Source of the DNA: SAR116 cluster bacterium AG-335-B03
GTDB lineage: Bacteria; Pseudomonadota; Alphaproteobacteria; Puniceispirillales; Marisalimonadaceae
Assembly (NCBI GenBank): GCA_003282435.1
Contig: QBZG01000003.1
Location: 1 to 64,000 of the forward strand
Length of the DNA: 64,000 nt
Reading direction: 5' to 3'
Part shown: positions 1-64,000 of the stretch, piece after piece
Layout: every line of letters begins with the position of its first letter
How positions within the stretch are numbered: the stretch's first letter is position 1
Notes under the pieces: generated by a model
What the model was told of the DNA's origin: nothing
Seen by the model: only the letters and a program-made list of their open reading frames with translations
Databases searched by the model: none
Made by a program: the position numbers and the translations under genes

Positions 1-1478
1 TCTTTATTTAACCAGTTATCATAAACATTAGTTTTAACCTTAACAAAAGGTGGTAATTCTTCTGGGTTTTCACTAATAACTTCAATTAAAATGTATTTGT
101 CTTCATTAGAATTAAAAATTTGACTTAATTCAGTCACATCAGTATTCCAAACGTTTTCTAAAAAAACTTTATTCTTACCAAGAAATTTTTTTTCGGTTGA
201 AAAAGAATAAATTACGCCATCTTTAGAAATCATTTTTATATTTTTTACAGGGACTCTTTTTTTGTTAAATAATTCAGATTTAGAGATTTCGTCTAAGTTG
301 TTGCCTTCTGCTATCAAATCTTCAATTTCATCTAATTTTTCAAAAAGTATTTCAACAGATAATTCTTTTATTAATTTTTTTTCAACATCTATAATGGCAT
401 CTTCATATTTTACTTCTTTTTCTTTAGCTATATTAATAATCTTATATATACTTAAACCAAACTTTGTTTTTATAGGTCCTAAAACTTCATTTAAATTAGC
501 CTTGAAAATTTTATCTGCGCTATCAACTGGTAGCTCTGTTTTTTCAAGGAAGCCAATATTGGTGTCATTTTCTGATAAATCAAAATATTTTTTCGCAAGA
601 TCTTTAAAATCATTGCCTTTATCAATTAAATTTATAAATTTTGTTGCTTTTTCTTGATCTTGTGTAGTTATTTGTAGAATTTCTCTTTTTTCTTGAACAA
701 GATAGTTAGACTTTTCGATTTCATATTTATCATTAATTTGTTTTTGATTTATAACGACTTGATCTTCAAAGATCGAAGGATCAATTTCTAAGAATTTAAT
801 ATTTCTTGTAAGGGGTATTTTATAATTTGCTTCATAAGCATTATAAAATTCTTCTAACACACTATCTGTGGGTTTGGAGATTTCATTTTTGTTAATCATT
901 TCAAAAATTTCATAATTTATAGTTCTAGTTTCATTTTGCCAATCCATTAATTTTTTAATTATTTTATCATCATAAATTTCGTTAAGTGAATATGGCATTG
1001 AAATTTGTTTAAAATTAGCTTCAGTATTGATCATTTCTAAATATTTGGCTTCTGACAAACCTGCATTTTTTAGAGATTGCAGAAATTTATTTTGAGAAAA
1101 TTTACCTAGTGGATCCTTAAATGCATTTTCTTCCCTTATTGCTTTTGTTTTTACAACCATTGGAACACTTAATTTTAAAGATTTAGCTTCAGAGTTTAAT
1201 AACATTTCTTGTTCAAATTTCTGTAACACACTTTGATGCATACCTTGTTTAATAGCTTCTTGTAAACTTGGTCTCTCAGGTAAAGAGTATCTTATTCTAT
1301 TTAGTTCATTAATAACTTTTTCAACTGTCACATAATCACTATCAACGGTTAAAACTTTTTTTTCTCCAACTCCACCTGTTAGATCCCCAACTCCCCACAA
1401 TGCAAATCCACAGATTAACAAAACAAGAAAGCACTTAAAAAATATTGACTTTGTTTGATTACGAAGAGCTCTTAACAT
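1..1478 (-). CDS. ppiD: Peptidyl-prolyl cis-trans isomerase PpiD/SurA-N family, C-terminus cut by window edge
   Basis: Reverse-strand reading from ATG at 1478 gives MLRALRNQTKSIFFKCFLVLLICGFALWGVGDLTGGVGEKKVL..., open to the window edge. It has the N-terminal TM anchor and SurA_N-like region typical of alphaproteobacterial PpiD. It is missing from the ORF track because it has no stop in the window. Confidence 0.8.
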   Translation of the reverse strand, partial: MLRALRNQTKSIFFKCFLVLLICGFALWGVGDLTGGVGEKKVLTVDSDYVTVEKVINELNRIRYSLPERPSLQEAIKQGMHQSVLQKFEQEMLLNSEAKSLKLSVPMVVKTKAIREENAFKDPLGKFSQNKFLQSLKNAGLSEAKYLEMINTEANFKQISMPYSLNEIYDDKIIKKLMDWQNETRTINYEIFEMINKNEISKPTDSVLEEFYNAYEANYKIPLTRNIKFLEIDPSIFEDQVVINQKQINDKYEIEKSNYLVQEKREILQITTQDQEKATKFINLIDKGNDFKDLAKKYFDLSENDTNIGFLEKTELPVDSADKIFKANLNEVLGPIKTKFGLSIYKIINIAKEKEVKYEDAIIDVEKKLIKELSVEILFEKLDEIEDLIAEGNNLDEISKSELFNKKRVPVKNIKMISKDGVIYSFSTEKKFLGKNKVFLENVWNTDVTELSQIFNSNEDKYILIEVISENPEELPPFVKVKTNVYDNWLNK

Positions 1479-1584
1479 TTTGATACCTAGTACGATTGTT
1501 AATATTTTAAAATTAATATACTATTTAGGTATATTTATAAATAATTTAATTTTTTATTTAGTTAATTGAAGGATTAATTACTAA

Positions 1585-2331
1585 ATGTTGATTGCAGCAA
1601 ACTGGAAAATGAATTTAGACAAAAAATCAATAAAATCCTTTGTTGAACATTTAAAAATTTATAATTTTTCGAAAAATGTACAAGTGTGTATTTTTCCGCC
1701 TACTATATATATTGAATTTTTAAGTAAGCTTATCAAAAATATTCCAATTTCAATTGGTGGACAAAATTGTCATCATCAATCTTTTGGAGCATTTACTGGA
1801 GAAATATCAGCTGTTTCGTTAAAAGAATTTGGCTGTGATTATGTAATATTAGGTCATTCAGAAAGAAGAATATATAATAAAGAGACTAATGAGAGTGTTA
1901 AAAAATGTGCTCAATTTGGAATTAAATCTAGCTTAAGACCTATAATTTGTGTTGGTGAAAACATAAATCAACGTGAGAATGGAAAAGCCATAGATTTTAT
2001 TGAAAAACAAATTACTGATTGTTTACCAGAGGATTTTAACGAGCTAACGATAGCATATGAACCCATATGGTCTATAGGAACTGGAAAAATTCCTCTCCAA
2101 AGTGAAATTAGTGAAATGCACAAAAATATTAAAGAAATAGTTTTTTCAAAATCAAAAAAAAATGTCAAAGTTTTGTATGGTGGTTCTGTAAATGAACAAA
2201 ACATTCAAGAGATTTTGTCTGTAAATAATGTTGATGGGGTTTTAGTTGGGGGAGCCAGTCTTAAAATAAAAGATTTTCTTGCAATTTATGGTTCAGCCGT
2301 TAAACATTTAAATAAAAATTATAACATTTAA
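1585..2331 (+). CDS. tpiA: Triosephosphate isomerase
   Basis: AANWKMN, LGHSERR and YEPIWSIGTG motifs. Confidence 0.97.
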   Translation: MLIAANWKMNLDKKSIKSFVEHLKIYNFSKNVQVCIFPPTIYIEFLSKLIKNIPISIGGQNCHHQSFGAFTGEISAVSLKEFGCDYVILGHSERRIYNKETNESVKKCAQFGIKSSLRPIICVGENINQRENGKAIDFIEKQITDCLPEDFNELTIAYEPIWSIGTGKIPLQSEISEMHKNIKEIVFSKSKKNVKVLYGGSVNEQNIQEILSVNNVDGVLVGGASLKIKDFLAIYGSAVKHLNKNYNI

Positions 2332-2337
2332 GGATTA

Positions 2338-2655
2338 ATGATGATTACTATAATTCTAATAATTCACATCATTTTAGCTGTATGTATCATATGTGCTGTT
2401 TTACTTCAGAAAAGTGAAGGTGGTGGATTAGGAATAGGGGGATCAAGTGGTGGTGCTGGGGGTGGTTTCATGACAGCTAGGGGCACTGCAAATTTTATGA
2501 CAAAACTGACAGCATTTTTAGGTGCTTGTTTTTTCTTAACTTCAATAATTCTTGCTTTATTATCATCGAATAATGCTCCTTCTATTGCTAACGAGGTAGA
2601 AAAATCAATAGATAAAAGCTCAACAACGGAGCCTACTGTTCCTCTTGGTAACTAA
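2338..2655 (+). CDS. secG: Preprotein translocase subunit SecG
   Basis: Two TM segments with VLLQKSEGGGLGIGGSSGGAGGGF motif, adjacent to tpiA. Confidence 0.93.
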   Translation: MMITIILIIHIILAVCIICAVLLQKSEGGGLGIGGSSGGAGGGFMTARGTANFMTKLTAFLGACFFLTSIILALLSSNNAPSIANEVEKSIDKSSTTEPTVPLGN

Positions 2656-2659
2656 TTAA

Positions 2660-4324
<1,665 letters not shown>

Positions 4325-4346
4325 TGTCTATAAAATGTTGTAAATT

Positions 4347-5171
4347 ATGAAACAAAACATTATTAAAATATCAGAATTTGAAGTTTCTAATATACACCCT
4401 TTTTTTTTAATTTCAGGACCATGTTCTATAGAATCAAAAGATCATGCAATTAATCACGCAGGAGTAATAAATGAAATTTGTAAAAAACTAGGCATTAATT
4501 TTGTTTATAAATCTTCATTTGATAAAGCTAATAGATCAAGCAAAGGCTCTGAAAGAGGCATTGGTATAGAAAAAGGCTTAAATATATTATCAGATGTAAA
4601 TAAAGAATTTAATATTCCAACTCTTACTGATGTTCACGAAAGCTATCAATGTAAAGAAGTCGCAAATGTTGTTGATATTATTCAAATACCTGCTTTTTTA
4701 TGTAGACAAACTGACTTATTAACTGCTGCTGCTGAAACTCAAAAAATTATAAATATAAAAAAAGGGCAATTTTTAGCGCCTTGGGACATGGAAAATGTAA
4801 TAAATAAAGTTTCATATGTTGGAAACAATAACATAATGTTAACAGAAAGAGGAACATCCTTCGGTTATAACACACTTGTTTCAGACATGCGTTCAATTCC
4901 ACAAATGAGTAAATTTGGTTTCCCAATTATATTTGACGCAACACATTCGGTACAACAACCGGGAGGCTTGGGTTTAACGTCAGGCGGTCAAAGAGAATTT
5001 GTTTCAATATTATCTAGAGCAGCTGTATCTATTGGTATTTCAGGATTATTTGTTGAAGCTCATGAAAATCCTGATAAAGCACCGAGTGACGGACCTAATA
5101 TGGTAAAACTATCTGAACTTAAAAAATTACTTACTAAATTAATTGAAATAGATAAAATAATTAAGGTTTAG
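4347..5171 (+). CDS. kdsA: 3-deoxy-8-phosphooctulonate synthase
   Basis: [17 protein letters not shown] and [12 protein letters not shown] motifs. Confidence 0.96.
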
Positions 5172-5196
5172 TATCTTATTTTATGTTGGAGCAATT

Positions 5197-6483
5197 ATGG
5201 TTTATATATCTGATATTTTAGCTAGACAAATTTTAGATAGTAGAGGGAATCCTACCTTAGAAGTGGATGTCAAATTATCTGACGGAAGTCTTGGAAGAGC
5301 GGCTGTACCTTCTGGAGCCTCAACTGGTGAATACGAGGCATACGAACTTAGAGACAATAATTTAAAGTTATTTAATGGAAAGAGTGTTCTTAAAGCTATT
5401 GAAAATATTAATGTCGAAATTTTTAACACCTTTTCTGGAAGAAATCCATATCAACAAAGAATTATAGATCGCGATTTAATTGATCTAGATGGTACCGCAA
5501 ATAAAAATAAATTAGGTGCTAATGCTATACTAGGATTTTCAATGGCTGTTGCAAGAGCTGCTGCTAAATCACAGAATTTACCTCTTTGGAAATACATTGG
5601 TGGTATGAGAGCCAACACTTTACCTATTCCAATGATGAATATAATTAATGGCGGAGCTCACGCAAATAATGGATTAGATTTTCAAGAATGTATGATAATG
5701 CCAATTGGTTTTACTAAATTTTCTGATGCTCTAAGGTCAGGTGTAGAAATTTTTTATAATTTAAAAAAACTCTTATCTAAAAAAGGTTTTTCAGTTGCTG
5801 TGGGTGATGAAGGTGGCTTTGCCCCAAATATAAATAGTCTTGAAGAAGCACTTTCATATATCTCAGAATCTGTAGAAAATAGTGGATACAAACTGGGAGA
5901 AGAAATCTTTATTTCAATTGATGCTGCTGCGAGTGAATTTTATGAAAAAGATATTTATACATTAAAAGGAGAGAACAAAAAATATTCTTCTGAAGAATTA
6001 GTTACATTTTGGGAAAATATTTGTAATAAATTTCCTATTGTTTCTATTGAAGATCCATTTGACGAAAATGATTGGAAAGGGTTTAAAGAGCTTACTAAAA
6101 GAATTGGGAAGAGGGTTCAAATAGTAGGTGACGATCTTTTTGTTACTAACAAAAAAAGACTTTTAAAAGGGATAAAAAATAGCTCAGCAAATTCTATTTT
6201 AATCAAACTTAATCAAATCGGAACACTCTCAGAAACACTAGAAACAATGGAGTTGGCTAAAGACGCAAATTTTGGGGTTATTGTTTCTCATAGATCTGGT
6301 GAAACTGAAGATGTTTTTATTAGCGATCTAAGTGTTGCTTTAAATGCTGGTCAAATCAAAACAGGATCTTTATCAAGAAGTGATAGAACTGCTAAATATA
6401 ATCAGCTTTTAAGAATTGAAGAGATGTTGGGAGAGGATGCTTGTTATTTTGGCAATAATTTTTTTAAAAATTTTAATTTTTAG
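5197..6483 (+). CDS. eno: Enolase
   Basis: [29 protein letters not shown]; 428 aa. Confidence 0.98.
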
Positions 6484-6494
6484 GATAATATAAC

Positions 6495-6806
6495 ATGTAT
6501 AAATATTTAAATAGAAAAAATTTACTTATAAATCTAATGACAGTTTTTTCTTTGCTCATATTTATTTTTTTTATATCTCATATTTTTTTTGGCGAAAGAT
6601 CACTTTGGAAAATTTTTTCATTAAATAATGAAATATCACTAGCCAAAAAGGAATATAGTATTTTACTTGATAAAAAAGTAAAAACATCTTTAGAAATTAA
6701 TCTTCTTCGGGATAATAATTTAGATCCTGATATAATTTCGGAAATTGCACACAAGTTATTAGGTCTTATACATTCTGATCAAATAGTCATTGATATTCCT
6801 AAGTAG
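6495..6806 (+). CDS. ftsB: FtsB/DivIC-type septum formation initiator
   Basis: Short protein with one TM and a coiled coil, directly after eno as in other Proteobacteria. Confidence 0.75.
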   Translation: MYKYLNRKNLLINLMTVFSLLIFIFFISHIFFGERSLWKIFSLNNEISLAKKEYSILLDKKVKTSLEINLLRDNNLDPDIISEIAHKLLGLIHSDQIVIDIPK

Positions 6807-6896
6807 TTTAAGATATTGTTAGGAATAATCTTAATTATTTGTTAAAAGATAATTTTAATTATTCTGAGTTTTGTTTGCTAGTAATACAGGTTAAAT

Positions 6897-7901
6897 ATGA
6901 AAAAAAATATATCATCTTTAGTAAAAAATAAATCAAAAATGAATTACGATCTAGATTTATTAAAAGATATGTATAAAAAAATGCTTCTTATTAGAAGATT
7001 TGAAGAAAAAGCTGGTCAACTGTATGGTATGGGTAAGATTGGTGGTTTTTGCCATTTATACATAGGTCAAGAAGCAGTTGTTGTAGGCATTCAGTCTGCA
7101 CAAATGGAAGGAGATAGCATCGTCACATCCTATAGAGATCACGGTCACATGATAGCATGTGATATGGATCCTAAAGGTGTAATGGCGGAGTTAACGGGTA
7201 GAGAAGACGGTTATTCAAAAGGCAAAGGTGGATCTATGCATATGTTTAGCCGTGAAAAAGGATTTTTTGGGGGTCATGGTATAGTAGCTGCTCAAGTTCC
7301 AATTGGAGCAGGTTTAGCTTTTGCTCATAAATACAATATGAACAATAATGTTTGCATAACATACTTTGGAGATGGTGCGGCTAACCAAGGACAAGTTTAT
7401 GAATCTTACAACATAGCTTCACTTTGGCAACTTCCTGTTATTTTTGTTATAGAAAATAATAAGTACGGTATGGGCACATCTGTAAACAGGTCTTCTGCTG
7501 GTGATAATTTATCTGATAGAGGTAAAGCATACGGCATCGAATCAGAAATTGTTGATGGAATGGATATTATTGCTGTTAGAGAAGCTGCAATTAAGGCTAT
7601 TGAATATTGTAGATTAGGCAAAGGACCCTATATATTAGAAATGAAAACTTATAGATATAGAGGACATTCAATGTCTGACCCAGCAAAATATAGGACTAGA
7701 GACGAAGTTGAGCAAATAAGAAAGACATCTGACCCGATAGAAAATATTAAAGTTTTATTAAATAAAATGGGTGTTGTAGACAAAGTTCTTAAAGATATTG
7801 ATGTTGAAATAAAATCTATAATAGCTGATGCTGCAAAATTTGCGCAAGATTCACCAGAACCCTCCCCATCTGAATTATATACTGATATAACTATCAATTA
7901 G
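6897..7901 (+). CDS. pdhA: Pyruvate dehydrogenase E1 alpha subunit
   Basis: LIRRFEEKAGQLYGMGKIGGFCHLYIGQEA, GDGAANQGQVYE; followed by pdhB/pdhC. Confidence 0.96.
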   Translation: MKKNISSLVKNKSKMNYDLDLLKDMYKKMLLIRRFEEKAGQLYGMGKIGGFCHLYIGQEAVVVGIQSAQMEGDSIVTSYRDHGHMIACDMDPKGVMAELTGREDGYSKGKGGSMHMFSREKGFFGGHGIVAAQVPIGAGLAFAHKYNMNNNVCITYFGDGAANQGQVYESYNIASLWQLPVIFVIENNKYGMGTSVNRSSAGDNLSDRGKAYGIESEIVDGMDIIAVREAAIKAIEYCRLGKGPYILEMKTYRYRGHSMSDPAKYRTRDEVEQIRKTSDPIENIKVLLNKMGVVDKVLKDIDVEIKSIIADAAKFAQDSPEPSPSELYTDITIN

Positions 7902-7911
7902 TGGTGATTAA

Positions 7912-9246
7912 ATGACAATTGAAATTTTAATGCCTGCTTTAAGCCCAACCATGGAAGAGGGTACGTTAGCTAAGTGGCTTGTAAATGAAGGAGACTCAAT
8001 TTCTTCTGGTGATTTAATTGCAGAAATAGAAACAGATAAAGCTACAATGGAAGTAGAGGCAGTGGATGACGGTAAAATAGGTCAATTGCTAGTTCCAGCT
8101 GGAACTGAGGGTGTTAAAGTTAACACCCCAATTGCATTGTTAATTGATTCAACCGAATTACCTCATACTTCGATAAAAACTATTGCTGATAAACCTTATT
8201 TAGAAAAAGAAAAAATTACAACTGAGCTAAAAATAAAAAAGCCTGTTAAACTAGAGCCTAATTCAAGTATTATTACAGTAAGAGAAGCATTAAGAAATGC
8301 AATGGCTGAAGAAATGAGATCCGACAAAAAAGTTTTTGTTATGGGAGAAGAGGTTGCGGAATATCAAGGTGCATATAAAGTAACTCAGGGTTTGCTTGAT
8401 GAATTTGGTAACAAAAGAGTTTATGACACTCCAATTACAGAGCATGGTTTTGCAGGTATTGGTATCGGAGCAGCTTTTGGTAACTTGAAACCGATCATTG
8501 AATTTATGACCTTTAATTTTGCAATGCAAGCAATGGATCAAATAATTAATTCGGCGGCTAAAACACTCTACATGTCGGGAGGTCAAATGGGTTGCCCAAT
8601 TGTTTTCAGAGGACCTAATGGAGCAGCTTCTCGTGTTGCAGCACAGCATAGTCAATGTTATGCTAGTTGGTATTCCCATTGTCCTGGTTTAAAAGTTGTA
8701 TCACCATGGTCTAGTAAAGATGCCAAAGGATTGTTGAAATCTGCAATAAGAGATCCAGATCCTGTAATTTTTCTTGAAAATGAAGTTATGTATGGACAAT
8801 CCTTTAGTTGTCCAGATGATGATGATTTCTTGGTACCAATAGGACAAGCTAATATCGAAAAAGAAGGTTCGGATGTTACCATTATTGCCTTTTCTATAAT
8901 GGTAGGAAAATCTCTTGAAGCAGCAGATATTTTGAATGAAAAAGGAATAAAAGCTGAAGTCATTAACCTGAGATCGTTACGTCCGTTGGATACTGAAACT
9001 ATAATTAATTCTGTAAAAAAAACTAATAGAGCCGTGACATGTGAGGAAGGTTTTCCTTTTGCGGGAATTGGTGCAGAAATTTCTGCAGCTATTAATGAAA
9101 ATGCTTTTGATTGGCTAGATGCTCCTGTAAAAAGAGTAACGGGTAAAGATGTGCCAATGCCTTACGCTGCTAATTTAGAAAAATTAGCTCTACCTCAAGT
9201 TGATGATATTGTTAACGCATGTACTGAAGTGTGTTATAAAAGGTGA
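7912..9246 (+). CDS. pdhB: Pyruvate dehydrogenase E1 beta subunit with N-terminal lipoyl domain
   Basis: N-terminal [13 protein letters not shown] lipoyl motif fused to the E1-beta transketolase domain (typical of Alphaproteobacteria). Confidence 0.96.
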
Positions 9247-9255
9247 GGATATGAA

Positions 9256-10521
9256 ATGAGTATAGATATCTTGATGCCAGCACTCAGTCCCACAATGGAA
9301 GAAGGCACTTTATCAAAATGGTTAGTAAAAGAAGGTGATATGGTTGTATCTGGTGACTTAATCGCTGAAATAGAAACTGACAAGGCCACAATGGAGGTCG
9401 AAGCTATAGATGATGGAGTTATTGGTAAAATTTTAGTTAATGAAGGTCAAGAAGCAATAAAAGTTAATGTCCCAATTGCTATTTTGCTTCTAGACGGTGA
9501 AGATATAACAGATTTAAATACTGAATTAGATGAAGAAAAAATTGATAATAAGTATATTGAAAAAGAGACTATATTTGAGACTAAATTGGAAGATAATGAA
9601 GAGAATATAGTAACTAGTCCTGAACCTGATTTAAATAGTGAACAAAAAGAAGAATTTTTAGATACAAATAACAAAAGAATATTTATTACACCTCTTGCAA
9701 AAAGAATTGCAAAACAGGGAGATATAGATATAAGTTTATTAAATGGTTCTGGACCTAATGGTAGGATATTAAAAATAGACGTTGAAAAATTCAATGATAA
9801 TAAAAATGTCAAAAATATAAATATAACCTCACCAGAGAATTTTGAACTAGTTAAAAATAGTGCAATGCGAAAAACGATTGCAGAAAGGCTTGTTAAATCA
9901 AAAAACAAAGCCCCTCATTTTTATCTTTCGGTAGATTGTAACGTAGACGAACTTTTAAATATCAGAAGTATTTTAAACTCTAAGGCTAAAGATAAATATA
10001 AAATATCAGTAAATGATATGATTATAAAGGCATCTAGTGCGGCTCTAATGAAAGTGCCTAAAGCAAATGCTAGTTGGGAAAATGAAAATACTAAATACTT
10101 TAAAACTACTGATATATCCGTTGCTGTTGCAATTGAGGGTGGGTTAATTACACCTATTATTAAAGACGTACAATCCAAGGGCTTGCTAGAAATATCTACA
10201 GATATGAAGAGTTTAGCGGATAAAGCTAAGAGTGGAAAATTGTTACCGGAAGAATATGTCGGAGGCAGTTTTTCAATTTCTAATCTTGGTATGTATGGTA
10301 TTAAAGAATTTTCAGCAGTTATAAACCCACCGCAAGGGTGTATTTTGGCTGTTGGATCAGGTGAAAAACGTCCAGTTGTTATTAAAGAACAGATAATAAT
10401 AGCTACTATAATGACAGTTACGTTGTCTTGTGATCATCGGGTAGTTGATGGCGCAGTTGGAGCTGAACTTTTATCAGAATTTAAAAATTTTATTGAAAAT
10501 CCCTCATTAATGCTTTTGTAG
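9256..10521 (+). CDS. pdhC: Dihydrolipoamide acetyltransferase (E2)
   Basis: Lipoyl domain, E3-binding domain ([28 protein letters not shown]) and catalytic [15 protein letters not shown]. Confidence 0.95.
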
Positions 10522-10529
10522 GAATAAAT

Positions 10530-11939
10530 ATGACAAAAAATGATTATGACCTAATTGTAATTGGTGGTGGCCCTGGAGGTTACGTGGCTGCTATAAAAGC
10601 ATCTCAACTTGGAATGTCTGTTGCATTAGTTGAAGATAAACATTTGGGTGGAATTTGTTTAAATTGGGGTTGTATTCCAACGAAAGCTTTACTCAGAGCA
10701 AGTGAAATTAGACATATGCTTGATAATGTTGGAGAGTTTGGTTTTACTATTTCTAACATAAAAATGGATATTAATAATATAACAAAACGTTCAAGAAAAG
10801 TAGCAGCTCAGTTATCGAGTGGTATAAGTCATCTTTTAAAAAAAAATAAAGTTCATGTTTTCGAAGGTTTTGGATATTTAGATAAAGGCACAGTTGATTC
10901 AAAAATAATTACTATAAAAACTGAAAAAGAGATTATTAGAAAAAAAGCACAAAACGTTATTTTGGCAACAGGAGCAAGATCTAGGAACCTACCTTTTGTG
11001 TCCTCAGATGGCATAAATATTTGGGACTACAAGACTGCAATGACGCCTCCAAAGTTACCATCTTCACTAATTATTATTGGCTCTGGAGCCATAGGAATGG
11101 AGTTTGCATCTTTTTATAATGATTTAGGAGTTAATGTTACTGTTGTGGAGGCATTGCCATCTATTTTACCAAATGAGGATGAAGACATATCCAAGATCGT
11201 AGAAAATAATTTTAAAAAAAGAGGAATGAACATTAAAACTAATGCAACTTTAAAATCTGTGAAAACTCTCGATAAATCAGTGTCTGCTGAAGTTTCAGTA
11301 AATGGTAATTTTGAAAAAATTAACTCTGAAAAATTAATCTTAGCTATTGGTATTATTGCTAATACTGAAAATCTAGGTTTAAATAATTATAATATTAAAA
11401 TAGATAAAGGTCATATTATAACCAACGAATGGTTAGAAACAGATGAAAAGGGCATATATGCTATCGGAGATGTAACTGCTGGACCATGGTTAGCACACAA
11501 GGCGAGTCACGAAGGAATTTTATGTGTTGAAAAAATAGCTGGTCATAAAAATTTAAGTCCTATAGATAAAAACTCTATACCTAGTTGTACATATTGCAGA
11601 CCACAGGTAGCGTCTATAGGGTTAACAGAAAAAAATGCAATGTCTCAAAACTTAAATATAAAGGTAGGTAAATTCCCCTTCATTGGTAATGGTAAAGCTA
11701 TTGCTTTAGGAGATTCTGAAGGAATGATAAAAACAATATTTAACAATGATACAGGAGAATTGATAGGTGCTCATATGGTTGGACCAGAAGTAACTGAGTT
11801 AATACAAGGGTTTTCAATAGCTAAAAAATTAGAAACGACGGAACAGGAATTAATGCATACTATTTTTCCTCATCCAACTCTTTCTGAAAGTATGCATGAA
11901 TCTGTGCTTGATGCATATAATCAAGCTATTCATTATTAA
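10530..11939 (+). CDS. lpdA: Dihydrolipoamide dehydrogenase
   Basis: GGGPGGYVAAIKASQLG, redox GGICLNWGCIPTKALL, C-terminal HPTLSE. Confidence 0.96.
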   Translation: MTKNDYDLIVIGGGPGGYVAAIKASQLGMSVALVEDKHLGGICLNWGCIPTKALLRASEIRHMLDNVGEFGFTISNIKMDINNITKRSRKVAAQLSSGISHLLKKNKVHVFEGFGYLDKGTVDSKIITIKTEKEIIRKKAQNVILATGARSRNLPFVSSDGINIWDYKTAMTPPKLPSSLIIIGSGAIGMEFASFYNDLGVNVTVVEALPSILPNEDEDISKIVENNFKKRGMNIKTNATLKSVKTLDKSVSAEVSVNGNFEKINSEKLILAIGIIANTENLGLNNYNIKIDKGHIITNEWLETDEKGIYAIGDVTAGPWLAHKASHEGILCVEKIAGHKNLSPIDKNSIPSCTYCRPQVASIGLTEKNAMSQNLNIKVGKFPFIGNGKAIALGDSEGMIKTIFNNDTGELIGAHMVGPEVTELIQGFSIAKKLETTEQELMHTIFPHPTLSESMHESVLDAYNQAIHY

Positions 11940-11960
11940 AATAAGCTTATAAAATATTTA

Positions 11961-12926
11961 ATGATAAAGACAATGAACGAAATAAAAAAAATAAGACATC
12001 CAGAAAAAATACATAAGCCTGATAATATTTCACCCCCAAAGCCAAAGTGGCTGAGAGTAAGAGCACCATTGGGAAAAATTTTTGATGAAACTAAAGGGCT
12101 GTTAGACGGTTTAAACATTACAACGGTATGTGAAGAAGCTAGTTGTCCTAATATAGGTAGTTGTTGGTCAAAAAAACACGCAACGATGATGATTATGGGC
12201 GATATTTGTACTAGAGCTTGTTCTTTTTGTAATGTTGCGACTGGTAAACCTATGGGACTTGATCTATCTGAACCTATCAGAGTTGCAAAGTCAGTAGCAA
12301 GGTTAAATTTAAGTCACGTTGTAATAACGTCTGTTGATAGAGACGATTTAAATGACGGTGGGGCAGAGCATTTTGTTAACACAATCACTGATATAAGAAA
12401 GTTATCTCCAAAAACATCTATTGAAATTCTAACTCCAGATTTTTTAAGAAAAGATGGCGCTTTAGAAAAAGTTATTAATGCAAAACCTGATGTTTTTAAT
12501 CATAATCTTGAAACCGTACCAAGATTATACTCAACTGTAAGGCCAGGTGCAAGATACTTTCATTCATTGAGTTTACTTGCAAAAGTGAAAGAAATTGACC
12601 CAAACATATTCACTAAATCTGGAATAATGGTAGGACTTGGTGAGAATGAAAATGAAGTTTACCAAGTAATGGATGACATGAGATCAGCGAATATTGATTT
12701 TTTAACGATTGGACAGTATCTCCAACCAACTATCAAACATCATAAGGTCGAGAAGTATATTGATCCTCTAGAATTTAAAAATTATCAAAAAATAGCACTT
12801 GCAAAAGGATTTCTAGTTGTTTCTTCTTCTCCCTTAACAAGAAGTAGCTTCCATGCAAGCGAAGATTTTGAAAAACTAAAACAAGCAAGGGTTAATTTGC
12901 ACAATAGGTTAAAAAGAAATAATTAA
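11961..12926 (+). CDS. lipA: Lipoyl synthase (start may be the downstream ATG)
   Basis: [13 protein letters not shown] and radical [13 protein letters not shown]. Confidence 0.97.
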
Positions 12927-13355
12927 ATGAGGCATGAAGAGCGTAGGGTTATAAATCATTCCCCATTAAATTTATTTAAATTAGTTTCTGATGTTAAAAA
13001 GTATCCAGAATTTTTACCTTGGTGCTTAGGTGCAAGAGTAAAAAACAGTTCCAAAAACAATTTTGATGCTGACTTGATTATTGGCTTTAAAATATACAAA
13101 GAAATATATTCATCACAAGTTATTTTAGATCATGTCAATAAAAAGATAATTGTAAATTATAAAGATGGGCCATTTGAGCATCTTGATAATTATTGGATTT
13201 TCAAAGACAACATGAAAGGTTGTGAAGTTGAATTTATGGTTGATTTTAAATTTAAATCCGTTTTCCTACAAACATTAATGGAAACTTTATTTTCTGAAGC
13301 CGTCCGAAGAATGGTAGGTGCATTTGAAAAACGAGCAAATCAATTATTTAATTAA
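12927..13355 (+). CDS. Coq10/RatA-type START-domain protein
   Basis: HSPLNLFKLVSDVKKYPEFLPWC...; follows lipA as in Alphaproteobacteria. Confidence 0.85.
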   Translation: MRHEERRVINHSPLNLFKLVSDVKKYPEFLPWCLGARVKNSSKNNFDADLIIGFKIYKEIYSSQVILDHVNKKIIVNYKDGPFEHLDNYWIFKDNMKGCEVEFMVDFKFKSVFLQTLMETLFSEAVRRMVGAFEKRANQLFN

Positions 13356-13848
13356 CTTTTTTAAAACTTTCAATAATATTATTTGAAAGTTTTAATGCTT
13401 CCAAGGTTGTTTCTTGTCTTATTTTAAGTCTATTTCCTATAAATAAATATTCTTTTGTAATAATATTTTTTTTTGTGCCAATTCCAATATACACAAGTCC
13501 CACGGGTTTATTTTTACTTCCTCCACTTGGACCTGCTATCCCAGTAACCGCAATTGATATATCTGCATTCATGAGTTTTAAGACATTAGATGCCATATTA
13601 TAAGCAATTATTTTACTTACTGCTCCATTTTCATTTATTAGTTTTAAAGGAATGTTTAGAATTTTACTTTTCATATCGTTTGAATATGTAACAACAGAAG
13701 ACTTAAAAATAGTGCTCGAACCACTTATTGAAACAATTGATGAGGCTACCATACCACCTGTACAACTTTCTGCAGTAGTAACGGTTAATTTTTTTTCTAA
13801 ACATTGATTTAATAATATTTCAGATTGCTTGTTAATTTTATCCCACAT
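13348..13848 (-). CDS. CinA C-terminal domain nicotinamide-nucleotide amidohydrolase (short form)
   Basis: TVTTAESCTGGMVASSIVSISGSS, GIAGPSGGSKNKPVGLVYIG. Confidence 0.92.
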   Translation of the reverse strand: MWDKINKQSEILLNQCLEKKLTVTTAESCTGGMVASSIVSISGSSTIFKSSVVTYSNDMKSKILNIPLKLINENGAVSKIIAYNMASNVLKLMNADISIAVTGIAGPSGGSKNKPVGLVYIGIGTKKNIITKEYLFIGNRLKIRQETTLEALKLSNNIIESFKKVN

Positions 13849-13855
13849 TCTTAGC

Positions 13856-14368
13856 TCATAAAGTTTTTATAATTAAAGGTTGGCTTACAGACGTTAAAAT
13901 AGCAGCTTGAGTTAAAAATGCACATAAACCTGCAACTAAGTCATCAGTTATAATACCAAATCCACCGGGTAATTTTTCAAATTTTTTAATCGGACCTATC
14001 TTTGTAATGTCAAAAAACCTGAATAAAAGAAATGATAATAGTAAAGACATTAACAAGCAACTAATACTACTAGTATCTATTATACCTAATAAAGCTACAA
14101 ATTGCCCTGCAAACTCGTCTACCACAACTTCTTTCGGATCCTTTTTGTTATGCAATCTTATGTGAGCTTCGCAGAGAAGATAACTAATTATCACAAAAAT
14201 AAACACAAACAATAAAAAAAGTTTAATTTTTAAAATTATTAAAATGTAGTAACCAAAAACCAACCCAACTAAAGAAGCCAATGTTCCGGGTGCGTATTTA
14301 AAACGGCCAATAGGGTAAACTTCTGCAAGCTTTGATAAAAAAATCAAAAGTTTTTTTTTATTAATCAT
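13856..14368 (-). CDS. pgpA: Phosphatidylglycerophosphatase A
   Basis: YAPGTLASLVG, VVDEFAGQ, FFDITKIGPIKKFEKLPGGFGIITDDLVAG. Confidence 0.92.
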   Translation of the reverse strand: MINKKKLLIFLSKLAEVYPIGRFKYAPGTLASLVGLVFGYYILIILKIKLFLLFVFIFVIISYLLCEAHIRLHNKKDPKEVVVDEFAGQFVALLGIIDTSSISCLLMSLLLSFLLFRFFDITKIGPIKKFEKLPGGFGIITDDLVAGLCAFLTQAAILTSVSQPLIIKTL

Positions 14369-15563
14369 CTAAAACTATTTCAGGTATTTGTGCTGAAGTT
14401 ATTGCCATAGCAGCAATTCCTTCTTGTCTTCCTATAAAACCCATACTTTCAGAAGTTTTTCCTTTAATACTAATTCTTTTAGGATTGATATCTAAAATTC
14501 GTCCAATATTTTCTACAATCTTTTGTGAGTAATTTAATATTTTTGGTTTTTCGCAAATTATTACTGTATCTATATTGTTAATTCTACCCTTTTCTTTTTT
14601 TAACATTATTGATGCATGTTTTAAAAAAAGTGCACTATCAGCATTTTTCCACTTTTTGTCTGATGGAGAAAACAACTTACCGATATCTCCTTTGTTTACT
14701 ATACCTAAAATACTGTCAGTTATTGCATGTAGAAGCACATCAGCATCTGAATGACCTATTAATGAGTTTATATTATTTATTTTAATGCCACCTAAGTGAA
14801 TAAAGTTTTTATCAGTACTTTTTTTAATATCAAATCTATGTATATCAAAACCATTCCCAATTTTTGTTATATATTTAACATTACTATCACACAAATGTGG
14901 CTCCAATAATTTTAAATCTTTTTCATAAGTTATTTTTAAAGTAAAAGGATCACCTTCAATTGCAATAACTTTCATTCCATTGCTTAAAAAAAGAGAACTT
15001 TCATCTTCATAAACTTTTTTACTTTTTTTATGAGCATCAATTAAAAGCTTATAATTACATAACTGCGGAGTTTGGACTAATACTTTATCCTGTCTATTGA
15101 CAACGTCTTTGATTAATTTTTTTGACACAGTTCTTATGGAATCTGTGAGATTTAATGTTGGCACAACACACGTAATATCATTATCACAGTACTCAAGTAA
15201 TTTTTTAATGACTTCATATGATATCAATGGTCTAGCTGTGTCGTGAATTAATACATATTTGGGATTAAATTTTTCTATTGTAACTAGAGCGTTATAGACA
15301 CTATCGTGTCTTTCTTTACCACCTAAAACTGGCAATAAAATATTATTTTTTTTATTTATTTCATTTACTTTTGTTATATCTTTTTTATTAGAGACAACTT
15401 GAATCGGTACATCTTTTAGATATTTTTGAAATCTAATTATATTTTTCTCTAATATTGTTTCATTATTAAAGTTTATCAATTGCTTGCTAGTTTGTTTATG
15501 TATTCTATTTCCAACTCCTCCAGCAAGTAATACGATAACTAAATTATCATAAATTTTTCTCAC
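14361..15563 (-). CDS. ispDF: Bifunctional IspD/IspF fusion
   Basis: IspD LLAGGVGNRI and IspF GNGFDIHRF / GHSDADVLLHAITD in one 400-aa ORF. Confidence 0.95.
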   Translation of the reverse strand: MRKIYDNLVIVLLAGGVGNRIHKQTSKQLINFNNETILEKNIIRFQKYLKDVPIQVVSNKKDITKVNEINKKNNILLPVLGGKERHDSVYNALVTIEKFNPKYVLIHDTARPLISYEVIKKLLEYCDNDITCVVPTLNLTDSIRTVSKKLIKDVVNRQDKVLVQTPQLCNYKLLIDAHKKSKKVYEDESSLFLSNGMKVIAIEGDPFTLKITYEKDLKLLEPHLCDSNVKYITKIGNGFDIHRFDIKKSTDKNFIHLGGIKINNINSLIGHSDADVLLHAITDSILGIVNKGDIGKLFSPSDKKWKNADSALFLKHASIMLKKEKGRINNIDTVIICEKPKILNYSQKIVENIGRILDINPKRISIKGKTSESMGFIGRQEGIAAMAITSAQIPEIVLDD

Positions 15564-15685
15564 TCAAATCTCCAAATACGCTTAAAAATTAAGCAATAAT
15601 CTAAAATTAATTTTGTTTATTATAAATATTGGTTAATTTATAATCGTTTATTTATTAAATTTAATTTTTAAATTAATGTCTTTTA

Positions 15686-16744
15686 ATGATGTACAACAAT
15701 ATTTTAAACGAATTAAGAACACCAGTATTTTTAATTAATAAAGATAACATATTTGATTATATTAATTCAATCGGTGAAGAGTTTTTTGGGATAAGTTCAA
15801 CCTTAATTATTGGCAAACCAATTCATGATTTCTTTCCAGATGACACTCCTATACTAAGTTTACTATCCAGAGTTCGAAAAACTAAATCTGGAATAACTGA
15901 AGAAAGTCTAGATTTTGGTAATATTAATTTTCCAAATAGAAAAGTTAGAGTTCATGTTGTTCCACTTTCTTTTGATAGCAACCAAATAATTGTACAAATT
16001 AGTCAGTTAGCACTTTCTGAGATGTTTCAATATCAAAGGATAAATAGTAAAATATCTAAATCCTTTTCATCTATGGTCGATATGCTGATGCATGAATTAA
16101 AAAATCCACTTGCCGGAATTAAAGGGGCATCTCAATTAATTGAAAGTGATTTGAAGGGTAACTCTAATCTGTTGGAATTAACTCAATTAATTACAATTGA
16201 AAGCGAAAGAATTATATCATTGCTAGATAGAATGGAGCACATAAGTAATAATAATTCAAAATTAGAATGTGAATATATAAATATTCATGAAATTCTTAAT
16301 CATTGTAGGAGAGTTGCTCAAAACAGTTTTGGAGCAAAGATAGAATATATTGACGATTTTGACCCTTCTCTTCCTAAATTCTTTGCTAATAAAAACCTAC
16401 TAATTCAAATAATTTTAAATCTTTTAAAAAACTCCTCCGAAGCCAGTTCTATTACTGGTAAAATTAAAATTAAAACTAGTTTTAATTCAAATAAAATCAC
16501 ATCTTTTTCAAAAGAAGACGTTCCTTCTACCTTACCTCTCCAGATTGAAATTATTGATTACGGAAAAGGGATTTCAAAACATCTGTTACCAAATATATTT
16601 GATCCATTTGTTTCATCTAAATCAGATGGTAAGGGGTTAGGATTATCAATTGTGGCAAATGGTTTGGAAGAAATGAATGCAGTAATTAATGTTTCGTCAG
16701 AACCAGGATTAACAAATTTTTGTATTAATTTTCCCTTAAAATAA
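15686..16744 (+). CDS. ntrB: Nitrogen regulation sensor kinase NtrB
   Basis: PAS + HELKNPLAGIKGASQLIE H-box + HATPase GKGLGLSIV; next to ntrC. Confidence 0.9.
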   Translation: MMYNNILNELRTPVFLINKDNIFDYINSIGEEFFGISSTLIIGKPIHDFFPDDTPILSLLSRVRKTKSGITEESLDFGNINFPNRKVRVHVVPLSFDSNQIIVQISQLALSEMFQYQRINSKISKSFSSMVDMLMHELKNPLAGIKGASQLIESDLKGNSNLLELTQLITIESERIISLLDRMEHISNNNSKLECEYINIHEILNHCRRVAQNSFGAKIEYIDDFDPSLPKFFANKNLLIQIILNLLKNSSEASSITGKIKIKTSFNSNKITSFSKEDVPSTLPLQIEIIDYGKGISKHLLPNIFDPFVSSKSDGKGLGLSIVANGLEEMNAVINVSSEPGLTNFCINFPLK

Positions 16745-16767
16745 TATGTGTTAAAAGGAGTTAAATT

Positions 16768-18207
16768 TTGGAAATTAAAAATGTAAAAAATATAATAGTA
16801 GTAGATGATGACAGAAGTATTAGGGTAGTTATCTCCACTGCATTAAGTAGGGCTGGTTATAACGTCAAATCAAGTGGTACGGCTGCTGGAATGTGGAGAT
16901 TAGTAGAATCAGATTTTGCTGATATATTGATTACGGATGTTGGATTACCTGATGGTGATGCGTTAGATGTTTTACCTAAATTACAAAAGTTGAAACCTAA
17001 TCTAAAAATAATTGTAATGTCAGCTAGAACAACTTTATTGACTGCAGTAAGAGCTGAGAAAAAAGGTGCTTTTGAATATCTACCAAAACCATTTGATCTA
17101 GATGAGCTTTTAAATTTAGTATCAAATACTTTCCTTTTCCAAAAATCAGAAATTAATAACTCCTATTTAGATAACTCATCTAAAACCATTTATGACTCTG
17201 GGCCCGTTATTGGAAAATCAGTCATTATGCAAGAAATATACAAAATTATTTCCCGTATTGTAAATACAGATTTGACTGTTTTAATATCTGGTGAAAGTGG
17301 AACAGGAAAAAAATTAATAGCTAAATCTATTCATGATTTAAGTTTGTCAAATAAAAAACCATTTTTAAATTTGAATATGCAATTCTTCAATGATTATAAA
17401 ATTGAAGATTTAGTTAAAAAGTTTCAAAATTTTACATCTAAAGATGTTAACTCAATAGAAGATCTCAGTGGTTGCTCTATATATATAAAAAATGTAACCG
17501 AATCTTCTTTAGTTCAACAAAATAATTTTTTAAATTTTTTAGAAACAGACTTAACACAACTTGTATCAAACAACCCTCAATTTATAAAACCAAGATTATT
17601 TGTTTCAACAAAAAATAATATATATAATGATGTTGAAAAAGGTCTTTTTCGCGAAGATCTTTATTACAGACTAAATGTAGTACCTATTAAAATGCCATCT
17701 CTCAAAGATAGGTTTGAAGATATACCTGATTTAACCTCACATTATTTAAAAAAATATTTTCAGAATAAATTTGTTAATAAAACTATTTCTTATGAAGGTA
17801 TAAACTTATTTAAAGAATATTCTTGGCCTGGTAATGTAAGAGAATTAGAAAACGTAATTGAAAGATTATGCTTGTTATCATCAACAGAAAATATAATGCC
17901 CTCTTTAATACAGGAAGTTTTATCTGAAGATAGGTTGGTTGTTGAAAGCAAACATGAAGAAAACTTAGAGACATATTTTAAAAATTATCTAAAAAGATAT
18001 TTTAAAGATTTTGATGAAAATTTATCACTAAATAATTTACACGATAATTTTATTTCAAAGATTGAAAAACCGTTAATTGAAACAACTTTAAATTTATTCA
18101 GGGGTAATCAGATTAAAACCTCCAAATGTCTTGGGTTTAATAGAAATACTTTGAGGTCAAAAATAAATATGTATAATATTGAAGTAATAAAAAAAAGAAA
18201 AGTTTAG
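16768..18207 (+). CDS. ntrC: NtrC-family response regulator with degenerate sigma-54 AAA+ domain (TTG start)
   Basis: Receiver VVDDDRSIR...ITDVGLPDG; Walker A GESGTGKK; FREDLYYRLNVVPI; C-terminal HTH. No GAFTGA and no Walker B. Confidence 0.88.
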   Translation: MEIKNVKNIIVVDDDRSIRVVISTALSRAGYNVKSSGTAAGMWRLVESDFADILITDVGLPDGDALDVLPKLQKLKPNLKIIVMSARTTLLTAVRAEKKGAFEYLPKPFDLDELLNLVSNTFLFQKSEINNSYLDNSSKTIYDSGPVIGKSVIMQEIYKIISRIVNTDLTVLISGESGTGKKLIAKSIHDLSLSNKKPFLNLNMQFFNDYKIEDLVKKFQNFTSKDVNSIEDLSGCSIYIKNVTESSLVQQNNFLNFLETDLTQLVSNNPQFIKPRLFVSTKNNIYNDVEKGLFREDLYYRLNVVPIKMPSLKDRFEDIPDLTSHYLKKYFQNKFVNKTISYEGINLFKEYSWPGNVRELENVIERLCLLSSTENIMPSLIQEVLSEDRLVVESKHEENLETYFKNYLKRYFKDFDENLSLNNLHDNFISKIEKPLIETTLNLFRGNQIKTSKCLGFNRNTLRSKINMYNIEVIKKRKV

Positions 18208-18261
18208 AAGTTTATATTAAGTATTATATAAATTTTAATTTCTATAAAACTAGGTTATAGA

Positions 18262-20421
18262 ATGCAAATGCTTTTATTAAATGTATTTAGACAAAAGTTA
18301 TTTCTGGTTTCTATACTACTTTCTTTATTAATTTGTTTTTTTATATATAAATCTTTATATCAATTTAAACTTATTAATAATCATGAAAATATCTTTACAA
18401 TTTCACTAATTATTTCATTTTTATTAATAGTTATTATTTTTTTCATTCTCTTAAAAAATATTTTCTTCATTTTAAATCAAATTAAACTTGAGAAAGCTGG
18501 CCAAGAATTACAAAAAAAGATATTATTCATTTTTTCTATAATCGCTTTGACTCCAACTCTATTTATTTCGTTTTTTTCAATATTTATTTTTGATGCCGCC
18601 TTAAGCGGTTGGTTTAATAAGAAAATTTCAACTGCTATTTCACAATCTGTAGAAGTTGCCAATCAATATCTTGATGAACATCAAAGTGGAATGAGGGGAG
18701 ATATTTTAGAGCTAGTTAATTTAATAAATATTAACTCAGAAATTTTTTCTTCAGATAAAAACAAATTTAATAATTTTTTAGATAAATATACTCGTCAGCA
18801 TAATTTATCAGAGGCAGTTATTATAGATTCAATTGGAAATGTTTTAGCATTTTCAGAATTTGTTTTTGAATATACCTATACAGAAATTCCACCCAAATTT
18901 TATGATACTGCAAATAATGGAAAGATTTTAATCGTTAAAGAAGATGATTCTAATAAAATGAGGGCATTTATAAAGTTACCTCAGTATATTGATGCATATT
19001 TACTTATAACAAGTTTTGTCGATCAAAGGGTTTTAAATGCAATTAAAAGTACATCTATTGCGGTCTCGGACTATCAATCAATAGAAATCAAGCAATTTGA
19101 TATTAAAATTTCATTTATAGTGATATTTTTATTAATTACCTTAATATTACTATTTACTTCCTTAATAATTGGATTGAATATAGCTAATAGACTATTCGAA
19201 CCAATAACTTCTCTTATAAAAGGTGCAGAAGAAGTAGGTGGAGGTAACTTAGATTACAAAATATCAGATGAAGTTCTATCTAAAATTAACATTAATGAAA
19301 TCAAAAGACTAGTACAAGCATTTAATTTAATGATTTCAGATCTAAAATCCAATAGGGTTGATTTAGAGCATGCAAATGACCAACTGGACAAAAGAAGAAA
19401 GTTTTCAGAGTCAGTTCTATCAGGTGTTTATTCAGGTGTAATTGGATTAGACAAAAATCTTAAAATTAATCTTCCTAATGTGACTGCAACTAATTTATTA
19501 GGAATAACTATCGGAAAAGATTTTGGTAAACCTATTTTAGATATAGTTCCCGAATTTACTGACGTAATAAATAGTCTCTTAATATCTAAAAAAAATGTAG
19601 TTGAAGATAAAATTTATATTGTAAGAGATGATAAAGTTTTAAATTTAATAACAAGATTTGTAGTACAAAAATCTGACGATTTAATTTTGGGTTATGTTTT
19701 AACCTTTGATGATGTCACTAGCTTAATAGCTGCTCAAAAAATGGGAGCCTGGTCTGATATAGCAAGAAGAATAGCTCATGAAATAAAAAATCCTCTTACT
19801 CCAATTCGTTTAGCTGCTGAAAGATTAATGAATAAATTAAGTAGTAATAGAAAAATAGATAAAAAAACTTTTGAACAATCTTTAAACATGATAACCCGAC
19901 AGGTTGATGATATCCATCATTTGGTAGATGAGTTTTCCTCTTTTGCTAGAATGCCATCTCCAAAATTAAAAGTAATCAATATTAATAAAGTTATTGCAGA
20001 ATATATAAATCCAATGATGTCATCATTTGAAAAAGTTTTGATTGAAGTTGATGATGTGATTGAGAATGCCCTGATTATGGGTGATGAAAAACAAATCAGG
20101 CAAGCATGTGGAAATCTTATTAAAAACTCTTACGAAAATGTTAATTCAAACAATATAAAAAATGCCCGAATATCGATTATTTTTAAAATAGAAAATAATT
20201 TTGCTGAAATTTATGTCAATGATAATGGCACTGGTATTGAAAAATCTATAATTTCTCAAATTATTGAGCCTTATTTCACAACTAAAGTAGGTGGTAGTGG
20301 GTTAGGGCTAGCCATTACAAAAAAAATAATAGATGATCATAATGGCTCTATACTTATTCGACCATTAAAAGGGTCAAAAGGTACGTCTATTTTATTAAAA
20401 TTCCCGTTAATTTCAAAATAG
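18262..20421 (+). CDS. ntrY: Sensor histidine kinase NtrY
   Basis: Multiple N-terminal TM, HAMP, PAS, RRIAHEIKNPLTPIRLAAERL, GGSGLGLAI. Confidence 0.93.
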   Translation: MQMLLLNVFRQKLFLVSILLSLLICFFIYKSLYQFKLINNHENIFTISLIISFLLIVIIFFILLKNIFFILNQIKLEKAGQELQKKILFIFSIIALTPTLFISFFSIFIFDAALSGWFNKKISTAISQSVEVANQYLDEHQSGMRGDILELVNLININSEIFSSDKNKFNNFLDKYTRQHNLSEAVIIDSIGNVLAFSEFVFEYTYTEIPPKFYDTANNGKILIVKEDDSNKMRAFIKLPQYIDAYLLITSFVDQRVLNAIKSTSIAVSDYQSIEIKQFDIKISFIVIFLLITLILLFTSLIIGLNIANRLFEPITSLIKGAEEVGGGNLDYKISDEVLSKININEIKRLVQAFNLMISDLKSNRVDLEHANDQLDKRRKFSESVLSGVYSGVIGLDKNLKINLPNVTATNLLGITIGKDFGKPILDIVPEFTDVINSLLISKKNVVEDKIYIVRDDKVLNLITRFVVQKSDDLILGYVLTFDDVTSLIAAQKMGAWSDIARRIAHEIKNPLTPIRLAAERLMNKLSSNRKIDKKTFEQSLNMITRQVDDIHHLVDEFSSFARMPSPKLKVININKVIAEYINPMMSSFEKVLIEVDDVIENALIMGDEKQIRQACGNLIKNSYENVNSNNIKNARISIIFKIENNFAEIYVNDNGTGIEKSIISQIIEPYFTTKVGGSGLGLAITKKIIDDHNGSILIRPLKGSKGTSILLKFPLISK

Positions 20422-20440
20422 TAACTATGAGTAATATTGA

Positions 20441-21841
20441 ATGTTAAAAAATAAAATTTCTATTCTTGTCGTAGATGACGAGCTTGATATTTGTGAAATG
20501 GTAGCTGAAATTCTTAAAGATGAAGGTTATAATGCCATAATTGCTAATAGTTATGAAACGGCTATTGAAATTCTAAAAAATCAAAACATTACTTTATTGA
20601 TTACTGATATATGGATGAATAATAATACAGATTCTGGTCTAGAATTGCTATCTTGGAGTAAAATGTATGACTCATTTATACCAGTTATAATGATGTCTGG
20701 ACACGGAAATATAGAGACTGCTATGAAAGCTGCAAAAAATGGAGCTTATGATTTTATAGAAAAACCATTTAAATCTGAAAGACTAACTCTTTTGGTTGAT
20801 AAAGCTATAAAAGAACGCAATTTAAAGATCAAAGTTTTAGACTTTGAATTAAAAGAAAATGAGCGCATGAAATTAGTCGGAAGTTCAAGTGTCTTCAAAA
20901 ATATTGTACAACAATTAAATAAAGTTTCACAAACTAATAGTAGAGTTCTACTCTCTGGACCGTCAGGTTCTGGAAAAGAGTTAATAGCAAGATGGATACA
21001 CAAGAAGTCAAACAGAGGCTTATATCCATTTATTATTGCATCATGTGCAACTCTGTCTCCGGAAAGGGTAGAACAAGTATTATTTGGTTGGAATGAAAAA
21101 ATAAAAGAGGATCAATCGAATCAATTAAGTACTGGTTTATTCGAACAAGCAAATAACGGAACTCTTTTTTTTGATGAAATTTGTGATTTACCAATTGAAA
21201 CACAAGGAAAGTTAGTTCAAGCGATACAAGATCAAAGTTTTTATAAACTTGGTTCTAATAAAAAAATTAACGTAGATGTTAGAATAATTTCTGCAAGTAA
21301 TAAAAACTTATTAAAATCTATGGAAGAAGGTGTTTTAAGAGAGGACTTATTTTATAGACTGTCTGTAGCACCAATCGAAGTTCCACCCTTAAATAAACGC
21401 GGGGAAGATATAATTGATTTAGTAAATTACTTTCTTAAATTTATTTCAAAGGAGTTAGGTAGTAAAAATTTGCAACTATCTTCGGAAACTCTAGTCGTTT
21501 TACAAAATTATGATTGGCCAGGAAATGTAAGGCAATTAAGAAATATAATAGAGTGGTTAATAATTATGTATGGTAATCAAAAAGGCTTTCTTATTATGCC
21601 ATCACATCTACCTCCAGAGATATTAGGTTATAATGAAAAGAAAAAACCTGATAGTATTATCAATAATTTTAGTCTGTCATTAAAAGATGCAAGAAAAATT
21701 TTTGAAGCTAATTATCTAAATGAACAATTAAAAAGGTTTAAAGGAAATATTGCTAAAACTTCGACTTTTATTGGTATGGATAGATCAGCTTTGCACAGAA
21801 AGTTAAAAGAATTAAACATAAATATTAATAAATTTAATTAA
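20441..21841 (+). CDS. ntrX: Response regulator NtrX
   Basis: Receiver domain; Walker A GPSGSGKE; Walker B GTLFFDEI; HTH DRSALHRKLKELNI; GAFTGA absent. Confidence 0.92.
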   Translation: MLKNKISILVVDDELDICEMVAEILKDEGYNAIIANSYETAIEILKNQNITLLITDIWMNNNTDSGLELLSWSKMYDSFIPVIMMSGHGNIETAMKAAKNGAYDFIEKPFKSERLTLLVDKAIKERNLKIKVLDFELKENERMKLVGSSSVFKNIVQQLNKVSQTNSRVLLSGPSGSGKELIARWIHKKSNRGLYPFIIASCATLSPERVEQVLFGWNEKIKEDQSNQLSTGLFEQANNGTLFFDEICDLPIETQGKLVQAIQDQSFYKLGSNKKINVDVRIISASNKNLLKSMEEGVLREDLFYRLSVAPIEVPPLNKRGEDIIDLVNYFLKFISKELGSKNLQLSSETLVVLQNYDWPGNVRQLRNIIEWLIIMYGNQKGFLIMPSHLPPEILGYNEKKKPDSIINNFSLSLKDARKIFEANYLNEQLKRFKGNIAKTSTFIGMDRSALHRKLKELNININKFN

Positions 21842-21864
21842 TTCAATATAATGTTGGTAAATTC

Positions 21865-23250
21865 ATGAAACAAAAAATTTTAATATGTGGTGCAGGTAGA
21901 GTTGGGACGTCGATTACAGAACATCTTTCAAATGAAGGTTTTGATATTACTGTCATTGATTCAGACACAGAGGCTATTCACAGAGTAACTGAGTTATATG
22001 ACGTTCAAGGTGTTCTTGGACTTCCATCATACCCAAATGTTCTTGAAGATGCAGGAATTAAAGATGCTGACATGATAATTGCTGTTACGCAATCGGACGA
22101 AATTAATATTGCAGCTTGTCATGTTGCTAAATCAATTTTTGGAATTCCCACTATGATTATTCGAATTAGATCTAAATCATATCTTGATCCAAAATTTTCC
22201 GATTATTTATTAAAGGATGTAGGTGTAAATAGGATTATTTCTCCTGAAGATGAAGTTGCAACTGCTATTGTTAATCAATGGAGAACACCTGGAGCATTTG
22301 ATGTGGCCGAATTTGCTAGTTCTTCAGTTACTATGTTGGGTGTTTCTTGTAAAAATGACTGTCCAATTCTTGATACACCACTAAGAAATTTAGCTGATTT
22401 ATTTCCTGACTTAACAGTTACCGTTATGGCTATCATTAGAGGTACTAAATTAGTAGTGCCAAGAGGAGGCGATGATATTATTTTATCTGGTGATAGAGTT
22501 TATTTAGCTTGTCCTACAGATCAAATTAATAGAACATTAATTGCTTTTGGTCATTCTGAAACTACTGCTGAAAAAGTGACAATCTCGGGAGCAGGTGCTA
22601 TTGGAATAAGAGTTGCTGAAGAAATTCATAAGTTATCCCCTGAAACTAATTTGACAATATTAGAATTAGATAAAGAAAAGGCACGACGTGCTGCGGAAAT
22701 GCTTGAATATGCAACTATTATTTCAGGGGACTCTCTAGATCCCGAAATAATTTTAGAGGCAAGATTAGGGCAAGGTGAGACATATATTGCAGCGACAAAT
22801 AATGATGAAGTCAACATACTTTCTTCCTTGTTATCTAAAAGATCAGGAGCCTCACACACTGTAGCGCTAATAAATTTGCCTGTTTTTATACCACTTTTCA
22901 ATTCACTAGATCTTGAGGGTGTGGTTAGTCCACCCAATTTAACAGCATCTTCTATATTACAGGAAGTTAGAAGTGGCCATATAGAACATGTTCATTCAAT
23001 AATCGAAGAGTTTGGAGAAGTTATGTCATTTGAAGCATTAAAATCCTCTTCAATAATAGGTAAACCACTTAAAAATACAAAGTTACCAAAAGATGTTGCT
23101 TTGGGAGCTGTTGTAAAAGAAGATAAAAGTATTGTATCACCAAGAGGAGACACTATAATAGAAGCTGGGGACATTGTTGTAATGTTTGTTCCTGTAAAAT
23201 CAATGAAGAAAGTCGAAGAGTTACTTTCTGTTAATTTGGATTTCTTTTAA
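21865..23250 (+). CDS. trkA: Trk potassium uptake protein TrkA
   Basis: Two TrkA-N (GAGRVGTSI; GAGAIGIRV) and two TrkA-C regions; downstream of ntrX. Confidence 0.94.
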   Translation: MKQKILICGAGRVGTSITEHLSNEGFDITVIDSDTEAIHRVTELYDVQGVLGLPSYPNVLEDAGIKDADMIIAVTQSDEINIAACHVAKSIFGIPTMIIRIRSKSYLDPKFSDYLLKDVGVNRIISPEDEVATAIVNQWRTPGAFDVAEFASSSVTMLGVSCKNDCPILDTPLRNLADLFPDLTVTVMAIIRGTKLVVPRGGDDIILSGDRVYLACPTDQINRTLIAFGHSETTAEKVTISGAGAIGIRVAEEIHKLSPETNLTILELDKEKARRAAEMLEYATIISGDSLDPEIILEARLGQGETYIAATNNDEVNILSSLLSKRSGASHTVALINLPVFIPLFNSLDLEGVVSPPNLTASSILQEVRSGHIEHVHSIIEEFGEVMSFEALKSSSIIGKPLKNTKLPKDVALGAVVKEDKSIVSPRGDTIIEAGDIVVMFVPVKSMKKVEELLSVNLDFF

Positions 23251-24101
23251 TGCCTAATATATCATACGTAGACGGAGTTTATTATAATTATCAAAATGCA
23301 AAAGTTAACATAAATGACAGAGGGTATCATTTTGGAGATTCTGTTTATGAAGTTGTTTTATTTAATGAAGGAATTTTTTATGATTTTGAAGGACATATAA
23401 ACAGATTATTTGATTCATTAAATTCTATAAATATAAAGTTCCATTTATCTAAGATATCCCTAAAAATAATAATGAGCAATTTAATAAAAATAAATAGAAT
23501 TTCTTTTGGATCTGTTTACATACAAGTCTCAAGGGGAATAGCTGAAAGAAATCATAGTTTCAAAGGAATGAACATAAAACCATTATTATCTATTACTGTA
23601 ACAAAAAAGTTAAATAATATAAATAGTAACTTAAAAGGGGTAAAGGCTATTACCTTAGATGATAATAGATGGTCAAGGCCAGATATTAAAACAACTCAAT
23701 TATTACCTAATGTATTAGCTAAAACAGAAGCTAATAAAAAGGGTGCTTTCGAAGGAATTTTTATTGACACAGATGGCTATGTTACAGAAGGATCTAGTTC
23801 TAATATATGGATTATAAATGATAATAATGAAATTATTACTAGAGATATTGATGGTCAAATTTTATCAGGTATTACTAGAAAGACAATTGCACAATTTGCT
23901 AAATTAAATAATTTTATTGTAAAAGAAGAAAAGTTCAAAAAAGAAGAACTTTACAAATCTAAAGAAGTTTTTTTAACAAGTGCTTCTTCCTTCGTTACAC
24001 CAATAATTAAGGTTGACGATATAGAAATTAATGATGGAAAAATTGGTCAAACATCTATTAATTTAAAAAAATTATATTTTAGTAAATTTCACAATAATTA
24101 A
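23250..24101 (+). CDS. dat: D-amino-acid/branched-chain aminotransferase class IV (D-alanine aminotransferase-like)
   Basis: DRGYHFGDSVYEV, EGSSSNIWII, SGITRK. Confidence 0.88.
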   Translation: MPNISYVDGVYYNYQNAKVNINDRGYHFGDSVYEVVLFNEGIFYDFEGHINRLFDSLNSINIKFHLSKISLKIIMSNLIKINRISFGSVYIQVSRGIAERNHSFKGMNIKPLLSITVTKKLNNINSNLKGVKAITLDDNRWSRPDIKTTQLLPNVLAKTEANKKGAFEGIFIDTDGYVTEGSSSNIWIINDNNEIITRDIDGQILSGITRKTIAQFAKLNNFIVKEEKFKKEELYKSKEVFLTSASSFVTPIIKVDDIEINDGKIGQTSINLKKLYFSKFHNN

Positions 24102-24108
24102 TAATTTT

Positions 24109-25419
24109 ATGAATAAATATAAAACTTTTTTACTATTTCCAATTTTTAAAAATAACAAATTTTGTCAAAATCAAATTTTTAATCAGAAGAATTTTATTTC
24201 ACGTTCTCTAGAAACAAGAAGCCTAGTTCAAGCCCTAGATGGTACAATTAATTTTGAAAGAATTGTAAATATTGATGTCCCTAAACCACCTTTGCTCATA
24301 AGTAAAACTATTGCAAATGAGATTAAAGATAATTTTAATATTGATAAAATTGATCTTATTATAATCGATTGCTCTTTATCTCCAATTCAGCATAGAAATT
24401 TAGAAAGATTTTTTAATAAAAAAATTATAGATAGAACACAACTTATTATAGAAATATTTGGTTTACGTGCTGCTACTAAGGAGGGAAAATTACAGGTTGA
24501 TCTTGCTAATCTTAGTTTTGAAAAAACTAGATTAGTTAGGTCTTGGACGCACCTAGAAAGACAAAGAGGAGGATTAAGTAAAGTAGGTGGACCGGGAGAA
24601 AGTCAAATAGAGTTAGATAAAAGAATGATTAATACTAAAATCAAGCAATTAAAAAAATTATTATTAAAAGTAAAGCAGACAAGAGAAGTACAACGTAAAC
24701 CAAGAATAAATGATTCTAACTTAATATTTTCACTTGTAGGTTACACAAATAGTGGTAAATCAACAATTTTTAATAATTTAAGTTCGTCTGATGTTTTAGT
24801 AAAAGATATGGTTTTTGCTACTTTAGATACAAAGATGAGTTTAGTGAATTTATCAAATAAGAAAAAAATTATTTTATCTGATACTGTAGGATTTATTTCT
24901 GCTTTACCAACAGAATTAATAGATTCATTTAATTCATCTTTAGAAGAACTTTTTTCTTCAGATTATTTATTGGTTGTACACGATTTATCTAATCCAGATC
25001 TAGAAAATCAAGCTAAACTAGTTTTTGACACATTAAAAGAGATTGGTTTTTCCGAAGAATTATTAGAAAATAAAGTCATTAATATTTTTAATAAATCTGA
25101 TTTGAACTCTAATATCGACAATTTTGATATTAAATTTAAAAACAAATTTGTTAAAACATCTGCATTAACCAAAAAAGGGATGAAAACTTTAAAAAATTAT
25201 TTAGATAAACTAGTTGATAAAAATTTTATAGATGCAACATTTTATATACCTAGTGATTCATTAAAAATTTCTTCGTGGCTACACAAAAACTCCCTTGTTT
25301 ATAATGATATATTTTGTAATATTAATTTTATAGGAAATAAAATAAAGACAAAAATTTCTATAAAAAAATTAAAATATTTTAAATCTAATTACTCTCATAT
25401 AAGAATGGATTCAATGTAA
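24109..25419 (+). CDS. hflX: GTPase HflX
   Basis: RQRGGLSKVGGPGESQIELDKR, G1 VGYTNSGKST, DTVGFISALPTELIDSF. Confidence 0.95.
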   Translation: MNKYKTFLLFPIFKNNKFCQNQIFNQKNFISRSLETRSLVQALDGTINFERIVNIDVPKPPLLISKTIANEIKDNFNIDKIDLIIIDCSLSPIQHRNLERFFNKKIIDRTQLIIEIFGLRAATKEGKLQVDLANLSFEKTRLVRSWTHLERQRGGLSKVGGPGESQIELDKRMINTKIKQLKKLLLKVKQTREVQRKPRINDSNLIFSLVGYTNSGKSTIFNNLSSSDVLVKDMVFATLDTKMSLVNLSNKKKIILSDTVGFISALPTELIDSFNSSLEELFSSDYLLVVHDLSNPDLENQAKLVFDTLKEIGFSEELLENKVINIFNKSDLNSNIDNFDIKFKNKFVKTSALTKKGMKTLKNYLDKLVDKNFIDATFYIPSDSLKISSWLHKNSLVYNDIFCNINFIGNKIKTKISIKKLKYFKSNYSHIRMDSM

Positions 25420-25429
25420 TTAAATAGTT

Positions 25430-26308
25430 ATGACTGTCAACTTTATAAATGATAAAAAAAAAAGGGAAGAAATAGTTCAATATATCAAACTTTTACTTAA
25501 AGACGTTAATGAAAGTATTATTCTTAAATATTTTAACAATCTTAAATTGAACGATATTTCAACTAAGACGTCTGAAGATGATTTTGTTAGTATTGCTGAC
25601 AAAAAAAGTGAAGAATTAATTTTTGAAAAATTGTATGGGTTTCTTAACATTAAAAATTTTATTGGTGAAGAAGGTTCATATAAAGATAAAAAACAATATT
25701 TAAGTTTATTAAATGAACCTCTAGTTTGGGTTGTTGACCCAATAGATGGAACTAAAAATTATATAAATGGGAAAGATAATTTTTGTTCTATGATTTCGCT
25801 TGCATGCTCTTCAATTCCTATAGCTACATTTATATACTATCCATTTAAAAAAAATTTTGTCTATGCATTTAAAGATTTTGGTGCATTTTCTATGGATTTT
25901 GATACTAAAAAAATTACTAAACTATCAATAAATTCTTTTAATCCTAGTGAGTTTTTAGGTTCTGGAGGTACTAAAGGTATTCCAGATCCATATAGACAAT
26001 CTATTTTGAATAACTTACGAAATAACACTAAGAGGGTTTTTATTGGTAGTGCTGGAATAGAAACTATTATGTTAGCAAAAAATCAAACTCAATTTTTATT
26101 TCATGGTAGAGTTACACCATGGGATCATTCACCATTAGATTTGATTATAAGAGAAGCTGGTGGGGTTGTATATATGATAAAAAACAAAGAAAAATTTAAT
26201 TTAAACTCAAAAGGTCCAATATTAGCTGCTTCTAATCAAGAAATTTGGGATCACATAAAAGAAATAGCAGTTCCCCAAAATCACCCTTATCTTAGTGATG
26301 CCTCTTAG
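25430..26308 (+). CDS. Inositol monophosphatase-family phosphatase
   Basis: GEEGS, WVVDPIDGTKNYINGKDNFC and WDHSPLDLIIREAGG motifs. Confidence 0.88.
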   Translation: MTVNFINDKKKREEIVQYIKLLLKDVNESIILKYFNNLKLNDISTKTSEDDFVSIADKKSEELIFEKLYGFLNIKNFIGEEGSYKDKKQYLSLLNEPLVWVVDPIDGTKNYINGKDNFCSMISLACSSIPIATFIYYPFKKNFVYAFKDFGAFSMDFDTKKITKLSINSFNPSEFLGSGGTKGIPDPYRQSILNNLRNNTKRVFIGSAGIETIMLAKNQTQFLFHGRVTPWDHSPLDLIIREAGGVVYMIKNKEKFNLNSKGPILAASNQEIWDHIKEIAVPQNHPYLSDAS

Positions 26309-27069
26309 TCTTTTTTTACAACATTAAATGAATTAAAAGCTTGATCTCCAGCCATTATTTCAATTCGGTTAATGTTAATATTCTTAGGTCTTGTGGAAAT
26401 CCAAAAAATTGTTTCAGCTATATCTTCTGGGCTAATAACTTTAGTATTTTTGTATACTTGAGACGCTTTTTCTCTATCACCTTTAAATCGGACTATTGAA
26501 AACTCAGTTTCAGCCAGACCAGGTTCAAGTGATGTAACATTAATGCCTTTACCAACTAGATCAGCTCTTAAATTTAATGAAAATTGACTTACGAATGCTT
26601 TTGTACCACCATACACATTTCCACCAGGATAAGGATAAGACCCCGCAACAGAGCCAAGATTGATAATATGACCTTCTTTATTATCAACCATTAATGGCAA
26701 AATAGTTCTCGTCGTATATACTAATCCCTTAATATTTGTATCAATCATTTGGTCCCAATCATCTAGGTCAGCATTATCTGCACCTTCTAATCCAAGTGCT
26801 AGTCCAGCGTTGTTACATAGTACGGATATTTTATTAAAGTTTGGAGGTAGGTTTTTAATTGCTGTTTGTACAGACTGTTTGTCACTTACGTCAAAGGATA
26901 GTGGTAAAGATTTTGGTCCTAATTCTTTTGCAATTTCTTCAAGACGATCGGCTCTTCTTCCAGTAATTATAGTTTGCCATCCTTTTTCATTAAATAATGT
27001 AGCTGTAGCTTTTCCAAAACCGGATGTCGCACCAGTAATGAAAATTGTTTTTGGTAAATTAGAATTCAT
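26305..27069 (-). CDS. SDR family oxidoreductase (YdfG-like)
   Basis: TGATSGFGKATA, NNAG, YGGTKAF. Confidence 0.9.
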   Translation of the reverse strand: MNSNLPKTIFITGATSGFGKATATLFNEKGWQTIITGRRADRLEEIAKELGPKSLPLSFDVSDKQSVQTAIKNLPPNFNKISVLCNNAGLALGLEGADNADLDDWDQMIDTNIKGLVYTTRTILPLMVDNKEGHIINLGSVAGSYPYPGGNVYGGTKAFVSQFSLNLRADLVGKGINVTSLEPGLAETEFSIVRFKGDREKASQVYKNTKVISPEDIAETIFWISTRPKNININRIEIMAGDQAFNSFNVVKKD

Positions 27070-27900
27070 TTAATCCTCATTTATTAATCTTTTAGCGTTA
27101 TTCCATAAGTTTTTAAAATTGATTGCTTTTAAATTATGCCATTTTAATTTTTTATCTTCAATAATGTTTTCCATTTTATTAAATCTTTTGATAAATTTTT
27201 GATTAGCTTTTTTTATTGTTTGATCTGGATCAAGATTTAAATGTCTAGATAAACTTATTAATGTAAAAAATAAATCGCCTAGTTCATCTTCAATATTTTT
27301 ATTATTTTTTTCTTTCAAGGCATCCTTTAATTCATTTAATTCTTCATCAACTTTTTTAAGTATCTGATCTTTACTAATCCAATCAAAATTTAATGATGCA
27401 GCTTTCTTTTGAATTTTCAATGATTTCAGAATAGTGGGCATATTATTTTCAATTTGATCTAATGTACTTTTATTTGAATTATTTTTACTCTTTTTTTCGA
27501 AATTTTTTATTCTTTCCCAACTTTCTTGGGGTAAGTCATTAATCTTGTAATTTTCATCAAAGATTTGAGGATGTCTTCTTATTATCTTTTGTGAAATTTC
27601 GTCCGCAACATCGTCAAAATTAAAGTCACCCTGATCAGAAGCAATTTGAGATATAAGGACAACTTGCAACAACAAATCACCTAACTCACTTTTAATTTCA
27701 TTTATATCATTTTTTTCAATTGCATTTACCAGCTCATAGGCTTCTTCAATTGAATACGGTGCTATTGAACTATAATCTTGCTTTAAATCCCATGGACATC
27801 CACCATCAGGATCTCTCAATATTTCAATTACACATCTAATTTTATCAATTGATACGAGTTTATTTAATTCATCAGATTTTTTTTTTGATATTTTTTTCAT
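27070..27900 (-). CDS. mazG: Nucleoside triphosphate pyrophosphohydrolase MazG
   Basis: GGCPWDLKQDYSSIAPYSIEEAYEL; ELGDLLLQV; second ELGDLFFTL. Confidence 0.95.
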   Translation of the reverse strand: MKKISKKKSDELNKLVSIDKIRCVIEILRDPDGGCPWDLKQDYSSIAPYSIEEAYELVNAIEKNDINEIKSELGDLLLQVVLISQIASDQGDFNFDDVADEISQKIIRRHPQIFDENYKINDLPQESWERIKNFEKKSKNNSNKSTLDQIENNMPTILKSLKIQKKAASLNFDWISKDQILKKVDEELNELKDALKEKNNKNIEDELGDLFFTLISLSRHLNLDPDQTIKKANQKFIKRFNKMENIIEDKKLKWHNLKAINFKNLWNNAKRLINED

Positions 27901-27971
27901 AATGCAATCTTTTTTGTGCTAATTATAAACATATTCAATTTTATTATAAATCAATATATCATTAGGAGATA

Positions 27972-28610
27972 TTGTTGTCTGAAGAAAAATTAGGTATTTT
28001 TGCTCGTTTCAGAAGGTACTTTCTTGCAGGTATTTTAGTTACTTCTCCAATTTTAATTACTATCTATGTAACTTGGATTATAATTACTTTCATTGATACC
28101 CAAGTGGCAGGCTTATTACCTGATAGTTTAGACTTTACAAAACAATTACCTCATCAAATTCCTGGATTAGGATTAATAATTAGTATTGTTGTAATAACAT
28201 TTATTGGTGCAATTACCCCTGGCTTTATTGGAAGAACATTACTGAAAACGGGTGAAAGAGTTTTGAATAAAATGCCTGTTGTAAGAAGTATTTATAGTGC
28301 CATAAAACAAATTATGGAAACTGTTATGTCTACTAATTCAGAAAGTTTTAGGGATGTGGTTTTAGTTGAATATCCTAGAAAGGGTATTTGGGTCATAGGT
28401 TTTGTTACTGGTGAAACTAAAGGTGAGGTTCAAACTTTAAATAAAGAAACATTAATAAATGTTTTTATACCTACCACTCCTAATCCAACTAGTGGATTTC
28501 TTTTATTTTTACCCAAGAAAGATTTGATTTTCATGAAAATGAAAGTAGAGGATGCAGTCAAAATGGTTATTTCTGGTGGAATAGTAACGCCTAAAATTAG
28601 TAAAAGATAA
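27972..28610 (+). CDS. DUF502 family membrane protein (TTG start)
   Basis: RRYFLAGILVTSPILITIYVTW..., IPGLGLIISIVVITFIGAI; adjacent to recG as in Alphaproteobacteria. Confidence 0.87.
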   Translation: MLSEEKLGIFARFRRYFLAGILVTSPILITIYVTWIIITFIDTQVAGLLPDSLDFTKQLPHQIPGLGLIISIVVITFIGAITPGFIGRTLLKTGERVLNKMPVVRSIYSAIKQIMETVMSTNSESFRDVVLVEYPRKGIWVIGFVTGETKGEVQTLNKETLINVFIPTTPNPTSGFLLFLPKKDLIFMKMKVEDAVKMVISGGIVTPKISKR

Positions 28611-28621
28611 ATTATAAATAA

Positions 28622-30748
28622 TCATCCACCTTTTAATAATTTAATAGCGTCATTATTTTCAAAAATAGATAAAAGAGTGTTTACCTTGTATTGTTGATTT
28701 TCATTTTTTAATAAATTAACAGCCTCATCTCTTGCTGCAGGTATTAAATCACTATGTAGATGTAAGTCTATAAATTTGAAATCTATATTTCCTGACTGCT
28801 TACTTCCTAGAACTTCACCAGGTCCTCTTAATATCAAGTCATTTTCGGAAATTTTAAAACCATCATCAGTTTCTTTTAAGATCTTTAATCTTGAGTAAGC
28901 GATTGGGCTTAGTTGTGATTTATATAATAATATACAAGAGGATTCTTTATTACTTCTTCCAACTCTTCCTCTCAATTGATGGATTTGTGATAATCCAAAT
29001 CTTTCAGCACATTCAATAACCATTATAGTTGCATCAGGAATATCAACACCAACCTCAATAACAGTGGTGGCTACAAGTATCTTACTTTTACCGACCTTAA
29101 AGTCATTAATTGCCTTTTCCTTGTCAATTTGATTTTGTTTTCCATGAACTAAAGATATATCAATATTTGGGAAAAAACTTGTTAAAAAATCAAACCTTTC
29201 ATTCACTGCAATTAAATCTTCATTTTCTGAATTTTCAATCATAGGACAAACCCAGTATATTAAAGCCCCATTTTTAATTGCTCTTTCGACAGATAATAAA
29301 ACCTCATTTATTTTACTTTGAGGTAGAACATAAGTTTTTATATGTCTCCTTCCAATTGGTTTTTCTTTTATGATTGACATATCCATATCACCATAAGCGG
29401 TTAAGGCAAGGGACCTTGGAATAGGGGTGGCTGTCATAACTAATATGTTAACATTTGTACCTTTTTGCGTGATTTCATATCTTTGTTTTACACCAAATTT
29501 ATGTTGTTCATCTATTACTGCTAGAGACAAGTTTTTATATGTGACATTTTTAGATATCAATGCATGCGTGCCAACAATAACTTTAACATGACCATTTGCT
29601 ATACTATTGATAACTTCTGTTCTTTCTTTTTTATTATGATTTGATCTAGATGCACCTAATAATAAGGCAACATTTATATTCATTGGAGCAAGAAGTTTTT
29701 TTATAGTGTTGTAATGTTGTAAAGCCAATATTTCGGTAGGTACTAAAAGTACGGATTGAGATCCATCAGATATAGAGTGTAACATTGAAATTAATGCTAC
29801 TATTGTTTTACCTGAGCCAACATCACCTTGTAGCATTCTAACCATGGTCTTTTGGTTTTGAATATCTTTTTGAATTTCGTTAACAACTTCACTTTGATTT
29901 TCAGTTAACTTAAAAGGTAAATTTTTATACAATTTTTCTATTATTTGAGAATTATTGTCAGGTGATAAATTATTATTAATTTTAGTTATTTTATTTTTAA
30001 TTAATAACATTGATATTTGGTTTGCAACCAACTCATCAAAAGCAAGTCGCTTTCTATAAATACTATTCAGTTCGGTGTCTTTAACATTTCCAGGATTATG
30101 TATTTTAGTAATAGAAGTCTGCCAATTTTTAAATTTATATTTCTCTATTACTGCGTGTGATAACCATTCTGTCACATCAGGTATTTTTTTTATAGATTGA
30201 TTCATAATTTTAAAAATAAACTTTTGATTAACGCCATGAAATAAAGGATAAACAGGTTCAATCTTAGGAATTTCATTACTTGTATTATTTGAAACTACAT
30301 AATCAGGATGAACAACTTGACCTAAACCATTATAACTTTCAAATTTCCCACTTATAAGAATTCTATTCCCAACCTTATAGATATTTTTCAAATACTGGGT
30401 GTTTTGGCCAAAATATACAATATCTAATCTTATACTTTTTTCTTCATTTATGCCAAAAGTTACTATTTTTGAAATATTATTTTTTTTTTTAAAATTATAG
30501 TTTGGTATATTAACTTCTATTATTTCAACTTCACATGTTATAATTTCACCATGATTTATATCTTTTAAAGATGTATTTTGAAAACGGTTAATAGTTTTAA
30601 TTGGTAGATAAAATAGTAGATTAATAATATAAGGACCAATTTTTTTTTCTAATAACTTTAATTTTTTTTCTCCAACTCCATCTATATTAAGTAATGAAGA
30701 AAACAATTTAAAAATATTTTCAGGTCTTTCGATGATTAAATTAGACAA
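28622..30748 (-). CDS. recG: ATP-dependent DNA helicase RecG
   Basis: [38 protein letters not shown]. Confidence 0.96.
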   Translation of the reverse strand: MSNLIIERPENIFKLFSSLLNIDGVGEKKLKLLEKKIGPYIINLLFYLPIKTINRFQNTSLKDINHGEIITCEVEIIEVNIPNYNFKKKNNISKIVTFGINEEKSIRLDIVYFGQNTQYLKNIYKVGNRILISGKFESYNGLGQVVHPDYVVSNNTSNEIPKIEPVYPLFHGVNQKFIFKIMNQSIKKIPDVTEWLSHAVIEKYKFKNWQTSITKIHNPGNVKDTELNSIYRKRLAFDELVANQISMLLIKNKITKINNNLSPDNNSQIIEKLYKNLPFKLTENQSEVVNEIQKDIQNQKTMVRMLQGDVGSGKTIVALISMLHSISDGSQSVLLVPTEILALQHYNTIKKLLAPMNINVALLLGASRSNHNKKERTEVINSIANGHVKVIVGTHALISKNVTYKNLSLAVIDEQHKFGVKQRYEITQKGTNVNILVMTATPIPRSLALTAYGDMDMSIIKEKPIGRRHIKTYVLPQSKINEVLLSVERAIKNGALIYWVCPMIENSENEDLIAVNERFDFLTSFFPNIDISLVHGKQNQIDKEKAINDFKVGKSKILVATTVIEVGVDIPDATIMVIECAERFGLSQIHQLRGRVGRSNKESSCILLYKSQLSPIAYSRLKILKETDDGFKISENDLILRGPGEVLGSKQSGNIDFKFIDLHLHSDLIPAARDEAVNLLKNENQQYKVNTLLSIFENNDAIKLLKGG

Positions 30749-30814
30749 GAAATTAAAATCCTTTATTTATAATTATACTCACTTAAAATTTATTTTATAC
30801 AAATCGAGAAAAAA

Positions 30815-31072
30815 TTGAACAATAGAAGTGTTTTTATAAAAAAACTTATATATAGATCTAAATATACAGGAACACGTGAAACAGATATTTTACTTGGTAA
30901 CTTTGCAGAGATTAATTTACACAATTTAAGTGATGAATACCTCTTATCTTATCAAAAACTACTTGAGTCTGGAGATCCAAGAATATGGCGTTTATCAATT
31001 GATATTGAAAAAACTAATTCTGATAAAGAAAATTATATTATTAATTTGATTAGAGAGTTTAAAGGTTTTTAA
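30815..31072 (+). CDS. sdhE: FAD assembly factor SdhE family (DUF339)
   Basis: RSKYTGTRETDILLGNF...; small protein between recG and mfd. Confidence 0.87.
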   Translation: MNNRSVFIKKLIYRSKYTGTRETDILLGNFAEINLHNLSDEYLLSYQKLLESGDPRIWRLSIDIEKTNSDKENYIINLIREFKGF

Positions 31073-31073
31073 A

Positions 31074-34000
31074 TTGTTTAATTTAAAATATGAAGTGAAA
31101 AAAATTAATAATATTAATGGGGTTCGAGATAGTACAATTCCATTTTTAATATCAACACTATTAAAAAACGATAATATTTTTTACATTGCAAAGAATGATT
31201 CTGAAATATCAAATATTTATAATTTTTTATCACATAATTTTGAGGATATTCATATTTTCAAAATTCCTGCTTGGGACTGTCTTCCATATGATATTTCATC
31301 GCCAAATTTTAGTATTGTAAGTGAACGTATAAAATCTTTTTCAAAACTTTGCTTTTTTAAAAAAAATAAAGAAAAAAATATTTTTTTAACAACTATTAAC
31401 GCCTTAGTAACTAAAACTGCTCCAAGAGATTTTTATAAAAAAAATTTTATTTCCATTACTAACAAAACTGAACACTCTTTAAACACATTGACTAATTTTT
31501 TAATTAATACTGGATATAAAAGAGTTCAAACTGTAAGGGAATTATGTGAATTTAGCTTAAGGGGAAGTATTTTAGATATTTTTCCGATTGGATACTCAAA
31601 AGCTTTTAGGATCGATTTCTTTGGTCAAACTATTGAAACAATAAAGGTAATGGATCCACTCACCCAAAGATCTAGTGTTCACGTTGAAAATATTAATATT
31701 TATTCCTCTAATGAATATTTATTGAGTGAAGAGAATATTGAAAATTTTAGAAAAAAATTTAGAAGCTTATACGCTAATCAAAGCATCAAGAATTCTATTT
31801 ACGAAAAAGTTTCATCAGGTATTAAATTTAATGGAATAGAACATTATTTACCCTTGCTTCATAAAGAACCTTTATGTTCAATTTTTGATTTTTTACCAAA
31901 AGATGAAGAGATTATTTTCTTACTAACTAAAAATTTTTTTAAATTAATTGCTGAAAGAGAATTAGAAATAAAACATTTCAGTGATGAAAGAAAAATACAA
32001 AATCCAGAATATAATTTAATTTCAATTGAAGAATTGTACTTAACAACAAAAAATGTAAAAGAGCATTTAAAATCATTCAAAAGAATTAATTTAAATGAAT
32101 TTGATCAAATTGAAAATAAAGATGATAATGAAATTAATTTGTACTCTAAACCATTAATAATTTCTAACTACATAGATACAGATGATACTAATAAAATAAA
32201 TAATTTTGTTAAATTTTGTATAAATAAAAGTTTAGATAATAAAAAAATCATCATAATTACTGAAGAAAATTCTAGTATTAACAACCTAATTCATTTTTTT
32301 GAAGAAGATCTAAATAGAAGTAATATCAAATTTAATATTATTGAAATTAAAGACTTAATTTATGATGAACTCAGAACTAATTTCAATTTTACATATTCAC
32401 CATATTTAGAAAGTTTCGAAGTTAATGACCATTTAATTATTTTTGATCGTGATATCTTTGGAATGCCAGAAAAAAAGAAGAAATCATGGAGAAGAAAAAC
32501 AGAAAATTTTCTTAAAGACTTAAATACCATTGAAGCTGGTGACTTAATAGCACACATTGACCATGGAATAGGCCTATATGATGGATTGGAAATGATTTCT
32601 TCCTCTGGTGTAGATCATGATTGCCTGAGGTTAATTTACAGTGGAGGAGATAAGTTATATCTACCAGTTGAAAACATGAATTTATTGAGCAGGGTAGGTG
32701 ATACAAATTTTGCACGAGATCTTGATAAACTTGGTGCCGCTAATTGGCAAAATAGAAAGGCAAATGTCAAAAAGAAAATTAAGGATATGGCTGAGAAATT
32801 AATAAGAGTTGCAGCTCAAAGAGAAATAATATCAACAGAAAAACTATTTGTTACTGAAGATTATAAAAGTTTTTCTGGAAAATTCCCGTTTCAGTTAACT
32901 GATGATCAAGAAAGGGCTATAAATGATGTAATTTTAGATTTAGAAACTGGCAAATTAATGGATAGATTAATTTGTGGTGATGTCGGTTTTGGCAAAACTG
33001 AAGTTGCATTAAGAACATCTTTTATTTTAGCAAATTCTGGTTACCAAGTAGCTTTAGTAGCCCCAACTACAATTTTAGTAAAACAACACTATAAAAGTTT
33101 TTCTGAAAGGTTTAAAACAACCTCATTAAACATCTCTTCCTTATCACGAATGACTAGTTTAAAAGATAGAAACAAAATAAAAAATTACCTTAAAACTGGT
33201 GAAGTTAATATTGTAATTGGAACACATGCTTTACTTTCTAACGACGTAGATTTTAATAATTTAGGATTGCTAATTATAGATGAAGAACAACATTTTGGAG
33301 TCGCGCAAAAAGAGAAAATTAAAGAACTTCAAGGAAATATTCATGTATTAACACTATCAGCAACTCCAATTCCAAGAACACTTCAGTTATCTTTGTCTGG
33401 ACTTAAACAACTTAGCTTAATTACCACTCCTCCTGTTAACAGACTATCAATAAGAACCTTCGTCTTAGAGTGGGATAAAGTTGTGCTATTAGATGCTTTA
33501 AATAGAGAAAAAAATAGAGGTGGACAGACGTTTATTGTCTGCCCTAGAGTTAAAGATATAGATAGCTTGTATGATAAAATAAAAACAATGGTTCCTGATT
33601 TATCAATTAGTGTTGCACATGGGCAAATGAAGATAGATGAATTAGATAAATCAATTAATTTATTTTCAGACGGTATCACAGATATTTTGATATCTACTAA
33701 TATCATTGAATCTGGAATTGATATACCTAATGCGAATACAATAATAATCCATAAAGCTGATATGTTTGGCCTCTCTCAATTATATCAACTTAGAGGTAGA
33801 GTTGGTCGTAGTAAAACTCGTGCTTATTCTTATTTTACAATTGATAAAGATAAAATTTTACAAAAAAAATCTCAGCAAAGGCTAGATGTAATAAAAACAC
33901 TTGATAATCTTGGAGCAGGTTTTTCCCTAGCAAGTTATGATATGGATATTAGAGGGGCAGGTAATCTACTTGGTGATGAACAATCTGGACAAATCAAAGA

Positions 34001-34529
34001 GGTAGGGGTTGAGTTGTACCAAGATATGTTAAAAGATGCTGTAAGTTCATATAAAGAGGGTGGTAAATCCATTGAAGAAACTTGGTCTCCTTCGATATCT
34101 CTTGGACTACCAGTTCTTATTCCAGAAACATACGTTTATGACCTTTCTACCAGAATGTCTCTTTATAGGAAGGCAGGTGAGATATTAAATAAAGAAGATA
34201 TAGATAATTTTACTGAAGAGCTTTTTGATAGATTTGGACCTCCACCTATGGAAGTTAATAATTTATTAGCTACTTTGATGATTAAAAATAAATGCCTTAA
34301 AAATAAAATAAAAATTATAGATGCCGGACCCAAAGGTATTTTAATTGGTTTTAAAAATAATTATTTCAAAGATACAGATAAACTATTCAAATGGATAAGT
34401 GACAAATCTGGTTTAATAAAAATTAGACCTGATCAAAAACTTATTATTCAAAAAAATCTAAAAACGCGGGATGATAAAATAGATACAGTTGTAGATATTA
34501 TAAGTCAGTTAGAATTGTTAAGCGTTTAG
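31074..34529 (+). CDS. mfd: Transcription-repair coupling factor (TTG start)
   Basis: 1151 aa; [61 protein letters not shown]. Confidence 0.96.
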
Positions 34530-34530
34530 T

Positions 34531-34815
34531 CTATATTCGACAATCAAAAGTACCTTTGGCTGTATCATCAGCATAAGTTTTTATTTTCATTAACACTACT
34601 TTATTATGATTTTTACAAATATTTTTAATTTTATCTTTTATATTTGAAGGAATATTAGTTATAGAATTTTTTTCAATTTTCCACTTAATTTCAAATGGTT
34701 TTTCTTGATAGGTTATAGGAGGTAATACGATATTTTCTTTGTTTGAGATCTTAGTATGTTGATTGCAGTTTGATAAAAATAATAATAAGCACATAATTAT
34801 TAGAACTTTATACAT
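34531..34815 (-). CDS. Small putative lipoprotein of unknown function
   Basis: 94 aa; N-terminal signal with lipobox LSNC. Confidence 0.6.
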   Translation of the reverse strand: MYKVLIIMCLLLFLSNCNQHTKISNKENIVLPPITYQEKPFEIKWKIEKNSITNIPSNIKDKIKNICKNHNKVVLMKIKTYADDTAKGTFDCRI

Positions 34816-34901
34816 TTTAAAACTCTCCTACTTATCTTAATGGATTAACATAATGTAAAATATTATTTTTAAGTATTTATTTCAAATAGTGCAAAAGGCT
34901 T

Positions 34902-35342
34902 TTACCAAGTTCCAACGTTTTTCATACTTGACCATGGCTCTTTTATTTCAAGATTTTCACCTTGTTGAAGTAATTCAATAGAAATATTATCAGGTGATTT
35001 AACAAAAGCCATTCTTCCTTCTCGTGGAGGTCTATTAATTGTTACGCCTGTATCTATTAATTTTTGACAAGTATCATAAATATTTTTTACTGAAAGCGCT
35101 AGATGACCAAAATTTCTTCCAGAATCATATTTTTCTGGTTCCCAATTATAGGTCAGTTCAATTTCTGGAGAACGAGTTTCTTTTGCATTTTTTTCATCTT
35201 CTGGTGCCGCTAGAAAAATTAAAGTAAATTTGCCTTCAGGAACATCTTTTCTTCTAATTTCAACTAAACCAAGCTTATTACAAAAAAAGTCTAATGATTC
35301 ATCTATATTAGTTACTCTAATCATTGCATGTAAAAATTTCAT
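34902..35342 (-). CDS. gloA: Lactoylglutathione lyase (glyoxalase I)
   Basis: [26 protein letters not shown]..., [23 protein letters not shown]. Confidence 0.88.
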
Positions 35343-35434
35343 ATTAAATCCAAAATGTTAAATAAATATATTATATAGATAATACAATTTAATTAATTAT
35401 ACTACTATCATTACAAATAGTATCAGAGATTTTT

Positions 35435-36571
35435 ATGAATTTAGAAAAATATGAAGTTGGGTTTAATATACCAGCAACCATTGGTATGGAACTTAAAGAC
35501 ATACAAACGCCTTCATTAATTATAAATTTCAAAGTTTTTCAAAATAATATTATAAAGATGAAAAATTTTATTCTAGAAAATAATGTCAAACTTAGACCTC
35601 ATGCAAAAATGCATAAATCAATTGATGTCGCAAACTATCAAATCAACTATGGTGGCGCTCACGGAATTTGTTGTCAAAAAGTTAGTGAGGCAGAAATTTT
35701 TGTAAGAGGTGGCATTAAAGATATTTTAATAACTAATCAAGTTACAGACTTATATAAGATTAATAGATTAACTAAAATGGCATCAAAAGAATTAAAATTA
35801 GGTTGTTGTGTTGATGATGCAGAAAACATTATAAATATTCAAAGAACAGCAGAAAAAAATAACGCACAAATTGATATATATATAGAGTATAATTGTGGAG
35901 CAAATCGATGTGGTATAAGTTCATTTGATCAAATTAATGAACTTTTAAATTTACTTAAAAGAATGAAAAATTTAAATTTTGTAGGTTTTCAGGCTTATAA
36001 TGGCTCAATACAACATATTGAAGATTTTGATTTAAGAAAAAAACAAGTAAAAAAAACAAGTAAAAAAATTAAACATTTAAAAACAACTTTTAAACAATAT
36101 AGTCCAATTATTACTGGTGTTGGAACAGGTTGTTTTGACTTAGAAGTCAGCGAAGACGTATATGACGAAATACAAGTTGGTTCATATGCCTTTATGGATG
36201 CTCACTATTCATCCCTAAAACATAATTATGAAACAAATAATACTAATAACTTTGATAACTCATTATTTGTTCTATCTGGCGTAATGTCTAATACATTAGG
36301 AAATCATGCAATTGTAGATGCTGGTTTAAAATCAATGTCGGTAGATAGTGGGTTGCCTTTAATAGTTAATGATGGATTAGAATATATAAAATGTTCTGAT
36401 GAACATGGTGTGTTATCCGACCCTACTAATTCTCTTAAAATAAATGATAAAGTTTTTTTAATTCCCGGACATTGTGACCCAACTTGTAATCTTCACGATT
36501 GGTATGTTGTAATTGATGATAAGAAAGTTGTAGATTTGTGGCCAGTGTCAGCCCGTGGCTTCAGTTTTTAA
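35435..36571 (+). CDS. Fold-III PLP enzyme of the D-threonine aldolase / D-3-hydroxyaspartate aldolase / DSD1 family
   Basis: LRPHAKMHKS (PLP lysine region), HGICCQKVSEAE, C-terminal metal motif GHCDPTCNLHDW. Confidence 0.82.
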   Translation: MNLEKYEVGFNIPATIGMELKDIQTPSLIINFKVFQNNIIKMKNFILENNVKLRPHAKMHKSIDVANYQINYGGAHGICCQKVSEAEIFVRGGIKDILITNQVTDLYKINRLTKMASKELKLGCCVDDAENIINIQRTAEKNNAQIDIYIEYNCGANRCGISSFDQINELLNLLKRMKNLNFVGFQAYNGSIQHIEDFDLRKKQVKKTSKKIKHLKTTFKQYSPIITGVGTGCFDLEVSEDVYDEIQVGSYAFMDAHYSSLKHNYETNNTNNFDNSLFVLSGVMSNTLGNHAIVDAGLKSMSVDSGLPLIVNDGLEYIKCSDEHGVLSDPTNSLKINDKVFLIPGHCDPTCNLHDWYVVIDDKKVVDLWPVSARGFSF

Positions 36572-36614
36572 CAATAAATCTATAAGATTTAATATTAATT
36601 AAAATTTAATTGAA

Positions 36615-36628
36615 TGACGGATGGGTTG
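36615..36628. repeat. Degenerate direct repeat of tRNA-Ser 3' end (putative distal att remnant)
   Basis: TGACGGATGGGTTG vs TGGCGGATGGGGTG at 41871..41884, 12/14 identical. Confidence 0.45.
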
Positions 36629-36817
36629 ATGGGTAGTCAGTATGATCATTAACTTTGCAAGCGAGAGTGCCACAAATCTATCAATAACTGCCTATTTATT
36701 TGTCAAACCTAAATTATTTAGCTATATTTAAATCTTTGAGTATTGAAGTATTTATTTCTTGAATATTGTTTATTGACAAAACTTTCAGCTTAATCTTTCT
36801 TTTTAAAGGGTGCTTTG

Positions 36818-39148
36818 ATGTCACAGCAAAATGGTTCGTATGGCGAGTGGATTCTTAAATATAGATTTCTAGTTTTAGGTCTCATTACATCTGTAACTTT
36901 GATTGCTGCTGCAGGCGCCCAATTTCTATACTTTGACAATGATTACAGAGTATTCTTTGGTAAAGAAAACCCTCAACTTAAAGCATTTGAACAAATCCAG
37001 CAGACCTATACCAAAATTGATAACGTTAACTTTGCCGTTGATCCAATTTCAGGCAAAGCTAACACGCCTGAGGTGCTGGCCGCTGTTGAGGAATTAACTG
37101 AAATTGCGTGGCAACTTCCTTTTTCCATCCGAGTTGATAGCCTTTCAAATTATCAGCATACCGAGGTTGAGGGTGATGATTTGATTGTCAGGGATTTATA
37201 TACTGATGCAATTTCAATAAGCGCTAATGAGCAATCTTTGATTGATAATATTAGCACGACCGAGCCAGCTCTGGCAGGAAAAATTCATGATAAGCAACAT
37301 CGGGCTACATCAGTAAATGCAACCATTCAAATGCCAGGAATGAATGCTGACGAGGTTGCTATTGTGGCGGCCGCTGCACGCAAAATGGCTACCGAGATCG
37401 AAGCCAAACATAACGTCAAAATTCGTTTGGGAGGTGTTATTTTTCTTAATAACGCTTTTTTGGAATCATCAATGCTGGACATGGCAACATTAGTGCCGGC
37501 GATGTATTTGGTCATTTTAATTGTCGCTTATTTATTGCTTAGATCGATAATGGCAACATTTTTGGTGCTTTTTGTTGTTGTGCCAAGTATCATGGTGGCT
37601 ATGGGCGCTGGAGGGTGGATGGGCATTGGCCTAACACCGCCATCGGCCAGTGCACCAACCATTATCACCACCCTTGCGGTCGCCGACTCAATCCATTTAT
37701 TGGTAAGTATGTTCAACCGAATGCGGGCAGGGCATAGTCAACGCGACAGCTTGCTTTACAGTATACGAGTTAATGGTAAACCTATTTTTCTAACTAGTCT
37801 GACAACGGCAATGGGTTTTCTGTCGATGAATTTTTCAGATTCCCCACCGTTTCACGATCTGGGTAATATAACAGCAATAGGCGTAATGGCTGCCTGGATA
37901 TTTTCAATTGTTCTATTACCTATTCTCATAAGCTTTGTGCCGCTAAAATCAAAAGCTACTTTGGCAAAGCTTGATGATAAAATGGGAAAGCTTGGTGTAT
38001 ATATCGCTTCGCGTTATAAGTCGGTTCTAACTGCCAGCGTTATTATCTCAGTTAGTATTCTGTCACTTATTCCACTCAATGAAATTAATGATGACTTTGT
38101 TAAATATTTTGACGACTCAGTCCAGTATCGTCAGGATACCGACTGGATTAGTAGCAATCTAACTGGTGTCAATCAGGTACAATTTAGTTTGCCTGCTGGC
38201 GAATCCAATGGTGTCAGTGAACCGGTCTTTATTGAAAAAGTATCTAATTTTACCGCTTGGGCGCATAACGAGCCTGTGGTTACACACGTCCAATCTATTT
38301 CGGACACTTTTAAGCGTCTTAATCGTGATTTGAACGCTGGTGATCCGGCTTTTTACCGAGTGCCCGATACAAGGAAACTTGCCGCCCAATACCTACTTTT
38401 ATATGAGTTATCCTTGCCATTCGGTTTGGATTTGAACAATCAACTTGATATCAGCAAATCATCAACACAGGTTATTGTCACAATTGACGATATGACCACG
38501 AATGAACTTCGTGCCTGGATTGCTCGGGCTGAGAGCTACCTTAAGGATGAGCTTGATTTTAACCTGACAGCTGTCGGACCTACTGTAATGTTTGCTTATA
38601 TTTCCGAACGTAATATTCAAAGTATGCTGCTAGGAACCCTTGTTGCAGTTTTTCTGATTAGTGGCGTTATTCTAATTGCCTTACGTGATGTCCGTCTTGG
38701 TATCATCAGCTTGATACCTAATTTGCTACCTGCGGCTCTTGCCTTTGGTCTTTGGGGTTTGCTTGTGGGGCAGGTCAATATGGCTGTCGCTGTTGTTGCG
38801 GGTATGGCGCTTGGCGTTGTGGTTGACGATAGTGTTCATTTTCTTAGCAAATATCAGATTGCTCGTCGCGAATTAAAACTGTCTGCGCATGATGCTGTCA
38901 TTTCTGCTTTCAATGGTGTTGGTACGGCACTTGTTGTCACAACCCTTATACTAACAGCTGGTTTTGCTATTCTGGCTCAATCTACTTTTGGCGTGAACAG
39001 CAATATGGCAATGTTAACAGGCATAGCCCTTGTTATAGCTTTGATTGCTGATATGACTTTACTTCCTGCATTGCTGATAGCACTTGATAAGGATAAAAAA
39101 GAAACCACACCGGTAATGGGTGCTAAAGAAGCACCGCAAAATGCTTAA
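36818..39148 (+). CDS. RND superfamily/MMPL-type exporter
   Basis: Two repeated halves, each with a large periplasmic loop plus a TM bundle (IITTLAVADSIHLL; VVDDSVHFLSKY). ATG at 36818 preferred over the TTG at 36815. Confidence 0.9.
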   Translation: MSQQNGSYGEWILKYRFLVLGLITSVTLIAAAGAQFLYFDNDYRVFFGKENPQLKAFEQIQQTYTKIDNVNFAVDPISGKANTPEVLAAVEELTEIAWQLPFSIRVDSLSNYQHTEVEGDDLIVRDLYTDAISISANEQSLIDNISTTEPALAGKIHDKQHRATSVNATIQMPGMNADEVAIVAAAARKMATEIEAKHNVKIRLGGVIFLNNAFLESSMLDMATLVPAMYLVILIVAYLLLRSIMATFLVLFVVVPSIMVAMGAGGWMGIGLTPPSASAPTIITTLAVADSIHLLVSMFNRMRAGHSQRDSLLYSIRVNGKPIFLTSLTTAMGFLSMNFSDSPPFHDLGNITAIGVMAAWIFSIVLLPILISFVPLKSKATLAKLDDKMGKLGVYIASRYKSVLTASVIISVSILSLIPLNEINDDFVKYFDDSVQYRQDTDWISSNLTGVNQVQFSLPAGESNGVSEPVFIEKVSNFTAWAHNEPVVTHVQSISDTFKRLNRDLNAGDPAFYRVPDTRKLAAQYLLLYELSLPFGLDLNNQLDISKSSTQVIVTIDDMTTNELRAWIARAESYLKDELDFNLTAVGPTVMFAYISERNIQSMLLGTLVAVFLISGVILIALRDVRLGIISLIPNLLPAALAFGLWGLLVGQVNMAVAVVAGMALGVVVDDSVHFLSKYQIARRELKLSAHDAVISAFNGVGTALVVTTLILTAGFAILAQSTFGVNSNMAMLTGIALVIALIADMTLLPALLIALDKDKKETTPVMGAKEAPQNA

Positions 39149-39175
39149 GCCATGATGTTGACTAAGGAGACTAAA

Positions 39176-39961
39176 ATGAAACTCGCTACGGTAACCACTT
39201 TTGTTACTATCGCCTCTGCCGTTATGACAATGGCGGCAATTGCCTCGCCTGAAAAAGGACTAGAGATTGCGATTGAAGCCGATAGCCGCGACAAGGGGTT
39301 TCGTAATTCAACCGCCCAAATAAAAATGATCTTAATGGATAAATATGGCCAATCAACTGAACGTGCGATCCGTAATAGAACGTTTGAGGGTGATAACGAA
39401 GGTGATAAGTCTCTGGTGATATTTGATAGTCCAGGTGATGTGCGTGGCACAGCTTTCCTTTCGCATACAAAAAAGGCTGACTCAGATGACCAATGGTTAT
39501 ATTTACCAGCTCTGAAACGAGTTAAGCGTATCGCATCCTCAAATAAAGCAGGTCCTTTTATGGGTAGTGAATTTTCTTATGAAGATATCGCCAGTCAGGA
39601 AGTTGAAAAATACACCTATAATTATTTGCGTGATGAAGAGTTGAATGGTCTTGACTGTTTTGTTGTTGAATATGATCCGGTTGATCGCAAAAGTGGCTAT
39701 AAGCGCCAGATTGTTTGGATGGATAAGGCTGAGTACCGTGTACACAAAATTGATTTCTATGACCGCAAAGACGCACTTTTGAAAACCTTGACCTATGAAG
39801 ATTATAATCAATATCTAGATAAATTCTGGCGGTCTAATCGTTTAGTTATGATTAATCACCAGACAGGCAAGAAAACGGAACTCGTATTTACCGATTGGAA
39901 GTTTCAGACCGGTATGACTGAACGTGATTTTGAAAAATCCGCATTGAAACGGACACGATGA
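39176..39961 (+). CDS. Outer-membrane lipoprotein-sorting (LolA-like) periplasmic protein
   Basis: Signal peptide; WLYLPALKRVKRIASSNKAGPFMGSEFSYEDI, typical of LolA-like proteins next to MMPL exporters. RBS AAGGAG before ATG 39176. Confidence 0.87.
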   Translation: MKLATVTTFVTIASAVMTMAAIASPEKGLEIAIEADSRDKGFRNSTAQIKMILMDKYGQSTERAIRNRTFEGDNEGDKSLVIFDSPGDVRGTAFLSHTKKADSDDQWLYLPALKRVKRIASSNKAGPFMGSEFSYEDIASQEVEKYTYNYLRDEELNGLDCFVVEYDPVDRKSGYKRQIVWMDKAEYRVHKIDFYDRKDALLKTLTYEDYNQYLDKFWRSNRLVMINHQTGKKTELVFTDWKFQTGMTERDFEKSALKRTR

Positions 39962-41124
39962 TTACGTATTATGCTCGTTGCTTTGCTGTTGTCCTTTTGT
40001 TAACACAACCGGCATTTGCTGGTAAGGTTAATGGCAAGCTTTCATCACGGCTAGATTTTTATCCTGATCATGCTGATGGTGCGGCTTCAGAAGGGCGCTC
40101 GGCGGAAGTAAAGATTGATGCCTTTCATGATTTTGAGAAAATTCGAATTGTGGGTGAATTCATTTTCCGTGGGGATGAAAAAGATAATGGTCGCCGGATT
40201 ACTGAAGCTCGACAAGCTTATTTTCGTAGTCCCTTCGCAGGATTTGATTTTTTTGTTGGAAATCGTCAGGAATTTTGGGGTAAGGCAGAAAGTAAAAATG
40301 TTGTTGATGTTATTAATCAGTCCGATGCTGCAGCAAATGAGGGTAAATCAGGTAAACTTGGAGCACCATCTATATCTGCTGAACGCTATCTAGATATTGG
40401 TGACCTGCAGCTTTGGTATATTTCTAGTTTTCGAGAAAAAACATTTAATGATAGTGACGCGCATCCGAGTACTGGAGTTCCGGTCAGTTCTGCACAATAT
40501 GCGCGTAATGACGGCAAGGATGCAGATGACTTTGCGGCACGCTTGTCTAGCTTTGCTGGAGATTGGGATCTAGCTGGAAGTGTTTTTTACGGTACCGCTC
40601 GTGATCCAATTTTGTCTGTCAACAGTAATGGAAGTGCATTAAACCCCCATTACGCTTTACAAAAATCAATAGGTTTTGAAGCTCAATATACGGGCAATGT
40701 AACATTGCTCAAATGGGAAAGCCTTCATGGCACCCAAAGCAGCTTAATTGGCGCTCATGATTTTGCGGCGGCTGTTGCGGGAATTGAATATACTTATTAC
40801 GGAGCATTTGAAACAATATGGGATATTGGCTTGCTTGGTGAAATTCAACATGATGACCGTCCACAGGCCGCGGCCAATCAATTTGGTGTTGCGGGTGTAA
40901 GGCTTGTATTTAATGACATTGCAGACAGTAATTTCTTATTTTTGGCATCAGTGGATCGTAAAACTGATCAGTCCTTTGTATCTTTGGAAGCGTCGCGACG
41001 GATCAATGATGTCACTAGTGTCAAATTGACCAGCCAGTTTTATAATGCACGCACGGCCACGTCTGCATTTGGCCAGCTATCGGATGATGATGCAATCACT
41101 TTAACGCTAGATATATTTTTTTAG
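39958..41124 (+). CDS. Putative outer-membrane beta-barrel/porin-like protein
   Basis: Signal peptide ending QPAFAG, alternating beta-strand pattern, C-terminal ...TLDIFF ending in aromatic F; overlaps the upstream gene by 4 nt. Confidence 0.75.
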   Translation: MITYYARCFAVVLLLTQPAFAGKVNGKLSSRLDFYPDHADGAASEGRSAEVKIDAFHDFEKIRIVGEFIFRGDEKDNGRRITEARQAYFRSPFAGFDFFVGNRQEFWGKAESKNVVDVINQSDAAANEGKSGKLGAPSISAERYLDIGDLQLWYISSFREKTFNDSDAHPSTGVPVSSAQYARNDGKDADDFAARLSSFAGDWDLAGSVFYGTARDPILSVNSNGSALNPHYALQKSIGFEAQYTGNVTLLKWESLHGTQSSLIGAHDFAAAVAGIEYTYYGAFETIWDIGLLGEIQHDDRPQAAANQFGVAGVRLVFNDIADSNFLFLASVDRKTDQSFVSLEASRRINDVTSVKLTSQFYNARTATSAFGQLSDDDAITLTLDIFF

Positions 41125-41367
41125 AACAATATGTTTATTAGTAAACTTCAATAAAAATAAGGATTATTGTACCTATTTCTTAATCAACATTAATCAATGT
41201 TAACAAGTTGTTCTACCAACTTATTTACAAATAATTAAATAAGCTTATAATATTCAAAGGAAATACCCTGCCAAGTTATTGTTTTTCTTTACTCGTTGTG
41301 CATAGGATGGGTAGTAATTTTATGGAAAATCTTTCTCCTAATTGAGAGGTTAGAAAACTTTACTGAA

Positions 41368-41760
41368 ATGCTAATTTTTTCACTCATAGTCCTAATAGTA
41401 TTGGGAAATTTTATTTATGCTTATCAATGTATTTTCCAAACACGCAAGTATATTGAGAAATATGGCTTCGGTGAAGGTAGCGCAATTATGACAAGACTTG
41501 TTGGTACTTTTGCTGCCGGCTTTGCAGTCACCCTAGCTATTGCTTTATTCACTTCTATCCAAGGCGCTTGGTTACTATTTGTCTATGGTTTTGTGCAGGC
41601 ATGTATTGGCGGTGTTGTTTGCTTTCAAACAATCCATAGTTATTGGGGTTCTGTTAACGGCGTAAAGACATCTGCTGAAGGGTACGTCGCCCCTGCTATA
41701 ATGGCATTTTTAAACTTAATGGTGCTTGTTTCTGGTTGGGACATTCTGTTTAAAATATGA
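41368..41760 (+). CDS. Small multi-pass membrane protein of unknown function (ORF extends upstream to 41296)
   Basis: About four hydrophobic segments; probable start is the internal ATG at 41368. Confidence 0.55.
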   Translation: MLIFSLIVLIVLGNFIYAYQCIFQTRKYIEKYGFGEGSAIMTRLVGTFAAGFAVTLAIALFTSIQGAWLLFVYGFVQACIGGVVCFQTIHSYWGSVNGVKTSAEGYVAPAIMAFLNLMVLVSGWDILFKI

Positions 41761-41807
41761 CCGCTATATCGTAAGGAATAATTTCAATATCAAATAATTG
41801 TAAGTTA

Positions 41808-41840
41808 TTGTAATTATTTAATAATTTATTACAATTTTTT
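41808..41840 (+). terminator. Putative Rho-independent-like terminator
   Basis: TTGTAAT ... ATTACAA hairpin followed by a TTTTTT run, downstream of the 41760 stop. Confidence 0.45.
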
Positions 41841-41870
41841 ACTTATCAATTATATAAAATTTTAGGTATA

Positions 41871-41960
41871 TGGCGGATGGGGTGGGATTCGAACCCACGG
41901 AAGGCTTTCACCTTCGCCGGTTTTCAAGACCGGTACTTTCAACCGCTCAGTCACCCATCC
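41871..41960 (-). tRNA. tRNA-Ser(UGA)
   Basis: Reverse complement GGATGGGTGACTGAGCGGTTGAAAGTACCGGTCTTGAAAACCGGCGAAGGTGAAAGCCTTCCGTGGGTTCGAATCCCACCCCATCCGCCA: acceptor pairs, T-loop GGTTCGAATCC, long variable arm, loop CTTGAAA (anticodon TGA), encoded CCA. Confidence 0.95.
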
Positions 41961-42128
41961 AATTAAGGATTAATTAAACTAGCTTAATATTGATGGCAAG
42001 TAATATTTAAAATTATTATTAAACTATTTATTCTACTCATGTGAATTTAAATTGTCCTTTAATAAAATAATTTTTCCTTGTAATTCAAAATTAAGATATG
42101 ATTAATAATTATATTAGGGAGGATATCA

Positions 42129-43103
42129 ATGGCCATAATTAAAACGTTTAAATTCTTTCTTTATATACTAATATCGTTAGTTTTATTATCTACCCAAGCT
42201 TTTTCAAATGACACATTTAGTGATTTTGTTTCAGGTATATCAAATGAGGCTAAAAAAAAAGGTATTTCCTTAAAATTAATTAAAGATTTTAAAACTAAGG
42301 TTGTGTTTATTCCTAGAGTTATTGAGTTAGATAGATCGCAGCCTGAGTTTAAATTAACCTTAAACCAATATCTTGCCAGGGTTGTAACTTCGTCAAGAAT
42401 TAAAAAAGCAAATAATAAATATAAAAAAAATAAAAAAATATTAAAGGTAATTAGCAAATATTATGGAGTTCAAGCTCGTTTTTTAGTTTCTTTATGGGGA
42501 ATAGAAACAGATTTTGGAAGATTAACTGGTGGTTTTCCTGTTGTTTCAGCTCTGTCTACATTAGCATTTGAAGGCCGAAGACATGAATATTTTAAAAAAG
42601 AATTATTTAATGCTCTTAAAATTATTAATGATGGGCATATCACATTAAGTAAAATGACTGGATCATGGGCAGGTGCCATGGGACAATGCCAATTTATGCC
42701 ATCAAGCTTTATAAATTATGCAAACGACTGGGATAAGGACGGAAGTAAGAATATTTGGACATCCAAACCAGATGTTTTTGCTTCTGCAGCTAATTATTTA
42801 AATAAGGTAGGATGGTCAGATAAAATAACTTGGGGTAGGAAAGTTTATATAGGTCAATTCAATAAGGAATTAAAAGAAAATAAATATTATTTATTAAATA
42901 AATGGTCATCAAGTGGTATTTTAAATGAAAACAAAACAAAATTACCAAATGTTAAAATAAAAGCCCGTCTTATTATACCTAAGGATTATGGTAATTATGG
43001 ATATTTAGTTTATAATAACTTCGAATCTCTTTTGAATTGGAATAGATCAAATTATTTTGCAATAGCTGTTGGTAAATTGTCGGATACTATCCATGAAAAT
43101 TAA
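42129..43103 (+). CDS. Lytic murein transglycosylase (MltB family)
   Basis: WGIETDFGRLTGGFPVVSALSTLAFEGRR, GSWAGAMGQCQFMPSSF. Confidence 0.92.
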   Translation: MAIIKTFKFFLYILISLVLLSTQAFSNDTFSDFVSGISNEAKKKGISLKLIKDFKTKVVFIPRVIELDRSQPEFKLTLNQYLARVVTSSRIKKANNKYKKNKKILKVISKYYGVQARFLVSLWGIETDFGRLTGGFPVVSALSTLAFEGRRHEYFKKELFNALKIINDGHITLSKMTGSWAGAMGQCQFMPSSFINYANDWDKDGSKNIWTSKPDVFASAANYLNKVGWSDKITWGRKVYIGQFNKELKENKYYLLNKWSSSGILNENKTKLPNVKIKARLIIPKDYGNYGYLVYNNFESLLNWNRSNYFAIAVGKLSDTIHEN

Positions 43104-44052
43104 TTTAAATTATTATAAAAAAAATAGTTTTTCAAAGAAGATTTTTTTAAATTTAAATCAAATTTATGTTTTATTTTTAATATTTTTAATACAAAGTTGT
43201 ACTTCAGGCGTTGAAGTGGCCGCAAACTTGGGTAAAAAATACTTAATCCCAAAAGAAGAGAGAACTATTACAGCCAAACCAATTTATAAAATTGGTAATA
43301 AGTATAACGTCAAAGGAAAATTCTATTTTCCTAAGAAAGATCTATCTTATAATAAAACTGGTATTGCATCTTGGTATGGACCAAAATTTCATGGAAAGCT
43401 AACAGCGAATGGTGAAATTTATAATCAATATGCACTAACTGCAGCTCATAAGACGCTGCCTTTACCTAGTGCAGTCAAAGTAACTAATTTACAAAATAAC
43501 ATATCAATTATTTTGAGAATTAATGATAGAGGACCTTTTGTAAATGATAGAATTATTGATTTATCTTCTAAAGCAGCCGATATTTTGGATTTAAAAAAAA
43601 ATGGTACTGGACTTGTTAGAGTTACAATACTTAAAGATAAAAGTTTGCTTCTTGAAAAGTTAGCCAAAAATGGTTCTTTTCCAGAAATTATGGACTTACC
43701 TAAAGTAGAGCTTCCTACAGTGAACATTCCTCAAATAACTACTGTTAAAATTGATGGGACAAATAAAAAATATAAATCAGTTAAAAAAAGAATAAAGTAC
43801 GACCTTAATAATTTAAAAAAAGAATATAAAATATTTATACAGTTAGCATCTTTCAGTTCATCTCAAAATGCTAAAATTATGAAAGAAAAAGTTTCATACA
43901 TAGAAAAAGTAAAAATATATAAAAAACTAATAAGGAACAAAATTTTTTATCAAGTTAAAGCGGGACCTTTTGAAAGTGTTAAAAAAGTTGACGAATTTCA
44001 TTCTTTGTTATTACAAAAAGGGATGCAAGGTGCTAAAATTATTATTGAATAA
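43093..44052 (+). CDS. rlpA: Septal ring lytic transglycosylase RlpA family with SPOR domain
   Basis: GIASWYGPKFHGKLTANGEIYNQYALTAAHKTLPLPS, RINDRGPFVNDRIIDLS; C-terminal SPOR-like repeat; ATG at 43093. Confidence 0.9.
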   Translation: MKINLNYYKKNSFSKKIFLNLNQIYVLFLIFLIQSCTSGVEVAANLGKKYLIPKEERTITAKPIYKIGNKYNVKGKFYFPKKDLSYNKTGIASWYGPKFHGKLTANGEIYNQYALTAAHKTLPLPSAVKVTNLQNNISIILRINDRGPFVNDRIIDLSSKAADILDLKKNGTGLVRVTILKDKSLLLEKLAKNGSFPEIMDLPKVELPTVNIPQITTVKIDGTNKKYKSVKKRIKYDLNNLKKEYKIFIQLASFSSSQNAKIMKEKVSYIEKVKIYKKLIRNKIFYQVKAGPFESVKKVDEFHSLLLQKGMQGAKIIIE

Positions 44053-44069
44053 ATTTATGTAGGTAATTT

Positions 44070-45236
44070 ATGTTTGAGATGATTAATAGATATTTTTTTT
44101 TATTTAATGTTTTTTTATGTTTTATCACAATAAGTATAAAATCATCATTTTCTAATATATTAGATATTACAACTCCTGCTAAACAAGTTATGATTTTTGA
44201 TCATGAAGCCAATGAGGTTTTGTTTGAAAAGAATGCTGATGAACTTATGAAACCAGCATCCATGGCTAAGGTCATGACTGCCTATATTGTCTTTGATAGA
44301 ATTAAAGATAATTCATTAAATATGTTAGATACTTTTTTAGTCACAGATAAAGCTTGGAGAATGGGAGGTTCGAGATCTTTTCTTGAACTTAATACTAACG
44401 TGTCAATTAAAGATTTATTATTAGGCTTAATTGTTCAATCTGGCAATGATGCAGCGGTTGTTTTAGCTGAAGGTATTTCAGGTGATGAAGAAGCTTTTGC
44501 AAGAGAAATGAATAGGTATGCTAAAATAATGGGTATGACTAACACTTATTTTACAAATTCAACTGGTTGGCCTCATCCAGATTTACAGACCACATCAAGA
44601 GATCTTGTTATATTAACCAAAAGAATTATTGAAGATTTTCCAATATTATATAAATTATTCGAAGAAAAAATATTTACTTACAATAAAATCAAGCAATCTA
44701 ACAGAAATCCACTTTTATACACTATGAATGGTGCAGACGGACTTAAAACTGGCCATACAAATGAATCTGGGTATGGTTTAATTGGTTCTGTAAATAGGAA
44801 TAATAGAAGAGTAACTGTTGTTATAAATGGACTTAATAGTAAGAAAAAGAGAACATTTGAAAGTAAAAGACTTTTTAACATAGTTTTTAGAGAAACTGCT
44901 CTATTATCTTTATTTAATGAACAGAACTCGCTTGTTAGAGCAAATGTTTGGCTTGGTAAGCAATCAGAAGTAGATTTAATGGCGAAAAAACCGTTTAAAA
45001 AAATTGTATCACCATTAGAGTTTAATAAAACAAAAATTAAAGCTGAGTGGATGGATCCAATCGCAGCCCCAATACGAAAAGGTGATGTTATTGGAAGTGT
45101 ATATATTTCAATTCCTGGTAAGAAAGCCATTAAAGAGGATCTTATTTCTGCTCAAAATATAAATAAAATGTCGTCTTTGGTAAGAGTTAAATCAATTTTA
45201 AAGTTTTTGCTCTACGGAGATATTGTTGATAAATAA
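44070..45236 (+). CDS. D-alanyl-D-alanine carboxypeptidase (DacC/DacF-like)
   Basis: KPASMAKVMTAYIVF (SxxK), SGNDAAVVLAEG (SxN), DGLKTGHTNESGYGL (KTG). Confidence 0.94.
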   Translation: MFEMINRYFFLFNVFLCFITISIKSSFSNILDITTPAKQVMIFDHEANEVLFEKNADELMKPASMAKVMTAYIVFDRIKDNSLNMLDTFLVTDKAWRMGGSRSFLELNTNVSIKDLLLGLIVQSGNDAAVVLAEGISGDEEAFAREMNRYAKIMGMTNTYFTNSTGWPHPDLQTTSRDLVILTKRIIEDFPILYKLFEEKIFTYNKIKQSNRNPLLYTMNGADGLKTGHTNESGYGLIGSVNRNNRRVTVVINGLNSKKKRTFESKRLFNIVFRETALLSLFNEQNSLVRANVWLGKQSEVDLMAKKPFKKIVSPLEFNKTKIKAEWMDPIAAPIRKGDVIGSVYISIPGKKAIKEDLISAQNINKMSSLVRVKSILKFLLYGDIVDK

Positions 45237-45891
45237 TGAACATAAAACTAGTATAAAAAAAGGTTTATTTATTTCTTTTGAAGGAGGCGAGGGTGTTGGA
45301 AAAAGCACACAAATAAAGTTACTTAAAAAGTTCCTTTCAAAAAAAAATTATAAAGTAATCTCTACCAGAGAACCTGGAGGCACTAACGAAGGTGAATATA
45401 TTAGAAAATTTTTAGTTTCTGGAGATAAAAATGCTTGGGACAGTTATTCTGAAGCATTAATATTTAATGCATTGAGAAGAGAACATATAAATAAGCTAAT
45501 CAACCCCGCAATTCAAAATAGTGAAATAATACTATGCGATAGATATGTAGACTCTACAATTGTGTATCAAGGATTAGTTGGCAAAATTGATGAACAGAAA
45601 TTGTTTTATTTACATGATACTTATTGTTATGGACTATATCCTGATTTAACTTTGTTTCTACATTTAAATCCAACGATTGGATTAGATAGAACTAACAAAA
45701 GAAATAATAAAAATGAAAATAGATTTGAAAAACTAGGTTTAGATTACCATCAAAAAATACTTGATGGATTTAATATTTTGTATAAAAAACATCCCAAAAG
45801 AATAGTTAAAATTGATGCAAGTGAAAATAAAGAAATCATATCTGATAATATTAATTATCATGTTTCAGAATTACTTAATATAAATGATTAA
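45223..45891 (+). CDS. tmk: Thymidylate kinase
   Basis: SFEGGEGVGKSTQIKLL, TREPGGT, CDRYVDSTIVYQG. Confidence 0.95.
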   Translation: MLINNEHKTSIKKGLFISFEGGEGVGKSTQIKLLKKFLSKKNYKVISTREPGGTNEGEYIRKFLVSGDKNAWDSYSEALIFNALRREHINKLINPAIQNSEIILCDRYVDSTIVYQGLVGKIDEQKLFYLHDTYCYGLYPDLTLFLHLNPTIGLDRTNKRNNKNENRFEKLGLDYHQKILDGFNILYKKHPKRIVKIDASENKEIISDNINYHVSELLNIND

Positions 45892-46933
45892 AGATCTGGA
45901 AAATAAGAGTTTTGCGGGTAATAAAATAAAAAAACAAATTATTTCAACAATTTGTTCGAATACAATTAACTCCTTTATTATTGGTGGGTCAAAAGGTTTA
46001 GGTAAAAAAAACTTTGTATTTGAATTATGTAAATCTATGTTGTGTCATTTTGAGCTGAATGATGAAATTAGTTTTGAAATATTTGAGGTTAATAAATTTT
46101 GCTTAGACAAAACAAATATTAATAAATCTCATTATTTATTTGAAAACAATTCACATCCAGATTTTTTTTACTTATGTAAAGAAGAAAGCGAAGACGAAAA
46201 AAAAATACCAATTGAAAAAGTACGAAATTTAAAATCTTTTTTCTATAAAACATTTTCAGTTTCAAAAGTTAAGATCGCTATAATTGACACTATTGAAGAT
46301 TTAAGCTTGAATTCTTCAAACTTACTATTGAAAACAATAGAAGAGTTACCACAAAAATCTTATATTTTTATTATCTCCAATAATCCTATTAATATTATCG
46401 AAACAATAAAATCTAGATGCGCTTTTTTTTATGTCAATTCATTATCCAAAAAAGAATTTGATGACTTTATTTATAAAAATTATAAGAATAAATCAGATCA
46501 GGAGATTTTATTTTTAAAAAATATTTCTTTTGGTTCACCAATAAATGCATCGAAAATTATTAAAAATAATACATATACTTTATATGAATATATTCTTGAC
46601 GATCTAATTAAATCCAAAACTTTTTTAAATTTAAGTGAAACAGTTCTTAGTAAATTAAATTCAAAAGAAAATAATTTTACGTTAAATGTTTTAAACTTAA
46701 TTATAAATGATCTTATTATAAAAACAGTTTTTTATAATGAATATAAAAAATTTTTAGGTTCCACGTTAAAGAAAGAAAAAGAATTAATTTTAGAAATCTC
46801 AAATAACTATAAAGCAGATAAACTACTAAACTTGAACTCACAAATATACAAAAATATGCATTTTGCTAATTTATTAAATTTAAACAAATCAGATATTTTA
46901 ATTGATTCATTTAAAGATTTTTGTGGTATATAA
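45884..46933 (+). CDS. holB: DNA polymerase III delta' subunit
   Basis: AAA+ clamp-loader-like protein between tmk and metG; NLLLKTIEELPQKSYIFIISNNPINIIETIKSRC. Confidence 0.85.
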   Translation: MIKDLENKSFAGNKIKKQIISTICSNTINSFIIGGSKGLGKKNFVFELCKSMLCHFELNDEISFEIFEVNKFCLDKTNINKSHYLFENNSHPDFFYLCKEESEDEKKIPIEKVRNLKSFFYKTFSVSKVKIAIIDTIEDLSLNSSNLLLKTIEELPQKSYIFIISNNPINIIETIKSRCAFFYVNSLSKKEFDDFIYKNYKNKSDQEILFLKNISFGSPINASKIIKNNTYTLYEYILDDLIKSKTFLNLSETVLSKLNSKENNFTLNVLNLIINDLIIKTVFYNEYKKFLGSTLKKEKELILEISNNYKADKLLNLNSQIYKNMHFANLLNLNKSDILIDSFKDFCGI

Positions 46934-46951
46934 TTTTTTTAAGGTTTTTAT

Positions 46952-48463
46952 ATGAGTTCTAATTATTATATCACCACTCCAATTTATTACGTCAATGACG
47001 TGCCTCATATTGGTCATGCTTATACAACATTAGCTTGCGATGTAATTGCTAGATTTAAGAGATTAGACGGTTTTAATGTTTTTTTCTTAACTGGTACTGA
47101 TGAGCACGGGCAAAAAGTTGAATTGGCAGCTAAAAACAAAGGAGTAGCACCTAAAGAGTTTGTAGACGAAGTATCTAAAAATTTTAGAAATCTTTTAAAT
47201 TGTATGAATTTTTCTAATGATGATTTTATTAGAACTACTGAAAAAAGACATTTAGATTCTTGTAAAAAAATTTGGGAAAAATTATTAGAAAATGGATCTA
47301 TATATTTAGATAAATATTCTGGTTGGTACTCAGTAAGAGATGAGGCTTTTTATTCTGAAACAGAAATTATTCATGGGACAGCTCCATCAGGCGCGCCAGT
47401 TGAATGGGTTGAAGAACCATCTTATTTCTTTAATTTATCAAAATGGGAAGATAAACTTCTTAAATTTTACGAAGAAAACAATAATTTTATTTTACCAAAT
47501 TCTAGAAGAAATGAAGTTATCAGCTTTGTAAAAGGAGGTTTAAAAGATCTTTCAGTTAGTAGGACTAGTTTTTCTTGGGGTGTAAAGGTTCCAAATAACG
47601 ATGACCATATTATGTATGTATGGCTTGATGCTCTGACAAATTATTTATCAGCCTGTAATTATTCAAGTTCTGAGAATGATGCTTTTTCTAAATTTTGGCC
47701 TGCAGATATTCATATGGTTGGCAAAGACATAATAAGATTTCATGCAGTTTATTGGCCTGCTTTTTTAATGGCTGCTGAATTACCCTTGCCTAAAAAAATA
47801 TTTGCACACGGATGGTGGACAAATGAAGGAAATAAAATATCTAAATCTTTAGGTAATGTAATTAATCCATTTGACTTAGTTGACAAATACGGAGTTGATC
47901 AAATTAGATATTTTTTGATGAGGGAAGTTCCTTTTGGCAATGATGGTGATTTCTCTAATTCTCAACTTGTTAACAGAATTAATAGTGATTTAGCGAACAG
48001 TTATGGTAATTTATTTCAAAGAGTTACCTCTATGATATTTAAAAATTGTAACGAAGTTATTCCAATTAGACCAAATGATTTTCAAGATGAAGATTTAAAA
48101 TTAATTAATTCTATAAGTAATTCTTTACAAAACTATAGAAGTTTTATGGATGAACAAAAATTTGATCAATTCTTAAAAAATATTTGGTTGGTAATATCAG
48201 ATGCAAACAAATATGTTGATAACCAAGCTCCTTGGTCGCTTAAGAAAAATGACTTTCAAAGAATGGAGGTTGTTTTGTACACATTAATAGAAACCATTAG
48301 ACAAATTTCTATAATGCTTCAACCTTTTATACCAAATACTTCAAAGTCTATTTTGGATTATATTCAAATTCCATTAGTTAAAAGAGACATAAAGTCTGTT
48401 AAATTATTTATAGATGGGGGAATAAAAATTTCCACACCTAAACCTTTATTTCCACGTATTTAA
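46952..48463 (+). CDS. metG: Methionyl-tRNA synthetase
   Basis: TTPIYYVNDVPHIGHAYTT, GWWTNEGNKISKSLGN (KMSKS variant KISKS). Confidence 0.96.
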   Translation: MSSNYYITTPIYYVNDVPHIGHAYTTLACDVIARFKRLDGFNVFFLTGTDEHGQKVELAAKNKGVAPKEFVDEVSKNFRNLLNCMNFSNDDFIRTTEKRHLDSCKKIWEKLLENGSIYLDKYSGWYSVRDEAFYSETEIIHGTAPSGAPVEWVEEPSYFFNLSKWEDKLLKFYEENNNFILPNSRRNEVISFVKGGLKDLSVSRTSFSWGVKVPNNDDHIMYVWLDALTNYLSACNYSSSENDAFSKFWPADIHMVGKDIIRFHAVYWPAFLMAAELPLPKKIFAHGWWTNEGNKISKSLGNVINPFDLVDKYGVDQIRYFLMREVPFGNDGDFSNSQLVNRINSDLANSYGNLFQRVTSMIFKNCNEVIPIRPNDFQDEDLKLINSISNSLQNYRSFMDEQKFDQFLKNIWLVISDANKYVDNQAPWSLKKNDFQRMEVVLYTLIETIRQISIMLQPFIPNTSKSILDYIQIPLVKRDIKSVKLFIDGGIKISTPKPLFPRI

Positions 48464-48477
48464 GAGCTTTGTTTAAA

Positions 48478-49266
48478 ATGACGACTGATTATTTAATAGA
48501 TACTCACGCACATTTAGATTTTTCAGAACTTTATTACAGACTTGATGAGGTTTTAGAAAATGCTAAGAAAAATAATGTCAAAAGAATTATTTCAATTTCG
48601 ACAAATTTAAACAAAATAGATAAAATAATAAATTTATCTGATAAAAATAAAGAGATATTTTTTACTGTTGGAACACACCCAAATGAAGTTTTAAAAGATG
48701 AAAACAATTCAAATTATTATTTAATTAAAAATATATCAAAAAAAGTTAAATGTGTCGGAATAGGTGAGTGTGGTCTTGATTATCATTATGGAAAAGATAG
48801 TATAAAGGAGCAAAAATTATCCTTTATTACTCAAATTAATGTAGCAAGAGACACAGGCTTACCACTCATTATTCATTCGCGAGATGCTGACGAAGATATG
48901 ATAGATATACTAACTAGTGAATTTAAAAATGGACCATTTCAGGCAATTCTTCATTGCTTTAGTTCTGGAAAGGGATTAGCTTTATGTGGGCTTGATTTAG
49001 GTTTTTATATTTCGTTTTCTGGAATTGTGACTTTTAATTCTGCTAAAGAAATTCAAGAAATAGCCATGCTTGTTCCAAATGAAAAAATTTTAGTTGAAAC
49101 AGATTCACCTTATTTGTCACCAACGCCACTTAGAGGTTCAATCAATGAGCCTAAGAATTGTTACTTAACAGCTAAATTCTTGTCAAATATTAGAAAAAAT
49201 GACTTTAATGATTTTATCAGTCAATTATATATTAATTCAAACAAAATTTTTGATAAGTTGTATTAA
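48478..49266 (+). CDS. TatD family metal-dependent hydrolase
   Basis: IDTHAHLDF, GECGLDYHY, LETDSPYLSP; ATG at 48478 preferred. Confidence 0.93.
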   Translation: MTTDYLIDTHAHLDFSELYYRLDEVLENAKKNNVKRIISISTNLNKIDKIINLSDKNKEIFFTVGTHPNEVLKDENNSNYYLIKNISKKVKCVGIGECGLDYHYGKDSIKEQKLSFITQINVARDTGLPLIIHSRDADEDMIDILTSEFKNGPFQAILHCFSSGKGLALCGLDLGFYISFSGIVTFNSAKEIQEIAMLVPNEKILVETDSPYLSPTPLRGSINEPKNCYLTAKFLSNIRKNDFNDFISQLYINSNKIFDKLY

Positions 49267-50054
49267 TGAAAAGCAATATTAAAATTACTGTTTTAGGTAC
49301 AGGTACATCTGTAGGTATTCCTGCTTTAGGAAAATTAGGATGGGGGAACTGTGATCCATCTAATCCAAAAAACAAAAGACAAAGATGTTCAATACTAATC
49401 CAAGATGAAAATACCACTATTTTAGTTGATGCAGGACCTGACATTAAGAATCAACTTATTGAACATAACATAAGAAAGTTAGACGCTGTTTTTATTACTC
49501 ATCAACATTCTGATCATATATCTGGATTGGATGAATTAAGACCTTTTTATTTTTATAATAGAGAAAAAATAAAGATCTACACTAATACACAAACATCTGA
49601 GTTTTTATTAACAAGATTTAACTACTTATTTGAAAAATCAGAATCATCTCAATCTTATTTTAATCCACCATTAGAATTAAAACATATTGAATATTTTGAA
49701 GAACTTAAAATAAACGATATTAATATCAAATCAATTAAACAAAATCATGGTGTAATTGACACACTTGGTTTCATATTTAATGATAAATTTGGATATTGTA
49801 CTGATGTTGTAGATTTCCCTGACAATAGTTTCAATAGCTTATATGATCTTAAAGTTTTAATTATAACCGGGCTTCGAGAAAGTCCACATTTAGCTCATGC
49901 ACATTTTGATTTATCATTTAATTGGATTAAGAAATTAAAACCTGAAATAGCTTATTTAACACATCTAAGTCCTGAATCAGATCATGACGTTGTTACTAAG
50001 TTATGTCCACCAAATGTTTATCCAGCTTATGATGGACTTACTATAGATATTTAA
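49266..50054 (+). CDS. MBL-fold metallohydrolase (PhnP-like)
   Basis: GTGTSVGIPALGKLGWGNCDPSNPKNKR, ITHQHSDHISGLDELRP; follows tatD. Confidence 0.9.
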   Translation: MKSNIKITVLGTGTSVGIPALGKLGWGNCDPSNPKNKRQRCSILIQDENTTILVDAGPDIKNQLIEHNIRKLDAVFITHQHSDHISGLDELRPFYFYNREKIKIYTNTQTSEFLLTRFNYLFEKSESSQSYFNPPLELKHIEYFEELKINDINIKSIKQNHGVIDTLGFIFNDKFGYCTDVVDFPDNSFNSLYDLKVLIITGLRESPHLAHAHFDLSFNWIKKLKPEIAYLTHLSPESDHDVVTKLCPPNVYPAYDGLTIDI

Positions 50055-50221
50055 ATTACATAATATATATTATGCGACAATTATATATTATATTAGTTTA
50101 CTCTTATATTTAAATAAGATATATAAATAAGCTTGCTATAAGATTATATATAAAAATAAATATATATATATCATATATTTATAGTAATATTATAAAGTAT
50201 AATCTTTTAAATAATTTAAAA

Positions 50222-50335
50222 TTAATTCGATGAGCCAATCTTTGCCCAATCAGGTGCATATGAATTGTAAGTTGCACATCCTAATCCCATAAACATAAAA
50301 GTTGCAATTAATAAAATACTAAACTTTTTAATCAT
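50222..50335 (-). CDS. 37-aa putative small secreted/lipoprotein peptide (absent from ORF track)
   Basis: Reads MIKKFSILLIATFMFMGLGCATYNSYAPDWAKIGSSN*; AAAGGA RBS about 7 nt upstream on the minus strand; signal-like N-terminus and a Cys in an imperfect lipobox. Confidence 0.6.
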   Translation of the reverse strand: MIKKFSILLIATFMFMGLGCATYNSYAPDWAKIGSSN

Positions 50336-50434
50336 GTGTTTATCCTTTCTTTAACTTCAAATTAGTCTTATATTCTAGATAATTAATTCAAATTTTTATA
50401 TAGTTTATTATTTTAATAATTTTTGGAGTTTATA

Positions 50435-51502
50435 ATGAGTATCAAACCATACGGTAGTACTTCTGGTAGAATTCATGGTGAACCAGGTTATAAAGTTAGG
50501 CCTTCATCAAAAACTGTAGATGCACACTGTCACTTACACGTGCAGGAAGCAGCTGACATCGTTCAGGGCCTTTTTGATCAGTTTGACATTCCAGCTTTTA
50601 GACATTCCAATCCAATTACAACAAAGCAAAATGTCCAACAAATTAAAGATAGGTTTATGGACTTAACAAATGTTGAAACAAGACTTAAAAAAATGGACTC
50701 ACAAGGAATTGATACACAAGTACTTATACCTGTTCCCTTTCAACATTATTGTAATATAAAAAGCAATGCGGCTTACAAGGCAATAGAAACTATTAATAAT
50801 AAACTCTCTGAAACAGCAAATTCAAGAAAAGATAGATTTGTAGCATTAGGAACTCTTCCTATGCAAAATGAAGATATTGCTGTAAAGGAGATGAACCGAT
50901 GTATTAATGATCTTGATATAAGAGGATTTCAAATAATTACATTTCAAGATGGAAAAGAATTATCACATCCTTCGTATGACGGTATTTGGGAAACTGCTTG
51001 TAAGTTAGATGTACCTATTTTTTTACATCCTAATGGCTATCCAGAAGGTGAGAGATTAAAAAATCATTATTTTATTAATATTATTGGAAATCCAATGGAT
51101 ACAACTGTTGCTCTTCATCATTTGATTTTTGATGGAACAATGGAAAAAAATCCTAATTTAAAAATTTTTGTAGCTCATGGTGGCGGTTATCTTCCTGCAT
51201 ACTCTGCTAGAATTGACCATGCTTGGGGGGCAAGGCCTGACTGCAGCGGTTATAACTTAAAGTACAAACCTTCTGATTATTTAAAAAGAATGTATTTTGA
51301 CACAGTTGTTTTTTCATTTGATCAACTAAAATATCTTATTGATCAATATGGAGCTAATCACATTGTTATGGGAACCGACTATCCATACGATATGGCCGAA
51401 GATGATCCAATTGAGCATGTTATTGGCACAGAAGGTTTGACTGACAATGATTATTCACTTATTACAGGAGGAAATGCCTGTAAGTTGTTCAAAATAGTGT
51501 AA
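50435..51502 (+). CDS. Amidohydrolase family protein (ACMSD-like, copy 1)
   Basis: VDAHCHLHVQEAAD, FLHPNGYPEGERLKNHY, HGGGYLPAYSARIDHAW, MGTDYPYDMAEDDP; GGAG RBS before ATG 50435. Confidence 0.88.
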   Translation: MSIKPYGSTSGRIHGEPGYKVRPSSKTVDAHCHLHVQEAADIVQGLFDQFDIPAFRHSNPITTKQNVQQIKDRFMDLTNVETRLKKMDSQGIDTQVLIPVPFQHYCNIKSNAAYKAIETINNKLSETANSRKDRFVALGTLPMQNEDIAVKEMNRCINDLDIRGFQIITFQDGKELSHPSYDGIWETACKLDVPIFLHPNGYPEGERLKNHYFINIIGNPMDTTVALHHLIFDGTMEKNPNLKIFVAHGGGYLPAYSARIDHAWGARPDCSGYNLKYKPSDYLKRMYFDTVVFSFDQLKYLIDQYGANHIVMGTDYPYDMAEDDPIEHVIGTEGLTDNDYSLITGGNACKLFKIV

Positions 51503-51523
51503 ATTTTTATTTTAAAATTTTTG

Positions 51524-52525
51524 TTAATGATAAGTAGGCATAATTTTTTTTGCAAATAACCTTAAATGATCTATTCCACCACCAGCGTCGACTAAAAGCA
51601 AATACCCTATTCCATTATCTCTTAATTTTTTCAAGCGTTCATGTATTTCTTCTTCAGTTCCAATTAATGCGCCATTTAAAGCTTCATCAGGTCCCTTGAA
51701 TGACATTATACTTGAATAATTTTTACCATCAGGTCTTTCTGATAATTGATCAACCTTTGATCTAGCCATCATTCTTTTTTCTATGACTTCCATTTTTTCT
51801 TTTTCATCTTTAGCTATATATAAAGCCCTAGCCAGGGCTATTCTATTATGTGTGTCGTCATTTAATTTATTCTTATTCAATTCAGATTTATATACTTGAA
51901 CCCTTTTTATGACTTCGTCTAAAGGTGAAAATTGATCAAGTAATAAATTTGCATCTTTTGTTGCAACATTTTTTATAGTTTCATGATTTCCAGCGGCCAT
52001 CCAAAGGGTTGGGTAAGGCGATTGATGACATGAAGGTTCAACAATAATATCATCAAATGACCAGAATTTCCCTGTATAGCTCCATTTTTTTTTGTTTTCC
52101 CAAGATTTAACCATTATATCTACAGATTCATCAAACCTTTCATTAGCTTCATTCATATCTATTTTAAAGCCTTTGAATTCATTGTATCTATACCCTTTCC
52201 CTACTCCCAATTGAATTCGTCCATTAGATAATAAATCCATTGTTGCAACTTGTTCAGCTAATAAAACTGGATTATGCCACGGTAAAGTGAGAACAGCTGT
52301 GCCTAGTTTAATTTTAGAAGTTTTAGCAGCTAGATAGGTTAATAAATTTAAAGATGCAGATACTTGACCCAAGCCTGTAAAATGATGTTCTACAGTAAAT
52401 GTACTTTCAAAACCTAATCTTTCTGCTTCTACATTATAATCGATCCATTCATTATAACTAAGGGAACTGTCTATATCATTGTTAATTTTATTAAGCTTAG
52501 CACTACCAAATAATCCAAATTTCAT
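51524..52525 (-). CDS. LLM-class flavin-dependent oxidoreductase (luciferase-like)
   Basis: VEHHFTGLG, LGTAVLTLPWHNPVLLAEQVATMDLLSNGRIQLGVGKG. Confidence 0.9.
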   Translation of the reverse strand: MKFGLFGSAKLNKINNDIDSSLSYNEWIDYNVEAERLGFESTFTVEHHFTGLGQVSASLNLLTYLAAKTSKIKLGTAVLTLPWHNPVLLAEQVATMDLLSNGRIQLGVGKGYRYNEFKGFKIDMNEANERFDESVDIMVKSWENKKKWSYTGKFWSFDDIIVEPSCHQSPYPTLWMAAGNHETIKNVATKDANLLLDQFSPLDEVIKRVQVYKSELNKNKLNDDTHNRIALARALYIAKDEKEKMEVIEKRMMARSKVDQLSERPDGKNYSSIMSFKGPDEALNGALIGTEEEIHERLKKLRDNGIGYLLLVDAGGGIDHLRLFAKKIMPTYH

Positions 52526-52669
52526 AAAATACCTCATATAGAAAGTTTATTTTAAACTTAATTGATAAAAACTAAAATCAAATTATCTGATGATATATAT
52601 ATTTTTTTATAATTTAATATTTTATAATAATTAACTTATTAATAAAGAATTATCATTGAGGAGTGTGTT

Positions 52670-53734
52670 TTGGAACTCAAACCATATGGTGCAACCGCTG
52701 CAAGAGAGCATTTTGAAAGAAAAGAAAGATATAACTCTAATTTAACTATAGACGCTCATTGTCACTTGCATGTTCAAGAGGCAGCAGATTTAATTGAAGA
52801 TTTATTTGATCCAAATTTTGTTCCAGCTTTTAGATATACTAACGAAAAATCATCCATGCAAAATAAACAACAAGCTAAAGACAGGTCAATAAATCTAACA
52901 AATATTGATCAACGACTTAGAGACATGGACAGGCAAGGCATAGATATGCAAATTTTAATACCAGTCCCCTTTCAAGCATATTATTCAATTAGAAATAAAC
53001 GTGGTCATAAATCTATAGAAATTATTAACAATACTCTATCAAAAGTGGCAGTAGATAGACCAGACAGATTTTTATCTCTAGGCCATCTTCCATTACAGGA
53101 TACCGAAGCTGCAGTTAAAGAAATGGAAAGAGGTGTTAAAGAGCTAAATTTAAAAGGGTTTCAGGTTTTAGGAACTGTTGATGGTCACGAGTTATCTGAT
53201 CCTTCACTTGATGCAGTATGGGAGACTGCTCAAAAATTAGATACACTTATTTTTATTCATCCAAATGGATATCCACAAGGAGATCGTTTGAAAAATCATT
53301 ATTTCAATAATGTAATTGGCAATCCCTTAGACACAACTGTTGCTCTACATCATCTTATTTTTGATGGAACACTGGAAAAATTTCCAAATCTTAAAATTTT
53401 AGCATCACATGGAGGTGGTTACTTACCTTCTTATGCTGGAAGAATAGATCATGCATGGGGAGCTAGACCTGATTGTAGAGGTAATGATCTAAAGCACTTT
53501 CCTAGTTATTATTTAAAGAAAATGTATTTTGATACAATTGTCTTTACTTATGAGCAATTAAAATATCTGGTAGATGTATTTGGTGCTGACAAAATTGTTA
53601 TGGGAACTGACTATCCTTATGATATGGCAGAAGATGACCCTATAGGTCATGTATTGGGCACTCCTGGCCTAAATGAAGACGATATAAAAAAGATAACAGG
53701 AATAAATGCTGCCAAATTATTAGGTGTTAGTTAA
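52670..53734 (+). CDS. Amidohydrolase family protein (ACMSD-like, copy 2; TTG start)
   Basis: Colinear with the 50435..51502 product along its whole length (IDAHCHLHVQEAAD, MGTDYPYDMAEDDP). Confidence 0.88.
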   Translation: MELKPYGATAAREHFERKERYNSNLTIDAHCHLHVQEAADLIEDLFDPNFVPAFRYTNEKSSMQNKQQAKDRSINLTNIDQRLRDMDRQGIDMQILIPVPFQAYYSIRNKRGHKSIEIINNTLSKVAVDRPDRFLSLGHLPLQDTEAAVKEMERGVKELNLKGFQVLGTVDGHELSDPSLDAVWETAQKLDTLIFIHPNGYPQGDRLKNHYFNNVIGNPLDTTVALHHLIFDGTLEKFPNLKILASHGGGYLPSYAGRIDHAWGARPDCRGNDLKHFPSYYLKKMYFDTIVFTYEQLKYLVDVFGADKIVMGTDYPYDMAEDDPIGHVLGTPGLNEDDIKKITGINAAKLLGVS

Positions 53735-53758
53735 CTATAATAAATTCAGGGGATGATC

Positions 53759-54796
53759 ATGATTAATCAAATTAATGTTGGTATTATTGGAACTGGATGG
53801 TGTGGTGGCATAAGAGCTAATGCGTGCGCTGATAATCCTCTTGTAGATAAGTTATATATTGCTGAAAGTAATAAAGAAAGACTTCAAGAGTTAAAAAAAT
53901 CACTTAAATTAGAAAGTTCTACTGATAATTGGAATGAATTAATTGATAATAAAAATATTGATACAATAATCATTTCTGCAACTCCAGAGACAACTCATTT
54001 TCCAATGGCATTAGCAGCATTAAAAGCTGGGAAAAATGTTTTCTTAGAAAAGCCAATTGCTACAACACTTAAAGAAGCTGAAGAATTAATAGATATATCA
54101 ATAAAAAATAATGTAAAATTTACAATTGGTTATTCTCAAAGGTTTAATTCAAAATATGCTTATGTTAAGAAATCTTTAAATGAAAATTTAATTGGAGAAC
54201 CAGTCACTTGTCTTGTAAGTAGGCATGTTACAAGAGAATTAGGTGAAAAAATTTCAGGTAGAACTGCCCTTTCCCCTGCTGCAATGGAATCAACTCATGA
54301 TCTTGATTTTTTATTATGGTGTTTACAACCAAGAAAGCCTATAAAAGTATATAGTCAAACTTCTGGAAAATTATTCTCAAAGAACAGTAACACACCTGAT
54401 CATCAGTGGATTCTTGTAACATTAGATGATGGAATGACAATTAGTGTGGGGGGTGGTTGGATTTTACCACTGGGTTACCCAAATTATTCTCACACTTGGA
54501 TTGAAGTGATAGGTACTGATGGATCATTGTTTATTGATGATAGTCATAAAGATGTTCAATTAAATACTGTTAAAGATGGTATTAGATATCCAATGTCTTC
54601 AATGCCAGGAGAGCCCGTTGAACACACTCATGCAGGTCCAATGCATGAAGAAACTAATCATTTTGTTAATGCGGTTGCGTTAAATAAGCAAGTCTTGGTA
54701 AAACCAGAAGAAGCTAAAACAGTTATGGAATTATATATAGCAGCAGATTTATCGGCTGAAACAGGTGAACCAGTCATTTTACCAAGAAATAATTGA
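53759..54796 (+). CDS. Gfo/Idh/MocA family oxidoreductase
   Basis: VGIIGTGWCGGIRA, GKNVFLEKPIATTLKEAEEL. Confidence 0.92.
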   Translation: MINQINVGIIGTGWCGGIRANACADNPLVDKLYIAESNKERLQELKKSLKLESSTDNWNELIDNKNIDTIIISATPETTHFPMALAALKAGKNVFLEKPIATTLKEAEELIDISIKNNVKFTIGYSQRFNSKYAYVKKSLNENLIGEPVTCLVSRHVTRELGEKISGRTALSPAAMESTHDLDFLLWCLQPRKPIKVYSQTSGKLFSKNSNTPDHQWILVTLDDGMTISVGGGWILPLGYPNYSHTWIEVIGTDGSLFIDDSHKDVQLNTVKDGIRYPMSSMPGEPVEHTHAGPMHEETNHFVNAVALNKQVLVKPEEAKTVMELYIAADLSAETGEPVILPRNN

Positions 54797-54801
54797 ATTA
54801 G

Positions 54802-54837
54802 TAATTAATAAATATTAATTAATAAATATTAATTAAG
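54802..54837. repeat. Short AT-rich tandem repeat, unit TAATTAATAAATAT, about 2.4 copies
   Basis: ...gtaattaataaatattaattaataaatattaattaagg between convergent genes. Confidence 0.7.
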
Positions 54838-54857
54838 GTAATATTTAATGATACTAT

Positions 54858-55562
54858 TTATAAAACTGCTATTGCTCTGATTGGGCTTCCTGTACCTCCT
54901 CTTATTTTTAAAGGCAACCCAATAAATTTAAATCTACCTTTCCCTATTAGCTTATCTAAATTTGTTAATCCCTCAATATGAGTAAAACCCATTTCTTTAC
55001 AAACATTATGAACATCAAAATTATTTTTACCTGGAGTACCGGGACTCACAGCTTCAACTCCAAAGCTTGTGATATCTTGTTTTCCCAGCCATTCAGCTGA
55101 ATTTCTAGTCAAACCAGGAAAGTCAGTTAAAAATTTACTAGTGCCGTAAGTTCTGTCATAGTGAGCCATGTATAATAATACTGTGTCTTTAGGGTAAATA
55201 GTTAATTTGTCTTTTTCTAAGGCTTCTTTTAAGTCATCTATTGTTATATTAGACTTGAGAGGTTTATGAGATAAGTCTAAACAAATACCGTCTGTATAAA
55301 AATTTTCTAAAGGCATTTGATCAATAGATTTTGCATTAGGATCTGGATCAAAATGTGAAAATGCATCAACATGAGTCCCAGTATGCTCTCCCAAAGACAT
55401 ATACATTGATGCACACGAAAATTTTACACCATCTGCTTCTCTTATAGTTTTATGTGTTTGATATTCAGATAATACCATCGGTGGATGATTAGGAAGTGTG
55501 GGACATTTTTGATATATTTCAACAGAAAGATCAATTATTTTACTGTTCAATTTGTTCTCCAA
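54858..55562 (-). CDS. Cyclase family protein (kynurenine formamidase-like)
   Basis: HTGTHVDAFSHFDP motif of the PF04199 family; FGVEAVSPGTPG. Confidence 0.88.
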   Translation of the reverse strand: MENKLNSKIIDLSVEIYQKCPTLPNHPPMVLSEYQTHKTIREADGVKFSCASMYMSLGEHTGTHVDAFSHFDPDPNAKSIDQMPLENFYTDGICLDLSHKPLKSNITIDDLKEALEKDKLTIYPKDTVLLYMAHYDRTYGTSKFLTDFPGLTRNSAEWLGKQDITSFGVEAVSPGTPGKNNFDVHNVCKEMGFTHIEGLTNLDKLIGKGRFKFIGLPLKIRGGTGSPIRAIAVL

Positions 55563-55608
55563 TTACTTTTGATATAAAATCAAATTTAACATATTTTAGG
55601 GATCATAT

Positions 55609-56511
55609 ATGAAAAAAGTTGTTAAAGTTGCAGGTTATCAAGGAGAGGCATCTGTCCATACAAGGTCAATGAATTTCTTTATTAATAAATTGTCAAAAAC
55701 TTTTAATTTTGAATACGAAAAAGATATAACATTATCCGGAAAAAAGGCCTCTTCTTTAATTGAACTAACCAGAAACAATAATATACAAATATCATATCTA
55801 TGGTCTAGTTATTATGAAAAACTATTACCAGAAATACAACTCTTGGATTTACCTTTTTATTTCCAAAATAAAAAAGAAGTAAAAACTTTAATTGATACTA
55901 AATTTAATAAATTTGTTTCGGAAAAGTTAGAAAATAATTTAAATTTACAATTACTAGGCTTTTGGGATAATGGCGCCAGACATATTAGTACAAATCGTTC
56001 GTTTATAACTGATGAAAGTTCCTGCTTTAATCTAAAAATTAGAACAACTCCTAGCCAATTACATATAAATATTTTTAATAAAGTAGGTTTTATATCTTGT
56101 CCATTAGATGTTAGAGACTTTAAAAAAGCTTTATCAAATGGTGAAATAGATGCTCAAGAAAATCCTTTAACTAATTTTTGGAATTTTGGGGTCCAATATT
56201 CTCAAAAATACTTGACTTTGTCCTCTCATCTTTTTGGCTTTTGCCTGTTTGTCATCAATCATGATTTCTTTAATAAACTTCAAGATCAAGAACAAGAAAT
56301 GATTTTAGAAGCAGCAAAAGAGACTATTAATTATCAATATATGTTGGCAGAAGAAGATGATTACAAACTAATTGATATGATAAAAAAAGAAAATGTTCAA
56401 ATTCGTGAAATGACAATTCTTGAAAGATCTAACTTTCTAGAAAAAGTTAAAGAATTTCATAATAATTTCTTTTTGCAATTTCCTAAAATGAACTTTAATA
56501 AAGAAATTTAA
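55609..56511 (+). CDS. DctP-like TRAP solute-binding fold protein lacking a signal peptide
   Basis: DLPFYFQNKKEVKTLID, GFWDNGARHISTNR, LKIRTTPSQLHINIFNKVG, FKKALSNGEIDAQENPLTNFW; N-terminus MKKVVKVAGYQGEAS is not a signal sequence. Confidence 0.78.
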   Translation: MKKVVKVAGYQGEASVHTRSMNFFINKLSKTFNFEYEKDITLSGKKASSLIELTRNNNIQISYLWSSYYEKLLPEIQLLDLPFYFQNKKEVKTLIDTKFNKFVSEKLENNLNLQLLGFWDNGARHISTNRSFITDESSCFNLKIRTTPSQLHINIFNKVGFISCPLDVRDFKKALSNGEIDAQENPLTNFWNFGVQYSQKYLTLSSHLFGFCLFVINHDFFNKLQDQEQEMILEAAKETINYQYMLAEEDDYKLIDMIKKENVQIREMTILERSNFLEKVKEFHNNFFLQFPKMNFNKEI

Positions 56512-57710
56512 AAGTATGCTTCCCCTGGCTTTATTGTTGGATCCCATTCACAATTACCAAAAGGTCCATCACCTTTGTTGCTAACATAAGCAATTCTTTT
56601 ATCGTTAGTCTTACCTTCTAATAATGCTTTTTGTAGCCAATCCATTATATAATGATGACAATCTAACTTTCCTAAATTTGGAATACCCCATAATGGATGA
56701 AATTGATCTTCAATTACCCATAATTCTTTTTTACAAGTTAAATCTTCGTAAACTTCAACAGCGTCTTCTAATGGGCAAAGTGGATCAAATTCACCGGTTG
56801 CTAGTAAAGTTGGGCATTTAACTTTATCAGCATATCCTTTAACAGTCATTTTTTCAGCCATTTTATCAAACTCTTCTTCATCATCCATGCCTGCCATATA
56901 CATAAACATTTGTTTAAATCTTGGAGAAGAAACTGAAAATATTGTGTTATTTGGGTTAAATGTAGCTACACCACTAGCTAACGCGGCTGGCCTGTTATCA
57001 TAACTTGCTAATCTGAGAGACCAATAACTGCCCATACTAACGCCATAAATACCAATTTTCTTAGAGTCAATTTCTTCTCTAGTCTCTAAATAATCTATAA
57101 CTGCTGCCCCTGCTCTTTCATAATTATCAGCAACAGCTCTAATTTTTTGAATATTTGAGTTACCTTGACCAGGGCCGTCCATAGATATTACATGCATTCC
57201 TCTACTCACACCAAGACTGTTCATTACTCTTGGGAAATATTCTTTTGTTTGATCCATTCCAGGTACATATATAACGCAAGGTGCTTTTCTCCTGTCCGGT
57301 AACAGATGCAACAAGCATGAAATGGTTTTACCGTCATCAAATGGTACTTCCACTCTTTCAATTGGATAAGGCGCTAATGCAGATCTTCTATCTACCATTT
57401 CTTTTAATTTATTACTCAAGTAGATTTTAACAGGGTTGTCGTCAAAATAAATTGGGTGTTGGGCCATTCTATATGATTCAACTGCATGATCGTAATGTTC
57501 TAAAGCAGTTGCTTTAAAACCATTTTTCTCAGCAGTCATTGCTAAAGCTTCATCATGTTCAGCTTTTTTCCTCCACATTTTAGGAAGCATTCTGTAATTA
57601 TGAGCTCTTGTTGGAGTTTCAGGATCGTCTCTTTCGAAATTTTGAACCCTACCCCTCATATTAAGGGCTAAATCTAACATCCATTGCTGGTTATCTCTTT
57701 TAGTTCTCAT
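56508..57710 (-). CDS. Alpha/beta hydrolase (FrsA / 2,6-dihydropseudooxynicotine hydrolase-like)
   Basis: GKTISCLLHLLP..., nucleophile elbow GVSMGSYW, GEFDPLCP. Confidence 0.83.
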   Translation of the reverse strand: MRTKRDNQQWMLDLALNMRGRVQNFERDDPETPTRAHNYRMLPKMWRKKAEHDEALAMTAEKNGFKATALEHYDHAVESYRMAQHPIYFDDNPVKIYLSNKLKEMVDRRSALAPYPIERVEVPFDDGKTISCLLHLLPDRRKAPCVIYVPGMDQTKEYFPRVMNSLGVSRGMHVISMDGPGQGNSNIQKIRAVADNYERAGAAVIDYLETREEIDSKKIGIYGVSMGSYWSLRLASYDNRPAALASGVATFNPNNTIFSVSSPRFKQMFMYMAGMDDEEEFDKMAEKMTVKGYADKVKCPTLLATGEFDPLCPLEDAVEVYEDLTCKKELWVIEDQFHPLWGIPNLGKLDCHHYIMDWLQKALLEGKTNDKRIAYVSNKGDGPFGNCEWDPTIKPGEAYF

Positions 57711-57723
57711 AATCAGTAACTCC

Positions 57724-58914
57724 TTAATTAAAATTAATATTTATATTTGGTTCTAATGCTTTACTTAAGGTTGCATGAAGGTAACAAGTCTTCTCTGACA
57801 TATCTATTAACTTTTCATTATGTTCGTCACTAGCTGTGCCGTTCATGAATAAATGAGTATCTAATGGAAGCATTTGAATTGACCCGTCAGAATTTTCTTT
57901 GAATGTTGCATATTGAGACATCCTTAATCCTTCTATTTCAAACTTTTGATGGTGGATGTATCTATGTGTTTGTGTTAAAAAACAAAAGGAAATAGCGGCT
58001 CCCATAGTGTTTACAGGAGAAGGAGCAATTATACCATTAATATCCATACTTATTACAAAATGTGTCATACCTGGTAAACCTAAAACTGTATCAACTTCTA
58101 TTAGATCATCTGAAGATTTTGTAGTACTTTGTCCAATTATAGTTCTAATTATTTTATTAAAATTACTATTCTCGGAGACATTATTAGAAGTTTCAGAAAT
58201 ATTATATCCATCCACAGGCTCCACTTTTCCACTTGATACTTCGCCAGTTTTAACAATAATTCTATTGCTAAAAAAATTATTTTCGCTCGGTGAAGGTTGT
58301 TTTTGATAATAATTGTATGGATCTTCATGATCATCCAATGAACTCTCGTTTAAATTTGAAAGATTTTTCCTCCTACCATTGGCAATTAATGAAAATGTAT
58401 TTTTGAGAGGTGTCCTTAAGGCTGCCAAAACTGGGGATAGTTGAGAACATTTTTTCACCAAGCTCTCAATTTTAGTTTTATCTTCTGAAGTTTTAATGTT
58501 TAAATTTATTTCAGTTGGTTCAGCATGCCCTTCTCCATCACCCTTAACAAAAGAACCAGTTAAATAATAAGAATTTTTAACTTCGCATTTAATTTCATCA
58601 ATAGATAAATTTTCTTTAGATGCAGTTTTTAAAATTCTACCAACAATATCCCCATGTATAGAAGCGTTAAAAAATCCAAGAGGAAATGGTGCGAGATCAG
58701 TTCCATTTAAGTGTTTTCCTTCATCAGAAGTCAATCTCCAAGAATGGGAATTTAAATCACCTTCGTAACCGATAGTTTCTTTTTGTAAAAGAGCCATTTG
58801 ACGGGTATGAGAAACGAAGGTTTTATTTAAATCATCAGAATTAGTTGTAGTGCCTTTATTAATTAAGAAACCTAAAGGGTAACCATCTTTACTTATATCT
58901 TCGTATTTCATCAT
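57724..58914 (-). CDS. Tandem OsmC-like domain protein
   Basis: Two OsmC-like repeats: domain 1 LVKKCSQLSPVLAALRTPLKNTF; domain 2 MGAAISFCFLTQTHRYIHHQKFEIEGLRM ... SEKTCYLHATLSKAL. Confidence 0.65.
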   Translation of the reverse strand: MMKYEDISKDGYPLGFLINKGTTTNSDDLNKTFVSHTRQMALLQKETIGYEGDLNSHSWRLTSDEGKHLNGTDLAPFPLGFFNASIHGDIVGRILKTASKENLSIDEIKCEVKNSYYLTGSFVKGDGEGHAEPTEINLNIKTSEDKTKIESLVKKCSQLSPVLAALRTPLKNTFSLIANGRRKNLSNLNESSLDDHEDPYNYYQKQPSPSENNFFSNRIIVKTGEVSSGKVEPVDGYNISETSNNVSENSNFNKIIRTIIGQSTTKSSDDLIEVDTVLGLPGMTHFVISMDINGIIAPSPVNTMGAAISFCFLTQTHRYIHHQKFEIEGLRMSQYATFKENSDGSIQMLPLDTHLFMNGTASDEHNEKLIDMSEKTCYLHATLSKALEPNININFN

Positions 58915-58924
58915 AACTCCTTGT

Positions 58925-60610
58925 TTATATTAGAAAATCAAAGTCTACACCCCTATCTGCTTGAGTGACGTGTTCCATATAAATTTTATTATAACCTCTT
59001 CTGCGAATACTTAGTTCTTTTCGTTTAAGAAGTCTTTCTGCAATTTCTTCTTCTGAAATCATTAAATCAATTTTTCTTTTTGGCACATCAAGTTTTATTA
59101 GATCTCCATTTTCTACGATAGCTAGAGGACCATTTTCATAAGACTCAGGAGTTACATGAAGAATAATGGTACCTGATGCAGTACCACTCATTCTACCATC
59201 AGAAATCCTAACCATATCTTTTACACCCTGCTTTGCTAATTTTTTGGGTATTGGTATTAAGCCTGCCTCAGGCATACCTGGCCCACCTTTGGGACCAATA
59301 CTTTTTAGAACTAGTACATCATCTTTTGTAACATCTAAATCATCTCTGTCTATCCTATTAGCTAGATCTTCTAGTCCTTCAAATACAACAGCTCTGCCCT
59401 CATGAATTAATAAACTTTCAGTTGCTGCAGATTGTTTAATTATAGCAGAGTTAGGTGCCAAAGTACCCTTTAACACGGCTATACTTCCAGCATTAAATAC
59501 TGGATTACTTTTGTCAGTTATTATATTTTGTGTCCATTTTGCAGAATTTTTAATCTCTTCTCCAAGAGTAGTGCCGTTAACACTTTTAGCGTCTAAATAC
59601 AGGAAATCTTTTAATTCATAGAATATTCTCTGAGATCCACCTGCTTTGTAAAGATCTTCCATATAACCAGTTCCAGATGGCTTTAAATCTACAATCATTG
59701 GCAAATTTTTTGTTATTTCATCAAATTTAATTAAATCTATAGTAATACCTAATCTTCCAGCCATAGCTGTTAAGTGAACTAAACCATTAGTGGAGCCACC
59801 AATAGAGGATAAAACTATTAAAGCATTTAAAAAATTTTTTTCTGATAGATAATCTGAAGGTTTTAAATTTTCCATTGCAATTTTAACAGCAGTTTTACCG
59901 GTGCTTTCTGCAATCCTTTTTCTATCTGCTGAAACAGCTGGGGCACATGCACTATTAGGGATCATTAATCCTAGGGCTTCAGTCGTTATAGCCATAGTAC
60001 TTGCTGTACCCATCACACCACATGTACCTACAGAAGGAACTAATTGATTATTAACTTCTTCAATATCTTCATCATTAAGTTCTTCTGCACGGTAGCTTGC
60101 CCAAAATCTTCTACAATCGGTACAAGCTCCTACTCGCTCACCTCTAAATGAGCCTGTAAGCATCGGACCTGTAACTAGCTGTATTAAAGGAATATCAGCA
60201 CTTAATCCTCCCATTATTTGTGCTGGTACAGTTTTGTCACAACCTCCTATAAGAACACAAGCATCCATTGGTTGGGCTCTTAACATTTCCTCAGTATCTA
60301 TTGACATTAAATTTCTTAAATACATTGAAGTTGGATTTGCGAAAGATTCATGGATAGTTATAGTTGGAAATTCTAATGGAATAGCTCCGTTAGATAAAAT
60401 TCCTGTTTTAACACTCTTAATTAAATCTGGAACGTTACCGTGGCAGGGATTATAATCACTAAAAGTATTTGTTATTCCAATGATTTTTTTATCTAACATT
60501 TCGTCAGAGTAACCAAGACCTTTTATAAATGCTTTTCTCAAAAAGATAGAAAATCCTTTGTCACCATAATTGGTAAGGTTTTTTTTCATTCCATCTTCTT
60601 GATTTGTCAT
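58925..60610 (-). CDS. IlvD/Edd family dehydratase (sugar-acid dehydratase subgroup likely)
   Basis: GGCDKTVPAQIMG, CTDCRRFWASYRAEELND, GTCGVMGTASTMAITTEALGLMIP, SDGRMSGTASGTIILHVTPE. Confidence 0.88.
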   Translation of the reverse strand: MTNQEDGMKKNLTNYGDKGFSIFLRKAFIKGLGYSDEMLDKKIIGITNTFSDYNPCHGNVPDLIKSVKTGILSNGAIPLEFPTITIHESFANPTSMYLRNLMSIDTEEMLRAQPMDACVLIGGCDKTVPAQIMGGLSADIPLIQLVTGPMLTGSFRGERVGACTDCRRFWASYRAEELNDEDIEEVNNQLVPSVGTCGVMGTASTMAITTEALGLMIPNSACAPAVSADRKRIAESTGKTAVKIAMENLKPSDYLSEKNFLNALIVLSSIGGSTNGLVHLTAMAGRLGITIDLIKFDEITKNLPMIVDLKPSGTGYMEDLYKAGGSQRIFYELKDFLYLDAKSVNGTTLGEEIKNSAKWTQNIITDKSNPVFNAGSIAVLKGTLAPNSAIIKQSAATESLLIHEGRAVVFEGLEDLANRIDRDDLDVTKDDVLVLKSIGPKGGPGMPEAGLIPIPKKLAKQGVKDMVRISDGRMSGTASGTIILHVTPESYENGPLAIVENGDLIKLDVPKRKIDLMISEEEIAERLLKRKELSIRRRGYNKIYMEHVTQADRGVDFDFLI

Positions 60611-60612
60611 AT

Positions 60613-61359
60613 TTAACCTCTTCCAACAAAAGGCATGTTAGTAGCCATAATGGTCATATTAAGTATATTAGTACCTAAAGGTAAAGATGCAATGTAAGCA
60701 ATAGCTTTTCCACAATCTGCGGCTTCAAACACTGGTTCAATCATATTTTGACCATTCGCTTGTGGAACTCCTGTTTTAAACCGTGAGCCAATGGCAGTGT
60801 CTGCATTACCAATATCTAATTGTGAACAAGAAATATTAAAATTTCTTCCATCAAGAGCAATTGATTTAGTTAGACCATTTATAGCATGTTTGGTTGCGGT
60901 ATAAGCAATAGTGTCAGGTCGTGGAGAATGAGCAGAAACAGATCCATTATTAATGATTCTACCTCCCTGAGGTTTTTGTGTTTTCATTAATTTTATAGCT
61001 TGTTGTGCACATAGAAAAGAACCTGTTAAATTAACATCAACTGTTTTTCTCCAATCATTTTCGCTAAGATCTTCTATGGGTACTCTAGGTGCGCCCATGC
61101 CCGCATTGTTGAATAACAAATCAATTCGACCATTTCTTTCTTTAATTTTTTCAAAAAGCGATTTAACTTCGTCGCTTTTAGTTATATCAACTGTAACTGG
61201 TACAATATCAAAGTTCTTATTTGTTCTTAAAGAAGATGTTTCTTTTAATTCTTTTTCTCTCCTACCTATTACATACACCTCAAAATCAATTCTGTTTAAT
61301 TCAATAGCAGCAGCTCTACCTATTCCGGTTCCGCCGCCTGTAACCAAAGCAATTTTCAT
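60613..61359 (-). CDS. SDR family oxidoreductase
   Basis: TGGGTGIGRAAA, NNAGMG, YTATKHA. Confidence 0.92.
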   Translation of the reverse strand: MKIALVTGGGTGIGRAAAIELNRIDFEVYVIGRREKELKETSSLRTNKNFDIVPVTVDITKSDEVKSLFEKIKERNGRIDLLFNNAGMGAPRVPIEDLSENDWRKTVDVNLTGSFLCAQQAIKLMKTQKPQGGRIINNGSVSAHSPRPDTIAYTATKHAINGLTKSIALDGRNFNISCSQLDIGNADTAIGSRFKTGVPQANGQNMIEPVFEAADCGKAIAYIASLPLGTNILNMTIMATNMPFVGRG

Positions 61360-61372
61360 ATCAACAAACTTT

Positions 61373-62251
61373 CTAAAATGAATAAAATTTTTCAGGGTTT
61401 GTTACTAATATTTTTTTTCTCATCTCTTCGTCAGTTATCCATTCACCAAAAGCATTAACTAAGTCTCCATCATTTGGATTCACTTCGTATTTATTAGGAT
61501 GAGGCCAATCAGTTCCCCACATGATATTTTCAGGGTTTGCTTCGACAAGAGCTCGTGCCATAGGCATAACATCATCATAAGGAGGTAAGTCAGTTTTGCT
61601 AACTCTATTAGCGCCTGAAATTTTAATCCAAGTATTACCATCTTTGACAAGGTTTAATAAAGTTTTGAAACCCTCCGATTCAATGCCATTCGCTGCAGGT
61701 TGATAAGCAAAATGCGCTATTGATACAGGAATAGTTGATTTTTTAAATATTGGAGCCAAATCAACTATATCTTTACCAGGAAATAAATATTCCATATGCC
61801 AACCAAGACCTCTAATTCTAGCTTCAAGTTCTGGAATTTGATCCAATCCTATTGGCATCCCACCAATGTTATCCATATTTAGTCTTACACCAGTTATTCC
61901 TTGATCATTTAATTCTTCTAAGAATTTATCGGTAACATCCATTGTTATGGCACATACACCTTTTGCTCTTCCAGGTATCTCATCATTCATTGATTTTATG
62001 CCTTTTAAAATTGCAGAATTGTCAACACCATATGGTGAAGGTTGTGTGTAAACTACCCTACTAACACCTAATTGTTTATGAAGATATTTCAAATCATTCA
62101 AAGTAGAATCGGGTGGATTATATCCGCGTCCCTCAAATAAAGGGTACTCTTTTTCAAATATATGTACATGAGTATCTATAGATCCATTGGGAAGTACTAT
62201 ATCAGGAACATTTGGATTTCTATCTGGTGCTATACAATCTCTAATAGTCAT
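61373..62251 (-). CDS. Amidohydrolase of the COG3618 type (sugar lactonase / LigI-like)
   Basis: GSIDTHVHIFEKEYPLFEGRGYNPPDSTLNDLKYLHKQLGVSRVVYTQPSPYG; MWGTDWPHPNKY. Confidence 0.85.
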   Translation of the reverse strand: MTIRDCIAPDRNPNVPDIVLPNGSIDTHVHIFEKEYPLFEGRGYNPPDSTLNDLKYLHKQLGVSRVVYTQPSPYGVDNSAILKGIKSMNDEIPGRAKGVCAITMDVTDKFLEELNDQGITGVRLNMDNIGGMPIGLDQIPELEARIRGLGWHMEYLFPGKDIVDLAPIFKKSTIPVSIAHFAYQPAANGIESEGFKTLLNLVKDGNTWIKISGANRVSKTDLPPYDDVMPMARALVEANPENIMWGTDWPHPNKYEVNPNDGDLVNAFGEWITDEEMRKKILVTNPEKFYSF

Positions 62252-62322
62252 TTTAACCTCAAAAATAGTAAATAATATCTAAAGATAAATGATTAGAAAT
62301 AAAACTTTAAATGATAAAAACA

Positions 62323-62396
62323 AATAATTTAAATCAGAAAAATTGATAAAAAGGTTTAATAAATTATGTAAATCATATTTCCTGATTTAAATTATT
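62323..62396. promoter_or_regulatory. Perfect 15-bp inverted repeat (AATAATTTAAATCAG / CTGATTTAAATTATT), 44-bp spacer, in a divergent intergenic region
   Basis: Left arm 62323..62337, right arm 62382..62396; exact reverse complements. Confidence 0.6.
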
Positions 62397-62466
62397 GATT
62401 AAAATCATTTAAGTTTTTTTATTATATATTTTAAAATTTTTTCATTAATTTTTGGGGAATTCTTAA

Positions 62467-63246
62467 GTGATCAATAATTTTTTATTAGAAATATATGAAT
62501 TACTTCCTAGTTTTACCCCTATTCAGTTTATCCTTACTGTGATGGTAGCTTTACTTGGTGGTTTAATAAGAGGATATACTGGTTTTGCAGGAGCCCTTTT
62601 GCTTTTACCGGGTTTTGTTTTAATTATGGGACCTTTACCTGCATTAAATGTAGTAGTTATATCTGGAATGATCGGACAATTACTTATACTTCCAAATGCA
62701 ATTAAAAATGCCCAAAAAAAAATAGTTTCACTTTATGGTTTAGGTATTTTTATAGGTGTATATGTTGGTTTATACTTTCTTTTCAAAAGAGAAATTCCCG
62801 ACATTACTTTTTTTATGGGAATTTTTATAATTGTTGCAACTATTATTCTTATTGCTGGCTGGAAGTATAAAGGAAAAATTAATTCTTTAACGTCTGTTTC
62901 TTTTGGAAGTGGAATTGGTTTTTTTGCTGGATTTTTTGGTGTTCCAACGGGGCCGTTGACAGGATTATTCTTTTTATCTCAAAATGAAAGTATCAAAATA
63001 ATTCAAGCAAATATACAATGTACTGTAATTTTAACTGTGGCGGCATTTTTTTCTTATTTTTTTTTTATAAATGGTTATGAAGAAGATTATTTGGTTTTGG
63101 GTTTGTTAATGTCTTTACCTTTAGCGGTTGGTTTAAAGACAGGACAGTTATTATTCAAAATTTTGCCTGAAAAGATTTTTAGACCAGTTACATATAGTTG
63201 CTTAATAATTCTTGGAGCGACTTTGTCATTCAATGCTTATAAGTAG
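62467..63246 (+). CDS. TSUP family (TauE/SafE) transporter (GTG start)
   Basis: GGLIRGYTGFAGALLLLPGFVLIMGP, second-half GSGIGFFAGFFGVPTGPL. Confidence 0.9.
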   Translation: MINNFLLEIYELLPSFTPIQFILTVMVALLGGLIRGYTGFAGALLLLPGFVLIMGPLPALNVVVISGMIGQLLILPNAIKNAQKKIVSLYGLGIFIGVYVGLYFLFKREIPDITFFMGIFIIVATIILIAGWKYKGKINSLTSVSFGSGIGFFAGFFGVPTGPLTGLFFLSQNESIKIIQANIQCTVILTVAAFFSYFFFINGYEEDYLVLGLLMSLPLAVGLKTGQLLFKILPEKIFRPVTYSCLIILGATLSFNAYK

Positions 63247-63266
63247 CTTTATTTAGGGAGTATAAT

Positions 63267-63683
63267 TTGAAACAGAAAATAGGTGTGGAAAATATAGATC
63301 ACGTTGGAATAGTAGTTCCAAATATAGAACAAGCTATTAGACATTATGAAAAAAATTTTAATGTTGAATGCGGTGTAATTAAAGTATCAAAAAAACAAAA
63401 AGTAAAAATCAGTTTGTTAAAATTTAAAAATATTAAATTAGAGTTGATAGAGCCTTTGGATCATGAAAGTCCTGTTAATAGTTTTTTGTCAAAAAACCCT
63501 CTCGGTGGACTTCATCATTTGGGACTTGAAGTGAATAATATTGATGAAACATATGACATTGCTCAAAATTTAGAATTAAACCCAATAGGAAAGCCATCAG
63601 AGGGATATCATGGAAAATTATTATTTTTTTTACATCCAAAAAAAATGATGAATACCCTAATAGAGATTATTTCAAAACATTAA
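63267..63683 (+). CDS. VOC family protein (methylmalonyl-CoA epimerase-like; TTG start)
   Basis: NIDHVGIVVPNIEQAIRHYEKNF, LELIEPLDHESPVNSFLSKNPLGGLHHLGLEV. Confidence 0.85.
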   Translation: MKQKIGVENIDHVGIVVPNIEQAIRHYEKNFNVECGVIKVSKKQKVKISLLKFKNIKLELIEPLDHESPVNSFLSKNPLGGLHHLGLEVNNIDETYDIAQNLELNPIGKPSEGYHGKLLFFLHPKKMMNTLIEIISKH

Positions 63684-63696
63684 AAAGGAGAATAAA

Positions 63697-64000
63697 ATGA
63701 AAACTGACTACAATGAAATAATAGTTGAAAGAAAAGAAAATGCTGTTTGGATAACTATCAATCGACCTGAGGTTAGAAATGCATTCAGAGAACAAACTTT
63801 AGACGAAATGCGTGAAGCAGTTCTTGAAACAAGAAATGATACTACAATTACATGTATTGTATTTTCAGGTGCCGGAAAAGAAGCTTTTTCGGCTGGTGGC
63901 GATTTTTATGCAATGAAAAGATTAAACTGGTCTAATGCAGCTCATTGGAATGATAGAATGCTTGGATTAGCAATGGCAATTAGAGGAGTTCCTATACCTG
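63697..64000 (+). CDS. Enoyl-CoA hydratase/isomerase family protein, truncated at window edge
   Basis: MKTDYNEIIVERKENAVWITINRPEVRNAFREQTLDEM...FSGAGKEAFSAGGDF; open to the right edge. Confidence 0.88.
   Translation, partial: MKTDYNEIIVERKENAVWITINRPEVRNAFREQTLDEMREAVLETRNDTTITCIVFSGAGKEAFSAGGDFYAMKRLNWSNAAHWNDRMLGLAMAIRGVPIP

Follow-up and report, generated by a model that had tools for sequence, protein, structure and literature searches.

The closest described counterparts of the locus reported here bring together an RND-type transporter, a LolA-type protein and an outer-membrane protein. AmeABCD of Castellaniella defragrans comprises an HAE3 RND protein, a LolA-superfamily DUF1329 protein, a DUF1302 outer-membrane protein and AmeC, and its deletion lowers monoterpene tolerance (PMC6394551). 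In Thalassolituus oleivorans, an MMPL-LolA fusion (TOL_3187) is accompanied by a porin (TOL_3188); the fusion was up 42-fold, and the porin was seen only, on n-C28 alkane (PMC6304351). Induction on alkane could reflect uptake instead of export.

A locus of similar make-up lies in the low-GC, streamlined genome of the SAR116 (Puniceispirillales) bacterium AG-335-B03, within a 64,000-nucleotide stretch of contig QBZG01000003.1 that was analysed as a whole (the window). We read it as an operon gained by horizontal transfer that uses the proton gradient to export a hydrophobic compound and that travels between SAR116 species in a block of 5 kb, at least in part via tRNA-targeting elements, and put the probability of this reading at about 0.62.

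Results

Three tandem ORFs on the + strand between 36818 and 41124 encode a predicted RND/MMPL inner-membrane transporter (36818..39148, 776 aa), a secreted LolA-like periplasmic protein (39176..39961) and a secreted, probable outer-membrane β-barrel protein (39958..41124, 388 aa, C-terminal FF). The likely starts are ATG 36818 for the transporter, three bases past the listed TTG; ATG 39176 behind AAGGAG for the LolA-like protein, in an ORF opening at 39152; and 39958 for the barrel candidate, whose gene overlaps the LolA-like gene by 4 bp. The arrangement is the tightly spaced or overlapping envelope operon of the first-pass annotation, and the compositional shift described there is equally clear: GC is 0.420 inside 36818-41124 vs 0.292 in the rest of the window (z = 5.3), no other block of the same size exceeds 0.342, and GC3 of the three genes is 0.36, 0.37 and 0.29 against a flank mean of 0.17. 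The limits of the insert needed correction, since the trio is only part of a block of about 5.1 kb (+ strand, approximate edges 36688..41789) that also holds a fourth ORF, encoding a 130-aa protein whose hydropathy indicates a membrane location (41368..41760, +; listed ORF opening 41296). The block ends ~80 bp from a tRNA-Ser (TGA) gene found with ARAGORN (41871..41960, − strand), whose 3′ end faces it. Neither this tRNA gene nor the fourth ORF had been noticed earlier. Host genes flank the block, a BhcC-like/D-threonine aldolase-type PLP enzyme on the left (35435..36571, +; PF14031/PF01168) and an SLT_2 lytic transglycosylase on the right (42129..43103, +; PF13406).

Assignment of the first protein to the MMPL/RND superfamily is secure (PF03176, 119.5 bits vs a Pfam cut-off of 20.5), and its relatives by sequence in the PDB include MmpL5 and HpnN. 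Asp290, Asp670 and Asp671 are invariant in the family alignment; from their position and the MmpL3 motif, we take them to occupy the TM4/TM10 proton-relay sites of MmpL/RND proteins. The best-scoring model, HAE3 (TIGR00921, NCBIfam), stayed below threshold at 145.3 bits vs 351.9, and HpnN (TIGR03480) fell far short at 104.7 vs 751.85. Nor does the operon resemble an HAE1 tripartite pump, given the 776-aa length of the RND protein (vs about 1000 aa) and the lack of any match to an HlyD-type adaptor or TolC-type channel among its products. The AlphaFold model (pLDDT 38.2), with Foldseek matches to MmpL/HpnN at TM about 0.25, was given no weight.

The second protein carries a signal peptide and matches LolA_like (PF17131) at 226.8 bits against a Pfam cut-off of 30, as expected of the secreted LolA-like carrier proposed at first. 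Its only other Pfam match is a weaker one to DUF1329, the canonical LolA family being absent; solved homologues are 3bk5 (E 9e-93), 4z48, 9tp6 and 3buu. Members of PF17131 are annotated as outer membrane lipoprotein-sorting proteins, and this annotation, the LolA fold itself and the place of HpnN among the relatives of the RND protein would all suit a role in envelope biogenesis, in which the trio would direct a lipoprotein, a membrane lipid or, like HpnN, a hopanoid to the outer membrane, with the barrel as receptor or cargo. Such a role appears unlikely in view of the low HpnN score and the patchy presence of the block (11 of 40 genomes of the same genus), which speaks against a housekeeping function. 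Its hopanoid variant was rejected, as no squalene-hopene cyclase domain (PF13243) was present in 17 SAR116 genomes.

The third protein had been described as secreted, with barrel features and a terminal Phe. It does have a signal peptide and a terminal Phe and lacks an internal TM helix, and nearly all its relatives end in Phe or Tyr. That it is a β-barrel is probable, being consistent with every test, although the AlphaFold model of 18 predicted strands has a pLDDT of 47.7, a low-confidence value, and aligns best with porins and AlgE, at TM 0.37-0.49. In Pfam it gave a sub-threshold match to OprD alone (E 0.034), and a PDB profile search with the family alignment returned no match. Porin_4 was found in 2 of 22 family members (best E 0.0041), and DUF1302 neither in the window protein nor in any of the 22.

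Of 28 distant homologues of the barrel candidate in Alphaproteobacteria, 22 have an RND and a LolA gene next to them, and in ten loci of the SAR116 order RND and LolA are fused in a single ORF of 965-1094 aa. This conserved co-occurrence across Alphaproteobacteria, together with the fusions, supports the view that the three genes form one functional unit; the trio is a widespread, uncharacterised operon type and not novel in itself. A remote homologous trio in Sulfitobacter lies behind a type I PKS gene and galE. No biosynthetic gene was found beside the trio in SAR116 loci; across SAR116 and Paracoccaceae, the only neighbours to recur consistently were ORFs that, on visual inspection, look like HxlR- or TetR-type regulators. 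The 130-aa ORF, which has no Pfam match, travels with the trio in this genus, being present in each of the 11 genomes that bear the cassette and in 1 of the other 29, and also occurs apart from the trio in other SAR116 families.

What is new is the mobility of the trio. The block edges (36688/36689 and 41766-41789) were defined by blastn against genomes G009, G013, G023 and G015, which carry the homologous stretch at unrelated loci. In a sister genome, G022, the site is empty, with the BhcC-like flank, tRNA-Ser and SLT gene contiguous. The block adjoins tRNA-Ser in G000, G034, G039 and G035 and tRNA-Asn, at other locations, in G008 and G023; a degraded tRNA (28.5 bits) marks its edge in G009. 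The window RND protein is 93, 92 and 92% identical to the copies in G063, G043 and G076, whose MetG proteins are only 62-63% identical to that of the window genome; GC3 of the cassette is host-like in G063 (0.43 vs 0.45), unlike that in the window (0.36 vs 0.17). The empty site, the same 5.1-kb edges at unrelated loci, the incongruence of cassette and core genes and the foreign composition strongly support the original proposal that a streamlined genome took up the cassette as one unit. An artefact of assembly or binning, conceivable for a 66%-complete assembly of 62 contigs, is vanishingly improbable and was rejected: the separate single-cell assemblies G034 and G039 share the identical left junction and the order from BhcC to cassette, G034 is colinear on both sides (94% over 10.4 kb), and the block recurs in 11 genomes.

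The block has been transferred between SAR116 species. G013 and G009 share a stretch of 5744 bp at 99.2% identity, and their RND genes are 99.4% identical in nucleotides (0.98 at fourfold sites), whereas the core SLT gene is 73% identical (0.35); because of this disparity, we consider the transfer recent. One complete element was seen, in G013, where the block sits inside the att repeats (60 bp of tRNA-Met sequence, perfectly repeated) of a 13.9-kb element that also has a primase-helicase (prim-pol/D5) and, adjacent to the block, a tyrosine integrase (PF00589). No integrase is present in the window, whose copy therefore lacks the integrase-plus-att-repeat pair of an integrative element, and no transposase or IS lies between the BhcC and SLT genes, as a composite transposon would have. 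A stretch resembling the tRNA-Ser 3′ end (36612..36640, +; ATGACGGATGGG vs ATGGCGGATGGG) is no more than suggestive of a degraded att-site copy: this left repeat did not exceed shuffled controls, and Rfam found no tRNA match in it. An intact att site in the window was rejected on these grounds. G034 and G039 have 13-16 bp att-like repeats at the tRNA-Ser 3′ end. Viral cargo was likewise rejected, as viral contigs held no relatives of the RND or LolA protein; in phage records, the only relative was an exporter with 22% identity, in two Acinetobacter entries.

Movement by homologous recombination between flexible islands, without integrases and with tRNA neighbours merely marking where islands accumulate, is a serious contender, if at somewhat less than even odds. 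It would fit the integrase-free window block, the lack of IS or transposase genes at the edges, the same block edges across different islands, and G039, in which an integrase element lies beside the block and not around it. It sits poorly with the G013 element and with sharp edges that coincide with tRNA remnants. Under the element-borne reading that we prefer, tRNA-targeting integrative elements would account for at least part of the movement of the operon and the 130-aa ORF as one block, carrying them as cargo; from the window such an element would have been lost, leaving the cargo alone beside tRNA-Ser.

Discussion

The trio most likely exports a hydrophobic metabolite, a direction that we infer from its relatives. 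The RND/MMPL protein would take a hydrophobic molecule out of the inner membrane or periplasm at the expense of the proton gradient, the LolA-like protein would ferry it across the periplasm, and the barrel may pass it to the outer membrane or exterior. That the locus provides a passage through the envelope for a lipid or a hydrophobic compound, as first suggested, is plausible given AmeABCD, TOL_3187/3188 and the Sulfitobacter PKS neighbourhood. Transport in the opposite direction, with the barrel admitting a hydrophobic nutrient (alkane, fatty acid or terpene), the LolA-like protein carrying it inward and the RND protein working at the inner-membrane side, seems improbable: the RND/MMPL proteins so far characterised act outward, and the nearest relatives with solved structures are MmpL and HpnN. 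Hydrophobic nutrients do usually enter barrel-first. Growth on n-C28 alkane induces TOL_3187/3188 (PMC6304351). Against import, the Sulfitobacter trio has a biosynthetic context, loss of AmeABCD lowers tolerance, unlike a plain uptake defect, and no catabolic genes were found beside the trio in SAR116 loci.

Because streamlined ocean bacteria discard genes, an envelope exporter of 5 kb that keeps being gained and passed between species is presumably useful. The closed G013 element is one way in which such cargo travels, and the near-identical G013 and G009 copies make gene exchange in SAR116 directly testable. Identifying a substrate for one copy of the trio would annotate many in Alphaproteobacteria. 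More speculatively, and with long odds, small tRNA-targeting elements of streamlined marine bacteria might repeatedly carry a complete trans-envelope hydrophobe exporter as a cargo in its own right; there it would alter the cell surface or clear a hydrophobic toxin (to counter phage or grazers, for example), and the 130-aa membrane protein would be an additional subunit.

Like AmeABCD, which is also sited in a genetic island, the window operon combines the genes for an HAE3/MMPL-type RND protein of some 780 aa, a LolA-fold protein of the periplasm and, probably, an outer-membrane protein. It differs in gene order, in a LolA-like protein that is PF17131 with weaker DUF1329, in having neither DUF1302 in its third protein nor an AmeC-like ORF in the block, and in having no monoterpene genes nearby. 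By domains, TOL_3187/3188 has the same set and order, and its fusion resembles the long ORFs of the SAR116 order; in the window, RND and LolA are separate genes, and the link to alkane degradation is not seen. HpnN and MmpL share the RND superfamily without TolC-docking architecture, and the conserved Asp in TM4/TM10, although the window protein is far under the HpnN cut-off and those systems lack LolA-like and barrel operon partners. The G013 element resembles, and only resembles, the tRNA-targeting islands, such as tycheposons, of streamlined marine bacteria in its tRNA 3′-end att repeats, tyrosine integrase, cargo and small size, features from which the window copy departs in lacking an integrase. 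Trios in Paracoccaceae, in Sulfitobacter and on a Pseudoalteromonas plasmid beside GmtY are homologous to that of the window in all three genes; such trios are usually chromosomal and, where checked (G095, G082), of host-like composition. Only in the low-GC SAR116 genus is the trio split and mobile as a 5-kb unit that includes a fourth ORF.

A compositionally distinct block at a tRNA-Ser hotspot

Three tandem plus-strand genes encode an RND/MMPL protein (36818–39148), a secreted LolA-like protein (39176–39961, PF17131; its ATG is preceded by AAGGAG) and a secreted third protein of 388 residues (39958–41124). ORF listing and Pfam families confirmed this trio, and the shifted composition reported in the first-pass annotation also holds: GC is 0.420 in the block versus 0.292 in the remaining window, where no equal-length block exceeds 0.342, and GC3 is 0.36, 0.37 and 0.29 for the trio genes versus 0.17 for neighbouring ORFs. 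The genome, G000 (1.45 Mb, 62 contigs, 66% complete), is a low-GC SAR116 genome; streamlined low-GC SAR116 are a subclade already described (PMC8547437).

The extent first proposed, 36818–41124, proved too short. Comparison with other SAR116 genomes placed the homologous block at ~36688 to 41766–41789 at every occurrence, which includes a hydrophobic 130-residue ORF (41368–41760). Of the same-genus genomes, all 11 that have the RND gene also have this ORF, as does 1 of the 29 that lack the gene (G024). It is a trio partner inside the genus and no fixed subunit, because other SAR116 families (12 genomes checked) have it apart from the trio; where these genomes have an RND relative at all, that relative is only 36–38% identical to the RND protein and lies on a different contig. 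In same-genus G024, the trio-less ORF (L137 9621–10013) lies between tRNA-Ser (GGA) and a 17/19-base copy of the 3′ end of that tRNA.

An empty site was found in the sister genome G022: there the BhcC-like gene, tRNA-Ser and the SLT gene follow one another without a break, and the two protein genes are 516 bp apart as against 5558 bp in the window. The window, G034 and G039 share the left junction of the block. Across the genus the BhcC-SLT interval ranges from ~0.5 to 20 kb, and is therefore an island hotspot; it houses the block in G000, G034, G039 and G035, in the last of which extra cargo splits the block from the 130-residue ORF. In G013 the hotspot (L123) holds different cargo together with an integrase-like ORF that is truncated and has an arm DNA-binding domain.

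Transfer between SAR116 lineages

The window RND protein is 93% identical to that of G063 and 92% identical to those of G043 and G076, while MetG is 62–63% identical. High RND identity is not inherent to the protein alone, because in G095 MetG is equally distant yet RND identity is only 78%. G013 and G009 have 5744 bp in common at 99.2%; fourfold-site agreement is 0.98 for their RND genes, but only 0.35 for SLT. Conversely, G009 and its sisters G008 and G023 are 94% identical in SLT but only 90% in RND. Together with the empty site and constant block edges, these identities strongly support the earlier proposal of acquisition as a unit. Cassette GC3 (0.43) fits the host (0.45) in G063, whereas cassette composition mismatches hosts in the low-GC genus; this hints at an origin in higher-GC SAR116 but is no proof of it. 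The SAR116 cassette also occurs, at 83–92% identity, in a probably misbinned record (L045) under the title Euryarchaeota archaeon.

In G013 the block lies within a 13.9-kb integrative element in tRNA-Met (L139 2287–16241), between two perfectly matching 60-bp copies of the tRNA 3′ part (2306–2365 and 16182–16241). A tyrosine integrase (PF00589) adjoins the RND gene; the opposite end has a prim-pol/D5 helicase. The layout is satellite-like, with several further ORFs of no assigned function. The near-identical G009 block has a degraded tRNA at its left edge (28.5 bits, just below the Rfam threshold), and in G008 and G023 the block end adjoins tRNA-Asn. The block in G039 is parted from the tRNA by a distinct integrase element that has a tRNA-Ser att copy of its own; this 7-kb island (L120 7865–14804), stacked beside the cassette, has an 835-residue ORF without significant family match and other unassigned ORFs. 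Because no integrase was found in the window, and an att-like sequence near 36612 was no better than shuffled controls, we can only infer how the window copy arrived; recombination between islands is a serious rival explanation. Mobility is not restricted to SAR116, since a trio homologue (44/54/30% identity, barrel gene divergently oriented) adjoins the gamma-mobile-trio recombinase GmtY on Pseudoalteromonas plasmid p1 (L052).

The trio as a likely functional unit

RND, LolA and barrel genes occur together at all sufficiently long loci in the SAR116 order. At ten loci from other genera of the order (L022–L031), RND and LolA form one ORF, followed by the barrel homologue. The barrel family occurs in 57 of 385 alphaproteobacterial genomes sampled. 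Within 1.5-kb flanks of 28 distant barrel loci, both RND and LolA directly adjoin in 22, LolA only in one (a truncated locus), RND only in one and neither in four, which bears out the expected co-occurrence.

The third protein is likely, though not proven, to be the β-barrel first supposed. Its signal peptide is followed by no hydrophobic helix, and its C-terminal residue is Phe, as in nearly all relatives it is either Phe or Tyr. AlphaFold (19 sequences) gave 18 strands at pLDDT 47.7, and Foldseek ranked porins and AlgE top (TM 0.37–0.49). Porin_4 matched 2 of 22 family members (best E 0.0041), and solved structures gave no sequence match.

The RND protein resembles MmpL5 and HpnN in sequence, with invariant D290 and D670/D671 at MmpL/RND proton-relay positions. 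A standard HAE1 pump was excluded (776 residues; no adaptor or TolC-type gene). Solved homologues of the LolA-like protein include 3bk5 and 9tp6, the latter a structure deposited under the name LolA3, from Porphyromonas gingivalis (PMC13103446). The pump may pass its molecule to the LolA-like carrier, as the RND-LolA fusion ORFs suggest.

Comparison with known systems

Relatives make the proposed trans-envelope route for a lipid or hydrophobic compound plausible, and would also indicate direction and substrate. Monoterpene tolerance falls on loss of AmeABCD (PMC6394551), and n-C28 alkane induces TOL_3187 (MMPL-LolA) and the porin TOL_3188 (PMC6304351). By analogy with these and the Sulfitobacter plasmids, export of a hydrophobic metabolite is the favoured role; its rivals are uptake and lipid sorting. 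The Sulfitobacter gene order is type I PKS, RND, LolA, galE, barrel homologue; on the Sulfitobacter dubius plasmid (L199 12474–26330) condensation-domain proteins lie near this cluster, which offers a lead towards the substrate class. The operon type is already known, though uncharacterised; what is new is that a 5-kb form of it is mobile, in one case inside an integrase element.
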